Translations under genes and position numbers: made by a program | Assembly (NCBI GenBank): GCA_022827945.1 | Contig: JAJEIT010000090.1 | Location: 1-40,226 of the forward strand | DNA length: 40,226 bases | Direction of reading: 5' to 3' | Source: Dehalococcoidia bacterium | Lineage (GTDB): Bacteria; Chloroflexota; Dehalococcoidia; Tepidiformales; Tepidiformaceae | Shown here: positions 1 through 40,226 of the stretch, in pieces | Numbering within the stretch: position 1 is the stretch's first letter | Layout of the letters: every line of letters starts with the position of its first letter | Notes under the pieces: model-generated | What the model saw: only the letters and a program-made list of their open reading frames with translations | Told to the model about the DNA's origin: nothing | Databases searched by the model: none

Positions 1-926
1 ATCGTGAGGCCGGTGCGTTCGAGCAGCCTCGGGACCGCGTAGATGGGGCCGATGCCCATCTCGTCCGGCTCGCAGCCGGCGACGGCCATGCCGCGGTAGT
101 AGCCGAGGGGCTGGAGGCCGCGCTTCTCGGCGGCGGACGCCTCCATGAGCGCGCAGGCGGCGAAGCCGTCGGAGAGCTGGCTGGCGTTGCCGGCGGTGAT
201 GAAGCCGTCCTCGCCCATGACGGGCGGGAGCTTGGCCAGACCCTCGGCGTTCGTCGAGGGGCGGTTGCACTCGTCCATGTCGATAGTGACGTCCTGCCTG
301 CCGGTCTCGCCGGTCTCGCGGTCGACGACGACCTTGGTGACGTTGCTGGCGACGATCTCGTCGGCGAAGAGGCCGGCGTCCTGGGCGGCGGCGGTGCGGC
401 GCTGGCTCTGGAGGGAGTACTCGTCCTGGGCCTCGCGGGAGATGTCGTAGCGCTTCGAGACGACCTCGGCGGTCGTGATCATGGGCATGTACATGTCGGG
501 GGTCGCTTCGAGGACGTTGGGGTCCTGGGCGCGGAAGGAGTTCTGGTTCTTGTTCTGGACGAGGCTGATGGACTCGATGCCGCCGGCGATAACGGTCTCC
601 ATGCCGTCGACCATGATCTGCTTGGCGGCGGCGGAGACGGCCATGAGCCCCGAGGAGCACTGGCGGTCGATGGACTGGCCGGAGACGCTCACGGGGAGGC
701 CGGCGGCCATCGCGACCTGGCGGCCCACGTTGAACCCCTGCGTTCCCTGCTGGAGGGCGGAGCCGACGATGACGTCGTCGACCTCGGCGGGGTCGATACC
801 GGCGCGGGAGACGACGGCCTCCATGGCGGGGGCGGCCATGGTGGGGGCGGGGGTGTCGTTGAAGGCGCCGCGGTAGGCCTTGCCGATGGCGGTGCGGGCG
901 GTGGAAACGATGACGGCTTCACGCAT
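1..926 (-). CDS. Thiolase (acetyl-CoA acetyltransferase family), 3' end outside window
   Basis: Acyl-CoA thiolase, expected to cleave 3-ketoacyl-CoA with CoA or to condense two acyl-CoAs. The first 308 codons are present; the family is usually about 390-400 residues, so the C-terminal part with the second active-site Cys and the GHP motif lies beyond the window edge. The N-terminus MREAVIVSTARTAIGKAYRG is typical of thiolases, and the nucleophile region reads SIDRQCSSGLMA (Cys near residue 90). The start is the ATG at 926, with a GGAGG ribosome site 9-13 nt upstream. It is the last visible gene of the P450-Rieske-Cys protein operon, but it also has a TAGGCT -10 box at 978-983 inside the stop region of the preceding gene. 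The role as thiolytic step for the product of the upstream oxygenases is inferred from position. Confidence 0.93.
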   Translation of the reverse strand, partial: MREAVIVSTARTAIGKAYRGAFNDTPAPTMAAPAMEAVVSRAGIDPAEVDDVIVGSALQQGTQGFNVGRQVAMAAGLPVSVSGQSIDRQCSSGLMAVSAAAKQIMVDGMETVIAGGIESISLVQNKNQNSFRAQDPNVLEATPDMYMPMITTAEVVSKRYDISREAQDEYSLQSQRRTAAAQDAGLFADEIVASNVTKVVVDRETGETGRQDVTIDMDECNRPSTNAEGLAKLPPVMGEDGFITAGNASQLSDGFAACALMEASAAEKRGLQPLGYYRGMAVAGCEPDEMGIGPIYAVPRLLERTGLT

Positions 927-977
927 GACGGTGGACCTCCAGGGGACGGCCACGGCGGGCTCGTCCGCAGCGAGGCG

Positions 978-983
978 AGCCTA
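978..983 (-). promoter_or_regulatory. -10 box (TAGGCT) for thiolase
   Basis: On the minus strand TAGGCT, preceded by GG, lies about 50 nt before the thiolase start and overlaps the TAG stop of the small Cys protein gene. It matches the TANNNT pattern seen before other genes in this window. No convincing -35 box is visible. Confidence 0.4.
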
Positions 984-1175
984 CCAGAAGCCGGGGCGGT
1001 AGCGGATGCCGCGGTGCTCGTGGCCGGCATCGCCGGCCTTGCGCAGGCGCACCAGGTGCTTGCGGCAGAGCTCGATGGTGTCGCGGCGCACGTCGGAGGG
1101 GTCGTCCGTCCACATGGAGACGGCGACCTCCTCCAGGGGAGGCTGCGTACAGAACTTGCAGCGCCTCAGGGGCAC
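981..1175 (-). CDS. Small Cys-rich protein (CxxC...CxxH), unknown function
   Basis: A 64-residue protein starting at GTG (1175), 21 nt after the Rieske gene stop. Nearly every codon ends in G or C, as in neighbouring real genes. It has RCKFC near the N-terminus and ELCRKH about 30 residues later, a possible treble-clef or ribbon-like metal site with ligands Cys6, Cys9, Cys37 and His40. The C-terminus is HRGIRYRPGFW. An AGGGAAA stretch about 11 nt upstream could bind ribosomes. It lies in the same reading frame as the upstream Rieske gene, separated from it by the TAG stop and seven sense codons. I do not recognise the family. A metal-binding helper of the oxygenase is possible but is inference from position only. 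Confidence 0.7.
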   Translation of the reverse strand: MPLRRCKFCTQPPLEEVAVSMWTDDPSDVRRDTIELCRKHLVRLRKAGDAGHEHRGIRYRPGFW

Positions 1176-1196
1176 GGCGGGCGGTTTCCCTGCGGC

Positions 1197-2837
1197 CTAC
1201 TCGCCGTCGTCGTAGGCGACCCACTGGTCGTAGAGATGGTGGAAGTGGCGAACCTTCCCCTCCTCGTAGGCGGCCAGGTAGATGTAGGGGTCCTGCTTGG
1301 TCTTGAGGCCCTTCTGGACCTTGGGCAGGTTGTAGCTGTCCTGGTTGAGGACGCGGGCGAGGCCGCCCATCTCGGGGGCTTCGGTCCAGTGCTCATCCGG
1401 CCCGAGCCAGTGGATCTGGGCGGCGGGGGGCTTGGGCTTGTCCTCGGGCCAGGGGGCGAGGTAGATGACCTCCATGATGCTCATGTCGGGGTTGTCGCCG
1501 TAGGGGCGGAAGCGGTAGACGATGCGGCTGAACGAGCCCCAGGGGTGGAAGTTGGGGAAGAGGTTGTTGTACTGGCCGTCGATGAGCTCGGCGTCGCAGT
1601 AGGTATCGACGCGGTCGCCGATGGTCTCGCGCAGGGTCTCGCGCATCATGTCGGCCATCCTGTGGCGGGTGGCGAAGATCTCGTCGCGGTCGGGGTGGAT
1701 GTTGCGGTGGGCGCTCGTGCGGGCAGCGACGGTGACGGCGCGGGACCAGTTGCCGAACGAGTCGTACTGGTGGTTGGCGCCATCGCCCCCGTAGATCATG
1801 AGCTGGGGGTGGGTGGCGATGATGTGGTAGCCCTCCATGAAGGCTTCCTGGTTCGCCTTCCAGTTGGCGCGCACGATCTTCGCCACGTGCATCTGCTTGT
1901 ACTTCTTCTCGTAGTCGTACTTCTCGTAGTGCTTCGGCAGGTCGCCGAGGAAGTCCTCGAACGGCTCGCTGTCGGGGTCGGGGTTGATGAAGACGAACCC
2001 GCCCCAGGTGCCGATCTTCGCCTCGCGCAGGTGGCTGGCATCCTCGCGCACCTCGGGGAAGTCCCACTCCGAGGGAATCTCGCGCAGGGAACCGTCGATC
2101 TCCCAGCACCAGCCGTGGAAGGGGCAGCGGAACTCGGTCGCCTTCTTCCCGTCGAACTCGCGCAGCTGACGCCCGCGGTGGAGGCAGGCGTTGTTGTAGG
2201 CCTTGAACTCGTTCTCGCCGGTGCGGACGACGATCCAGGAGAGGTGGGCGACGTCGTACACGATGTAGTCGCCGACCTCGGGGATGTCGTCGACGTGGCA
2301 GGCCATCTGCCAGACGCGCTTCCAGAGGCGCTCGACCTCCAGGTCGTGCCACTTCTTCTGCGTGTAGCGCTCGGTCGGGACCCTGCGGACGCCGCCTTCG
2401 AGAGAGTTCTCCATGCGCAGCGTCTCGGGGATGCGCTCGGGGTACTGGTCGCCGTCGAGGAGCTCCATGAAGGAGATGCCGGAGGAGCGTGGGCCGGCGG
2501 GGGTGTCGCGGCCGGGGTCGCCGGTGTAGCGGGTGAAGGTGTCGTCGATCTCGCCGGCAAGGGCGGTGCCGCCGGTGTACTGGGCCTCGGCGGCGGCCGC
2601 GTCGCGATTGGCGAGCATGCGGGAGGAGCGGCGGGGGTCGTTCTCGACGAACTCGGGGGGGAGCTCGGGGCCGCCGACCCACTGGAGGAGGTGGGGGTCG
2701 GCGTACTGAAGGTCGCCCTCGAGGTGGATGCCGTCCCACTGGAAGATGCCGTACTTCTTCGCCTTCTCGACACGGACCTTGCCGTCGCCGAGCTCGGTGT
2801 ACGTGGCGCCGCTGAGGGGGTGGACTTCGGACTTCAT
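1197..2837 (-). CDS. Rieske non-heme iron oxygenase, large subunit, with long N-terminal extension
   Basis: Ring-hydroxylating-type oxygenase alpha subunit, 546 residues; relatives are usually 420-460. The Rieske [2Fe-2S] site is CLH (Cys218, His220) and CPFHGW (Cys238, His241). The mononuclear iron site is EGYHIIATHP, with His338 and His343. About 150 residues precede the catalytic module and resemble nothing I recognise. The start chosen is the ATG at 2837, with AGGAGAG 3-9 nt upstream and 31 nt after the P450 stop; an upstream in-frame start would lie inside the P450 gene and lacks this site. It would hydroxylate or demethylate an organic substrate using electrons from a ferredoxin/reductase not found in this window. 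It is co-transcribed with P450 and thiolase. Substrate unknown. Confidence 0.92.
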   Translation of the reverse strand: MKSEVHPLSGATYTELGDGKVRVEKAKKYGIFQWDGIHLEGDLQYADPHLLQWVGGPELPPEFVENDPRRSSRMLANRDAAAAEAQYTGGTALAGEIDDTFTRYTGDPGRDTPAGPRSSGISFMELLDGDQYPERIPETLRMENSLEGGVRRVPTERYTQKKWHDLEVERLWKRVWQMACHVDDIPEVGDYIVYDVAHLSWIVVRTGENEFKAYNNACLHRGRQLREFDGKKATEFRCPFHGWCWEIDGSLREIPSEWDFPEVREDASHLREAKIGTWGGFVFINPDPDSEPFEDFLGDLPKHYEKYDYEKKYKQMHVAKIVRANWKANQEAFMEGYHIIATHPQLMIYGGDGANHQYDSFGNWSRAVTVAARTSAHRNIHPDRDEIFATRHRMADMMRETLRETIGDRVDTYCDAELIDGQYNNLFPNFHPWGSFSRIVYRFRPYGDNPDMSIMEVIYLAPWPEDKPKPPAAQIHWLGPDEHWTEAPEMGGLARVLNQDSYNLPKVQKGLKTKQDPYIYLAAYEEGKVRHFHHLYDQWVAYDDGE

Positions 2838-2868
2838 GGCCTCTCCTGGTGGTGTGGGTTCGCCGCGC

Positions 2869-4194
2869 TCAGGCGACGTCGAACTGGACCCAGAGCTCGC
2901 GGGGGGCGCGGAAGCCACCCTCGTTGATGTTGGGCCCGGTGATGCCCTCGTGGTCGGGGAACTTGGGACGGGGGTTCTTCATGGCCTCGCAGAGGCGCGT
3001 GCTCGCGATGATGGCCTCCTGGCGGGCCATGGCGTAGCCCATGCAGAAGTGCTGGCCCATGCCGAAGCCGAGGTGGCCGGCGCGGCCGTCGGGGTAGCGT
3101 CCGGAGCGCAGTTCACGGCCCATGTGCAGGTCGTCCCGGAAGACATCGTAGGTGTCCGGGTCCTTGAACACACGCTCGTCGCGGTTGCCGGCGCCGAGCA
3201 GGAGCGAGATAGAGGCGCGTTCGGGGATGACCTCGCCGTACATTTCGATCTCGCAGGTGGTGCGCCGTCCCTGGCCGTGGACGACCGGGTCGTAGCGCAT
3301 CATCTCGGTGAAGACGTTGGTCCAGAGGGAGTGGTCGCGCTGCACCTCCTCGAACTGGTCGGGGCGGGTGTAGAGCATGTGGTACCACATGTTGGCGATG
3401 GCCTTGTCGGTGGTGTCGCCACCGGCGGCGAGGAGGAGGGCGACGAAGCCCTTGACCTCCTCGACGTTCATGCGCTTCCCCTGCAACTCGGCGGTGACGA
3501 TGCGTGAGACGAGGTCCTCACCGGGGTTCTTCGTGCGCTCCTCGATGATGGGTTCGAGGTAGTCCCAGATCTCGTCGCGGGCGTGGATGCCGTCGACGTA
3601 GTACTGGCCGGAGCCCATGCCCGAGATGAGGCGCTGGTACCAGCCCACGAAGGTGTCCTCGTCGTGGCGGGGGAGGCCGAGCATGTTGGAGATGACGCGC
3701 ACGGGGAACTGGCTGGTGAACTCTCTGACCAACTCGACTTCGCCGGTGTCGGAGAAGCCCCTGGCGATGTCGTCGGCGGCCTTCTGCGCGATCTTGTCGA
3801 GGAGCTCGCGGGCGATCATCTCGATGTAGGGGATGAAGGCCCCGAGGCGGTTGCCGACGAACTGGTCGGCGACGATGTTGCGCATCCAGCGGTGCCGCTG
3901 GCTGTTGCCGTATTCGAGGATGTTGGGGCCGAAGACGGAGCGCTCGCCGAACTTGTAGGGGCCGTCGGGATTGTAGGTGGCGCGGTCGTAGTGCTCGTTG
4001 TCCTGGAAGACGCCGACGATGTCGTCGTAGCGGCTGAGCACCCAGCGCCCGTGGAAGCCGTCCCGGAAGAGGGGGCGGTGGTCGCGTAGACGCTTGTAGA
4101 GGGGGAAGGGGTCCTTGCGATATTCGGGCGAATCGAACTCGCGCGGATCGATCTCGGTCTTGAGGCGTTCGGCCGCCTTCTGTCCTGCCCTCAT
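2869..4194 (-). CDS. Cytochrome P450
   Basis: Soluble bacterial P450 of 441 residues, normal length. The I-helix oxygen-binding motif is AGGDTT, the K-helix ExxR is EMMR, and the heme-thiolate loop is FGMGQHFCMG with Cys384. It would insert one oxygen atom into a C-H bond of a small organic substrate, fed by a ferredoxin not encoded here. The start is the ATG at 4194 with GGGAG about 9 nt upstream; the open frame continues to 4419 but that part runs into the Fic gene and has no coding character. It heads the operon P450-Rieske-Cys protein-thiolase, with a TATCCT -10 box at 4236-4241. In this family, bacterial P450s beside CoA-metabolism genes often act on sterol, terpenoid or fatty acids; the substrate is not readable. 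Confidence 0.95.
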   Translation of the reverse strand: MRAGQKAAERLKTEIDPREFDSPEYRKDPFPLYKRLRDHRPLFRDGFHGRWVLSRYDDIVGVFQDNEHYDRATYNPDGPYKFGERSVFGPNILEYGNSQRHRWMRNIVADQFVGNRLGAFIPYIEMIARELLDKIAQKAADDIARGFSDTGEVELVREFTSQFPVRVISNMLGLPRHDEDTFVGWYQRLISGMGSGQYYVDGIHARDEIWDYLEPIIEERTKNPGEDLVSRIVTAELQGKRMNVEEVKGFVALLLAAGGDTTDKAIANMWYHMLYTRPDQFEEVQRDHSLWTNVFTEMMRYDPVVHGQGRRTTCEIEMYGEVIPERASISLLLGAGNRDERVFKDPDTYDVFRDDLHMGRELRSGRYPDGRAGHLGFGMGQHFCMGYAMARQEAIIASTRLCEAMKNPRPKFPDHEGITGPNINEGGFRAPRELWVQFDVA

Positions 4195-4235
4195 GGTCCG
4201 GCTCCCGTCGAGCGCACGGCTCGCTGTGGCGGGAA

Positions 4236-4241
4236 AGGATA
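4236..4241 (-). promoter_or_regulatory. -10 box (TATCCT) for P450 operon
   Basis: Minus-strand TATCCT in the 64-bp gap between the Fic stop and the P450 start gives a leader of about 35 nt carrying the GGGAG site. No clear -35 box. Confidence 0.4.
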
Positions 4242-4258
4242 CGCGTATGGGACGAGGG

Positions 4259-5728
4259 CTACAGGTTGTGTCCCCAAGAGCGGAGGATGCGCGTGAGGTG
4301 CCCTTCGAGCCAGACCCGAAAGTTGGCTGCAATGGCCTCAAGGGCTTCGTTGTCCGAGGGCTGGAGGTCAAAGCGAAACGGGTCGTTGGCGGTTGCGGTG
4401 CTCTCCCACGCCCCGTCACTGCGGGGTCTCGCGAGGAGGAGTTCCGAGGCCATATACCGGCGACGCTGGTTCCCCGCGGGGTGCAGCACGACGAACAGCC
4501 GTACGTCCAAAGCCGGGCGCGCGGGCAATCCTAGTCGCAGGGAGGTCCAGCGCGACGGGCGCTCCGCCTCAACGTGTCCGTAGCTCCCAACAACCTGCAG
4601 GATCTGCGCGGGCAGGGCAGCCTCGGTGAACTTGCCACTGGTGACTGAGGCCGAGACCACCACACCTTGAGCTTCGAACGCTCGTTGAGTCTCCGCTGCG
4701 ACTTCCTCGAATCGCACTGATGCCACGCGCACCAATTCGTCCAGTGCGCTCTCCACCCTTGCCGTCGTGGCATCTTGACTCTGACGCGCGGCGGTAGCTG
4801 CAGCCTCAATCGCTTTCACTGATTCCTCTCCCCGGAGCTCGCGGATGACCTTGAGGGACTCCTGGAGATCGGACCGCTGAATGTTCGCAAAGAGGTCGAC
4901 GAGTGGCGTGAGATCGCCCCGGTCAGCCGATTCCAGTGCAGCAATGTAGCGCTCACGATGTTCCTCGTCGCGAACGACGAGCACGAGATAGCCCTCCTTC
5001 AGGAAGACCATCCCGGTCAGGGCACGAGCAACACGACCGTTGCCATCCTGGAAGGGGTGGATCTGCGCGAAGCGGTGGTGGAGCCAGGCGGCTTCAACCT
5101 CGGGGCAGACATCCAGAGCCTCGTGTCGCGCTCGCCACGCGAGCAGCCGTTCAATCTCCCCCTGAACCTGCTCCGGGGGACAGTACTCGTGCATGGTCCC
5201 GTCCGGCCGGCGCGGGTTGTTCGGCTGCAGCTTCCACTCGCCCTTGCGCAAGGGGACCCTGACGACCTTGCCGAACTGATTCTCCGCTTCGCATGTCTCC
5301 TGGCTCAGCGTCAGGCGCTGTTGGAGCTCCTTGATGGCGAACGGCGTCAACTCGCGGTCTTCGGTTCCTATGAGGTCCATAACCATGTCGAGCGCAGCCC
5401 TCTGGTCCTGAATCATGGCCTCCGCATCAGCAGAAATGAGCTGGTCTTCATGAAACTGCGCAAGCGCTTCCATCCCGGCTTCGAGAATCTGGATCGTGAC
5501 CCCACGGTCGACGGTGTAGAGACGCTCGATGATCCCGGTTTCCACGGCCCATAGGGTGTAGAGCCGCTCCTGGAGTCGCAGCAGCTTCGTCTCGTCCTTG
5601 ATGAGCTTGCGCTCCGCCAGCCACTGGCGGTGGACGGCGTGGAGATCGGGGCGGCAGAGGTCCTGCCAGTTGTCGGGCAGGTCTGTGATCGGCTCCCACT
5701 TGTGGGCGATGGGTGGTTGCTCAGCCAT
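4259..5728 (-). CDS. Fic/DOC family protein (probable AMPylase)
   Basis: 489-residue Fic-domain protein. The active-site motif HPFQDGNGRVAR (His224 to Arg235) is intact and matches HPFx(D/E)GNGRxxR, so it is probably able to transfer AMP from ATP to a target protein. Upstream, TGIIER (64-69) partly resembles the N-terminal inhibitory motif (S/T)xxxE(G/N), with Arg in the last place. The region after about residue 285 holds an Ala/Glu-rich helical stretch and a C-terminal domain I do not recognise; many Fic proteins are shorter. The start is the ATG at 5728 with GAGGAA close upstream; an ATG ten codons earlier has a poorer site. Its base use is visibly less GC-extreme than its neighbours, suggesting transfer. 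No separate antitoxin gene adjoins it. Target unknown. Confidence 0.88.
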   Translation of the reverse strand: MAEQPPIAHKWEPITDLPDNWQDLCRPDLHAVHRQWLAERKLIKDETKLLRLQERLYTLWAVETGIIERLYTVDRGVTIQILEAGMEALAQFHEDQLISADAEAMIQDQRAALDMVMDLIGTEDRELTPFAIKELQQRLTLSQETCEAENQFGKVVRVPLRKGEWKLQPNNPRRPDGTMHEYCPPEQVQGEIERLLAWRARHEALDVCPEVEAAWLHHRFAQIHPFQDGNGRVARALTGMVFLKEGYLVLVVRDEEHRERYIAALESADRGDLTPLVDLFANIQRSDLQESLKVIRELRGEESVKAIEAAATAARQSQDATTARVESALDELVRVASVRFEEVAAETQRAFEAQGVVVSASVTSGKFTEAALPAQILQVVGSYGHVEAERPSRWTSLRLGLPARPALDVRLFVVLHPAGNQRRRYMASELLLARPRSDGAWESTATANDPFRFDLQPSDNEALEAIAANFRVWLEGHLTRILRSWGHNL

Positions 5729-5782
5729 TGATTCCTCGGTGCCAGATTCCCACCCCATGCCTGCCCGCGCAATCGGCGGGCG

Positions 5783-6709
5783 TCAGGCGAAGGCGCTGAT
5801 GACCTCTTCGTCGAGGCGCTGGTAGAGGCGGGGGTTGTTGGGGAGGCGGGCGAAGATGGCCTCCTCGACGCCGACCTCCTCGTAGCGCTTGAGAACCTCG
5901 ACGATGCGCTCGGGGGGGCCGATGGCGAGGTCGCGCTCGCGCTCCTCGGGCGTCATGCCGCCGCCGTAGCGCTCGCGCCACATGGCGGCCTTGTCGGGGT
6001 CGTCCTGGATGACGCAGGTGAGCTGGATGGTCTTCTTGATCTCGGCGGGGTCGCGACCGATGTCGGCGCAGTGCTGTTCGAGGACCTGGATCTTGCGGCG
6101 GACGAAGTCAGGCGGGCCGTCGACGTTCATGATGTCGCCGTAGCGGGCGCAGGTGCGGAGGGTGCGCTTCTCGCCGCCGCCGCCGACCATGATGGGGGCG
6201 TGGGGCTGCTGGATGCACTTCGGCGCGAAGGGCGTGTCGTCGAGGCTGTAGTACTCGCCCTCGAAATTGACGGGGCCCTCGGTATCGAAGAGGAGGCGGA
6301 TGACCTGGACGGCCTCCTCGAGGCGGTCGAGGCGCTCCTTGAGGGAGGGGAACTGCCACCCGAAGGCCGTGTGCTCGCGTTCGAACCAGGCGGCGCCGAT
6401 GCCGAGGTTCATGCGGCCGCCGCTCATGTCGTCCATGGTCGCGATCATCTTCGCCACGAGGGCGGGGTTGCGGTAGGTGTTGCCGGTGACGAGGGTGCCG
6501 AGGCGGACCCGCTCGGTGGTGGCGGCGAGGCCGGCGAGGAGGGCGTAGGCCTCGAAGGTGGGGATCTCGTTGCCGATGTTGTCGACGGGCGGGAAGAAGT
6601 GGTCGTAGACCCAGAGGCTGGACCAGCGGCCCGCATCGACGGTGCGGGCAACGGCGGTGATGTCCTGCCAGGTAGTGGCGTTGTTGTGGAGCTGGGCGCC
6701 TATCTGCAT
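5783..6709 (-). CDS. LLM-class flavin/F420-dependent oxidoreductase
   Basis: 308-residue luciferase-like TIM-barrel oxidoreductase. Signature stretches are the N-terminal strand MQIGAQLHNN, WVYDHFFPP, and RMNLGIGAAWFEREH, the usual cofactor-barrel segment after SGGR. LPIMVGG-type phosphate-binding residues appear as APIMVGGGGEKRTLR. It would use reduced F420 or FMN to reduce or oxygenate a small molecule; the cofactor cannot be settled by eye. The start is the ATG at 6709 with AGGAGA 5-10 nt upstream. A TAGACT -10 box lies at 6734-6739 on its strand, divergent from the Dabb gene. A short GC hairpin (GCCCGC/GCGGGC, 5763-5781) follows the stop. First of seven LLM proteins in this window. Confidence 0.93.
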   Translation of the reverse strand: MQIGAQLHNNATTWQDITAVARTVDAGRWSSLWVYDHFFPPVDNIGNEIPTFEAYALLAGLAATTERVRLGTLVTGNTYRNPALVAKMIATMDDMSGGRMNLGIGAAWFEREHTAFGWQFPSLKERLDRLEEAVQVIRLLFDTEGPVNFEGEYYSLDDTPFAPKCIQQPHAPIMVGGGGEKRTLRTCARYGDIMNVDGPPDFVRRKIQVLEQHCADIGRDPAEIKKTIQLTCVIQDDPDKAAMWRERYGGGMTPEERERDLAIGPPERIVEVLKRYEEVGVEEAIFARLPNNPRLYQRLDEEVISAFA

Positions 6710-6733
6710 GTCGGTCTCCTGTGGAGTGGGGCG

Positions 6734-6763
6734 AGTCTACAGGGGGTCCGAGGGGCGTATGCT
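6734..6763. promoter_or_regulatory. Divergent promoter pair between LLM and Dabb genes
   Basis: Minus strand: TAGACT (6734-6739), leader about 20 nt to the LLM start. Plus strand: TATGCT (6758-6763), leader about 50 nt to the Dabb start. Both fit TANNNT; -35 boxes are unclear. Confidence 0.4.
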
Positions 6764-6820
6764 CGCGGGCATCACGAGGCGGGCCAGGGCGCGCCGCGGT
6801 CCGCCGCAAGGAGGATCGCC

Positions 6821-7534
6821 GTGGGCGTCTCGCACACCGTTTTCATGAGCTTCAAGGAGGGCGCCGACGAGGCCCTCATCCAGGAGTTCTGGGACAAGCT
6901 CGACGAGTTCCCGTCGCAGAAGCCCGGGCTACGCCGCTGGATCTCGGGGAAGCCGGGGAACTACTACCCGATCTCGAGCGAGGACTACGACCTCGCCTTC
7001 TCGGTGGAGGTGGACTCGCCGGCGGCGATGGTCGACTACGCGCGCCATCCGTTCCACATGGACGCGGCGGCGCTGATGGGGCCGATCATCGAGGACGTGC
7101 TGGTGGTGGACTTCGAGTTCACGGCAGTGCAGCAGAGCGCCGTCGCCTACAAGGCGCCTCGCGAAGGCGACGACAACGTGGCCATCGCGCACGTGACCTG
7201 CCTGGCGTTCAAGGACGACGCGAGCGAGGAGGACATCGAGGCGTTCACGCTCGCGCTGGATCGCTTCCCGCGGCAGAAGCCGTTCATCCGGCGCTGGATC
7301 CTGGGCAAGCCGGGGCCGTACTACGGCTCGGCGACGGACCGTTTCGACCTGGTGTTCATCGCGGAGGTCGACTCGATCGAGGCGATGGAGGAGTACGCGC
7401 GGCACCCGTACCACACCGAGGTGGTGGGGCCGATGCTGGGGCCGATCATGAAGGACGTGCTGGTGGTCGACTACGCCTACTCGCGGGTGATCGAGAGCGC
7501 CGTCGACTACGCGCAGATCATCCCGTACCGGTAG
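6821..7534 (+). CDS. Tandem Dabb (stress-responsive A/B barrel) protein
   Basis: 237-residue protein made of two Dabb-type ferredoxin-like domains. The halves are clearly homologous: VFMSFKEGADE, PGLRRWISGKPG and MVDYARHPFHM, GPIIEDVLVVDF in the first; TCLAFKDDASEE, PFIRRWILGKPG, MEEYARHPYHT and GPIMKDVLVVDY in the second. Single Dabb proteins form dimers, so this gene probably makes a fused dimer. The start is GTG at 6821, with AAGGAGG six bases upstream; longer open frames reach far upstream but without a ribosome site. Dabb proteins are small cytosolic proteins seen near catabolic enzymes, some acting as cyclases or binding small molecules; the reaction here is unknown. It converges with the MFS gene, leaving only 9 bp between stops. 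Confidence 0.85.
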   Translation: MGVSHTVFMSFKEGADEALIQEFWDKLDEFPSQKPGLRRWISGKPGNYYPISSEDYDLAFSVEVDSPAAMVDYARHPFHMDAAALMGPIIEDVLVVDFEFTAVQQSAVAYKAPREGDDNVAIAHVTCLAFKDDASEEDIEAFTLALDRFPRQKPFIRRWILGKPGPYYGSATDRFDLVFIAEVDSIEAMEEYARHPYHTEVVGPMLGPIMKDVLVVDYAYSRVIESAVDYAQIIPYR

Positions 7535-7543
7535 CGAACGGCC

Positions 7544-8806
7544 TCAGGGGTAGCGGTACTCGCGCAGGGGGCGCCAGAGCCTCCAGATGAGGAGCGTGGC
7601 GCCGAACGCGAGGAAGGCGCCGAGCATCATGGTGGCGCGCTCGCCAATCCAGGCGGACCAGAGGCCGACCCAGAGCGTGCCGATGTTGTTCGCGGTGACG
7701 GCCGCGAGCACGAGGAAGGCGGAGGCGCGCCCGCGCATGTCGTCGGGGGTGGTGAGCTGCACGGTCGTCTGGCGGACGGCCACGGTGACGGCGTCGGCGA
7801 GGCCGAGGAGGGCGATGGTGATGGCGCCGGCCCAGAGGGCGGTCACGTTCGAGAAGAGGAGGAGGACGACGGCGTAGCCGAGGGAGGCGTAGATGACGAG
7901 CATCCCCTTGGAGCGGTAGCCGGCGAAGAAGAGGGCGCCGAAGGAGCCGGCGACGGCTCCGGCGCTGTTGGCGGAGCCGAGCACCCCCACGGCTCCGGCG
8001 CCGCCCTTGAAGAGGCCCTTGGCGATCACGGGGAGGATCTCGCGGTAGAAGGAGACGACGGTGATGCCGATATCGAGGAGGAAGAGGCCGGGGAGGATGG
8101 GGTGGCGGATGACGAAGAGGAAGCCCTCCCAGACGCGGCGCACGGTCGAGCCCTCGGCGACCTGCTCGACCTGGCCGCGGGCGCGGATGAGGAGGGGCAG
8201 AAGGGCGGCAGGGGCGGTCGTGCCGGCGGCGACGAAGAAGGCGGCGGTGAGGCCCACGCCCTCGGCGACGCCGGCGAAGAGGAGGGGCGCCAGGATGGAG
8301 CCGGCGTTCATGGTGGCCGTCTCGCCGGTGATGGCGAGCATGAGGTGGCGCCGGGGGACGACGGTGGGGGTGAGGGCGGCGGCGGCCGGCTGCGAGATGA
8401 CCTGGGTCGCGGCGGTGATGCCGATCGCGATGTAGACCTGCCAGACCGTGAGCGTTCCCGCAGCGGCAAGGAGGCCCAGCGCGAGCAGCACGACGAAGGT
8501 GACGGCGTGAGCGGCTGCCACGAGGTGCTTGCGGTTCATGTAGTCGGCGAGGGCGCCGCCCCAGAGGAGGGCGGGTATCTGGACGACGAGCTGGACGGCG
8601 CCGATGAGGCCGAGCTGGGCGGGGGAGCCGGTCGTCTCGAAGAGCCACTGGGCGGTGACGAGGATGCGCATCCAGCGCGAGACGACGGTGGCGAGGCCGG
8701 CGGCCCAGAGGTAGCGGTAGTCGCGGTAGGTGAAGGCGGCCCAGGGCCGCAGGCTCTGCGGCCCCTCGTCCTCGATCTCGACCTGGTCCGTGGGCGGCTG
8801 CGTCAG
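7544..8806 (-). CDS. MFS transporter, probable CTG start
   Basis: Major facilitator with about 12 hydrophobic segments, of the MFS_3/EntS-like exporter type. Conserved family signs include RPWAAFTYRDYRYLW before the first helix and GGALADYMNRKHLV (the loop 2-3 motif). The first ATG in frame (8671) would remove helix 1 and the conserved N-terminus. Upstream of it, no ATG, GTG or TTG occurs before an in-frame TAG at 8810-8812. The best start is CTG at 8804-8806, preceded by GAGGGTG and overlapping the upstream gene's TGA as CTGA, which gives 420 residues. It would export or import a small molecule at the cytoplasmic membrane, perhaps linked to the adjoining hydrolase. Substrate unknown. Confidence 0.85.
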   Translation of the reverse strand: MTQPPTDQVEIEDEGPQSLRPWAAFTYRDYRYLWAAGLATVVSRWMRILVTAQWLFETTGSPAQLGLIGAVQLVVQIPALLWGGALADYMNRKHLVAAAHAVTFVVLLALGLLAAAGTLTVWQVYIAIGITAATQVISQPAAAALTPTVVPRRHLMLAITGETATMNAGSILAPLLFAGVAEGVGLTAAFFVAAGTTAPAALLPLLIRARGQVEQVAEGSTVRRVWEGFLFVIRHPILPGLFLLDIGITVVSFYREILPVIAKGLFKGGAGAVGVLGSANSAGAVAGSFGALFFAGYRSKGMLVIYASLGYAVVLLLFSNVTALWAGAITIALLGLADAVTVAVRQTTVQLTTPDDMRGRASAFLVLAAVTANNIGTLWVGLWSAWIGERATMMLGAFLAFGATLLIWRLWRPLREYRYP

Positions 8807-9072
8807 CTGCTAGCACCCTCGGCTTCGGCGCCCTCATCGAGGAGGCGCAGGATGGTGGTGGCGAGGGCGCGCGCGTCGTCGGGGGTGAGCTCGACGGCGA
8901 CGCGGGCGCCGGTGCCCAACTCCTCGTTCACGAAGTCGAGGTTGAGGGCGTGCTCGCGCTGAAGGTGGAAGGGGTGGTCGAAGGAGACGTAGGTCTGGGC
9001 AATGGGGAACCAGCGGTCGCGGGACTTGCCGCTGCCGGCGATCTGGATTTTCTCGGCGATCATGGTGCACAT
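8803..9072 (-). CDS. DUF6295-like small protein
   Basis: 89-residue protein beginning MCTMIAEKIQIAGSGKSRDR, with WFPIAQTYVSFDHPFH and ALNLDFVNEE; by memory this matches the DUF6295 family of small actinobacterial-type proteins of unknown function. The conserved N-terminal Cys, the GSGK stretch and the DHPFH motif suggest a ligand- or metal-binding role, not shown. The start is the ATG at 9072 with GGGAGAG upstream. It lies 12 bp after the hydrolase gene and overlaps the MFS start by 4 bp, so the three genes are probably one transcript. Confidence 0.75.
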   Translation of the reverse strand: MCTMIAEKIQIAGSGKSRDRWFPIAQTYVSFDHPFHLQREHALNLDFVNEELGTGARVAVELTPDDARALATTILRLLDEGAEAEGASS

Positions 9073-9084
9073 GGCGTTCTCTCC

Positions 9085-9845
9085 CTAGCCCAGGGTGCGG
9101 TCGAGGAAGTCCCAGATCTTCTGCCAGCCGTCGACGGCGGCCTCTGCGGCGTAGGCCTGGGGGTAGTTGTAGTAGAAGAAGCCGTGCCCGGCGTTGGGGT
9201 ACATGTGGAACTCGTAGTCCTTCCCCTCGCGCTGGAGGGCGGCCTCGTGCTCGGCGACCTGCTCGGGTGTGGGGCTGAAGTCGTTCTCCCCGAAGAGGCC
9301 GAGGAGGGGCGCGTTCAGGTCGGCGGTGTAGTCGATGGGTCGACGGGCTGCTTCTCGGAGAGCTTGTCGGCGTCCATGACGACGTTCCCGCCCCAGCAGT
9401 CGACGACGGCGTCGACGCCCTCGCTCGAGCGGCAGCCGACGAGGAAGGAATGGCGCCCGCCGGAGCAGGTGCCCATGACGCCGACCTTGCCGGTCACGTA
9501 CGGGAGGGAGCGGAGGTAGGCGATGCAGCCGTCGGCATCGCCGACCACGCGGTCGTCGGGGGCGCCGCCCTCGGCGCGGACCCTGGCGGCGACATCCTCG
9601 GGCTCTCCGCTACCGTCACGGAAATAAAGGTCGGGGCAGATGGTGACGTAGCCGTGGTGGGCGTAGCGGCGGGCGGTCTCCCGGTACCACTCGTCCCAGC
9701 CGGGGATGTGGTGGAGGAGCAGCATCGCGGGGAACGGCCCCTCGCCCAGGGGCCGCGCGAGGTAGGCGTAGATGGAGTCGCCGCCGTCGCCCTGGACGGT
9801 GATGGTCTCGGCAATCATGCCTTCGTAGGCGCGCGTGTCGGTCAT
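9085..9845 (-). pseudogene. Dienelactone hydrolase family, broken by one frameshift
   Basis: Alpha/beta hydrolase of the dienelactone hydrolase type, which hydrolyses dienelactones or related esters in the cytosol. From the ATG at 9845 (GGAGG upstream) the frame reads about 170 residues including the nucleophile elbow GTCSGGRHS (Cys). It then shifts near 9337-9339, where a run of three G (CCC on the coding strand) should be four, and would stop at 9315. In the next frame the protein continues perfectly: PIDYTADLNAPLLGLFGEND (Asp region), then YPNAGHGFFYYN (catalytic His), ending FLDRTLG at 9085. All three catalytic residues survive across the two frames. Either a recent one-base loss or a sequencing/assembly error at a homopolymer. 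The full length would be about 253 residues. Confidence 0.88.
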
Positions 9846-9872
9846 GGGGAGCCTCCTGCAATGGTGGGGCGA

Positions 9873-9931
9873 ATCCTACGGCGCGGCGAGTCGCGTGGGG
9901 AGCGCGCGGCGGGGGCTGTTTCGGGTAGGCT
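9873..9931. promoter_or_regulatory. Divergent promoters between hydrolase and SnoaL genes
   Basis: Minus strand TAGGAT at 9873-9878 with leader to the hydrolase; plus strand TAGGCT at 9926-9931 with a short leader carrying GCGAGGAGG before the SnoaL start. Both are preceded by G, as in other boxes here. -35 boxes are not clear. Confidence 0.4.
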
Positions 9932-9955
9932 GCGCGGTCCAGCGAGGAGGACGAC

Positions 9956-10390
9956 ATGGGAGCACCGACGGTTGAGGACTACACCGCCCTGCGCATGGTG
10001 GCGGAGCGGTACGTGGATGCGGTGAACCGCTTCGACCCGGAGGCCTGGGGCTCGACCTGGGCGCCGGACGGGCAGTGGATCACGAGCACGACGCGGCCGG
10101 GGCGCGAGGAGGTGGTGGCCGACTGGACACGGATCATGGCGAGCATCCCGAACGTCTACATGCACGTCTATTCGGGCGTCATCGACGACGTGACGGGCGA
10201 CACGGCCACGGGACGCTGGTACATGGGCGAGTTCCTGAACCGGGAGGCGGGGCGCACGATGAACTCGCTCTGCTACTTCGATACGTACACTCGCATCGAC
10301 GGGCAGTGGTACATCCAGACGAGGCGGCTGGAGGCGCTCTACCGCGGTCCGGCGGACCTGAGCGGGGACTGGGGCAAGCTCTCGATGTGA
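9956..10390 (+). CDS. SnoaL-like / NTF2-fold protein
   Basis: 144-residue NTF2-fold protein. The pattern YVDAVNRFDPEAWGSTWAPD followed by WITSTTRPGREEVVADW is that of SnoaL_4-type proteins, where the cone-shaped fold holds a small hydrophobic ligand. Family members include polyketide cyclases, limonene-epoxide hydrolase relatives and dioxygenase small subunits; which applies is unknown. The start is the ATG at 9956 with GCGAGGAGG six nt upstream. First of three SnoaL-like genes in the window. Confidence 0.88.
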   Translation: MGAPTVEDYTALRMVAERYVDAVNRFDPEAWGSTWAPDGQWITSTTRPGREEVVADWTRIMASIPNVYMHVYSGVIDDVTGDTATGRWYMGEFLNREAGRTMNSLCYFDTYTRIDGQWYIQTRRLEALYRGPADLSGDWGKLSM

Positions 10391-10416
10391 CGCGGCGGGC
10401 GGCTGGCCCGCTCGCC

Positions 10417-10422
10417 TAGAAT
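10417..10422 (+). promoter_or_regulatory. Leaderless-type -10 box (TAGAAT)
   Basis: TAGAAT ends exactly 6 nt before the ATG at 10429, and there is no ribosome binding site between. This is the geometry of a promoter whose transcript starts at the start codon. Confidence 0.6.
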
Positions 10423-10428
10423 CGTCCC

Positions 10429-12246
10429 ATGGCCGAGGGGGAGCAACGCAGGGAACTCCGCCCGACGGAGGGCGCGGACGCGACCTCGCGGCTGCTCGAG
10501 GAGTTGCTGGCGGAGGGGAGGCCGGTCGCGGAGATCGCGGTGCGGCTCGGCATCAGCGTTCCCGATGCGCACGCGCGCATCAGGGGCGCGCCTCCGGGGC
10601 GGGAGCTGGAGGACGCCGGGCCGCCACTGCCACCGAGCCTCGCGCCACCGGAACAGGCGGGGAGCGGCGGCAAGCGGCGCGCTCCTCCCGCTCCGGGCGG
10701 GGTTGGCGGCGGCCCGCCGGGGAGGCGGCCGAGCGCCCCGGAGCCAGGGCGGGGCCTCTCGCGGCGGGCCTTCCTGGCGCTGGCGGCGGCGGGGGTGGCG
10801 GGGCTGGCCACGGGAGGCACGTTCCTGGCGATGCGGGGGGGCGAGGAAGAGGACACGGTCGTGCGTCCGCCGCGACCCGTCCCGGTTCCGCCCACGCTCA
10901 CGCCCGTGCCACCGGCGCTCACAGCGTTGCAGCCGGCCACGGGCATCTTCAAGGAACTGACCCTCGAGCCGGGCCAACCACTGACGGAGGAGCACGGCAT
11001 CTTCTTCCTGCGGACGCGGGGCGAGGGGGCGGGGAGCGTGACGGGCTGGCAGCTCGCCGAGCCGGGGGGCGCCGGGCCGCCCGTGTACCGGGCGGGCGCG
11101 GGCAGGCGGTTCATCGCGACCGGGGGCGCGCTCCACGAGCGGACAACGGGGCGATCCTGGACGTGGCCGGAAGATCGCCTGCGGCTGCTCGGCCTGTCCG
11201 ACTACGGAGCGCTCTTCGAGGTGATGGAAGACGGGCTGGGGCCGCACCTCACCAAGCGGGCGCGGTACGTGCTCACGAACGGGCAACTGGAGGAGCGGGC
11301 GGAGTTCGAGCTCACGGGAACGGTCCTCCCGTCCATTCCACCGTTCTTCGCCCCGGGCGGGAGGCGCGTCTTCCTGGCGCTCGAGCAGCCACAGCAGTAC
11401 CCCTCGCTGTTCATGCTGGACGGCGCCACGGGAAAGGCGTCGACCGTGTTCGCGCCCCAGCGGCAGCGGACCCTCCAGCGGATCCTGCTCCACGCGACGA
11501 CGCCGGCGAGCGACGGGGAGTCGTTCCTGCTGCCGTTCTCGTACTGGCCCACGCGGCCTCCGCTGACGCTGGGGTACGGCATCTTCGCGACCTTTGTGGC
11601 GCGTCTCGGCTGGGCAGGCGATCATCTGGGGGTGACACGCGTGCGGGTGGACCGCGCGTTCGTCTCCCCGGACGGGTCGCTGGCGGCGGGTGAACGCGTG
11701 CTGGCGGTCCCGGGGACCGAACCACCCCTCTTCGAGGAGACGAGTACGGTGCTGGTGTTCGACGGACAGACGGGGAGGAACCTCTTCCGCGTCCGCTCGG
11801 CCAGGCTCAACTACGGCGATGAGCTCGGCGGCGCTCGCTGGCTCGCCGACTCTTCGGGGGTGGTGATGCAGACGAAAATCGGAGGCAAGGTCGGATACAG
11901 CTTCGTGAGCAGGGACGGGTCGCGGCTGGAGCCGCTCCCCGAACCGCCGGGGCCATCCGAGGAGTGGTTCCGGCACCCGGACATGCGGGGCGCCGCGCCC
12001 TCGCCCGACGACCCGTCGCTGATCGCATTCGGGCGGACGGACTTGTACGACCGCGCCTCCGGCGGCTGGACGAGCATGAACCCAACGGAGGCGGCGCCGG
12101 CGCACGTTGGCCCCTGGGCCGGCGCCGGGAGCGACGAAGTGGTGCTGGCCCTTCCGCACCGGCCCCACCGCATGTTCCCCTTGCTGGCGGACCTGGACGA
12201 GACCCGCATCGAGCACAACCTGCCCTCGGAAGGTGACGATGCTTAA
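10429..12246 (+). CDS. Membrane-anchored protein: HTH-like N-terminus plus exported beta-propeller-like domain
   Basis: 605 residues in three parts. Residues 20-52 look like a helix-turn-helix (EIAVRLGISVPDAHARIRG). Residues 55-108 are a Pro/Gly-rich linker. Residues 111-135 carry a twin-arginine-like start SRRAFLALAAAG followed by a single hydrophobic helix. The remaining 470 residues are rich in beta-strand stretches and aspartate/glycine turns (FMLDGATGKAS, VLVFDGQTGRNLF, RDGSRLEPL), as in WD40/TolB-like propellers. I infer the N-terminus is cytosolic and the propeller outside the membrane, a possible one-component sensor. There is no ribosome site before the ATG, which fits the leaderless promoter. 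Its 3' end overlaps the next gene by 8 bp. I know no exact family for this combination. Confidence 0.75.
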   Translation: MAEGEQRRELRPTEGADATSRLLEELLAEGRPVAEIAVRLGISVPDAHARIRGAPPGRELEDAGPPLPPSLAPPEQAGSGGKRRAPPAPGGVGGGPPGRRPSAPEPGRGLSRRAFLALAAAGVAGLATGGTFLAMRGGEEEDTVVRPPRPVPVPPTLTPVPPALTALQPATGIFKELTLEPGQPLTEEHGIFFLRTRGEGAGSVTGWQLAEPGGAGPPVYRAGAGRRFIATGGALHERTTGRSWTWPEDRLRLLGLSDYGALFEVMEDGLGPHLTKRARYVLTNGQLEERAEFELTGTVLPSIPPFFAPGGRRVFLALEQPQQYPSLFMLDGATGKASTVFAPQRQRTLQRILLHATTPASDGESFLLPFSYWPTRPPLTLGYGIFATFVARLGWAGDHLGVTRVRVDRAFVSPDGSLAAGERVLAVPGTEPPLFEETSTVLVFDGQTGRNLFRVRSARLNYGDELGGARWLADSSGVVMQTKIGGKVGYSFVSRDGSRLEPLPEPPGPSEEWFRHPDMRGAAPSPDDPSLIAFGRTDLYDRASGGWTSMNPTEAAPAHVGPWAGAGSDEVVLALPHRPHRMFPLLADLDETRIEHNLPSEGDDA

Positions 12247-12904
12247 CGACCAACCGGCCGGCGCCCGCCGCGCGTGGCGCTGGCTGAAGCGGCGGCTGCC
12301 CTTCCTGCTGATCACCGTATCCCCGCTGGCGACGGCGCCGCTGGCCGCGCTGCTGCTGTTCACGGCGGGCGGCGAGCACGGAGCGGAAGCGCTGGGCCTG
12401 CCGGAGAACGACCTGTGCAAGTTCGACGGGTTCATCGCCCAGAAATGCTTCTACTACTTCGACTTCTGGCGGACGTGGCTGCTGCTGGCGATTCCGGGCG
12501 CGCTGAACCTGCTGGCGGCGCTCTGGTTCCTCAACCGCAACGGCTATGTGCGGGTGGCGGCGGTGGTGGCGATCGCGCTGGGGCTGGTGCGGACGCTCAT
12601 CGTGCCGGTCGCGACCGTCGCCCTCTCCCAGATCGCCGTCGTGAGCGACGGCGGCCTGTTCCTGCGGGTCGAGGTCGAGGCGACGGGCGTCGTGACCGAG
12701 ATCACCTCACCAACGGAAGGGACGGCGATCCGCCGCATCCTCACGGCGGCCTGGATAGGCGGCGCCGTGTTCTGGGGGATCACGGTGCTGGTGTGGCGGG
12801 CGTACGAGCCGCTGATGGCGCGATTCTGGCGCAACCTCGATCCGCCCGGAGGACCGCGCCTCGACGCCCCACCGCGCTGGACCGGCTTCCTGAAGCGGCG
12901 CTAG
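12239..12904 (+). CDS. YFDFW-family membrane protein, paralog A
   Basis: 221 residues with about four membrane helices (roughly 23-42, 78-98, 103-125, 175-195). Motifs shared with the next three genes: TAPLAALLLF in helix 1, YYFDFWRTWLLL before helix 2, PGALNLL, RNGYVRVAA, a DGG...LR..VE loop, and a tail ending WTGFLKRR. The start is the ATG at 12239 with GGAAGGTG close upstream, overlapping the 3' end of the propeller gene (ATGCTTAA). The overlap indicates translational coupling and a linked role. The loop between helices 1 and 2 contains two Cys (LCKFDGFIAQKC) absent from the other copies, possibly a disulfide if extracytoplasmic. Function unknown. Confidence 0.82.
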   Translation: MLNDQPAGARRAWRWLKRRLPFLLITVSPLATAPLAALLLFTAGGEHGAEALGLPENDLCKFDGFIAQKCFYYFDFWRTWLLLAIPGALNLLAALWFLNRNGYVRVAAVVAIALGLVRTLIVPVATVALSQIAVVSDGGLFLRVEVEATGVVTEITSPTEGTAIRRILTAAWIGGAVFWGITVLVWRAYEPLMARFWRNLDPPGGPRLDAPPRWTGFLKRR

Positions 12905-12935
12905 CGCCGGCCACGATCGGGGCGAGGACGCGGCG

Positions 12936-13571
12936 ATGATCGGGAGGCTGGCGCGCGAGTGGCGAAGCCGTTCCCCATTCCAGTGGCTGCTGATCACGCC
13001 GATCTTCGCCTTGCCGGTCAGCGCACTGCTCGTGTTCACCGTGGGGGGCGCGCTCGATGGACAGGCCCTGGGCCTGGTCGAGGTCGAGTGGACGCGGGAA
13101 GACGGACGGCTCGACCGGACCCACTACTTCTACTTCGACTTCTGGCTCACCTGGGGTCTGCTGACGGCGCCCGGCGCGGTGAACCTGGCGGTCGTGCGGT
13201 GGCTTTCCCACGAGCTGACGTACGTGCGGATCGCGGCGGTGCTCGCGGTCGTGCTGGCGCTGCTGCGGACGTTCGTGGCGCCGGTGGCATCGATCCTGTG
13301 GCTGACGGGGGACGTGATCAGCGACGCGGGCACCCTCCTGCGTATCCCCGTGAGCGAGGCGCGGACCTCCTCCGACCCGTCGCCGGCGTTCGCCACGTGG
13401 AGCCTGCTGATCACGGCGTGGATGGGCGGGCTGGGGATGTGGGTGCTGACGCTGGGGATCTGGCAGGCGTACGCGCCGCTCATGGACCGCTTCTTCCCTC
13501 ACCTGGCGCCGCCCCGCGAGGCGTTCCAGGGGGAGGAGGGGCGCTGGGGCGGTTTCTTCCGGCGGGGCTAG
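12936..13571 (+). CDS. YFDFW-family membrane protein, paralog B
   Basis: 211 residues, four predicted helices. Shared motifs: YFYFDFWLTWGLL, PGAVNLAVVRW, TYVRIAAVLAVVLALLRTFV, a GDVISDAGTLLRI loop, LMDRFFPHLAPPRE, and a tail WGGFFRRG. It diverges most in the loop after helix 2, where the RNGY motif of the others reads HELTY. The start is the ATG at 12936 with a GGGGCGAGGA stretch upstream; it lies 31 bp after paralog A and so is probably in the same transcript. Function unknown. Confidence 0.82.
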   Translation: MIGRLAREWRSRSPFQWLLITPIFALPVSALLVFTVGGALDGQALGLVEVEWTREDGRLDRTHYFYFDFWLTWGLLTAPGAVNLAVVRWLSHELTYVRIAAVLAVVLALLRTFVAPVASILWLTGDVISDAGTLLRIPVSEARTSSDPSPAFATWSLLITAWMGGLGMWVLTLGIWQAYAPLMDRFFPHLAPPREAFQGEEGRWGGFFRRG

Positions 13572-13576
13572 CACGA

Positions 13577-13600
13577 TTGGTGGCCGGTGGCCGGTCCCCG
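13577..13600 (+). repeat. GGTGGCC-rich intergenic repeat
   Basis: TGGTGGCCGGTGGCCGGTCCCC just after the paralog B stop. The same kind of sequence, also ending GGTCCCC, follows the LLM stop at 17153-17195. It may be a dispersed intergenic element. Confidence 0.35.
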
Positions 13601-13630
13601 CACCACAGTTCACGCATGACCTTCGCAACG

Positions 13631-13636
13631 TAGACT
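13631..13636 (+). promoter_or_regulatory. Leaderless-type promoter (TAGACT)
   Basis: TAGACT ends exactly 6 nt before the ATG of paralog C at 13643, with no ribosome site. A partial -35 box TTCACG lies at 13609-13614, 16 bp upstream. It indicates that paralog C can be transcribed apart from A and B. Confidence 0.6.
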
Positions 13637-13642
13637 CCCTGC

Positions 13643-14326
13643 ATGGCCACGACCACGACCCCCATTGCCCCCGCACGCACAGGGCCTCTTGGCGCAATCG
13701 GGAGGGCATGGGACTGGATGGGGAGGCATTCGCCACTCGCACTGCTGGTGGTGACGCCGATGGTGACGGCGCCCCTGACCGCCGTGCTCGTGTTCGGCTT
13801 CGCGCGGGAGCTCAGCGCGAGGGAGCTGGGGCTGCCCATCTGGCGAAACGAGCTGATCCCGGCCACGCTCCACTACTTCGACTTCTGGCCGACGGCATTG
13901 CTGCTGATCGGGCCGGGGGTGCTCAACCTGCTGGTCGTGTTGTGGTTCTTCCAGCGCAACGGGTATATGCGTGTGGCGGCGGCGATTGCCCTTGTGCTGG
14001 CGCTGGTGCGGACCGTGGGCGTCTTGTTCCTGTTCTTCGCGATCGCGCAGTCCGACCTGATCTTTCACGACGGGCAACTGCTGATGCGCATCGAGGTGGA
14101 GCGAACGGGTTTCCTGGCGCTCGAGCCTCGAGCGTCTCCGCGGGAGGCACTGGTTCGCCTGCCCCTGATGATGTGGTTGTTCGGCGCGTTCGCGTGGGGA
14201 CCGAGCGTCCTCGCCTGGGGGCTGTTCAACCTCGTGATGGACCGGTTCCTGCCCCACATGAAGCCGCCGCAAGGGCGGCGGTCCGGGGAAACCCGCAGCT
14301 GGGGCGCGTTCTTCGAACGGCGTTAA
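13643..14326 (+). CDS. YFDFW-family membrane protein, paralog C
   Basis: 227 residues, four predicted helices. Motifs: TAPLTAVLVFGF, LHYFDFWPTALLL, PGVLNLLVVLWFF, QRNGYMRVAAAIALVLALVRT, a QLLMRIEVERTGF loop, LVMDRFLPHMKPPQG and the tail RSWGAFFERR. It is closest to paralog D. The N-terminal extension before helix 1 is about 30 residues and starts with a Thr/Pro-rich stretch. The start ATG is 6 nt after a TAGACT box, so translation is probably leaderless. Function unknown. Confidence 0.83.
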   Translation: MATTTTPIAPARTGPLGAIGRAWDWMGRHSPLALLVVTPMVTAPLTAVLVFGFARELSARELGLPIWRNELIPATLHYFDFWPTALLLIGPGVLNLLVVLWFFQRNGYMRVAAAIALVLALVRTVGVLFLFFAIAQSDLIFHDGQLLMRIEVERTGFLALEPRASPREALVRLPLMMWLFGAFAWGPSVLAWGLFNLVMDRFLPHMKPPQGRRSGETRSWGAFFERR

Positions 14327-14363
14327 CGGGTTGAGGGAGGGTCACGCCTTCTTCCGCCATCGC

Positions 14364-14369
14364 TACACT
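14364..14369 (+). promoter_or_regulatory. -10 box (TACACT) for paralog D
   Basis: TACACT lies 56 nt before the chosen start, giving a leader of about 50 nt with a GGAGG site. A nine-codon reading frame (ATG 14400 to TGA 14429) fits in the leader and overlaps the paralog D start; its use is unproven. Confidence 0.4.
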
Positions 14370-14425
14370 CCAGCCATCGCACGACGCCATAGCACTTCGA
14401 TGCCCACGGGGCGGAGGTCTCCACG

Positions 14426-15058
14426 GTGATGGGCAGGGCCCGGCGCTGGACCGCAAGGCGCTCACCGCTGGTGGTGCTCCTGTTCACGCCCCTGGTGACG
14501 GCGCCCATCAGCGCGGTGCTCGTCTTCGGATTCAGCGAGACGATCGATGCGGGGGTGCTCGGGCTGCCTCGCTTCCGCGAGGAGGGGCCCTTCCCCGCGA
14601 CCAACTTCTACTTCGACTTCTGGCCGACCTGGCTGCTGCTCATCGGGCCGGGCTTCCTGAACCTGCTGGTGGCGCTGTGGCTCTTCCAGCGCAACGGCTA
14701 CGTGCGGGTGGCGGCGGCGCTGGCGCTCGTGGTGGCGGCGATCCGGATCTTCGTGGTGCCGGTCCTGTACTTCTCGTTCGGGCAGTCGGACATCATCAGC
14801 CACGATGGCGGACGGCTCATGCGGATGGAGGTGGAGAACACAGGCTTTCTCCTGGGCAGAGCGCCCACCCCTGAGATCGCCAGGCTGCAACTGCTCGTGA
14901 ACGTGTGGCTGCACGGCGCCTACGCGTGGGGGGCGACCATAGCGCTCGCGGGGCTGTTCAACCTCCTGATGGACCGCATCTGGCCCGGTCTCAAGCCGCC
15001 GCGGAAGCGGGAACCCGGGGAACCGAGGAGCTGGGGCGGCTTCCTCGAGGGGCGCTAG
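14426..15058 (+). CDS. YFDFW-family membrane protein, paralog D
   Basis: 210 residues, four predicted helices. Motifs: TAPISAVLVFGF, FYFDFWPTWLLL, PGFLNLLVALWLF, QRNGYVRVAAALALVVAAIR, a GGRLMRMEVENTGF loop, LLMDRIWPGLKPPRK and the tail RSWGGFLEGR. The start is GTG 14426 or the adjacent ATG 14429; GGAGG at 14413-14417 suits GTG slightly better. The gene ends in CTAG, whose palindrome is at once the TAG stop of this gene and of the convergent alcohol dehydrogenase. Function unknown. Confidence 0.83.
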   Translation: MMGRARRWTARRSPLVVLLFTPLVTAPISAVLVFGFSETIDAGVLGLPRFREEGPFPATNFYFDFWPTWLLLIGPGFLNLLVALWLFQRNGYVRVAAALALVVAAIRIFVVPVLYFSFGQSDIISHDGGRLMRMEVENTGFLLGRAPTPEIARLQLLVNVWLHGAYAWGATIALAGLFNLLMDRIWPGLKPPRKREPGEPRSWGGFLEGR

Positions 15059-16086
15059 CGGGTCGGGTCGAGCATGACCTTGATCACGCCGTCGTCGCGG
15101 TTGTCGAAGATCTCGTAGCCGCGGGGGCCATCGGACATGGGCAGGTGGTGGGTGAAGACGCGCTCGGGGTGGATCTTGCCCTCCTGCAGCAGGGGGACGA
15201 GCTCCGGCCAGGCGTACTGGGGCGAGACGAGCCCGACGCGGTAGGTAAGGTCCTTCCCGAAGAGCGCCATCAGGTTGACGGTCATCTCGGGGTCGGCGGT
15301 GGCGCCAACCTGGGAGAGGGAGCCGCCGTGGGCGAGCACGCCGAAGGCGATGCGGACGGTCGCCTGGGGGCCGGCGGCCTCGATGACGTGCTGGCAGCCC
15401 TTGCCGCCGGTCTGGTCGAGGACGGCCTCGACGGGGTCCACCTGGCCGGCGTCGATGGGGATGGCGCCGAGGCGCTCGGCCTCCTCGAGGCGGTGGGGCA
15501 CCTGGTCGATGGCGAACACCTTGGACGGGCCGAAGAGGAAGGAGGTCTCGAGCGCCATCTGGCCGACGGGTCCGGCGCCCACGACGGCGACGGTTCCCCC
15601 CGGCTGGATGCCCGCGCCGCGGACGCCCTTGTAGCCGGTGGGGAGGATGTCGGTGAGGAGGACGGCCTGCTCGTCGCTGACGCCGTCGGGGATCTGGAGG
15701 AGGGAGGAGTCGGCGGCGGGGACGGCGATGGCCTCGGCCTGGCCGAGGTTGAGGACGCGGGTCTCGCTGTTGGCGCAGCGCGCCGTGAGGAGGGCCTGGC
15801 AGTTCTCGCAGCGGCCGCAGCCGACGACGGCGGAGACGGCGACGTGATCGCCGGGGCGGATGCGGCGCACCTCGGGGCCGACCTCGACGACCTCGCCGAT
15901 GGCCTCGTGGCCCATGGTGGCGCCGATGCGCTCCTCGTTGACGGGGCCGTGGTAGCCGTGCAGGTCGGAGCCGCAGATGGCGAAGCTCGTCGTGCGGACG
16001 AGGGCGCCGTCGGGGGCGGGGACGCGGGCGTCGGGCACGTTCTCGAGCTCGATGCGCTTGTGGCCGCGGTAGACGAGGGCTCGCAT
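15055..16086 (-). CDS. Zinc-dependent alcohol dehydrogenase (MDR family)
   Basis: 343-residue medium-chain dehydrogenase/reductase. Catalytic zinc ligands sit in AICGSDLHGYHG and TMGHEAIGEV. The structural zinc lobe is intact: VGCGRCENCQALLTARC (four Cys). The NAD(P)-binding loop reads VAVVGAGPVGQMA. It would oxidise an alcohol or reduce an aldehyde/ketone in the cytosol. The start is the ATG at 16086 with GGAGG upstream; the open frame extends further without a ribosome site. Its -10 box is TAAGGT at 16133-16138. The 3' end overlaps paralog D by 4 bp in a shared CTAG. Confidence 0.93.
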   Translation of the reverse strand: MRALVYRGHKRIELENVPDARVPAPDGALVRTTSFAICGSDLHGYHGPVNEERIGATMGHEAIGEVVEVGPEVRRIRPGDHVAVSAVVGCGRCENCQALLTARCANSETRVLNLGQAEAIAVPAADSSLLQIPDGVSDEQAVLLTDILPTGYKGVRGAGIQPGGTVAVVGAGPVGQMALETSFLFGPSKVFAIDQVPHRLEEAERLGAIPIDAGQVDPVEAVLDQTGGKGCQHVIEAAGPQATVRIAFGVLAHGGSLSQVGATADPEMTVNLMALFGKDLTYRVGLVSPQYAWPELVPLLQEGKIHPERVFTHHLPMSDGPRGYEIFDNRDDGVIKVMLDPTR

Positions 16087-16132
16087 GGCAGTCCTCCCGG
16101 CGCCGTCGGGGGCGCGGAAACGGTGTCGCGCA

Positions 16133-16200
16133 ACCTTACCCCCTCGGGCGGGGCGCGGGAGCATCCACGAACGGCGATCGGAGGGTTGCTCGTGTATCGT
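16133..16200. promoter_or_regulatory. Divergent promoters, alcohol dehydrogenase / LLM
   Basis: Minus strand TAAGGT (16133-16138) with leader about 40 nt; plus strand TATCGT (16195-16200) with leader about 55 nt ending in AAGGAG (16248-16253). -35 boxes unclear. Confidence 0.4.
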
Positions 16201-16261
16201 CTCTGGCGCCCCTCGGGGGCCGCCTGTCGCGGCGAACGCGGGGCGAGAAGGAGACAAGCGC

Positions 16262-17152
16262 GTGACCGACGAACTGACCTTCGGATGGGTTTCCCCGGTG
16301 ATCGGCCTGCCGGACAGCGACCACGAGCCGATCGTGATGTACCAGGAGCGGAACATCCTGCCGACGGCGTTCCAGCACTTCGACTGCGTGTGGCTGGCGG
16401 ACCATTTCTACGGGTTCGCGAACGAGAACGACCCGTTCCTGGAGTCGTGGACGACGATGACGTGGCTGGCGGCGAAGTTCCCCACGGTGAAGCTGTGCCA
16501 CCACGTGATGGGGCAGGGCTACCGCAACCCGGCGCTGACGGCGAAGATGGCGGCGACCCTGCAGACGCTCTCGGGGGGGCGCTTCATCCTCGGCATCGGG
16601 GCCGGCTGGCGGGGGGAGGAGTTCGAGCGCTACGGGTACGAGTTCCCTTCGACCGCGACGCGCATCCGGCAGCTGGAGGAGACGATCCAGATCTGCCGCC
16701 TGATGTGGACGGAGGAGTCGCCGAGCTTCGAAGGCCGCTACTACACGATCAAGGACGCGAAGGCGCCGCCCCGGCCGGACCCGATGATCCCGATCATGGT
16801 GGGGGCGCAGGGCGAGCAGCTCTCGCTGCCGATGGTGGGCCGCCAGGCCGACGGGTGGAACACGTTCTGGTGGCCGCGGGAGGAGTGGGAGGAGAACTGG
16901 ACGCGGAAGCGCGACATCGTGCTGAAATCAGCCGAGGAAGCCGGCCGGGATCCCGCCGACATCACGATCAGCGTGACCCGCGAGGTGGGCCTTCCGAACA
17001 ACAGCCAGGAATCAGAGGAGTGGCGCGAGGTGCTCGAGCGCTTCCGCGAGCTGGGCGTGCGGCACTTCACCTGCGACTTCGGGCACCCGACCTCGACGGA
17101 GCCTGTGCTCCGCTTCGTGGAAGAGGTGATGAACCCGATGCGCGAGGCGTAG
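16262..17152 (+). CDS. LLM-class flavin/F420-dependent oxidoreductase
   Basis: 296-residue LLM TIM-barrel protein. WLADHFYGF, HHVMGQGYRNPAL, SGGRFILGIGAGWRGEEFE and PIMVGAQGEQLSLP are the expected segments. It would act on a small molecule using F420H2 or FMNH2; which is not readable. The start is GTG at 16262 with AAGGAG 8 nt upstream; the frame is open further upstream without support. It is convergent with the ABM gene across a repeat-rich gap. Confidence 0.92.
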   Translation: MTDELTFGWVSPVIGLPDSDHEPIVMYQERNILPTAFQHFDCVWLADHFYGFANENDPFLESWTTMTWLAAKFPTVKLCHHVMGQGYRNPALTAKMAATLQTLSGGRFILGIGAGWRGEEFERYGYEFPSTATRIRQLEETIQICRLMWTEESPSFEGRYYTIKDAKAPPRPDPMIPIMVGAQGEQLSLPMVGRQADGWNTFWWPREEWEENWTRKRDIVLKSAEEAGRDPADITISVTREVGLPNNSQESEEWREVLERFRELGVRHFTCDFGHPTSTEPVLRFVEEVMNPMREA

Positions 17153-17280
17153 CGGCTGGTGGTCGGTGGCCGGTGATCGGTGGTCGGTCCCCACTCCGCC
17201 CCGTGAGTGAGCGGAGGGAGGCTTGCCGGGCTTGCCAGCCGGCAGCCCGCGGTCACCAGGCACTAGCCACTAGCCACTCG
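17153..17280. repeat. Repeat-rich convergent intergenic region
   Basis: After the LLM stop, GGTGGTC/GGTGGCC/GGTGATC heptads run to about 17192. At 17261-17280 the opposite strand has the related AGTGGCTAGTGGCTAGTG, reaching into the 3' end of the ABM gene. The two halves are loosely inverted, with a small hairpin (TGCCGG/CCGGCA) between. It could act as a bidirectional transcription end. It is not a CRISPR array: units are too short and there are no spacers. Confidence 0.5.
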
Positions 17281-17566
17281 TCTTGCTGAAGCGGCGCATG
17301 TCCGGCGGGCCGGCCATGTAGTCGCCGAGGCTGGGGCCGCCGCGGCTGCCGGCGTTGGCGAGGTGGGCGTTCAGGTCCTCGTCGCTCTCCCATTCCTCGA
17401 CCATGGCGAAGACGGTGGGGTCTTCGTTGTCCTGCCAGAGCTCGTAGCGGATGCAGCCCTTCTCCTGCTGGCTGGGGGCGACGACGAACTCGTTCGCGAC
17501 GCGGGCGAACTCTTCGGTCTTGTCGGCCTGGATGCTGAAACGGGCAACGACTCCGACGGTGGGCAT
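17270..17566 (-). CDS. ABM-fold monooxygenase-like protein
   Basis: 98-residue antibiotic-biosynthesis-monooxygenase (ABM) fold protein: VARFSIQADKTEEFARVAN, the central QQEKGCIRYELWQDNED, and FAMVEEWESDEDLNAH. This family forms ferredoxin-like dimers that oxygenate quinol-type compounds without cofactor, or degrade heme; the substrate here is unknown. The start is the ATG at 17566 with AGGAGG upstream. The -10 box TACGAT is at 17600-17605. It is divergent from the second Rieske gene. The last codons and TAG stop fall in a TAGCCAC repeat, so the C-terminus may have been altered by the repeat. Confidence 0.88.
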   Translation of the reverse strand: MPTVGVVARFSIQADKTEEFARVANEFVVAPSQQEKGCIRYELWQDNEDPTVFAMVEEWESDEDLNAHLANAGSRGGPSLGDYMAGPPDMRRFSKTSG

Positions 17567-17599
17567 GGGGCGCCTCCTGTGCGTGATTTCGGCGGGCGC

Positions 17600-17605
17600 A
17601 TCGTA
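17600..17605 (-). promoter_or_regulatory. -10 box (TACGAT) for ABM gene
   Basis: Minus-strand TACGAT, leader about 30 nt with AGGAGG. On the plus strand of the same gap TTGACG (17644-17649) is a candidate -35 for the Rieske gene, but its -10 is weak. Confidence 0.35.
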
Positions 17606-17720
17606 GAGGACGGGGATAGGAAGGCGCATCCTGCCCCGCAGCATTGACGCGCGGGCGGGGCAATGCCACCATCGCGGCACGGAATATCCCCCGTCGCCAC
17701 GAGCGCAAGGAGGGGCCCTT

Positions 17721-19049
17721 ATGGTCACCCAGAATCAAGAGATGCCGATGACCCCGCTGGAGCGGGTTGACGAGCCCGACATGGGCACGGGCCTCATCGA
17801 TCAGACGCGCTACACCGACCCCGAGTTCGCGAAGCTCGAGTGGGAGCGGATGTGGACGAAGACCTGGAACATCGCCGGGCCGCTGTGCGACATCCCCGAA
17901 GTGGGGGACTACTTCACGCACACGCTGGGGCGGGAGTCGTTCATCTTCATCCGCACGGGCGAGGACGAGGTGAAGGGCTACTACAACATCTGCCCGCATC
18001 GCGGCAGCCGCCTGCGCCCGAGCGTGGGCGCAGGCCACGCGGAGCAGCTGCAATGCCCCTTCCACCTCTGGACGTTCAACATCGAGGGCGAGCTGCACAC
18101 GGTTCCCGACCGGCAGCACTTCGTGAACGGCATTCCCGAGGAGAAACAGCACCTGGCGGAGGTTCGGGTCGATACCTGGGGCCCTTTCGTGTTCTTCAAC
18201 ATGGACGACGAGGCGGAGTCGCTGACCGACTTCCTGGGCGTGATTCCCTCGCACCTCGACCCGTATCACTTCGAGGAATACCACCTGGTGCAGGACTACC
18301 AGCTGATCTGGGACTGCAACTGGAAGTTCGCGGTCGACCAGTTCGCGGAGATCTACCACCTGCCGGCGCTGCACCCGCAGCTGATCGAGTGGTGGGACAC
18401 GGCGGGAACGCCGCTGGACGTGTACGACGGGGGCAGGCACAGCCGCCAGCTCATCCGCCAGGGATACCCGGACGGGGGCGCCTGGACGGACGAGATGGCT
18501 CGCCGCCACGGCTACACGGACAAGGAGATGATCACCGACTCGCAGTGGCAGCAGCTTGCCGCGGTCGGGATCGAGCAGGACGAGTTCGAGGGCGGCGTAA
18601 ACGACGTCCGCCCCGCGATCATCGAGGCACGCCGCGAGCTGTACGAGGCGATGGGGGTGGACGTCTCGGCGCTCCACGGCGAGCAGCTGATCGACGACTA
18701 CCACTACATGATCTTCCCGAACATCACGCTGAACATCGGAGGCACGTCGCTGACGTACTTCCGGGCGCGTCCGCACCCGACGAACCCGGACCAGTGCCTC
18801 TGGGACTACCAGACGTACGTGCGGCTTCCGGAGGGCACGCCCATCCCGCCGCGTCCGGCGACGGTGCGGGGCTCGGCGCACGAGGTCGAGGTGTTCGAGG
18901 CGCTGGCGCAGGACATGGCGCAGGCGCAGATCGTGCAGGAGTCGTACCACTCCCAGGGGTTCAACGGCATCCTGCTGAACAGCGAGGAGCGTCGCGTGCG
19001 GGCCATGCACTACGCGCTGGAGCAGTACCTCTTCGGCCCGGACCGCTAG
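17721..19049 (+). CDS. Rieske non-heme iron oxygenase, large subunit (paralog 1 of 2)
   Basis: 442 residues, normal length. Rieske ligands: NICPHRGSRLR (Cys91, His93) and QCPFHLWTF (Cys112, His115); Leu replaces the usual Gly after the last ligand. Mononuclear iron: QFAEIYHLPALHPQ with His213 and His218. The N-terminus has DEPDMGTGLID, also present in the paralog at 24731. The start is the ATG at 17721 with AAGGAGG about 9 nt upstream. It would oxygenate an organic substrate with electrons from an unlinked reductase. It stands alone, facing HicB across 19 bp. Confidence 0.93.
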   Translation: MVTQNQEMPMTPLERVDEPDMGTGLIDQTRYTDPEFAKLEWERMWTKTWNIAGPLCDIPEVGDYFTHTLGRESFIFIRTGEDEVKGYYNICPHRGSRLRPSVGAGHAEQLQCPFHLWTFNIEGELHTVPDRQHFVNGIPEEKQHLAEVRVDTWGPFVFFNMDDEAESLTDFLGVIPSHLDPYHFEEYHLVQDYQLIWDCNWKFAVDQFAEIYHLPALHPQLIEWWDTAGTPLDVYDGGRHSRQLIRQGYPDGGAWTDEMARRHGYTDKEMITDSQWQQLAAVGIEQDEFEGGVNDVRPAIIEARRELYEAMGVDVSALHGEQLIDDYHYMIFPNITLNIGGTSLTYFRARPHPTNPDQCLWDYQTYVRLPEGTPIPPRPATVRGSAHEVEVFEALAQDMAQAQIVQESYHSQGFNGILLNSEERRVRAMHYALEQYLFGPDR

Positions 19050-19068
19050 GGTTCGGGGCCGGCAGCGC

Positions 19069-19470
19069 TCACTTCGCCGTGCTGGCGTAGTGAAGGACCG
19101 CGCTGGCGAGCAGGCCTGAGCGGGATTCGCCCTCGCGGGCGGCGACCTCGTCCGCGATGGCGAGAACCCGCGCGGGCATGGTGACGTTGATGCGAACGGC
19201 CTTGCCCGAGAGTTTCGCCAGGTCGACCTCGACCAGCGCCCAGATTCCATCGGCGTAGGCCGCATCCGCCTGGTGGATCTCCAGCGGGCGCTGCTCGGGG
19301 ATTGGCTGTCCCTCCATGAGCAGGGTCTCGATGTGGCCGGCAATCGCCTCGGGCGCCAGCTCGAGTGCTTGCTCGATGGTATCGCCCGCTGAGAAGCAGC
19401 CGGGCAGATCGGGAACGGTGACCCCGTAGCTGCTGCCCTCGTCGTGGTGAATCACGATCGGGTACCGCAT
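19069..19470 (-). CDS. hicB: HicB antitoxin
   Basis: 133-residue antitoxin of a type II HicAB module. The N-terminal half has the HicB partial RNase-H-like fold: YPIVIHHDEGSSYGVTVPDL, then PGCFSAGDTIEQAL. The C-terminal half (VRINVTMPARVLAIADEVAA, then SRSGLLASAVLHYAS) looks like a ribbon-helix-helix DNA-binding domain, so it can repress its own promoter. The start is the ATG at 19470, which shares one base with the hicA TAA stop (TAATG), with GGAGG upstream. The usual order hicA then hicB is kept. Confidence 0.92.
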   Translation of the reverse strand: MRYPIVIHHDEGSSYGVTVPDLPGCFSAGDTIEQALELAPEAIAGHIETLLMEGQPIPEQRPLEIHQADAAYADGIWALVEVDLAKLSGKAVRINVTMPARVLAIADEVAAREGESRSGLLASAVLHYASTAK

Positions 19471-19664
19471 TACCTGTCCCTCCAGTCCCAACCCGCTTGC
19501 CGAAAGATGTTACGCAGCGTGCCGGTCGGGATGTCCCTGCGCGGGTGCTGGATCGTCGTGACGCCGGCTCGGTCCGGGTGCACGAAGTTGTGGTGGCTCC
19601 CTCGCACGTTGCGGAGCATCCAGCCGTCTTGTCGCAGACGGCGGATGACCTCCCTGCTATCCAC
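19470..19664 (-). CDS. hicA: HicA mRNA interferase toxin
   Basis: 64-residue toxin with a double-stranded-RNA-binding-like fold. The catalytic His lies in RNVRGSHHNFVHP; QHPRRDIPTGTLRNIFRQAG is the conserved C-terminal helix region. It cleaves mRNA when free of HicB. The start is GTG at 19664; directly before it is a 17-bp inverted repeat that holds the -10 box TAGAAT ending 6 nt before the GTG, so translation is probably leaderless. The pair has less extreme GC than the surrounding catabolic genes, which suggests transfer. Confidence 0.92.
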   Translation of the reverse strand: MDSREVIRRLRQDGWMLRNVRGSHHNFVHPDRAGVTTIQHPRRDIPTGTLRNIFRQAGWDWRDR

Positions 19665-19681
19665 GTGTGTATTCTACACAC
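19665..19681 (-). promoter_or_regulatory. hicAB promoter with perfect inverted-repeat operator
   Basis: GTGTGTA, 3-nt spacer GAA, TACACAC (minus strand): 7-bp perfect arms. The -10 box TAGAAT (19671-19676) spans the spacer, and the repeat ends at the base before the hicA GTG. A repressor bound here would cover the -10 box and transcription start, as expected for HicB autoregulation. Confidence 0.7.
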
Positions 19682-19733
19682 TCATCGTCCGGCGCTGGCG
19701 CACCGTTAGGACCTCCCCGGTCGCGTGCCCTTC

Positions 19734-21485
19734 CTACCTCGGGATGACGGGCAGGGTGATGTGGGAGGGGTGCTGGGCGTCGTGCAGGACCGCCTGGGCG
19801 GCGGGTACGAGGTTGCTCTCGCTCTCCACGGGGGTGCCGGTGTTGGGGTTGCGATCGAAGCGCGGGAAGCAGGACGAGCTGATCTCGATGCGGATCCGGT
19901 GTCCGGCGAGGAAGACGTGGCTCGTGGCCCACAGGTCGATCTCGTAGCGGTAGGCCTGGCCGGGGGTCAGCAGCGTGGGGTTGCTGGCTGAGTCCCGGTA
20001 GCGGGCCCGAATCATGCCGTCCTGCAGGTTCTGGGCGTAGCCGTCGGGGTAGACATCGACGAGCTTGGCGGTGAAGTCGGTGTCGACGGCGGAGGTGGTG
20101 GCCCAGAGGGTGACGCGCAGGGGCCCGGTGACCTCGAGATCCTCGGCGAGGACCTCGCTGGAGTAGACGAGCACGTCGTCGCGCTCCTCCGCGGGGCGCT
20201 GGTCGAAGGCGCCGCGGGCGATGATGAGGTTGTTGCCGCCGAGGCTGGGGACGGGGTCGTTGGGGTCGTAGACGTAGCGGTCGGGGGGCTCGATGGCGGG
20301 GGGCTCGGGGCTGAGGGCGCCGTCGCCGTTGAGGCTGTTGGCGGAGCCGCCGCTGTGGAGGTACCAGGGGGTGTATTCGGTGCGGGCGAGGGGCCATTCC
20401 TGCTCGTCCCGCCAGCGGTTCTCGCCCATGACGAAGATGCGCACGGGAGCCTCGTCCATGATCCCGGTGTCCTCGCCCTTGAGCCAGTGGCCGAACCAGC
20501 GCTTCTGGATCTCCATGAAGTCGATCTCGGCTTCCGGGCCGAAGTCGAGGTCGCCGGTGCCGCCGCTCTCAGGAAGGGAGTAGCCGATGTGGCCCCAGGG
20601 GCCGACGAGCAGGCGCTGCTTGCCGCGGGCGTTGGGGCCGCCGAGGGCGTTGATGCCCTCGAAGCCGGAGAGGGTGCCCTCCAGGAAGATGTCGTACCAG
20701 GAGCCGAAGTGGAGCATGGGCATGTCGACGGTGTGGAAGCCGCGGCGGACGTTGATCTCGTGCCAGAAGGGGCCGTCATCCGGATTGTTGAGGTAGTCGC
20801 CGAAGTAGGGAGCGCTGTCCTTCATGCGCTCGATCCAGTCGGTGAGGGGGACGTGGGCGTAGCCCTCGGGGGTGAGGGGCTGGGCGAAGAAGCCGTGCTC
20901 CTCGGGCGGGTCGAGATAGGCCTCGAGGGTGTCCATCTCCTCGCCGGTGAGGCCCTTGCGCTCGAGGGTGTTGCGGCCCTTGAGGAGGGAGTAGGGGACC
21001 ATCCAGCCGTGCTCGAGGGCGCCGCCGGCGTGGCGGGTCCAGCTCTGGCGGTGGTCGGCGGTGCCAGAGACGGGCGCCATCGCCTTCAGGTGGGGCGGGG
21101 AGTGGGGGGCGAGCTGGTACTGGTCGGCGCCCAGGTAGGACTGGCCGAAGGTTCCGACGTTGCCGTCGCACCAGGACTGCTCGGCGAGCCACTCGACGGT
21201 GTCGTAGCCGTCGGGGCCCTCGTGCAGGTGGGGGGTGTACTCGCCTTCGGAGCCGAAACGTCCGCGGCAGTCCTGCGTAACGTAGACGTAGCCGAGGGGC
21301 AGCCAGAAGTCGATGCCGGTGCCTTCCCGGCCGGTGGTCCGCCCGTAGGGGGAACGCGTCAGGAGGGTGGGGAAGGGGCCGGGACCGGCGGGGCGGTAGA
21401 TGTCGCACTCAAGACGGACACCGTCGCGCATCGGGATCATGACGTTCTCTTCGACGGTCACGTCCATTCCAAACATCTCGGTCAT
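19734..21485 (-). CDS. CocE/NonD family hydrolase (X-Pro dipeptidyl-peptidase-like)
   Basis: 583-residue serine hydrolase. The N-terminal alpha/beta hydrolase has MIPMRDGVRLECDIYRP, TRSPYGRT, YVTQDCRGRFGSEGE and the nucleophile elbow GTFGQSYLGA (Ser). The C-terminal jelly-roll part holds VTGPLRVTLWATTSAVDTDF and HRIRIEISSSCFPRFDRNPN, typical of CocE/GAA proteins. It would hydrolyse esters, amides or acyl groups of small molecules; family members include cocaine esterase and alpha-amino acid ester hydrolases. The start is the ATG at 21485 with AGGAGG upstream and a TACCCT -10 box at 21513-21518. No signal peptide seen. Substrate unknown. Confidence 0.93.
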   Translation of the reverse strand: MTEMFGMDVTVEENVMIPMRDGVRLECDIYRPAGPGPFPTLLTRSPYGRTTGREGTGIDFWLPLGYVYVTQDCRGRFGSEGEYTPHLHEGPDGYDTVEWLAEQSWCDGNVGTFGQSYLGADQYQLAPHSPPHLKAMAPVSGTADHRQSWTRHAGGALEHGWMVPYSLLKGRNTLERKGLTGEEMDTLEAYLDPPEEHGFFAQPLTPEGYAHVPLTDWIERMKDSAPYFGDYLNNPDDGPFWHEINVRRGFHTVDMPMLHFGSWYDIFLEGTLSGFEGINALGGPNARGKQRLLVGPWGHIGYSLPESGGTGDLDFGPEAEIDFMEIQKRWFGHWLKGEDTGIMDEAPVRIFVMGENRWRDEQEWPLARTEYTPWYLHSGGSANSLNGDGALSPEPPAIEPPDRYVYDPNDPVPSLGGNNLIIARGAFDQRPAEERDDVLVYSSEVLAEDLEVTGPLRVTLWATTSAVDTDFTAKLVDVYPDGYAQNLQDGMIRARYRDSASNPTLLTPGQAYRYEIDLWATSHVFLAGHRIRIEISSSCFPRFDRNPNTGTPVESESNLVPAAQAVLHDAQHPSHITLPVIPR

Positions 21486-21512
21486 GGCGGTCCTCCTGTG
21501 CGGAACGGGGGG

Positions 21513-21518
21513 AGGGTA
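21513..21518 (-). promoter_or_regulatory. -10 box (TACCCT) for CocE-type hydrolase
   Basis: Minus-strand TACCCT in the 59-bp gap after the YHS gene; leader about 25 nt containing AGGAGG. Confidence 0.35.
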
Positions 21519-21544
21519 CACGACGGGAGGGGATGCCTGCGGGG

Positions 21545-21760
21545 TCAGCTTTCGGCGGCGGCGCCCTCGATGAAGTCGTCCGGCGTGGCCATGAACCTGA
21601 GGCGGCATTCGAGCGAGCAGAAGTAGTACCAGCGGCCCTGGTAGAAGCGCTTGGCGCCCGTGCCGCTGGCGCGCTCGGGCGCTCCGCCGGGGACGTGGCC
21701 GGTGACGGCGTCGACGTCGCCCTCGGCGACCTCGCGGCCGCAGACGAGGTCTACTGCCAG
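21545..21760 (-). CDS. YHS-domain protein, probable CTG start
   Basis: 71-residue small protein. The N-terminus AVDLVCGREV matches the YHS family start (usually MAVDPVCGM), and RFYQGRWYYFCSLECRLRF with TPDDFI is the C-terminal half of the domain. YHS domains bind metals through Cys/His. The initiator Met position is encoded by CTG (21758-21760); the frame has no ATG, GTG or TTG at this place. GAGGTG stands 5-6 nt upstream and the CTG overlaps the 3' end of the acyl-CoA dehydrogenase gene by 10 bp. A 14-residue Gly/Ala-rich insertion (GHVPGGAPERASGT) separates the two halves of the domain. Role unknown, perhaps metal supply. Confidence 0.78.
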   Translation of the reverse strand: MAVDLVCGREVAEGDVDAVTGHVPGGAPERASGTGAKRFYQGRWYYFCSLECRLRFMATPDDFIEGAAAES

Positions 21761-22833
21761 GGCTGCACCTCGTCGAGGGTGTCGGCGGCGACGCGGAGGC
21801 ACTCCTCGGCGCTGCCCCAGGCGAGGGCGCGCTCCTTGCCGTGGCGGCTGAAGAAGTGGAGGTCGTACTCCTCCGTGTAGCCGATCCCGCCAAAGAGGAT
21901 GTGGGCCTGCATGGTGACCTCGGTGCCGGCGCGGGAGGCGAGCGCCTTGGCCTTCGCGATCTGGCGGTCGCTGGCGATGCCCTGGTCGAGGCGCCAGACG
22001 GACTGGTAGACGAGGAAGCGCGCGGAGAGCGTCTGCGTGGCCATGTTCGCGCAGTGGTGCTGAACCGCCTGGAAGGAGCCGATGGGCCGCCCGAACTGGA
22101 CGCGCATGCCGACGTACTCGACGGTCATGTCGAGGGCCTGCTGGGCGTTGCCGAGGCACTGGACGGCGCAGAGCGCGCGTCCGGCGCGGCGCAGGAACTG
22201 CAGCGCCTCGGCGCCGCCGGCGCGGCGGGCGGGCGCGCCCTCGTACGTGCACTGGGCGAGCGGCGTGCGCGCGATCGTGCTGAGGGACTCGGCGGTGACG
22301 CCCTCGGCCGTTGTCTCGACGAGGTAGAGGCCGGGTTCGCCGTCCTCGGTCGCCTCGACGAGGTGATGGGTGACGTCGGCGCCGTAGTCGACGAAGCGGC
22401 GTTCGCCCGTGAGGGCGCCGCTCTCGACGCGCGGGGAGGCGCCGTTGGCCGGCGTCGAGCCCTGGAGGGCGGGGGCGATCGTGACAGCGCCGCTGATGAC
22501 GCCGCGGACGACTTCTTCGGCGAGGGCCTCGGCGCCGTGGCGCTCGATGGCGAGGGCGGAGGCGGTCGTCTCGAGGAAGGGGATGATGCAGGCGCGGCGG
22601 GTCAGCTCTTCGAGGACGACGGCGGTGTCGGTGAGCTCGCCACCCTCGCCGCCGTGCGCTTCGGCGAACGGCAGGGCGAGGAAGCCGGCGCCCGCGAGGT
22701 ACTCCCAGAGGGCCTGGTCGGCGCCGCCCTCGCGTTCGAGCTCGCGGATGCGGTCGAACGGCACCTCGTTGGCGAGGTAGTCACGGAGGGACTCGCGGAG
22801 GAGTCGTTGGGTGTCGCTGAGGGTGGTGTCCAT
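21751..22833 (-). CDS. Acyl-CoA dehydrogenase, shorter partner
   Basis: 360-residue FAD-dependent acyl-CoA dehydrogenase. N-terminal helices, then FAEAHGGEGGELTDTAVVLE, and the C-terminal bundle GMRVQFGRPIGSFQAVQHHC followed by FGGIGYTEEYDLHFFSRHGK. It lacks the clear substrate/FAD loop of the longer neighbour (it has no YSEPNAG-like segment). Adjacent long plus short dehydrogenases are the pattern of heterotetrameric enzymes in steroid side-chain degradation, so the two may pair; that is inference. The start is the ATG at 22833, 10 bp after the previous stop. Ribosome site weak. Confidence 0.92.
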   Translation of the reverse strand: MDTTLSDTQRLLRESLRDYLANEVPFDRIRELEREGGADQALWEYLAGAGFLALPFAEAHGGEGGELTDTAVVLEELTRRACIIPFLETTASALAIERHGAEALAEEVVRGVISGAVTIAPALQGSTPANGASPRVESGALTGERRFVDYGADVTHHLVEATEDGEPGLYLVETTAEGVTAESLSTIARTPLAQCTYEGAPARRAGGAEALQFLRRAGRALCAVQCLGNAQQALDMTVEYVGMRVQFGRPIGSFQAVQHHCANMATQTLSARFLVYQSVWRLDQGIASDRQIAKAKALASRAGTEVTMQAHILFGGIGYTEEYDLHFFSRHGKERALAWGSAEECLRVAADTLDEVQPWQ

Positions 22834-22843
22834 GTGGCGCTCG

Positions 22844-24010
22844 CTACCGGGGGAGGCCGAGGCCGCGACGGGCGATGATGTCGCGCTGGACCTCGTTGGC
22901 GCCGCCGCCGAAGCGCTGGATGGGGGAGGCGCGGTAGGTGCGTTCGAGCTCGCCGTCGAGGGGAGCGAAGCCGTCGGCCTCCTCGGTGAGGGCGCCCTCG
23001 TGGCCGAGCAGGTCCATGGCGACGTTGCTGATGTGGTAGCGAAGCTCGGAGGTCCATATCTTCGACATGGAGGCTTCCATCGTGGGGGTGTCGCCGGCGG
23101 CGACGATGGAGGCGTTCGTGAGGACGAGGCCCTCCATGACGTCGAGGTCGAGCTCCAGCTCGACGAGGCGGCGGCGGACGACGTCGTCCTCAAGCAGCTC
23201 GGGGCGCTTCTCGCGGATGTGGGCCATGAGGCGGTCGAAGATGTGGCGCAGGCCGCCGCCGGCGCCGATCCAAACGCGCTCGTGGTCGAGGGCGTTGGCG
23301 ATGATGTACCAGCCCTGGTTGACCTCGCCGATGAGGGCGTCGCTGGGGACGCGCACGTCCTCGAAGAAGACCTCGTTCGTGCGGCCGCCGGACATCGTCA
23401 TGATCGGGCGCACGGAGATGCCGGGCGTGTCCATGGGGACGATGAAGGTGGAGATGCCGCGGTGCTTGGGGGCGTCGGGGTCGGTGCGGCAGGCCAGCCA
23501 GACGTGCGAGGCGGTATCGGCGGCGCTGGTCCAGAGCTTCTGGCCGTTGATGAGCCAGTCGTCGCCGTCCTTGACGGCGAGGGTCTCGAGGGCGGCGAGG
23601 TCGGTGCCGGCGTTTGGCTCGGAGTAGCCGAGGCAGATGGTGATGTCGTTCGCCCAGATGCCGGGCAGGTACTTCTCGCGCTGGGCCTCGGTGCCGAAGC
23701 GGTGGATGGCGGGGCCGACCATCGTGCCGAAGCCCGAGCCGTAGGGGATCTCGCGCTTGGCGAACTCCTCGGTCATGACGAACTGGAACCACTGGGACTT
23801 GCCCTCGCCGCCGAGCTCCTCGGGCCAGCACATGCGCACCCAGCCGCGCTCCTCGAGCGACTCGCGCAGGCGCGACTGCTCGGGGCCGAGCTGGGCGGCC
23901 TCGCCCCGGTTGGCGAGCTCGTGGCGGAGCGCGGGCGTATCAAACTCGTCGAGGAACGCGCGCACCTCGTCGCGGAAGGCTTCCAGCTCCTCGTTCCAGC
24001 CGAACTCCAT
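22844..24010 (-). CDS. Acyl-CoA dehydrogenase, full-length partner
   Basis: 388-residue FAD enzyme that would introduce a 2,3 double bond into an acyl-CoA. Conserved segments: WPEELGGEGKSQWF, the FAD/substrate loop CLGYSEPNAGTDLAAL, KLWTSAADTASHVWLACRTD, VRVPSDALIGEVNQGW and the C-terminal QRFGGGANEVQRDIIARRGL. The start is the ATG at 24010 with AAAGGA upstream. It lies between a SnoaL gene and the shorter dehydrogenase, all in one direction with gaps of 27 and 10 bp, so it is an operon. Confidence 0.95.
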   Translation of the reverse strand: MEFGWNEELEAFRDEVRAFLDEFDTPALRHELANRGEAAQLGPEQSRLRESLEERGWVRMCWPEELGGEGKSQWFQFVMTEEFAKREIPYGSGFGTMVGPAIHRFGTEAQREKYLPGIWANDITICLGYSEPNAGTDLAALETLAVKDGDDWLINGQKLWTSAADTASHVWLACRTDPDAPKHRGISTFIVPMDTPGISVRPIMTMSGGRTNEVFFEDVRVPSDALIGEVNQGWYIIANALDHERVWIGAGGGLRHIFDRLMAHIREKRPELLEDDVVRRRLVELELDLDVMEGLVLTNASIVAAGDTPTMEASMSKIWTSELRYHISNVAMDLLGHEGALTEEADGFAPLDGELERTYRASPIQRFGGGANEVQRDIIARRGLGLPR

Positions 24011-24037
24011 GCCGGTCCTTTCGAGTATCGAGGGGCG

Positions 24038-24538
24038 CTAGGAGCGCCAGGCCCCGGTGCCGGGGAAGCCGTGGTCGATGGCGTCGTGCACGGTCTGCTC
24101 GCCCGTGCCGATGATGCGCTTGTGGACGAAGCGCCAGCGGCCGTCGTCCTCGCGGCGGAGGCGCTCCTGGTAGATGCCGCCGCCGGGCGCCACGCCGGGC
24201 TTCGGTCCCGTGCCGACCTCGAGGTAGCTGATGACGGTGGCCTCGTCGCCGTCGATCTCGATGTGGACGTTGGTGGTGCTGTGCTTGCCGCTGAAGACGC
24301 CGCCCTCTTCGAGGCGGCGGTAGAGGCCGCCGATCTGCTCGCGCCCGACGAGCCTGCCCTCGAGCGACTCACCGTAGCCGCTTATGTCGAGAATGGCGTC
24401 CTCGGTGAAGAGCGAGATGAGGGTCTCGACGACGTTGGGGATGTCGTGCAGGAGGAGGTACTCGTACACGGTGCGGCGAACGCCCTCGACCGCCTCCAGG
24501 TATTCGACTCGCGCCTCAAGCTCTTCGATCGTGGCCAT
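24038..24538 (-). CDS. SnoaL-like / NTF2-fold protein
   Basis: 166-residue SnoaL_4-type protein: EGVRRTVYEYLLLHDIPNVV, LFTEDAILDISGYG, then RRLEEGGVFSGKHSTTNVHI and the paired strands ATVISYLEVGTG and WRFVHKRIIG. The cavity fold binds a small hydrophobic molecule; it may act as a cyclase, hydratase or oxygenase subunit. The start is the ATG at 24538 with GGAGGAA upstream. It heads the acyl-CoA dehydrogenase operon and is divergent from the third Rieske gene. Confidence 0.9.
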   Translation of the reverse strand: MATIEELEARVEYLEAVEGVRRTVYEYLLLHDIPNVVETLISLFTEDAILDISGYGESLEGRLVGREQIGGLYRRLEEGGVFSGKHSTTNVHIEIDGDEATVISYLEVGTGPKPGVAPGGGIYQERLRREDDGRWRFVHKRIIGTGEQTVHDAIDHGFPGTGAWRS

Positions 24539-24666
24539 GTCTTCCTCCGTCGGATGGCAGGGGCGGTTTCACCCGCCGGTGGTGCTGGTGGAAGGCGCAT
24601 GCTTCACTGCCGCACGCGGCCTGTCAATGTCGGCGAATGGCGGGGCGCCGAGGGGCGCTTTCCACG

Positions 24667-24696
24667 TTGACCGATCGTCTCGCGAAGCGCCATGAT
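24667..24696 (+). promoter_or_regulatory. Candidate promoter for the third Rieske operon
   Basis: TTGACC (24667-24672), 18-bp spacer, CATGAT (24691-24696); leader about 28 nt with GGGAGGG. The -10 is imperfect. The 192-bp divergent gap holds nothing else I can name. Confidence 0.35.
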
Positions 24697-24730
24697 GCGC
24701 GGGCATTTTCACTGCAGGGAGGGCCGCCCG

Positions 24731-26056
24731 ATGGTGCTCGAGAACCGCCCCGCCCCGACGCCTACGGGGCGAACCGAAGAGCCCGACATGGGGACGGGCC
24801 TTATCGACACGGAACGGTACACATCCCCCGACTTCGCGAAGCTCGAGTGGGAGCGGATGTGGACGAAGGTCTGGCTAAACGCGGGACCGCTGGCCGACAT
24901 CCCCGAGGTGGGCGACAACTTCGTCCACGAGATCGGGCGGGAGTCGTTCATCTTCATCCGCACGTCCGAGGACGAGGTGAAGGGCTACTACAACATCTGC
25001 CCGCACCGCGGCAGCCGCCTGCGCCCGAGCGTCGGCATGGGCCACGCGGAGCAGCTGCAGTGCCCCTTCCACCTGTGGACGTTCGACATCGAAGGCCAGC
25101 TCAACACGGTTCCCGACCGGCAGCACTTCGTGAACGGCATTCCCGAGGAGAAGCAGCACCTGGCCGAGGTGCGCGTGGAGACGTGGGCGGGCTGGGTGTG
25201 GTTCAACATGGACGACGAGGCGGAATCGCTGCACGAGTACCTGGGCGTGATGCCCTCGCACCTCGATCCGTACCGGCTGGACCAGTACCACGTGGTGGAC
25301 GACTACGTGCTGGAGTGGGAGTGCAACTGGAAGTTCGCGGTGGACCAGTTCGCCGAGATCTACCACTTGCCGGCGCTGCACCCGCAGCTGCTGGAGTACT
25401 TCGACCACCTGGCGACGCCGCTGGACGTGTACGACGGGGGGAAGCACAGCCGGCAGCTGATCCGCATGGGCCTGCCCGACCCGAGCTGGACGGACGACCT
25501 TGCCCAGCGCTTCGGCTACGAGAACAAGGACGAGCTGACCCGCCAGCAGCGCCAGAACCTGGAGGACTGCGGCGTCGACCCGGATACGTTCGAGGGGAAG
25601 GCGCGGGACCTGCCGCCGTTCCTGGCGAAGGCGCGCCGCGAGTGGGGGAATCGCATCGGCATGGACATGGACCTGCTGGTCGATGAACAGCTGACGGACA
25701 ACTTCCACTACATGATCTTCCCGAACCTCACGTTCAACTTCACGTACGGGTCGTTCCTGTTCTTCCGGCCGCGGCCGCATCCGACGGACCCGAACAAGTG
25801 CTACTGGGACTACCAGGTGTACGCGCGCGTGCCGGAGGGTGCGCCGCCGCCGCGACGCCCGGCGACGGTGTACGGAACGGCGCGGAACCATCCGGAGCTG
25901 TTCGAAGCGCTGGAGCAGGACATGGCGCAGGCGCAGATCGTGCAGGAGTCGTACCACTCCAAGGGGTTCAGCGGCATCCTGCTCAACAGCGAGGAGCGCC
26001 GCATCCGGGCGATGCACCACGCGCTGGACACCTACATCTACGGTCCCGACCGCTAG
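24731..26056 (+). CDS. Rieske non-heme iron oxygenase, large subunit (paralog 2 of 2)
   Basis: 441-residue paralog of the gene at 17721, with very similar sequence throughout. Rieske ligands Cys90/His92 in NICPHRGSRLR and Cys111/His114 in QCPFHLWTF; the mononuclear iron motif is QFAEIYHLPALHPQ. The start is the ATG at 24731 with GGGAGGG about 8 nt upstream; the upstream in-frame ATG at 24692 has no site. It is the first gene of an operon with a DUF5343-like protein and two CoA-transferases, so its product or substrate probably passes through a CoA ester. The two paralogs differ most in the middle part (residues 225-300), where substrate choice may lie. Confidence 0.94.
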   Translation: MVLENRPAPTPTGRTEEPDMGTGLIDTERYTSPDFAKLEWERMWTKVWLNAGPLADIPEVGDNFVHEIGRESFIFIRTSEDEVKGYYNICPHRGSRLRPSVGMGHAEQLQCPFHLWTFDIEGQLNTVPDRQHFVNGIPEEKQHLAEVRVETWAGWVWFNMDDEAESLHEYLGVMPSHLDPYRLDQYHVVDDYVLEWECNWKFAVDQFAEIYHLPALHPQLLEYFDHLATPLDVYDGGKHSRQLIRMGLPDPSWTDDLAQRFGYENKDELTRQQRQNLEDCGVDPDTFEGKARDLPPFLAKARREWGNRIGMDMDLLVDEQLTDNFHYMIFPNLTFNFTYGSFLFFRPRPHPTDPNKCYWDYQVYARVPEGAPPPRRPATVYGTARNHPELFEALEQDMAQAQIVQESYHSKGFSGILLNSEERRIRAMHHALDTYIYGPDR

Positions 26057-26096
26057 CCGGTCCGGCGACGGTCAACGACAAAGGAGGCGAGGGCAG

Positions 26097-26618
26097 ATGG
26101 CACACCCAACGGACGCAACGGCGCCGGCCGCCGGCATGGTCAACATCCTGAGCGTGATCCGGCGCTACCGGCTGCGGGACTTCCCGCGGCGGTTCAGCCC
26201 CGACGACCTGCACCACGTGGGCATCCCCTTCATCGACGTGGACCGCACGATGCACGCCCTGAAGCTGCTGGACCTGGTGGCGCCCGACGAGACGCCGACG
26301 GAGCGGTTCCAGAAGATCCAGAACGTGGAGTCGGAGGAGGCGTACCAGGGGGCGCTCGAAGAGCTGCTGAAGGACATCTACGAGCCGATCTTCGAGCTGG
26401 TTCCCGACCCGGCGAATGCGAGCGACATGAAGATGCGCGCCGCCTTCCGCGAGTACGAGCCGCCGGAGGAGCGGGAGCGCATGCTCTCGCTGTTCCGGGC
26501 GCTCTGCGCGGAGGCGGGGCTGATCGACCAGGGGTCGGGGCTGATCCCGCCGATCCTGGGGACGTCGTCCCGCAACCGGCAGGTGATGCAGCAGTACCAG
26601 CAGGACCAGAAGTCGTAG
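26097..26618 (+). CDS. DUF5343-like protein
   Basis: 173-residue soluble protein. IPFIDVDRTMHALKLLDLVA, then DETPTERFQKIQNV, then GALEELLKDIYEPIFELV resemble the DUF5343 pattern (short winged-helix-like first half, then an S/P-T-E-R segment and helical tail); this match is from memory and moderately sure. The tail is Gln-rich (QVMQQYQQDQKS). The start is the ATG at 26097 with AAAGGAGG nine nt upstream. It sits 40 bp after the Rieske gene and 9 bp before a CoA-transferase. Role unknown; a regulator or assembly partner of the oxygenase is possible. Confidence 0.75.
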   Translation: MAHPTDATAPAAGMVNILSVIRRYRLRDFPRRFSPDDLHHVGIPFIDVDRTMHALKLLDLVAPDETPTERFQKIQNVESEEAYQGALEELLKDIYEPIFELVPDPANASDMKMRAAFREYEPPEERERMLSLFRALCAEAGLIDQGSGLIPPILGTSSRNRQVMQQYQQDQKS

Positions 26619-26627
26619 TCGCGGGCG

Positions 26628-27875
26628 GTGGCGAGCGAATCGGGTGGGGAAACTGACGGGGCGCTGAGCGACCTCCGGGTCGTGGAGTACGCGCAGGGGG
26701 TCACGGGCCCGTTCTGCGCGAAGGCGTTCGCCGACCTAGGGGCGGACGTGGTGAAGGTCGAGCCCCCCGGGGGCGACCTGAGCCGGACCCACGGTCCCTT
26801 CCCCGGAGACGAGCCGCATCCCGAGAAGAGCGGGCGCTTCCTCTACCTGAACACGAACAAGCGCGGCGTCGCCCTCGACATCGACCACGAGGGGGGCCGG
26901 GAGGTGCTGCGCGAGCTGACGGCGAGCGCCGACATCTTCATCGCGGACCTGCCGCCGGTCGCCTACGGCGAGCTGGGGCTCGACTACGAGACGCTGAGCG
27001 CGCGGAACGCGGGCCTGATCATGGTCTGCGCGAGCCCGTTCGGGCTCACGGGGCCGTACCGGGACTACCGGGGCTCGGCCTTCACGGCGTTCCACATCGG
27101 GGGCATGGGGCGGGAGACGCCGTACAACGAGATTACGGACTCGGAGGCGTTCCCGCCGCTCGTCGACGGCGGCGACCAGGGCGACTACCTGACGGGCTGG
27201 ACGGCGGCGATCATGGCGCTGATCGCGGTGTTCCACCGGAGCACGTACGGCACGGGCCAGCTGCTCGACGTGTCGGCGATGGAGTCGGTGGCGGCGATGA
27301 CGCGCATGCCGGTCGCGAGCATCGGGTACGGGCAGGAGCCGAAGATCTCGCGGGAGAAGGCGAACTTCCCCTGGGTGATGCCGTGCAAGGACGGGCACGT
27401 CTCGTTCGCGCCGTTCCTGATGGACCACTGGTGGCGGGCGGTGGTCGACATGATGGGCAGCCCGGACTGGGCGGTGAGCGAAGCGTTCGCGACGACGATG
27501 GGCCGCGTGCAAAACGCGGACGTGGTCGAGCCGCTGACGGTCGAGTGGCTGATGGAGCACACGAAGCAGGAGATCTACGAGATGGCGCTGGCCCGAAACG
27601 TGGCCTGCTTCCCGGTGAACACGATGGAGGAGGTGCTGAACTCGCGGCAGTACGCCGCGCGCGACTTCTTCGTGGACGTGGAGCACCCGGAGGCGGGGAC
27701 GCAGCGGCAGCCGGGGGCTGCGGGCATCTACTCGAGCACGCCCTGGGCGGTGCGGCGGCCCGCTCCGCTGCTGGGCGAGCACACGCGCGAGGTGGTCTGC
27801 GGGGAGCTGGGGCGGTCGGAGGAGGAGCTGGCGGCGCTGGCCGCGTCGGGGGCCGTGGGGGAGGGGTCGGGGTGA
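26628..27875 (+). CDS. CaiB/BaiF family (class III) CoA-transferase
   Basis: 415-residue CoA-transferase. Family segments: LRVVEYAQGVTGPFCAKAFA, LGADVVKVEPPGGD, LNTNKRGVALDI, and the catalytic Asp region VDGGDQGDYLTGW. It moves CoA between acyl groups. The start is GTG at 26628, 9 bp after the previous stop; the ribosome site is weak, so a slightly later start cannot be excluded. The stop overlaps the next gene as GTGA, which indicates translational coupling. With its neighbour it may form a two-subunit enzyme, or two enzymes acting in sequence. Confidence 0.93.
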   Translation: MASESGGETDGALSDLRVVEYAQGVTGPFCAKAFADLGADVVKVEPPGGDLSRTHGPFPGDEPHPEKSGRFLYLNTNKRGVALDIDHEGGREVLRELTASADIFIADLPPVAYGELGLDYETLSARNAGLIMVCASPFGLTGPYRDYRGSAFTAFHIGGMGRETPYNEITDSEAFPPLVDGGDQGDYLTGWTAAIMALIAVFHRSTYGTGQLLDVSAMESVAAMTRMPVASIGYGQEPKISREKANFPWVMPCKDGHVSFAPFLMDHWWRAVVDMMGSPDWAVSEAFATTMGRVQNADVVEPLTVEWLMEHTKQEIYEMALARNVACFPVNTMEEVLNSRQYAARDFFVDVEHPEAGTQRQPGAAGIYSSTPWAVRRPAPLLGEHTREVVCGELGRSEEELAALAASGAVGEGSG

Positions 27876-29089
27876 ACAACCGTCCGCTGGAAGGGGTTCG
27901 CGTGGCCGACTTCGGCTGGATCCTGGCGGGTCCGTACGCGACAGCGTGGCTGGGGAGCCTGGGGGCGGAGGTCATCCGGATCGAGTCGCAGAGCCGGCTC
28001 GACTTCCACCGCCAGAACCTGGGGGCGGGGGCGGACGGGGTGCCCGGCATCAACAGGGGGGCGGTGTTCAACTCGCTCAACTTCAGCCGCAAGAGCCTGC
28101 GGCTGAACCTCTCGACGCCGAAGGGCCTGGATCTGGCGAAGGAGCTGATCCGGCAGAGCGACATCGTGACGGAGAACTACGCGGCGGGCGTGATGGAGAA
28201 GATGGGGCTGGGGTACGAGGTGCTGAAGGCGATCAACCCCGGCATCGTCATGATCGCGACGTCGCCGCTGGGGCAGGTCGGGCCGGACCACGCGGCCACG
28301 GGCTGGGGTCCGAACGTGCAGGCGTACGCGGGTCTGCCGCACCTGACGGGATATGAAGGGGGACCGCCCTCCGGGCTGGGCGGGCTCTACCCGGACTTCA
28401 TGATCGGCACGGTGATGGCGTTCACGGCGCTCTCGGCGCTGCACGCGCGCAACCGCACGGGCGAGGGGCAGTACGTGGACCTCTCGATGGCGGCCATCGT
28501 CTCGACGATGATCCCCGAGGGGATCATGGAGTTCGCGATGAACGGCCGGGAGCCGCCACGCCCGGGGAACCGCTCGCCGCAGAACGCGCCGCGAGGGGTC
28601 TACCGCTGCGCCGGCGACGACAAGTGGGCCTCGATCGAGGTCGAGAACGACGAGGCGTGGCGGGGGCTGGCGGCGGCGATCGGCAGGCCGGAGTGGGCCG
28701 GCGACGAGCGCTTCGCGAGCGTGGAGGGGCGGCGGGCCGCGCACGACGAGATCGACGCGGCGATCACGGCCTGGACGCGGGAGCGCACGCACTACGAGGT
28801 GATGCACACGCTGCAGGCGGCGGGCGTGGCGGCAGCGCCCTGCCTCGACCCGCACGAGCTGCTCGAGGACGAGGGCATGGCCGATCGCGACCTGTACGTA
28901 GAGATGGACCACCCCGAGGTAGGCCCGCGCACGATCGCGGGGCTACCGGGCCGCTACGGCGACATCGAGTCGTACGACTACGGTCCGGCGCCGCTCTTCG
29001 GGCAGCACAGCGAGGAGGTCTGCACGGGGCTCCTGGGGCTGAGCACGGAAGAGTACGAGCGGCTCGTGGCGGAAGAGGTCATCTGGTAG
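27872..29089 (+). CDS. CaiB/BaiF family (class III) CoA-transferase
   Basis: 405-residue CoA-transferase: VRVADFGWILAGPYATAWLG, LGAEVIRIESQSRLD, NFSRKSLRLNLSTPKG and the catalytic Asp in GGLYPDFMIGT. The C-terminus is LGLSTEEYERLVAEEVIW. The start is GTG at 27872 overlapping the upstream TGA, with GGGGAGGGG upstream. The last 59 bp of this gene recur, in degenerate form, at 29380-29438. Last gene of the third Rieske operon. Confidence 0.94.
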   Translation: MNNRPLEGVRVADFGWILAGPYATAWLGSLGAEVIRIESQSRLDFHRQNLGAGADGVPGINRGAVFNSLNFSRKSLRLNLSTPKGLDLAKELIRQSDIVTENYAAGVMEKMGLGYEVLKAINPGIVMIATSPLGQVGPDHAATGWGPNVQAYAGLPHLTGYEGGPPSGLGGLYPDFMIGTVMAFTALSALHARNRTGEGQYVDLSMAAIVSTMIPEGIMEFAMNGREPPRPGNRSPQNAPRGVYRCAGDDKWASIEVENDEAWRGLAAAIGRPEWAGDERFASVEGRRAAHDEIDAAITAWTRERTHYEVMHTLQAAGVAAAPCLDPHELLEDEGMADRDLYVEMDHPEVGPRTIAGLPGRYGDIESYDYGPAPLFGQHSEEVCTGLLGLSTEEYERLVAEEVIW

Positions 29090-29102
29090 CTGGGCGCTGG
29101 TG

Positions 29103-29108
29103 TAGGGT
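29103..29108 (+). promoter_or_regulatory. Leaderless-type -10 box (TAGGGT)
   Basis: TAGGGT ends exactly 6 nt before the VapB ATG at 29115, with no ribosome site between. Confidence 0.55.
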
Positions 29109-29114
29109 GTATCC

Positions 29115-29324
29115 ATGTCGCGCATAACTGTGGATATCGACGAAGAGGCCTGCACCGAGGTCATGCGCCAATACGGCTTGGTGACCAAGAGCGAGGCAAT
29201 CAACTTCGCTTTAAGAAGTTTGGCCACACGGCCGGCAACCCTGGAACAGGCCCGCGGAATGCGGGGGTCCGGCTGGGAGGGAGACCTCCACGAGACGCGT
29301 TCGAGCGAGGGGCGAATCCTTTAG
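29115..29324 (+). CDS. VapB-type antitoxin, no adjacent toxin
   Basis: 69-residue antitoxin of the VapB/DUF2191 type: SRITVDIDEEACTEVMRQYG, TKSEAINFALRSLA and the toxin-binding tail RGSGWEGDLHETR. In typical loci a PIN-domain VapC nuclease follows directly; here the next 119 bp is a chimeric scar and no VapC is present. Its TAG stop lies at the left edge of that scar, so the scar may have removed the toxin and perhaps the last residues of the antitoxin. The start ATG is 6 nt after a TAGGGT box, so translation is probably leaderless. Confidence 0.85.
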   Translation: MSRITVDIDEEACTEVMRQYGLVTKSEAINFALRSLATRPATLEQARGMRGSGWEGDLHETRSSEGRIL

Positions 29325-29438
29325 CGCCCCGTGAACTTCGGCGGCGTGTTCGGTTCCGGCCAGGATGGCCGTGCGGGTCTGCTCGGGCTGAGCACGGAGG
29401 AGTACGAGCGCCCGGTGACGGAAGAGGTCATCTGGTAG
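29320..29438. pseudogene. Chimeric scar: enoyl-CoA hydratase tail joined to CoA-transferase tail
   Basis: 29320-29385 matches the 3' end of the enoyl-CoA hydratase gene (30225-30325) except for a 35-bp deletion between two CTTCGG repeats. 29380-29438 matches the end of the CoA-transferase (29031-29089) at about 52 of 59 positions, including EVIW and TAG. The pieces join at GCTCGGGCT, where both have similar bases. It is a remnant of rearrangement and probably does not code. Confidence 0.75.
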
Positions 29439-29877
29439 GGCGGGCGAAGATCCCCACCACCTCGCCGTACTCGTTGCCCTCCAACGCTCGTAGAGGGTGG
29501 ATGATGTCCCACTGCGTTCCGAGCTTGCTGGCCCAGCGTCCATCCGTTCGCTGAACGGCAACGTGGATCGGTCGGGCGCCCCTGGCAAACAGAGCGACCT
29601 TCAGGACGCCACGAGCGAGTGACGCACCATCCGCCGGCGCGAAGCCATAGTTCCCCAACGTGACCCGGAACGCCTCGAACGTCTCGGCTCGTGGAGCGTC
29701 TTCAGGCCAGTAGCTACCCGATGTCGGCAGGCTGAGTGGCCACCACCATCGTTCCGTGTCAGCCAGGGCAAACGCAACGCAGTTGTAGGTCGCGTCCTGT
29801 GGACTCGCGATCTCCCAGTCGGCGCCGACGAGTCCCGGGAATGCGAGTTCGAGTTCTTCTTCAGGCCGTGGCGGCAC
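29428..29877 (-). CDS. DUF7689-like protein
   Basis: 149 residues. Features recalled for DUF7689: YNCVAFALADTERWWWPLSL, YWPEDAPRAETFEAF, LKVALFARGARPIHVAVQRT, then DGRWASKLGTQWDIIH and EGNEYGEVVGIFARP. NC in the first motif and the His residues could form a catalytic or metal site (Cys/His), not shown. The start is GTG at 29877, inside the end of the upstream gene (17-bp overlap), so coupled translation is likely. The last few codons and the TGA stop lie within the scar's CoA-transferase-like part, so the C-terminus is probably shortened or replaced. Function unknown. Confidence 0.78.
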   Translation of the reverse strand: MPPRPEEELELAFPGLVGADWEIASPQDATYNCVAFALADTERWWWPLSLPTSGSYWPEDAPRAETFEAFRVTLGNYGFAPADGASLARGVLKVALFARGARPIHVAVQRTDGRWASKLGTQWDIIHPLRALEGNEYGEVVGIFARPTR

Positions 29878-30190
29878 CGGGCGACATCAATCCCTTTGCA
29901 CTGCCCCAGCGCAGCCAGGCTTCTGCCATCGCATCAACCTTGCCGGCGTCCGCGGGATCGACCGGGTCCTCGCCGGAGATCGCGCCCAGGGCCCAGAACC
30001 AGTGCTCGGTCCGGTGGGCAAGGCGGTCGAGGATGAGCGGGAGGACGGCAGGACCCATGCCGATGATCTGCTGGTACGCAGGGTGAATCGCGATCTCGGT
30101 CGAGGACGACTGGAAGCGTGCCGCCTCGGCCCACTCTTCGGCGAGCGTGTCGAATCTCGCCCTGAGCGCCTGCTGGCTCATCTCCGCCAC
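29861..30190 (-). CDS. Conserved hypothetical protein, partner of DUF7689
   Basis: 109-residue helical protein: LRARFDTLAEEWAEAARFQS, then HPAYQQIIGMGPAVLPLILD, HRTEHWFWALGAISGEDPVD and AMAEAWLRWG. I have seen this pattern (HPAYQ.IIGMG, HWFWAL.AITG) in many genomes as an unnamed family, but cannot give it a function. Start options are TTG 30214, GTG 30190 and ATG 30181; GTG fits AGGAGGT six nt upstream best. It overlaps the DUF7689 gene by 17 bp. GC content is lower than in the catabolic genes, suggesting a transferred two-gene cassette. Confidence 0.75.
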   Translation of the reverse strand: MAEMSQQALRARFDTLAEEWAEAARFQSSSTEIAIHPAYQQIIGMGPAVLPLILDRLAHRTEHWFWALGAISGEDPVDPADAGKVDAMAEAWLRWGSAKGLMSPGAATA

Positions 30191-30225
30191 AGCACGACCT
30201 CCTGTCCGGGGCAACTACAGAGAGT

Positions 30226-30996
30226 TTAGCGCCCGGTGAACTTCGGTGGGCGACGCTCGACGAAGGCCTTACGGGCTTCGGCGGCGTCTTCGGTCCTGGT
30301 GAGGATGGCGGTGCGGGTTTGCTCGAAGCGGTAGCCGTTCTTCACGTCCATGTTCTCGATCATGTGCAGGCTCTCCTTGGCGAGCCGGATGCCGAGCGGC
30401 ATCTTCGACGCGATCAGGCGGGCGTCCTCCATCGCGGCCTCCAGGAGCTGGTCGTGAGGCACGACCTTCACGACCATGCCCAGGCTGAGCGCCTCCTGCG
30501 CGTCGAGGCGCTCGGCGGTGTAGTGGAGGCGGCGCACGAGCTGCCAGTTCGTGAGCAGGCGCATGAAGTGGCGGGCGCCGCCGAGCAGGCCGACGTCGAT
30601 CTCGGGGAGGCCGAAGGTGGCCTTCTCGGAGGCGATGAGGTAGTCGCATGAGGCGGCGAGGGCGAGGCCGCCGCCGAGGGCGGGGCCGTTGATGGCGCCG
30701 ATGACGGGCACGGCGCACTCCTGGATGGCATAGAGCATCTCGCGCATGCGACGGTTGCCGGTGCCGCTGGGCGGTGGCGGCGCGTCAGGGTCGCGGTTCG
30801 CGCGGGCCTTGATGTCGGCCCCGGCGCAGAAGGCGCGATCGCCGGTGGCCGTGAGCACGGCCACGCGCACGTCCATGTTGTCGGAGAGGGCGTCGAAGAC
30901 GCCCGAGACATCCCAGTCGGCCGCGAGGGCGTTCACCGGCGGGTTGTCCAGCGTGACGACGGCAATGTGGTCGTTGATGTCAACGTGGATGGGCAT
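30226..30996 (-). CDS. Enoyl-CoA hydratase/isomerase
   Basis: 256-residue crotonase-fold enzyme: VVTLDNPPVNALAADW, the first oxyanion loop DRAFCAGADIKARA, the second PVIGAINGPALGGGLALAAS, and EKATFGLPEIDVGLLGGARH. It would hydrate a 2-enoyl-CoA or isomerise it. The Glu in LPEIDVG is at one of the usual catalytic places; a second Glu is not obvious. The C-terminus is RRPPKFTGR. The start is the ATG at 30996 with GGGAGC upstream. It follows an LLM gene by 26 bp in one operon. Confidence 0.93.
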   Translation of the reverse strand: MPIHVDINDHIAVVTLDNPPVNALAADWDVSGVFDALSDNMDVRVAVLTATGDRAFCAGADIKARANRDPDAPPPPSGTGNRRMREMLYAIQECAVPVIGAINGPALGGGLALAASCDYLIASEKATFGLPEIDVGLLGGARHFMRLLTNWQLVRRLHYTAERLDAQEALSLGMVVKVVPHDQLLEAAMEDARLIASKMPLGIRLAKESLHMIENMDVKNGYRFEQTRTAILTRTEDAAEARKAFVERRPPKFTGR

Positions 30997-31022
30997 GGTC
31001 TGCTCCCTGGGGTGGCGGGCTG

Positions 31023-31946
31023 CTAGGCGCCTTCGAACGCCGCCTTGATCTTCGCGTAGCGCTTGAGCTGGGGGATGACATCGGTGGGCGTGCCGATGTG
31101 CAACCACATGATGAGCCGGTCAAAGCCCATGTCGATGAGGCTCTCGGCGTGCCTCTCGTCGGTGACGGGGCCGAGCACGTTCAGGTCGATGGTGTCCATC
31201 GAGCGGCCCCTCTCGTCGGCGATGCGGCGGATGCGCTCGATGCCCTCGCGGAGCATGTCGGGCGTGCCGGGCGGGGCGAGCCAGCCGTCGCAGTACTCGA
31301 CGACGCGGCGGTGGGCGGGCTTCGAGTTGGTGCCGAGGAGGAAGGGCGGGCCGCCGCGGCGCATCGGCTTCATGTCCATCCAGCACTTGTCGAAGTCGAC
31401 GAACTCGCCGTGGTACTCGCATTCCTTCTTCGTCCAGAGCACGCGCATGGCCTCGATGCGCTCGCGCGCGATCTGCCAGTGGTGCTCGAAGGGGATGCCG
31501 TGGTCGGCCATCTCGTCGGGGAACCAGCCGCCGCCGAAGCCGATGCTGAGGCGTCCCTGCGAAATGCGATCGAGGGAGGCGAGCTCGCGGGCGAAGGTGA
31601 TGACGTCGTGCTGGTTGATGAGGGAGATGGCGGTTCCGAAGTTGAGCTCGCTGGTGACGGCGGCCGCGTTGGCGATGGCGATGAAGGGGTCGTAGAGGCT
31701 GATGTACTCCTCGGCGAAGGTGAAGGTGTCGGAGTCGGAGGGGCGGCCGTAGGGGCGGATGCCCTCGCGGTTGAGGGTGACGGTGCCGTAGCGGTCGGGG
31801 GGCTCGCCGTTCCAGCGGCGCATGGGGATGTGGGTGTGCTCGGGGAAGTAGAGGGACTCGAAGCCGAGGTCCTCGGCGGCCATCGCGAGCTCCGCGGGCT
31901 GCATGGTGTTCGCCGTGCAGAACATGAACACGCCGAAGTTGACCAC
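31023..31946 (-). CDS. LLM-class flavin/F420-dependent oxidoreductase
   Basis: 307 residues: GVFMFCTANTMQPAELAMAA, LYFPEHTHIP, SQGRLSIGFGGGWFPDEMAD and PPFLLGTNSKPAHRRVVEYC are the family segments. It is longer than the tandem copies at 34-37 kb, with an extra loop around residues 45-80 (RRWNGEPPDRYGTV). The start is GTG at 31946 with AGGAGGTG upstream; the -10 box is TAAGGT at 31986-31991. It is transcribed with the enoyl-CoA hydratase, so it probably acts in the same pathway. Confidence 0.92.
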   Translation of the reverse strand: MVNFGVFMFCTANTMQPAELAMAAEDLGFESLYFPEHTHIPMRRWNGEPPDRYGTVTLNREGIRPYGRPSDSDTFTFAEEYISLYDPFIAIANAAAVTSELNFGTAISLINQHDVITFARELASLDRISQGRLSIGFGGGWFPDEMADHGIPFEHHWQIARERIEAMRVLWTKKECEYHGEFVDFDKCWMDMKPMRRGGPPFLLGTNSKPAHRRVVEYCDGWLAPPGTPDMLREGIERIRRIADERGRSMDTIDLNVLGPVTDERHAESLIDMGFDRLIMWLHIGTPTDVIPQLKRYAKIKAAFEGA

Positions 31947-31985
31947 GGGGCACCTCCTGGACCGCCGGGGAGACGGCTGCGGCGA

Positions 31986-32037
31986 ACCTTACAGGACGAG
32001 CGGTTCGATTGACGGGCGGGGGGTGACCTGCGAGCAT
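31986..32037. promoter_or_regulatory. Divergent promoters, LLM/hydratase and SnoaL/LLM operons
   Basis: Minus strand TAAGGT (31986-31991). Plus strand TTGACG (32009-32014), 17-bp spacer, GAGCAT (32032-32037), leader about 53 nt containing a CCCGGC/GCCGGG hairpin before AGGAAAGAGG. Confidence 0.4.
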
Positions 32038-32096
32038 CGCGCTCCCCGGCGGAGCCGGGATACCACCCCCGGGAAGCACCAGGAAAGAGGCACCGA

Positions 32097-32471
32097 ATGC
32101 TGTCTGCGGAAGACCAACTGGCGATCATGGATCTGAGCGCGCGCTACTGCCACGCGACCGATTCGCACAACGCGGAGGCGTGGGCGGACACGTTCACCGA
32201 GGACGGCGCGATCGAGGCGCCGCAGGGCACCTCGCAGGGGCGGGAGGCGCTTATCCAGTTCTCGCAGGGCGTGAACACGGGCATGCCCACTGTGCGGCAC
32301 CACGTGAGCAACCTGGTCATCTGCGGCGAGGGCGACAGCGCGACGATGAGCTCGTACCTGAACCTGATCAACACGGACGGCAACGCGACGGTCTTCACCG
32401 CGATCTACGAGGACGAGATCGTGCGTGTCGGCGACGAGTGGAAGTTCGCGCGCCGCAAGATCGTCGTCTAG
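32097..32471 (+). CDS. SnoaL-like / NTF2-fold protein
   Basis: 124-residue NTF2-fold protein: MDLSARYCHATDSHNAEAWA, FTEDGAIEAPQGTSQG, RHHVSNLVICGEGDSATMSS and EWKFARRKIVV. This is the short SnoaL_4 form. The start is the ATG at 32097 with AGGAAAGAGG upstream. It is first in a plus-strand operon with an LLM oxidoreductase and an unknown protein. Pairing of SnoaL and LLM genes suggests the oxidised product is cyclised or hydrolysed, an inference. Confidence 0.9.
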   Translation: MLSAEDQLAIMDLSARYCHATDSHNAEAWADTFTEDGAIEAPQGTSQGREALIQFSQGVNTGMPTVRHHVSNLVICGEGDSATMSSYLNLINTDGNATVFTAIYEDEIVRVGDEWKFARRKIVV

Positions 32472-32472
32472 G

Positions 32473-32499
32473 GCCGGGTCCGGCCGAGCCGGAACCGGC
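32473..32499 (+). other. Intergenic hairpin
   Basis: 12-bp arms GCCGGGTCCGGC and GCCGGAACCGGC with one mismatch and a 3-nt loop, between SnoaL and LLM. It has no T run, so it is more likely an mRNA-stabilising or attenuating structure than a terminator. Confidence 0.5.
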
Positions 32500-32544
32500 G
32501 GGGTTCAGCAGCAAGAGACCGCACGAGCGCGCGGGAGGCGGAGC

Positions 32545-33474
32545 ATGGATGTCGGGCTGATGGTGGAGGGCCAGCACGGCCTGAACTGGGAGAACTGGCG
32601 GCGCATCCTCGCGACGGCGGAGCGGCTGGGGTTCCCGACGGTGTTCCGCTCGGACCACTTCTTCATGCTGCCCACGCACCAGCAGGACAGCCTCGACCCG
32701 TACCTGTCGTTCACGCTGGCGGCGGCGGAGACGAAGCGCATCCGCTTCGGCCCGCTGGTGACGCCGATCACGTTCCGGCACCCGTCGAACCTGGGGCGGA
32801 TGGCGGCGCAGATCGACCTGCTCAGCGGGGGCCGCTTCGTGATGGGGCTCGGGGCCGGCTGGAACGTGGGCGAGCACGCAGCCTACGGGCTCGACTTCCC
32901 GCCGACGAAGGAGCGCTTCGACCGGCTGACGGAGGCGATCGAGGTGATGAAGGCGCTCTGGGGCGAGGGGCCCGCCTCGTACGAGGGGACGCACTACCGG
33001 CTTGAGAACGCGGACGCGCTGCCCAAGCCGGCTTCGGGGCGGCCGCCGATCCTGATCGGGGGGAGCGGGGAGCGGCGGACGCTGCGGCTGGTGGCGGAGT
33101 TCGCGGACGAGTGGAACACGCCCGCCATGCCGCTCGAGGACTACCGGCGCAAGTGCGAGGTGCTTGAGCGGCACTGCGAGGCGGTGGGGCGCGATCCGGC
33201 CAGCATCAGGCGCTCGATGATGACCTTCGGGCTGGTGGGGCCGAACGAAGCCGCGATCGCGCACATCCGGGACGTGCTGGCGAGCAAGGGGCTGGGCGGG
33301 GGCGCCGCCGCGGCCGCTGCGGTGGGGGGCTCGGCGGACGAGATCGTTGACACGCTCGGGCGACTGGCGGAGCTGGGGCTGGACGAGATCGAGTTCCAGC
33401 AGTTCGACTTCGACTCCGACGAGGTGCCCGAGTACCTCGCGGCCGAGGTGGCGGGACGTGTCCGTGACCTGTAG
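32545..33474 (+). CDS. LLM-class F420-dependent oxidoreductase
   Basis: 309 residues. MDVGLMVEGQHGLNWENWRR, FRSDHFFMLP, RIRFGPLVTPITFRHPSNLG and SGGRFVMGLGAGWNVGEHAA are close to F420-dependent LLM enzymes; PPILIGGSGERRTLRLVAEF is the second phosphate-binding segment. An Ala-rich insert GLGGGAAAAAAVGGSADE occurs near residue 255. The start is the ATG at 32545 with GGGAGG upstream; the frame is open upstream without a site. It precedes an unknown gene by 21 bp. Confidence 0.93.
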   Translation: MDVGLMVEGQHGLNWENWRRILATAERLGFPTVFRSDHFFMLPTHQQDSLDPYLSFTLAAAETKRIRFGPLVTPITFRHPSNLGRMAAQIDLLSGGRFVMGLGAGWNVGEHAAYGLDFPPTKERFDRLTEAIEVMKALWGEGPASYEGTHYRLENADALPKPASGRPPILIGGSGERRTLRLVAEFADEWNTPAMPLEDYRRKCEVLERHCEAVGRDPASIRRSMMTFGLVGPNEAAIAHIRDVLASKGLGGGAAAAAAVGGSADEIVDTLGRLAELGLDEIEFQQFDFDSDEVPEYLAAEVAGRVRDL

Positions 33475-33495
33475 CGGAGTGCGGGGCGGGAGAGG

Positions 33496-34002
33496 GTGAC
33501 CCTGCTCGCGGACCTGGAGGCGAGGCTGGAGGAGACGGGCGGCGAGGGCGTGCTGGGCTTCCTGGAGGAGCGGCTGGGGGACGCGGAGGCGATGGGGGCG
33601 GAGCTGGCCGACCCGGACGCCGTCGTCGGCGCGGCGGAGGCGGCGGAGGAGCGCTCGGAGGGGTGGCTAATGGACGCGTTCGAGCAGTTCCCGATCGTGA
33701 ACGCGCAGACGTTCCCGCACAGCTCGCACGTGGACCCGCGGGCGCACGCGGTGCTGGCGACGCACCGGCTGGCGCAGGGCTCGGGGCTTTACCTGCCCTC
33801 GGAGCTGCGCGCCATGAACGAGCGCGACGAGGTCTCGCGCGAGTGGCAGGCGCGCGAGGGGCTGCGCTTCTGCGTGTTCGCCACGATGATGCGGGCGCTG
33901 GGCGAGGTGATGGTGGAGGGGGGCGTGGGGGCGGCCGCCTACGTCTCGACCTGCCAGGAGACCGCGAAGGCGCTGGGCGGCATCGAGATCGCGGCTCCGT
34001 AG
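33496..34002 (+). CDS. Hypothetical protein
   Basis: 168 residues. The first 55 are Ala/Glu/Leu-rich and helical (LADLEARLEETGGEGVLGFL). The rest has FPIVNAQTFPHSSHVDPRAH, LYLPSELRAMNERDEV, and RFCVFATMMRALGEVMVEGG. Codon third positions are nearly all G/C, so it is a real gene. The start is GTG at 33496; GGGAG lies very near it, so a later start (e.g. ATG at 33592) is possible. No membrane segments or signal peptide. It ends 3 bp before the stop of the convergent LLM gene. I do not recognise it; it may be a subunit of the LLM enzyme. Confidence 0.7.
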   Translation: MTLLADLEARLEETGGEGVLGFLEERLGDAEAMGAELADPDAVVGAAEAAEERSEGWLMDAFEQFPIVNAQTFPHSSHVDPRAHAVLATHRLAQGSGLYLPSELRAMNERDEVSREWQAREGLRFCVFATMMRALGEVMVEGGVGAAAYVSTCQETAKALGGIEIAAP

Positions 34003-34005
34003 GCC

Positions 34006-34890
34006 TCAGCTGATCAGCTTGTCGAGGTCCTCGCGCATCTTCTCCATGGCGGAGGGCACGTCGTCGTCCTGGAGGTTCCCGAGAAAGTCCTCGCGACCCA
34101 TCATGAGGCGGGTGACGCCAAGCTCTTCGAGCTGCCCGAGGGGGATGCGGGAGAGGACGGCGGTGCTGCACTGGATCTGGGGCCTGGGCTTGCCCTGCTC
34201 CTCGGCCAGGCGCTGGAGCTTCGCCGCCTCCTCGGGGAACTCCTCGACGGGAGTGAAGCGCCCGCGCAGGCTCTCGTCGAAGGTCATCGCGACGGCAGGC
34301 ATCCAGCCGTCGCAGTAGTTGACGACGCGGTTGAGGACGGTCGGGCCGGCGCCGCCGAGGATGATGGGCGGGTGCGGGTCCTGGACGGGCTTAGGCCACT
34401 GCCAGGTGGGGGGGATATCGACGAGGCGCCCGTGGTACTCGGCGACCTCGCTCGTCCAGAGGACCTTCATGGCCTCGACCTTTTCGCGCATGAGGCGGAA
34501 GCGGGTGGAGGGGTCGACGCCGTGGGCCTCCATCTCCTCGATGTTCCAGCCGGCGCCGATGCCGAAGACGACGCGCCCGTTGGAGATCTGGTCGAGGGTG
34601 GCGATCTCCTTTGCGGTGTGGATGGTGTCGCGCTGGGGGACGAGGGCGAGGCTCGTGATGACCTTGAGCTTCTCCGTGACGGCGGCGGCGGCGGCCAGCG
34701 AGACGAAGGGGTCGAACATGCTCTTGTAGCCCATGGGTGTCTCCGCGGCGAGGGGGAAGTCCGTGGCGAGGGGCATGTGCGAGTGCTCGGGCACACCGAG
34801 ACACTCGAACCCGACGCGCTCGGCCTCGCGGGCGACGTTGACGATGCTCGCGTTGTAGTGCGTAGGCGCGTAGTTCAGGCCGAATTCCAT
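34006..34890 (-). CDS. LLM-class oxidoreductase, tandem copy 3
   Basis: 294 residues, third in order of transcription. Shared with the two upstream copies: THYNAS near the N-terminus, PEHSHMPLATDFPLA, SMFDPFVSLAAAAAVTEKLK, HTAKEIATLDQISNGRVVFG, IPPTWQWPKPVQDPHPPIIL, LGGAGPTVLNRVVNYCDGWM and SRIPLGQLEELGVTRL. It is the most diverged copy, mainly after residue 255 (MMGREDFLGNLQDDDVPSAM). The start is the ATG at 34890 with CGGGAGGT upstream. Flavin/F420 enzyme; substrate unknown. Confidence 0.93.
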   Translation of the reverse strand: MEFGLNYAPTHYNASIVNVAREAERVGFECLGVPEHSHMPLATDFPLAAETPMGYKSMFDPFVSLAAAAAVTEKLKVITSLALVPQRDTIHTAKEIATLDQISNGRVVFGIGAGWNIEEMEAHGVDPSTRFRLMREKVEAMKVLWTSEVAEYHGRLVDIPPTWQWPKPVQDPHPPIILGGAGPTVLNRVVNYCDGWMPAVAMTFDESLRGRFTPVEEFPEEAAKLQRLAEEQGKPRPQIQCSTAVLSRIPLGQLEELGVTRLMMGREDFLGNLQDDDVPSAMEKMREDLDKLIS

Positions 34891-34932
34891 GGGGAACCTC
34901 CCGGTGTCTGGTGGCGGGGTGGAGGGCGGCGG

Positions 34933-35820
34933 CTAGCCGGTCAGGGCGTCGATGCGCTCGCGGGCGCGCTCGAGGGTCGGTCGGACCTCTTCGTCGGAGA
35001 CGCCGTCCGAGCCTGGACCGGCGACGTTCACGACGAGACGGGTGACGCCTATCTCCTCGAGCTGCGCCAGGGGAATGCGGCTCGTGATCTCGACTCCGCA
35101 CTGGACCTGCGGGCGGGGCTTGCCGCGCTCCTCGGCCAGGCGCTGGAGCTTCGCGACGTCGTCCGGGAACTCCTCGACGGGGGTGACGCGGCCGCGCAGG
35201 TTCTCGGTGAAGTTCAGGTTGATGGCGGGCATCCAACCGTCTCCGTAGCTCACCACGCGGTTGAGGACATTGGGACCCGCGCCGCCCACGAGGATGGGCG
35301 GGTGAGGATCCTGGACGGGCTTGGGCCACTGCCAGGTGGGGGGAACGTCGACGTGGCGGCCGTGGTATTCGGCGACCTCCTCCGTCCACAGGGTCTTGAT
35401 GGCCTCGACCTTCTCCCGCATCACGCGGAAGCGCGTCTTCGGGTCGGTGCCATGCGCCTCCATCTCCTCCTCATTCCATCCGCCCCCGATCCCGAGGACG
35501 ACGCGTCCGCCGGAGATCTGGTCGAGGGTGGCGACTTCCTTGGCGGTGTGGATCGGGTCGCGCTGGGGGATGAGGGCGATCGCGGTGCCGACCTTCAGGT
35601 TCTCCGTGACGGCGGCGGCCGCGGCCAGGGAGACGAACGGGTCGAACATGCTCTTGTAGATCATCGGCACCTCGGGGGCGAGGGGGAAGTTCGTGTCGAC
35701 CGGTATGTGCGAGTGCTCGGGAATGAACAGGGACTCGAAGCCAAGGCGCTCAGCTTCGCGGGCGACGGTGACGACGCTCGCGTTGTAGTGCGTGGGCCAG
35801 TACGTCAGGCCGAATTGCAT
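34933..35820 (-). CDS. LLM-class oxidoreductase, tandem copy 2
   Basis: 295 residues, second in order. It keeps LTYWPTHYNASVVTVAREAE, PEHSHIPVDTNFPLAPEVPM, HTAKEVATLDQISGGRVVLG, IGGGWNEEEMEAHGTDPKTR and PPTWQWPKPVQDPHPPILVG. The tail VVNVAGPGSDGVSDEEVRPT differs from copies 1 and 3. The start is the ATG at 35820 with CGGGAGGT upstream. The ribosome-site sequence is shared by all three copies, so each duplication unit included its leader. Gap to copy 3 is 42 bp. Confidence 0.93.
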   Translation of the reverse strand: MQFGLTYWPTHYNASVVTVAREAERLGFESLFIPEHSHIPVDTNFPLAPEVPMIYKSMFDPFVSLAAAAAVTENLKVGTAIALIPQRDPIHTAKEVATLDQISGGRVVLGIGGGWNEEEMEAHGTDPKTRFRVMREKVEAIKTLWTEEVAEYHGRHVDVPPTWQWPKPVQDPHPPILVGGAGPNVLNRVVSYGDGWMPAINLNFTENLRGRVTPVEEFPDDVAKLQRLAEERGKPRPQVQCGVEITSRIPLAQLEEIGVTRLVVNVAGPGSDGVSDEEVRPTLERARERIDALTG

Positions 35821-35870
35821 GGGGACCTCCCGTTGTTTCGTGGCGGTTCCCCGCCCGAGTGCGTGTAGCC

Positions 35871-36758
35871 CTAGCCCGTGAGCTGGTCGACGCGTTCGCG
35901 GGCCTGCTCGAGGGCGGGCCGGACGCCGTCATTGTCGACAGCGTCGAGACCGCCTCCGCCGACGCCCACCATGAGACGGGTGACGCCGATCTCCTCGAGC
36001 TGACCGAGGGGGATGCGGGTCAGGATTTCCGATCCGCACTGCACGTGGGGCCGGGGACGGCCGCGCTCCGCGGCCATCCGCTGCAGCTTCGCCACTTCGT
36101 CGGGGAACTCCTCGACCGGGGTGAAGCGGCCGCGCAGATCCTCGGTGAAGTTCATGTGGACGGCGGGGAGCCAGCCGTCGCAGTAGTTGACGACGCGGTT
36201 GAGGACGTTGGGGCCGGCGCCGCCCATGAGGATGGGCGGGTGGGGGTCCTGGACGGGCTTGGGCCACTGCCAGGTGGGCGGGATTTCGACGTGGCGGCCG
36301 TGGTACTCGGCCACCTCGTTCGCCCAGAGGGTCTTGATGGCCTCGACCTTCTCGCGCATCACACGGAAGCGCGTCCTTGGGTCGGTGCCGTGCGCCTCCA
36401 TCTCCTCCTCGTTCCAGCCGGCGCCGATGCCGAGGACGACGCGCCCGTTGGAGATCTGGTCGAGGGTGGCGACTTCCTTGGCGGTATGGATGGGGTCGCG
36501 CTGGGGGATGAGGGCGATGGAGGTGCCGAGCTTCAGGTTCTCCGTGACGGCCGCGGCGGCGGCGAGCGCGACGAAGGGGTCGTACATGCTCTTGTAGATC
36601 ATGGGCGTCTCGGGCGCGAGCGGGAAATCGGTCGCGAGCGGCATGTGCGAGTGCTCGGGCACGAAGAGCGACTCGAACCCGAGGCGCTCGGCCTCGCGGG
36701 CGACAACGACGGGGCTGGCGTTGTAGTGCGTCGGGGCGTAGCTCACGCCGAATTCCAC
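35871..36758 (-). CDS. LLM-class oxidoreductase, tandem copy 1
   Basis: 295 residues, first in the operon. VSYAPTHYNASPVVVAREAE, PEHSHMPLATDFPLAPETPM, HTAKEVATLDQISNGRVVLG, IGAGWNEEEMEAHGTDPRTR and the end segment LMVGVGGGGLDAVDNDGVRP. Near-identical blocks with copy 2 over residues 60-200 show recent duplication or gene conversion. The start is GTG at 36758 with CGGGAGGT upstream; the other two copies use ATG. A TAGGCT -10 box at 36810-36815 would drive the three genes. Confidence 0.93.
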   Translation of the reverse strand: MEFGVSYAPTHYNASPVVVAREAERLGFESLFVPEHSHMPLATDFPLAPETPMIYKSMYDPFVALAAAAAVTENLKLGTSIALIPQRDPIHTAKEVATLDQISNGRVVLGIGAGWNEEEMEAHGTDPRTRFRVMREKVEAIKTLWANEVAEYHGRHVEIPPTWQWPKPVQDPHPPILMGGAGPNVLNRVVNYCDGWLPAVHMNFTEDLRGRFTPVEEFPDEVAKLQRMAAERGRPRPHVQCGSEILTRIPLGQLEEIGVTRLMVGVGGGGLDAVDNDGVRPALEQARERVDQLTG

Positions 36759-36809
36759 GTGGACCTCCCGGGTTGCGGGCGGGGAGCCCCGCCCGGATGC
36801 GGCGCGCCT

Positions 36810-36815
36810 AGCCTA
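36810..36815 (-). promoter_or_regulatory. -10 box (TAGGCT) for tandem LLM operon
   Basis: Minus-strand TAGGCT preceded by GG in the 87-bp gap after the DUF3179 gene, with leader about 45 nt carrying CGGGAGGT. A GGGGAGCC-rich stretch (36781-36795) follows in the leader. Confidence 0.4.
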
Positions 36816-36845
36816 CCGGTTCGCGACCCCGACCGCGCCGCGCGC

Positions 36846-38150
36846 TCAGGGGAGGGGCTCCCAGATCGCCCCGCGCGGGTTGAAGGCGGCCCAGGCGAAC
36901 CAGAAGGGCGTGCCGTGGTTGACGGGCGCCAGGCGGGAACCGGCGAGGGGGCCCTCAAGGGCGAGACCGGTCACGTCCCAGGTCGAGCCGGTCTGCTCGT
37001 CCTCGAAGCGGCCGGGGGCCACGACCGTGAAGGTGAGCGCACGGCCATCAACCTCGGAGAGGTAGGCGGCGGCGCTTCCGATGTCGCGGGAGGCGGCAAT
37101 CTCGAAGTCGTCGAGGGCGGAGAGCGTTCCCGGCGCCCAGAAGACCACGATCGTGGTTCCGGCCAGCTCGACGCGGGCGAGCGCGACATCGGTAAGCGTC
37201 GAGAAGGGCACGGCGATGACGTTCTCCTCGACCGAGAGGGCCACGACGCGTTCGAGGGCGGGGAGGCGGGAGTCGGCGCGCCAGAGGAAGAACTTGGGGC
37301 TAACGCCGGTGTCGTAGTTGGGGAAGGGGTTGGTGCCGTAGAGGAAGTTGAAGTTGGTCTCCTCGGTCAGGATGTCGGCACCCGGGAAGGACCGCTTGAA
37401 GTCGCCGAAGGAGAGGACGCTCATGGGCAGGGCGCGCAGGTAGACGCCGGCATGGCGCCCGACGATGCCCTCGCCGGTCGCCTGCTGCCACCAGGTCTCG
37501 GTCTGGCGGTCCCACATGATGAGGTCGGAGTGGCGCAGGTTGCCGGAGACGGCGAAGTCGAGCACCTCGCCATCGACGCGGCGGTCGAAGGCGAGGACGG
37601 TGTTGCAGAGCGGGCAGAAGGAAGCGACGACGGGCACCCCGTCCACGACGTCGTTGACGATCTCGTGGAAGGTGAGGACGTGGAGGGGGTAGCCGCGGAC
37701 GACCTCGCCGACGCGGAGGACGGCGACCGGCAGGTTCCCGGCGTAGTCGACCTCATCGAGGGGGGCGAAGCGGGCGACGCCGTACGGTCCGTCGGTCGAG
37801 ACGGCGCCCGGGGCATCGAGGGCGATGATGCAGTTGCGGGCGCCGCAGCCGCGGATGATCTGGCCGAAAGGCACGGTGTGGCGCGACCAGTCCTGGTCGG
37901 GCCAGTCCCGGCAGAAGTCGGGGGGCAGGCGAACGATGTCGACCTGGCCGGAGGGGTCGGTGTGGTGGGCGTAGGGGCACTCGACCTCTCCCTCCACGGC
38001 GGGGGCTGCGGCGGGGCTGGGGGTGGGAACGGGGGTCGAGGGGGTTGGGGTGGCGGGTTCGGGGGTTGCAGGGATCGCGGGGGCATCGTCGCTGCAGGCG
38101 ACGGCGAGGACGAGAACGGACGCGACGAACGGGAGGACGAGGCGGTTCAC
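36846..38150 (-). CDS. DUF3179 lipoprotein
   Basis: 434-residue secreted lipoprotein. The signal peptide MNRLVLPFVASVLVLAVAC ends in the lipobox AVAC (Cys19), followed by a Pro/Thr linker (ATPEPATPTPSTP). The body is the DUF3179 type: NCIIALDAPGAV, YPLHVLTFHEIVNDVVDGVP, VASFCPLCNTVLAFDRRVDG, GNLRHSDLIMWDRQTETWWQ and NHGTPFWFAWAAFNPRGAIW. CPLC is the conserved Cys pair. The start is GTG at 38150; a TAGCAT box lies 7 nt before it and no ribosome site is seen, so it is probably leaderless. It would sit on the outer face of the cytoplasmic membrane; function unknown. Confidence 0.9.
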   Translation of the reverse strand: MNRLVLPFVASVLVLAVACSDDAPAIPATPEPATPTPSTPVPTPSPAAAPAVEGEVECPYAHHTDPSGQVDIVRLPPDFCRDWPDQDWSRHTVPFGQIIRGCGARNCIIALDAPGAVSTDGPYGVARFAPLDEVDYAGNLPVAVLRVGEVVRGYPLHVLTFHEIVNDVVDGVPVVASFCPLCNTVLAFDRRVDGEVLDFAVSGNLRHSDLIMWDRQTETWWQQATGEGIVGRHAGVYLRALPMSVLSFGDFKRSFPGADILTEETNFNFLYGTNPFPNYDTGVSPKFFLWRADSRLPALERVVALSVEENVIAVPFSTLTDVALARVELAGTTIVVFWAPGTLSALDDFEIAASRDIGSAAAYLSEVDGRALTFTVVAPGRFEDEQTGSTWDVTGLALEGPLAGSRLAPVNHGTPFWFAWAAFNPRGAIWEPLP

Positions 38151-38157
38151 GCGGACG

Positions 38158-38163
38158 ATGCTA
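38158..38163 (-). promoter_or_regulatory. Leaderless-type -10 box (TAGCAT)
   Basis: Minus-strand TAGCAT ends 7 nt before the GTG start of the DUF3179 gene. Confidence 0.5.
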
Positions 38164-38201
38164 CCGCTCCGGCGGCATCGCGCAGGCAAGACAGGTAAAG
38201 A

Positions 38202-38227
38202 AAGGCCCGCCCCAAGGGGCGGGCCTT
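38202..38227 (-). terminator. Rho-independent terminator of the binding-protein gene
   Basis: Perfect AAGGCCCGCCCC / GGGGCGGGCCTT inverted repeat followed on the minus strand by TCTTT. A second hairpin (GGGCGCC/GGCGCCC, 38239-38256) lies between it and the stop codon at 38271. Confidence 0.85.
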
Positions 38228-38270
38228 CTGTGCTGGATGGGCGCCAGGGGGCGCCCACGGGTCGGAGCGA

Positions 38271-40184
38271 TTAGGCGTCGGCGAGCCACATGGACTCGCG
38301 ACGGAGGCCGTAGGCGTTGAGCCAGTCGTTGAGGCCGAAGTCCCGCATCCGGGAGCTGAAGCCGTAGTACGACACGGAGCTGATGGGGAGGCCCCAGTTG
38401 CACCAGTGGTTGTCGAGGATCCAGCGCTGGACGTCCGTGAGGATCTCGGCACGGGCCTCGACGTCGGTCTCCGCCTCCTGCGCCTCCAGCATCCCGATGA
38501 GCGTGAGCGAGTCTTCGGCGATCTCCTTGCGGGGTGAGTCGGCACGGTGGTTGAACGCGACGTACCCGTAAACGCGGGGGTCGTAGTTGATGAGGTGGCT
38601 GTCGTTCGGCAGACCAGTGGTACCGCCGCTGTCGCCGGTGCCGTAGCTGAGGATGTCCCAGTCCTTCACATCCTGGCTCTGGTCGTTCGCGCGGGCCGCC
38701 CAGCTGTTGATGTCAACGGCCTCGACCTCGGTCTCGATGCCGAGCGAGGTGGCGATTGACTGGGCCACGTAGTCGCTGATCTCGTGCTGCAGAGGCGGGC
38801 CGGTGTACTGGAAGACCTTGAGCTTCTCGATGGGATGGATGAAGTCGGCCGCCGCCCAGAGGGCGCGGGCCTCCTGGGGATCGTGCCGGTACCAGGTGGC
38901 GAGCTCCTGCTGGCTCAGCTTCTGGTAGTGAGGCAGGAGGTCGGAGATCGGGGCGGCCAACTGTCCGCCGAGTGGGCGAATGGCCTTGATGAAGCCCTCG
39001 TAGTCGAACGCCTTCTGGAGCGCCTGGCGGGAGCGCTTGTCGTGGAACTTGCCCCCGTCCATGCCCTGGGAGGCGCGCCCGCCGGCAGGCACCTCGTACA
39101 CCGTGACGTGGTCCTGGCCCTCGAACTCGGGGAGCTCGAGCGGGTCGACGGCGGCGAACACGTCGAGGTCGCCGGCCAGGAAGGCGGCCTTCGCGCCCAC
39201 CTGGTCGGGGATGATTCGCGTCTGCCAGGAGTCGATGTAGGGGCCGTCCTCGACGAAGCCGTCGTCGGCGGGGGTGTGCTTGTGGTAGTCGGCCCAGCGC
39301 TCCAGCCGGGTGCCTGTCGCGTTTCGTTCGACAAGCCTGTAGGGGCCGCTCGTCGTGCCTTCGGGCAGGTCGTGGATGCTGTACATGTCTTCCGTCGTGC
39401 CGTCGGGCAGCTCGACCGCACTCTCGAACTTCCCGTGTTCCTCGATCATGCGGGGGTTGAGGAACGAGTAGTAGTGGCGCGCACGGTAGACGGTCGCGTC
39501 GGCGTTGGGGCGGCTCCAGTGCTCGACGACCGTGTTCTCGTCCGCGGCTTCGAACTCGTCCACGAAATCGAACCCGGAGCTGGTGACGTGCGTACCACCC
39601 AGAGCCAGATACAGCTTGGGGAGGCGACCAAAGCTAAAGGCCACCGCCTCCGAGGTCACGGGGTCGCCGTTGTGGAACTGCATGCCCGGGCGGAGGCTCC
39701 ACACGAGGGTCGTGGGGTCGACCTGCTCGAAGCCGGTCATGCCATCCATCGCGAAGAGGTTCTTCGTCGGCTGGTAGGTGTACGGCTGGGTCATGGTGGC
39801 ATGGGTCACTTCGGTGTTGAGCACGTGGAAGATACCCGGGTCCATACCGGCGTCCTCCCCGGTCTTCCACAACCTCAGCGTGCCACCGTGCTTGTCGGCC
39901 TCGGGCTCGGCCTCGGTGGCCGCGGCAGCCTGCTCCTCGGCGGCGGCCTCGGTGGCCGCGGCAGCCTGCTCCTCGGCAGCGGCCTCGGTGGCCGCGGCGG
40001 CAGCCTGCGTGGCCGCAGCCGCCTGCGTCGCGGCGGGAGCAGCGGCATCGTCATCGTCGTCGTCGCCGCAACCGGCGAGGATGGCGGCGGAGCCGGCCGC
40101 GGCGACGCCGCTGCCGACAAGGAAACTGCGACGGCTCAGCGGCCGGCGGCGGAGTCTCTGCCAATAGTTCTCGTTGTCACGCAT
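38271..40184 (-). CDS. ABC transporter substrate-binding protein, family 5 (peptide/nickel type), Tat lipoprotein
   Basis: 637 residues. The N-terminus has a twin-arginine motif LSRRSFLVGSG and a lipobox ILAGC (Cys39), then six Asp and an Ala/Thr/Glu linker of about 50 residues with repeats AAAEEQAAAATE. The mature domain shows GGTLRLWKTGEDAGMDPGIF, TLVWSLRPGMQFHNGDPVTS, RSRQALQKAFDYEGFIKAIR and a C-terminal WILDNHWCNWGLPI: the DppA/OppA fold. It would bind a peptide or other solute outside the membrane and give it to permeases, which are not in the window. The start is the ATG at 40184 with GGGAGGGAT upstream and a TATACT box at the window edge. Confidence 0.93.
   Translation of the reverse strand: MRDNENYWQRLRRRPLSRRSFLVGSGVAAAGSAAILAGCGDDDDDDAAAPAATQAAAATQAAAAATEAAAEEQAAAATEAAAEEQAAAATEAEPEADKHGGTLRLWKTGEDAGMDPGIFHVLNTEVTHATMTQPYTYQPTKNLFAMDGMTGFEQVDPTTLVWSLRPGMQFHNGDPVTSEAVAFSFGRLPKLYLALGGTHVTSSGFDFVDEFEAADENTVVEHWSRPNADATVYRARHYYSFLNPRMIEEHGKFESAVELPDGTTEDMYSIHDLPEGTTSGPYRLVERNATGTRLERWADYHKHTPADDGFVEDGPYIDSWQTRIIPDQVGAKAAFLAGDLDVFAAVDPLELPEFEGQDHVTVYEVPAGGRASQGMDGGKFHDKRSRQALQKAFDYEGFIKAIRPLGGQLAAPISDLLPHYQKLSQQELATWYRHDPQEARALWAAADFIHPIEKLKVFQYTGPPLQHEISDYVAQSIATSLGIETEVEAVDINSWAARANDQSQDVKDWDILSYGTGDSGGTTGLPNDSHLINYDPRVYGYVAFNHRADSPRKEIAEDSLTLIGMLEAQEAETDVEARAEILTDVQRWILDNHWCNWGLPISSVSYYGFSSRMRDFGLNDWLNAYGLRRESMWLADA
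39911..40007 (-). repeat. 36-bp tandem repeat coding the linker
   Basis: Two near-identical 36-bp units (from 39911 and 39947) and a partial third encode the Ala/Glu linker just after the lipobox. It is a coding repeat likely to vary in number, with no spacer-like structure. Confidence 0.8.
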
Positions 40185-40218
40185 GAAAACCAGATCCCTC
40201 CCGGTTTGGGTCTGGGCC

Positions 40219-40224
40219 AGTATA
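40219..40224 (-). promoter_or_regulatory. -10 box (TATACT) for binding-protein gene
   Basis: Minus-strand TATACT at the window edge, leader about 28-34 nt with GGGAGGGAT. The -35 lies outside the window. Confidence 0.6.
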
Positions 40225-40226
40225 CC

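Follow-up and report, generated by a model that had tools for sequence, protein, structure and literature searches.

The question raised by this locus is where translation of an MFS exporter begins when no ATG, GTG or TTG is found where its protein should start. The window, that is, the whole 40,226-nt stretch of DNA analysed here (a single contig from a genome of 2.85 Mb in 99 contigs), carries this gene of the MFS_1/MFS_3 type at 7544..8806 on its minus strand, on which all window features described below also lie. In the direction of translation, the frame runs from an in-frame TAG (8812-8810), its upstream boundary, through CAG to CTG (8806-8804) and 419 more sense codons, and closes with TGA (7546-7544), giving a protein of 420 aa if CTG-started. 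An earlier note on this DNA had pointed to the absence of any ATG, GTG or TTG between the TAG and the ATG at 8669..8671, to the overlap of the CTG with the TGA of the upstream gene, to a GAGGGTG before the CTG, and to the loss of about 45 residues in standard gene calls, and a reading of the frame and its flanks bears out each of these points. Counted from the CTG, this ATG encodes residue 46, and the preceding 45 residues include the stretch DQVEIEDEGPQSLR. The CTG and the upstream stop form a CTGA overlap, and GAGGGTG (8814..8820) is Shine-Dalgarno-like, with a duplex of -6.4 kcal/mol (anti-Shine-Dalgarno sequence assumed) and 10 nt between the end of its GAGG (8820-8817) and the CTG.

The product itself belongs to a familiar group. 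It scores 83.2 bits against Pfam MFS_1 (gathering cut-off 33.4) and 55.4 bits against Pfam MFS_3 (PF05977; gathering cut-off 27), with matches starting at residues 21 (MFS_3) and 33, and its best NCBIfam match is EntS (NF007792). The likeness to MFS_3 and EntS-like exporters consists of profile matches across most of the protein, whereas the difference from EntS lies in a score of 140.1 bits, well under the curated cut-off of 324; no substrate is therefore assigned, and from these profile scores the protein is classed as an EntS-like exporter that misses the EntS equivalog cut-off. A PDB sequence search with the protein returned no match at E 1e-3. The structure model, built with eight sequences, is moderate and only roughly reliable (mean pLDDT 67, pTM 0.70, about 80 over residues 31-60). 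It contains 14 helical elements; MFS exporters have about 12 transmembrane helices. Helix 1 of this moderate model spans residues 27-59, which places residue 46, and hence the first canonical start codon, well inside it.

Eight other genomes of the genus were searched and seven contain an ortholog, with 86-99% identity; the named records among these same-genus orthologs are metagenome-assembled genomes, and the eight orthologs (window included) are closely related to one another. In all eight, no ATG, GTG or TTG lies in frame upstream of a conserved LRPW; L015 has TTG solely at the Leu of LRPW itself. A run of about 22 codons lacking a canonical codon is, by our estimate, unremarkable in random G+C-rich DNA. 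What does exceed chance is that such a run stands in the window and in all seven other orthologs while the sequence varies like that of a protein. The earlier note had also raised a missed frameshift, and a frameshift or read error in the window assembly is very unlikely because the seven other assemblies show the same absence. Since no ATG, GTG or TTG stands where the protein should begin, this gene, common to eight related uncultured Chloroflexota species, probably uses a rare start codon, for example CTG. The conserved lack of a canonical start is real, and near-cognate initiation at the gene junction would explain it most simply.

Codon-by-codon comparison of the eight orthologs indicates how far upstream of the ATG translation extends. 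Across codons 19-45, variable columns at the first, second and third positions number 6, 5 and 17 (third positions 17/28), and across codons 11-18 they number 1, 2 and 7 (third positions 7/10). Because variable columns fall mostly at third positions, codons 11-45 look translated, which argues strongly against a start at the ATG at 8671 and also against one at Leu19. The proposal of the earlier note, which places the true N-terminus before this ATG in a region lacking a canonical start, is well supported. Codons 2-10 have no clear third-position bias (1, 3 and 5 variable columns, codons 2-6 being counted without L012 and L014) and diverge little: L009, L010, L011 and L013 differ from the window at 1, 0, 0 and 1 of 27 nt, respectively, against 20-22% at 4-fold sites, and L015 differs at 7 of 27 nt where 67% of its 4-fold sites differ, a number of changes this low having a binomial P of 1.8e-5. 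This low divergence suggests that constraint begins close to the CTG rather than at the AUC of codon 11. Whole-codon length changes prevent a column-by-column comparison for L012 and L014, which show 10 and 7 differences, respectively, from the window over the same stretch; their length differences between the CTG and a conserved GAC are likewise whole codons.

On balance we consider CTG (or CTG/ACG) the probable start, a judgement made from comparative sequence analysis. CTG occupies the junction in six of the eight orthologs (L001, L009, L010, L012, L013 and L014), and there is no single universal codon at this place, because L011 has GTA (GTAACG) even though its protein is 98% identical to that of the window, and L015 has TTAGCCGAAACG, in which TTA GCC GAA is followed by ACG. 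L011 and L015 are single tips on the MFS gene tree (unrooted), from which we infer that the genus probably had CTG ancestrally and lost it twice. The in-frame near-cognate ACG adjoining the CTG (8801..8803) is an alternative start and is kept in both exceptions, L011 and L015; it is replaced by ACA in L012 and by ACC in L013. As the two codons adjoin in the window, CTGACG may offer both starts. CTG has been retained beside three different upstream ORFs, namely a DUF6295 gene, a 138-codon ORF in L012, and another ORF in L009 and L010. In the latter two, the upstream ORF stops 44-46 nt short of the CTG, in two different frames, yet CTG and a Shine-Dalgarno-like GGGGAG remain; this arrangement favours CTG as an independent start and disfavours a frameshift fusion. 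Shine-Dalgarno-like pairing upstream of the junction ranges from -5.7 to -7.8 kcal/mol in 8/8 orthologs (the value for L015 was computed before GAA, not TTA). In the sister genome G006, the median is -6.0 at 172 presumed starts and -3.2 at 784 random sites, 28% of which reach -5.7 kcal/mol. The claim of the earlier note that the gene starts at CTG therefore stands as likely, since CTG is present in six of eight, but not as to the exact codon, given that L011 and L015 lack CTG and that codons 11 and 19 offer rivals in 8/8.

The strongest of these rivals is the near-cognate AUC at codon 11 (ATC, 8774..8776; ATC in seven orthologs and ATA in L015), with residues 1-10 forming a conserved leader. 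We regard this as an unlikely yet serious candidate. It is the one codon at which AUN is found in 8/8 orthologs upstream of LRPW, and the L045/L054 genome (54% identity), which has no canonical start upstream, offers GAG ATC GAC with GAGG 7 nt before. The candidate starts of two same-family outgroups, 12 (L036, ATG) and 14 (L037, GTG) codons before W, also lie nearer to AUC, 11 codons before W, than to CTG, at 21. However, the 27 nt before AUC show roughly the conservation of coding sequence, length changes before it come as whole codons, and Shine-Dalgarno-like pairing is weaker there (-3.7 to -4.9 kcal/mol).

A start at codon 19 (CTG, 8750..8752), giving a product LRPWAAF... with an intact helix 1, is disfavoured and, in our judgement, improbable. 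This codon is CTG in seven orthologs and TTG in L015, thus CTG/TTG in 8/8, and is preceded by Shine-Dalgarno-like pairing of -5.0 to -7.0 kcal/mol; against it stand the third-position variation of codons 11-18, which indicates upstream translation, and a spacing from GAGG of about 11 nt, by reading. A further possibility, that the MFS frame lacks its own start and is reached from the upstream ORF by a -1 frameshift yielding a fused product, is very doubtful. In the six orthologs in which the upstream ORF runs up to the junction, the two frames stand in a -1 relation with a 4-nt stop overlap, which would fit such a fusion, but the upstream ORFs differ among species, those of L009 and L010 end before the junction in two frames, as described above, and no slippery heptamer was found at the stop by eye. 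Least credible of all is a start at the ATG at 8671, or a decaying gene with an untranslated upstream part: this ATG is the first canonical start codon and its place is conserved in the eight orthologs, but it would cut helix 1 of the moderate model at residue 46, most of the preceding 45 residues vary like protein in eight species, the Pfam matches begin before it, and the MFS frame is intact in 8/8 orthologs.

The ORF next upstream of the probable CTG start differs among species of the genus. In the window it is a DUF6295 gene (8803..9072; 89 aa; Pfam E 5.8e-32), whose TGA overlaps the CTG. The upstream stop overlaps CTG in L001, L012, L013 and L014, GTA in L011 and TTA in L015, and L009 and L010 have a 44-46 nt spacer between the end of the upstream ORF and the CTG instead of an overlap. 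The upstream ORF is DUF6295-like in five orthologs (L001, L011 and L013-L015), and two other ORFs take its place in L009, L010 and L012. It is possible that gene replacement occurred right at the MFS junction with much of the junction sequence retained. Further upstream, a dienelactone hydrolase-family gene (9085..9845) is split by a frameshift near 9315-9340, which reflects a gene broken in the window genome or an error in the local sequence. In L040, L042, L043 and L044 the corresponding gene is a single uninterrupted frame.

A general relaxation of start selection in these bacteria was considered and rejected after 400 kb of G006, with 394 predicted genes, had been scanned by a simple codon-usage method. 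Seven candidates had a coding signal of at least 8 bits before the first canonical start. Three exceeded 25 bits, namely the MFS gene and two TGA-interrupted selenoprotein-like frames, and the other four (8.6-14.8 bits) look like wrong-frame or short cases. No general relaxation is therefore seen, as the MFS gene is the only strong case in G006 besides the two selenoprotein-like frames. Within the window, solely the MFS gene and the second fragment of the interrupted hydrolase gene have at least 45 coding codons before a canonical start. For each of the eight CTGA stop overlaps listed in the G006 sample, an ATG lies no more than 12 codons away, and the MFS gene is not among them because the upstream ORF ends 46 nt earlier in that genome. 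IF3 is present in the window's genome, with an IF3_C match above cut-off; by eye, its infC gene (L106, 1201-1890) seems to have a TTG start behind GGGGAG and to encode an acidic C-terminal tail after IF3_C. The in-frame TGA codons of the two selenoprotein-like frames lie in G006:C4 at 8854-8856 of L137 (plus strand) and 15582-15584 of L135 (minus strand). Their contexts are GCGG-TGA-ASK, which we take to be that of SelD, and FV-TGA-PWCY, presumably that of a DsbA/FrnE-like protein, suggesting that the genus may use selenocysteine.

A search of the class returned a match at E 1e-80 in 78 of 393 genomes, and 70 loci were read; the eight matches left out are those of G081, G272, G293, G314, G275, G176, G384 and G114. 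L045 and L054 look like one genome (same identity value, same N-terminal sequence) and the count includes L054 alone. A canonical codon was counted if it lay more than three codons upstream of W, a criterion of presence, so that its use as a start is a candidate one. By this criterion, 59 of the 70 orthologs (the eight of the same genus included) have a canonical codon upstream, the nearest being GTG in 33, ATG in 20 and TTG in six, and 11 have none: the eight of the window's genus together with L046, L054 and L066. L066 has an ATG directly before W. L054 (54% identity) and L066, each a single genome, contain solely AUC-type candidates upstream. L046, from another genus, has CTG AGC GAC GAC behind GGGGGGAG (-9.4 kcal/mol), and its congener L049 has GTG AGC GAC GAC. 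This apparent swap of CTG for GTG, with one genome on each side, is suggestive only and comes down to a match of four codons, because the distances to W differ (25 codons for the CTG of L046, 15 for the GTG of L049) and L049 has further canonical codons upstream. Another possible CTG start was noted in L053, where GGAGG lies 4 nt before CTG ACT; an in-frame GTG is also present upstream, and this locus was therefore left out of the CTG-start count. GTGA motifs in relatives of family f2 were considered as a homologous overlap and dropped: in L062 the GTG falls within the last part of the gene before it, and the sequences suggest that this may also hold for several other f2 relatives.

Taken as a working model, the MFS protein would be an ordinary exporter whose gene uses a near-cognate start codon throughout a genus of uncultured Dehalococcoidia. 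In the window genome, the ribosome would start most likely at the CUG (8806-8804), or possibly at the adjoining ACG, with the CUG read by the initiator tRNA as fMet. The GAGG Shine-Dalgarno-like stretch within the upstream gene would assist initiation, termination-reinitiation at the CTGA overlap would probably assist as well, and the outcome would be a low level of expression that depends on the upstream gene being translated. What we infer in this model is which codon is used, that the two genes are coupled and that low output is the purpose. More tentatively, selection might keep the exporter on a deliberately poor start as a translational brake, which may also have arisen again in other Dehalococcoidia. 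CTG is one base change away from ATG, GTG or TTG, and none of the eight species has a canonical codon there. If there is such a brake, the near-cognate codon could conceivably have drifted (CUG, ACG, perhaps AUC) without turning canonical. Independent origins, though doubtful, might then be sought in the CTG of L046 and perhaps in the AUC of L045/L054 and of L066.

Common gene callers consider ATG, GTG and TTG only, and such genes would consequently be annotated without their true N-terminus wherever they occur, which here amounts to about half of helix 1. The MFS gene is thus a clear annotation trap, in which the first 45 amino acids would be missed by gene finders, and a non-canonical start kept across a genus provides a natural test of selection for weak starts as expression brakes. 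CUG starts in bacteria are already known, and the novelty of the present case, the genus-wide retention of a non-canonical start, is modest. Among the papers listed by literature searches, no title or abstract opening dealt with an MFS gene that starts at CTG throughout a genus, which is a weak negative.

Excerpts of published work offer several points of comparison. In Salmonella Typhimurium, 4 of 26 newly identified N-terminal proteoforms were assigned a CUG start (PMC11005335), ATC and ATT start sites have been reported by N-terminomics in E. coli (PMC13245402), and a structural study of complexes initiating on CUG with a variant initiator tRNA found the first-position bases too far apart to pair strongly (PMC11497404). 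The MFS gene resembles these bacterial non-canonical starts (CUG, AUU, AUC) in having a near-cognate codon as its putative start. In those excerpts, however, the published CUG, ATC and ATT starts give alternative proteoforms in one species, whereas the MFS start is predicted to be the main one and to be genus-wide. Reinitiation at stop/start overlaps (ATGA/TGATG) is likewise established (PMC6728339), and the MFS junction shares with such systems a 4-nt overlap and a Shine-Dalgarno-like motif inside the upstream gene. It differs from them in that a near-cognate codon, CTG or another, would serve as the overlapping start, and in that a 44-46 nt spacer takes the place of the overlap in L009 and L010.

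Follow-up and report, generated by a model that had tools for sequence, protein, structure and literature searches.

A genus-specific gene cassette of Dehalococcoidia with a putative membrane-anchored LuxR-type protein and an undescribed family of four-helix membrane proteins

What might several tandem copies of a small membrane protein do directly behind a gene whose product joins a helix-turn-helix (HTH) to a large beta-rich domain? The locus that raises this question belongs to a Dehalococcoidia genome of 2.85 Mb in 99 contigs, and we analysed it within a stretch of 40,226 nucleotides of contig 73 (JAJEIT010000090.1), hereafter the window. Five genes follow one another on the forward strand. 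The first, PROP (10429-12246), encodes a 605-residue single-pass protein predicted to have its N-terminus inside. The other four encode paralogs that we call Y1 (12239-12904, 221 residues), Y2 (12936-13571, 211 residues), Y3 (13643-14326, 227 residues) and Y4 (14426-15058, 210 residues). As the earlier note had stated, the first Y gene overlaps its neighbour: the start of Y1 lies over the stop of PROP by 8 nt. We compared nine genomes, each from a different species of the same genus and including that of the window; the same chromosomal place holds the cassette in the eight further species. In five genomes the overlap of PROP and Y1 measures 5-8 nt; in three, a gap of 8-28 nt separates them.

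The surrounding genes encode a SnoaL-like protein, a dienelactone hydrolase, a zinc alcohol dehydrogenase, luciferase-like monooxygenases and a Rieske oxygenase. The SnoaL-like gene (9956..10390, +; Pfam SnoaL_4, 3e-18), located upstream of PROP, is a conserved neighbour, with 93-99% identity among the PROP-bearing genomes, and in the upstream alignment it has its own -10 box, TAGGCT (9926-9931), and a ribosome-binding site. When the window was compared with G002, PROP and the Y proteins were 55-91% identical, and the flanking genes 92-99%.

The four Y proteins belong together. Y2, Y3 and Y4 are 39-43% identical to Y1, and 43 columns are invariant in the alignment of the four paralogs, among them those of YFDFW, PG..NL, Y.R.AA, M.R and PP; the claim that the open reading frames at 12239-15058 encode four adjacent paralogs of 210-227 residues with common motifs was thus borne out. 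The Y proteins gave no significant match in Pfam, NCBIfam or PADLOC, the last of which returned no defence system for PROP either, and their sequences gave none in the PDB. Y is therefore a coherent four-helix family, absent from Pfam and NCBIfam, that is undescribed, and no characterised family claimed these proteins.

Within the window's genome, Y1 to Y4 are the sole copies. Y is present at the conserved site in each of the genus's nine genomes, in one to four copies: four in six genomes (the window's among them), three in G005, two in G008 and one in G004. No Y ortholog was found in 17 other sampled genera of the same family, and a search of 343 genomes of the class returned, outside the genus, weak single-copy relatives only. 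Those inspected are solitary and mostly four-helix, with no regulator alongside; they have the proline, PG.LN and R.AA positions in common with Y, and they lack YFDFW and the C-terminal tail. Of 400 genomes of the phylum, the window's own alone matched, a search of viral contigs gave no match, and a contig scan yielded six loci encoding Y relatives, apparently from genomes of the same genus. This genus probably lives with sponges, to judge from isolate names like SB0661 and IRC1.

As the cassette is found in nine species and the dN/dS of Y orthologs is about 0.1-0.5, we take the Y genes to encode real proteins. Neighbouring genes have values of 0.02-0.3, which indicates that Y is under purifying selection and changes at a faster pace than its flanks. 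Values of up to 0.8 for Y4 come from pairs that are not true orthologs, and Y4 is the fastest-changing position of the cassette. In the tree of Y sequences, the Y1 clade includes nine genomes, the Y2 clade eight and the Y3 clade seven, with gene order constant. The fourth genes fall on separate branches, those of G000 and of G002/G003/G006 near Y3 and those of G001/G007 near Y2, so the fourth position is occupied by lineages of two regions of the tree. The Y1 of G004 is nested within the Y1 clade; on a species tree that is partly resolved, it is therefore more likely that G004 lost PROP and Y2 than that it primitively lacked them.

A Y AlphaFold model, built for Y4 from 30 sequences, reached a pLDDT of 83 and a pTM of 0.76. 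It places helices at residues 14-36, 65-87, 91-118 and 149-185 and strands at 58-64, 121-126 and 129-137. Loop charges, positive inside and negative outside, assign the two termini to the inside and a pair of acidic loops to the outside. As model and charges agree, the prediction of a four-helix membrane protein with N-in/C-in topology is supported, and with it the four helices per protein that had been proposed from the window alone. In Y1 the first outer loop carries a cysteine pair, C60/C70, in 9/9 sequences and in this group only; the pair may form a disulfide.

This topology invites a comparison with channels. Four-helix subunits such as those of connexins or LRRC8 could be the model for Y, which would then assemble as homo- or hetero-oligomers whose opening PROP's outer domain would control; N- and C-termini inside, together with a pair of outer loops carrying predicted strands, would suit such subunits. 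Among the structural-alignment matches of the Y model are pentameric receptor channels, connexins and LRRC8, with Z of 5-6.4 and rmsd of 4-12; the connexin/LRRC8 subunit fold itself gives Z 5-6 with rmsd about 11, and by the alignment tool's own account helical bundles reach such scores by chance. The low-Z helical matches were set aside as signs of kinship. Foldseek against the PDB gave a best E of 0.7, which is meaningless and names no structural relative. Overall, we consider a channel highly improbable.

PROP itself can be divided into three parts. Its residues 18-51 (10480..10581, +) correspond to a cytoplasmic HTH of the LuxR/GerE type, as judged from conservation, from profile matches and from Pfam hits in relatives. 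The HTH profile matches the structures of GerE (3e-5), VraR and NarL, although the match drops to 0.008 when the GerE-bearing relatives are left out of the profile. In the genus the HTH itself stays below the Pfam threshold; a PROP relative in the same genome (G000:C16) matches Pfam GerE with E 2e-15. No Pfam match to a CadC-like winged HTH was found in PROP or its relatives. The HTH-like N-terminus that had been read from the letters of the window is thus supported and can be assigned to a type.

Whether this HTH still binds DNA is the point at which readings of PROP part. In the genus the domain is shortened, with the last part of the LuxR-type domain gone, whereas relatives in other genera have it at full length; the residues usual in the recognition helix are altered even in those relatives. 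Because of truncation and altered residues, DNA binding by PROP may have been lost. PROP could then be a Tat-anchored outer scaffold that uses its N-terminal helices as a protein-docking handle, while the Y proteins would do the work in the envelope, for instance as small permease or lipid-handling subunits. Such a scaffold would fit the sub-threshold Pfam match, the persistence of Y1 alone in G004, the solitary distant Y relatives that have no regulator, and the copy numbers, as Y paralogs vary from one to four and PROP is single at the site. On the other hand, the core AEIAVRLGIS is nearly invariant in the genus and similar in the relatives with full-length LuxR-type domains, and no catalytic or cofactor residues were conspicuous in the Y alignments inspected. 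Mean pairwise identity is 92% in residues 18-51, 72% in the outer domain and 41% in the linker, and an HTH that is conserved while its linker drifts is an argument against a relic. We regard the scaffold as a rather unlikely alternative.

The second part of PROP, residues 108-132 (10750..10824, +), comprises a Tat-like RGLSRRAFLAL motif and a membrane helix, the single hydrophobic segment of the protein (about residues 111-133). The Tat-like membrane segment reported in the earlier note is well conserved: twin arginines precede the sole membrane helix in 8/8 orthologs and in most relatives from other genera. Orthologs read SRRAFL, SRRGFL or, in one case, SRRALL, and 8/8 match the pattern R-R-x-hydrophobic-hydrophobic; Pfam adds a weak Tat-signal match. 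Going by this motif, PROP would be a Tat-exported protein with an internal anchor that is not cleaved off, which would leave its C-terminal domain outside. FecR is of similar build: a regulatory N-terminus in the cytoplasm, then a membrane segment with twin arginines in the interior of the chain, then an outer domain. It is reportedly a Tat-translocated regulator (Passmore et al. 2020, cited in PMC10924467). The anchor is what the two would have in common; PROP has an HTH where FecR is said to have an anti-sigma domain, and Pfam scans of PROP gave no match to a FecR domain up to E 1-10.

The third part, residues 170-598 (10936..12222, +), is a beta-rich domain predicted to lie outside the cytoplasm. 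In the alignment, the C-terminal 430 residues show recurring SPDG..A and V.DG.TG patterns, which make a propeller-like fold plausible. The external propeller had been proposed before; the repeats agree with it, but the AlphaFold model of PROP is poor (pLDDT 39.5), and PD40 was matched by a single relative, weakly (E 0.03). In other genera, most relatives of PROP terminate in an SH3 domain, which PROP of the genus lacks.

PROP adjoins Y in 8/9 genomes of the genus, always at one site. In G004 Y1 is present without PROP, and a different large membrane protein adjoins it. Other genera of the same family have relatives of PROP, as do a few genomes from the rest of the class, and no Y-like gene was found in their inspected neighbourhoods. 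The association of PROP and Y is thus a property of one genus, and each can exist alone. Searched across the phylum, the full PROP profile gave outside the class, among the matches listed, mainly hits to the HTH or SH3 ends, i.e., to general domains.

A further question is whether the five genes are expressed together. A TAGAAT box (10417..10422, +), 12 nt before the start codon of PROP, fits a leaderless -10 element and reads TAGAAT or TAAAAT in 7/7 genomes that have this stretch of upstream DNA. Y3 is preceded by TAGACT (13631..13636, +), likewise a candidate leaderless -10 box, in 5/7 Y3-bearing genomes; in the remaining two, Y3 overlaps Y2. A -10-like box lies ahead of Y4 in 5/6 genomes. 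In the genus, TANNNT hexamers ahead of start codons form two clusters, one at -33 to -30 and one at -13 to -12, in counts that include orthologs repeatedly and are not independent; the start-proximal cluster is the pattern described for leaderless genes (PMC3160421). These statistics cover the window and related loci. Taking into account that the excess in the window alone is modest (3 found against 0.9 expected), the argument for leaderless boxes rests on conservation across species. With boxes before PROP, Y3 and Y4, the genes PROP-Y1-Y2 resemble a single unit next to a separately started Y3 and Y4, which weakens a single PROP-Y operon: the one array proposed previously stands for PROP-Y1-Y2, and Y3 and Y4 mostly have promoter-like boxes of their own. 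No full sigma-70 consensus promoters or terminators were found in the region, and no shared operator was evident by eye in the upstream alignments. A heptamer repeat ahead of Y3 came into question as an operator, but the idea was dropped because the repeat is scattered over the genome.

PROP and Y might also be functionally independent neighbours, at a site where membrane genes that change fast collect among conserved genes of metabolism. Separate boxes at PROP, Y3 and Y4 point that way, and so do the occurrence of Y without PROP in G004, where another large membrane protein takes up the place beside Y1, and of PROP relatives without Y elsewhere. Against mere neighbourhood, eight species keep the order of the genes, with PROP and Y1 overlapping or closely spaced, and whichever two species are compared, PROP and Y1 have similar rates of change. 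We judge independence to be improbable.

The existence of the cassette as an undescribed, genus-specific unit is well supported, and for its mechanism the following is a plausible reading of the sequences. We tentatively favour, with somewhat less than even confidence, an envelope-sensing cassette in which PROP is a membrane-anchored regulator of the one-component type with multi-pass partners. The LuxR-type HTH, a putative DNA-binding domain, would stay in the cytoplasm while the Tat pathway would carry the folded outer domain across the membrane on its internal signal anchor. Y1 and Y2 would be translated right after PROP, and Y3 and Y4 from their own starts. Y1-Y4, with both ends predicted inside and two acidic loops outside, would sit in the same membrane as PROP. 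A signal may be received jointly by the outer domain and the Y loops, and DNA binding by the HTH might change with the state of the complex.

For the regulator we counted the short distance or overlap between PROP and Y1, their co-occurrence at one site in 8/9 genomes, the conserved HTH with its GerE, VraR and NarL matches, the GerE domain at G000:C16, the SRRxFL motif, and a cassette that changes faster than its neighbours, as in ToxR/ToxS-like cassettes (PMC9214523). Counted against it were Y1 without PROP in G004, PROP relatives without Y in other genera, the shortened HTH with altered recognition-helix residues, the lack of an operator in the alignments and the own boxes of Y3 and Y4. The idea of a sensor with membrane partners remains reasonable, given that the Y proteins fall in no characterised family and that PROP adjoins them, within one genus.

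In co-component cassettes such as VtrA/VtrC and ToxR/ToxS, the gene for a membrane-anchored transcription factor is overlapped by the next gene, which encodes its sensory partner, and the cassettes change fast (PMC9214523). As in PROP-Y, a single gene encodes an HTH at the N-terminus, one transmembrane helix and the outer domain; the gene for the membrane partner comes next downstream, in many cases with an overlap, and change is rapid (PMC9214523). Such cassettes are found in enteric bacteria, PROP-Y in Chloroflexota. Their HTH is CadC-like and winged, that of PROP of the LuxR/GerE type; the partner in the VtrA/VtrC superfamily is a single-pass periplasmic lipocalin-like protein, whereas Y is predicted to have four helices and has multiplied; and unlike theirs, the outer domain of PROP is large and has an internal Tat-like anchor. 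As PROP-Y has neither the winged HTH nor the lipocalin-like partner, it may at most work like that superfamily and is not a member.

PROP also shares the layout of transmembrane transcription regulators (ToxR, CadC, TcpP; PMC10269533): a cytoplasmic N-terminal HTH of a known family, a single membrane helix and a C-terminal outer domain. Unlike those in general, it is paired with a four-helix family, and the text of that survey mentions neither LuxR, Tat, propeller nor Chloroflexi (PMC10269533). Response regulators such as NarL, VraR and GerE have an HTH of the same sequence family as PROP, which differs from them in being membrane-anchored, truncated in the genus and devoid of a receiver domain. 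Literature searches for an HTH with a propeller, or for LuxR, Tat and propeller together, found no description. That no named system has this layout consequently holds for the parts, although the layout resembles co-component and transmembrane-regulator systems (PMC9214523, PMC10269533). A more far-reaching idea, which we think doubtful, is that a Tat-exported LuxR-type regulator with an outer propeller and lineage-expanding four-helix partners that diversify its input, giving each species its own receptor set, represents a new class of signalling device.

Were the favoured reading true, Dehalococcoidia, whose signalling proteins are almost unstudied, would have a family of Tat-exported, membrane-anchored LuxR-type regulators, and to these one probably sponge-associated genus would have joined a multiplying set of membrane partners of its own. 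The co-component idea would extend beyond enteric bacteria, and there would be a handle on environmental sensing by uncultured symbionts. Even if it were untrue, Y would stand as a coherent four-helix set that Pfam and NCBIfam do not recognise. The wider PROP family of the class has a layout of LuxR/GerE-type HTH, linker, internal Tat-like anchor and beta-rich outer domain, often with SH3. Among the relatives inspected, tandem PROP-like genes are present at two loci, and several relatives lie beside a DEAD-box helicase gene, identified by reading its sequence.

Two relatives of PROP, the 605-aa gene product directly preceding the four paralogous membrane proteins Y1-Y4, are encoded within the genus of the window, one on contig C16 of the window's own genome (L081:1584-3620) and the other at L095:8312-10462. 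Both have a clear LuxR/GerE domain and a single membrane helix, together with a segment rich in Pro and Thr and with beta-rich and SH3 domains, and these proteins are part of a Dehalococcoidia family of membrane-anchored LuxR-type proteins. The profile search across the phylum gave an additional, weaker PROP match on contig C57 of the same genome as L081. PROP-like genes occur in tandem at L083 and L088, which belong to other genera of the same family as the window.

Distant four-helix relatives of the Y proteins are encoded at loci L117, L118 and L121. At L117 and L121, the Y relative is followed by a similar gene whose product is, by appearance, a flavin protein of the pyridoxamine-oxidase type, which may hint at what the wider Y family does. 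In G004, the genome carrying a lone Y1 and no PROP, Y1 adjoins a gene (L044:6126-8456) whose product has 777 residues and is predicted to contain eight helices.

Tandem repeats of the heptamer GGTGRYC are present at window positions 13579-13595 and 17158-17188, one array lying between Y2 and Y3. The repeat is dispersed genome-wide (58 matches with at most one mismatch, versus 13 for the reversed control).

The Fic-domain protein encoded at 4259-5758 (reverse strand) resembles PADLOC SoFic (E 3e-23); in those related genomes in which it was seen, its identity is only 47-63%, compared with about 84-98% for other neighbours. On the same strand, a small HicA/HicB-like pair was read from sequence only at 19072-19664, and a pattern search of the window found a leaderless TAGAAT box (a -10-like hexamer) at its first gene. 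Three similar adjacent reverse-strand genes at 34009-36758, of about 295 aa (protein starts MEFGLNYAPTHYNAS, MQFGLTYWPTHYNAS and VEFGVSYAPTHYNAS), look like luciferase-type monooxygenases.
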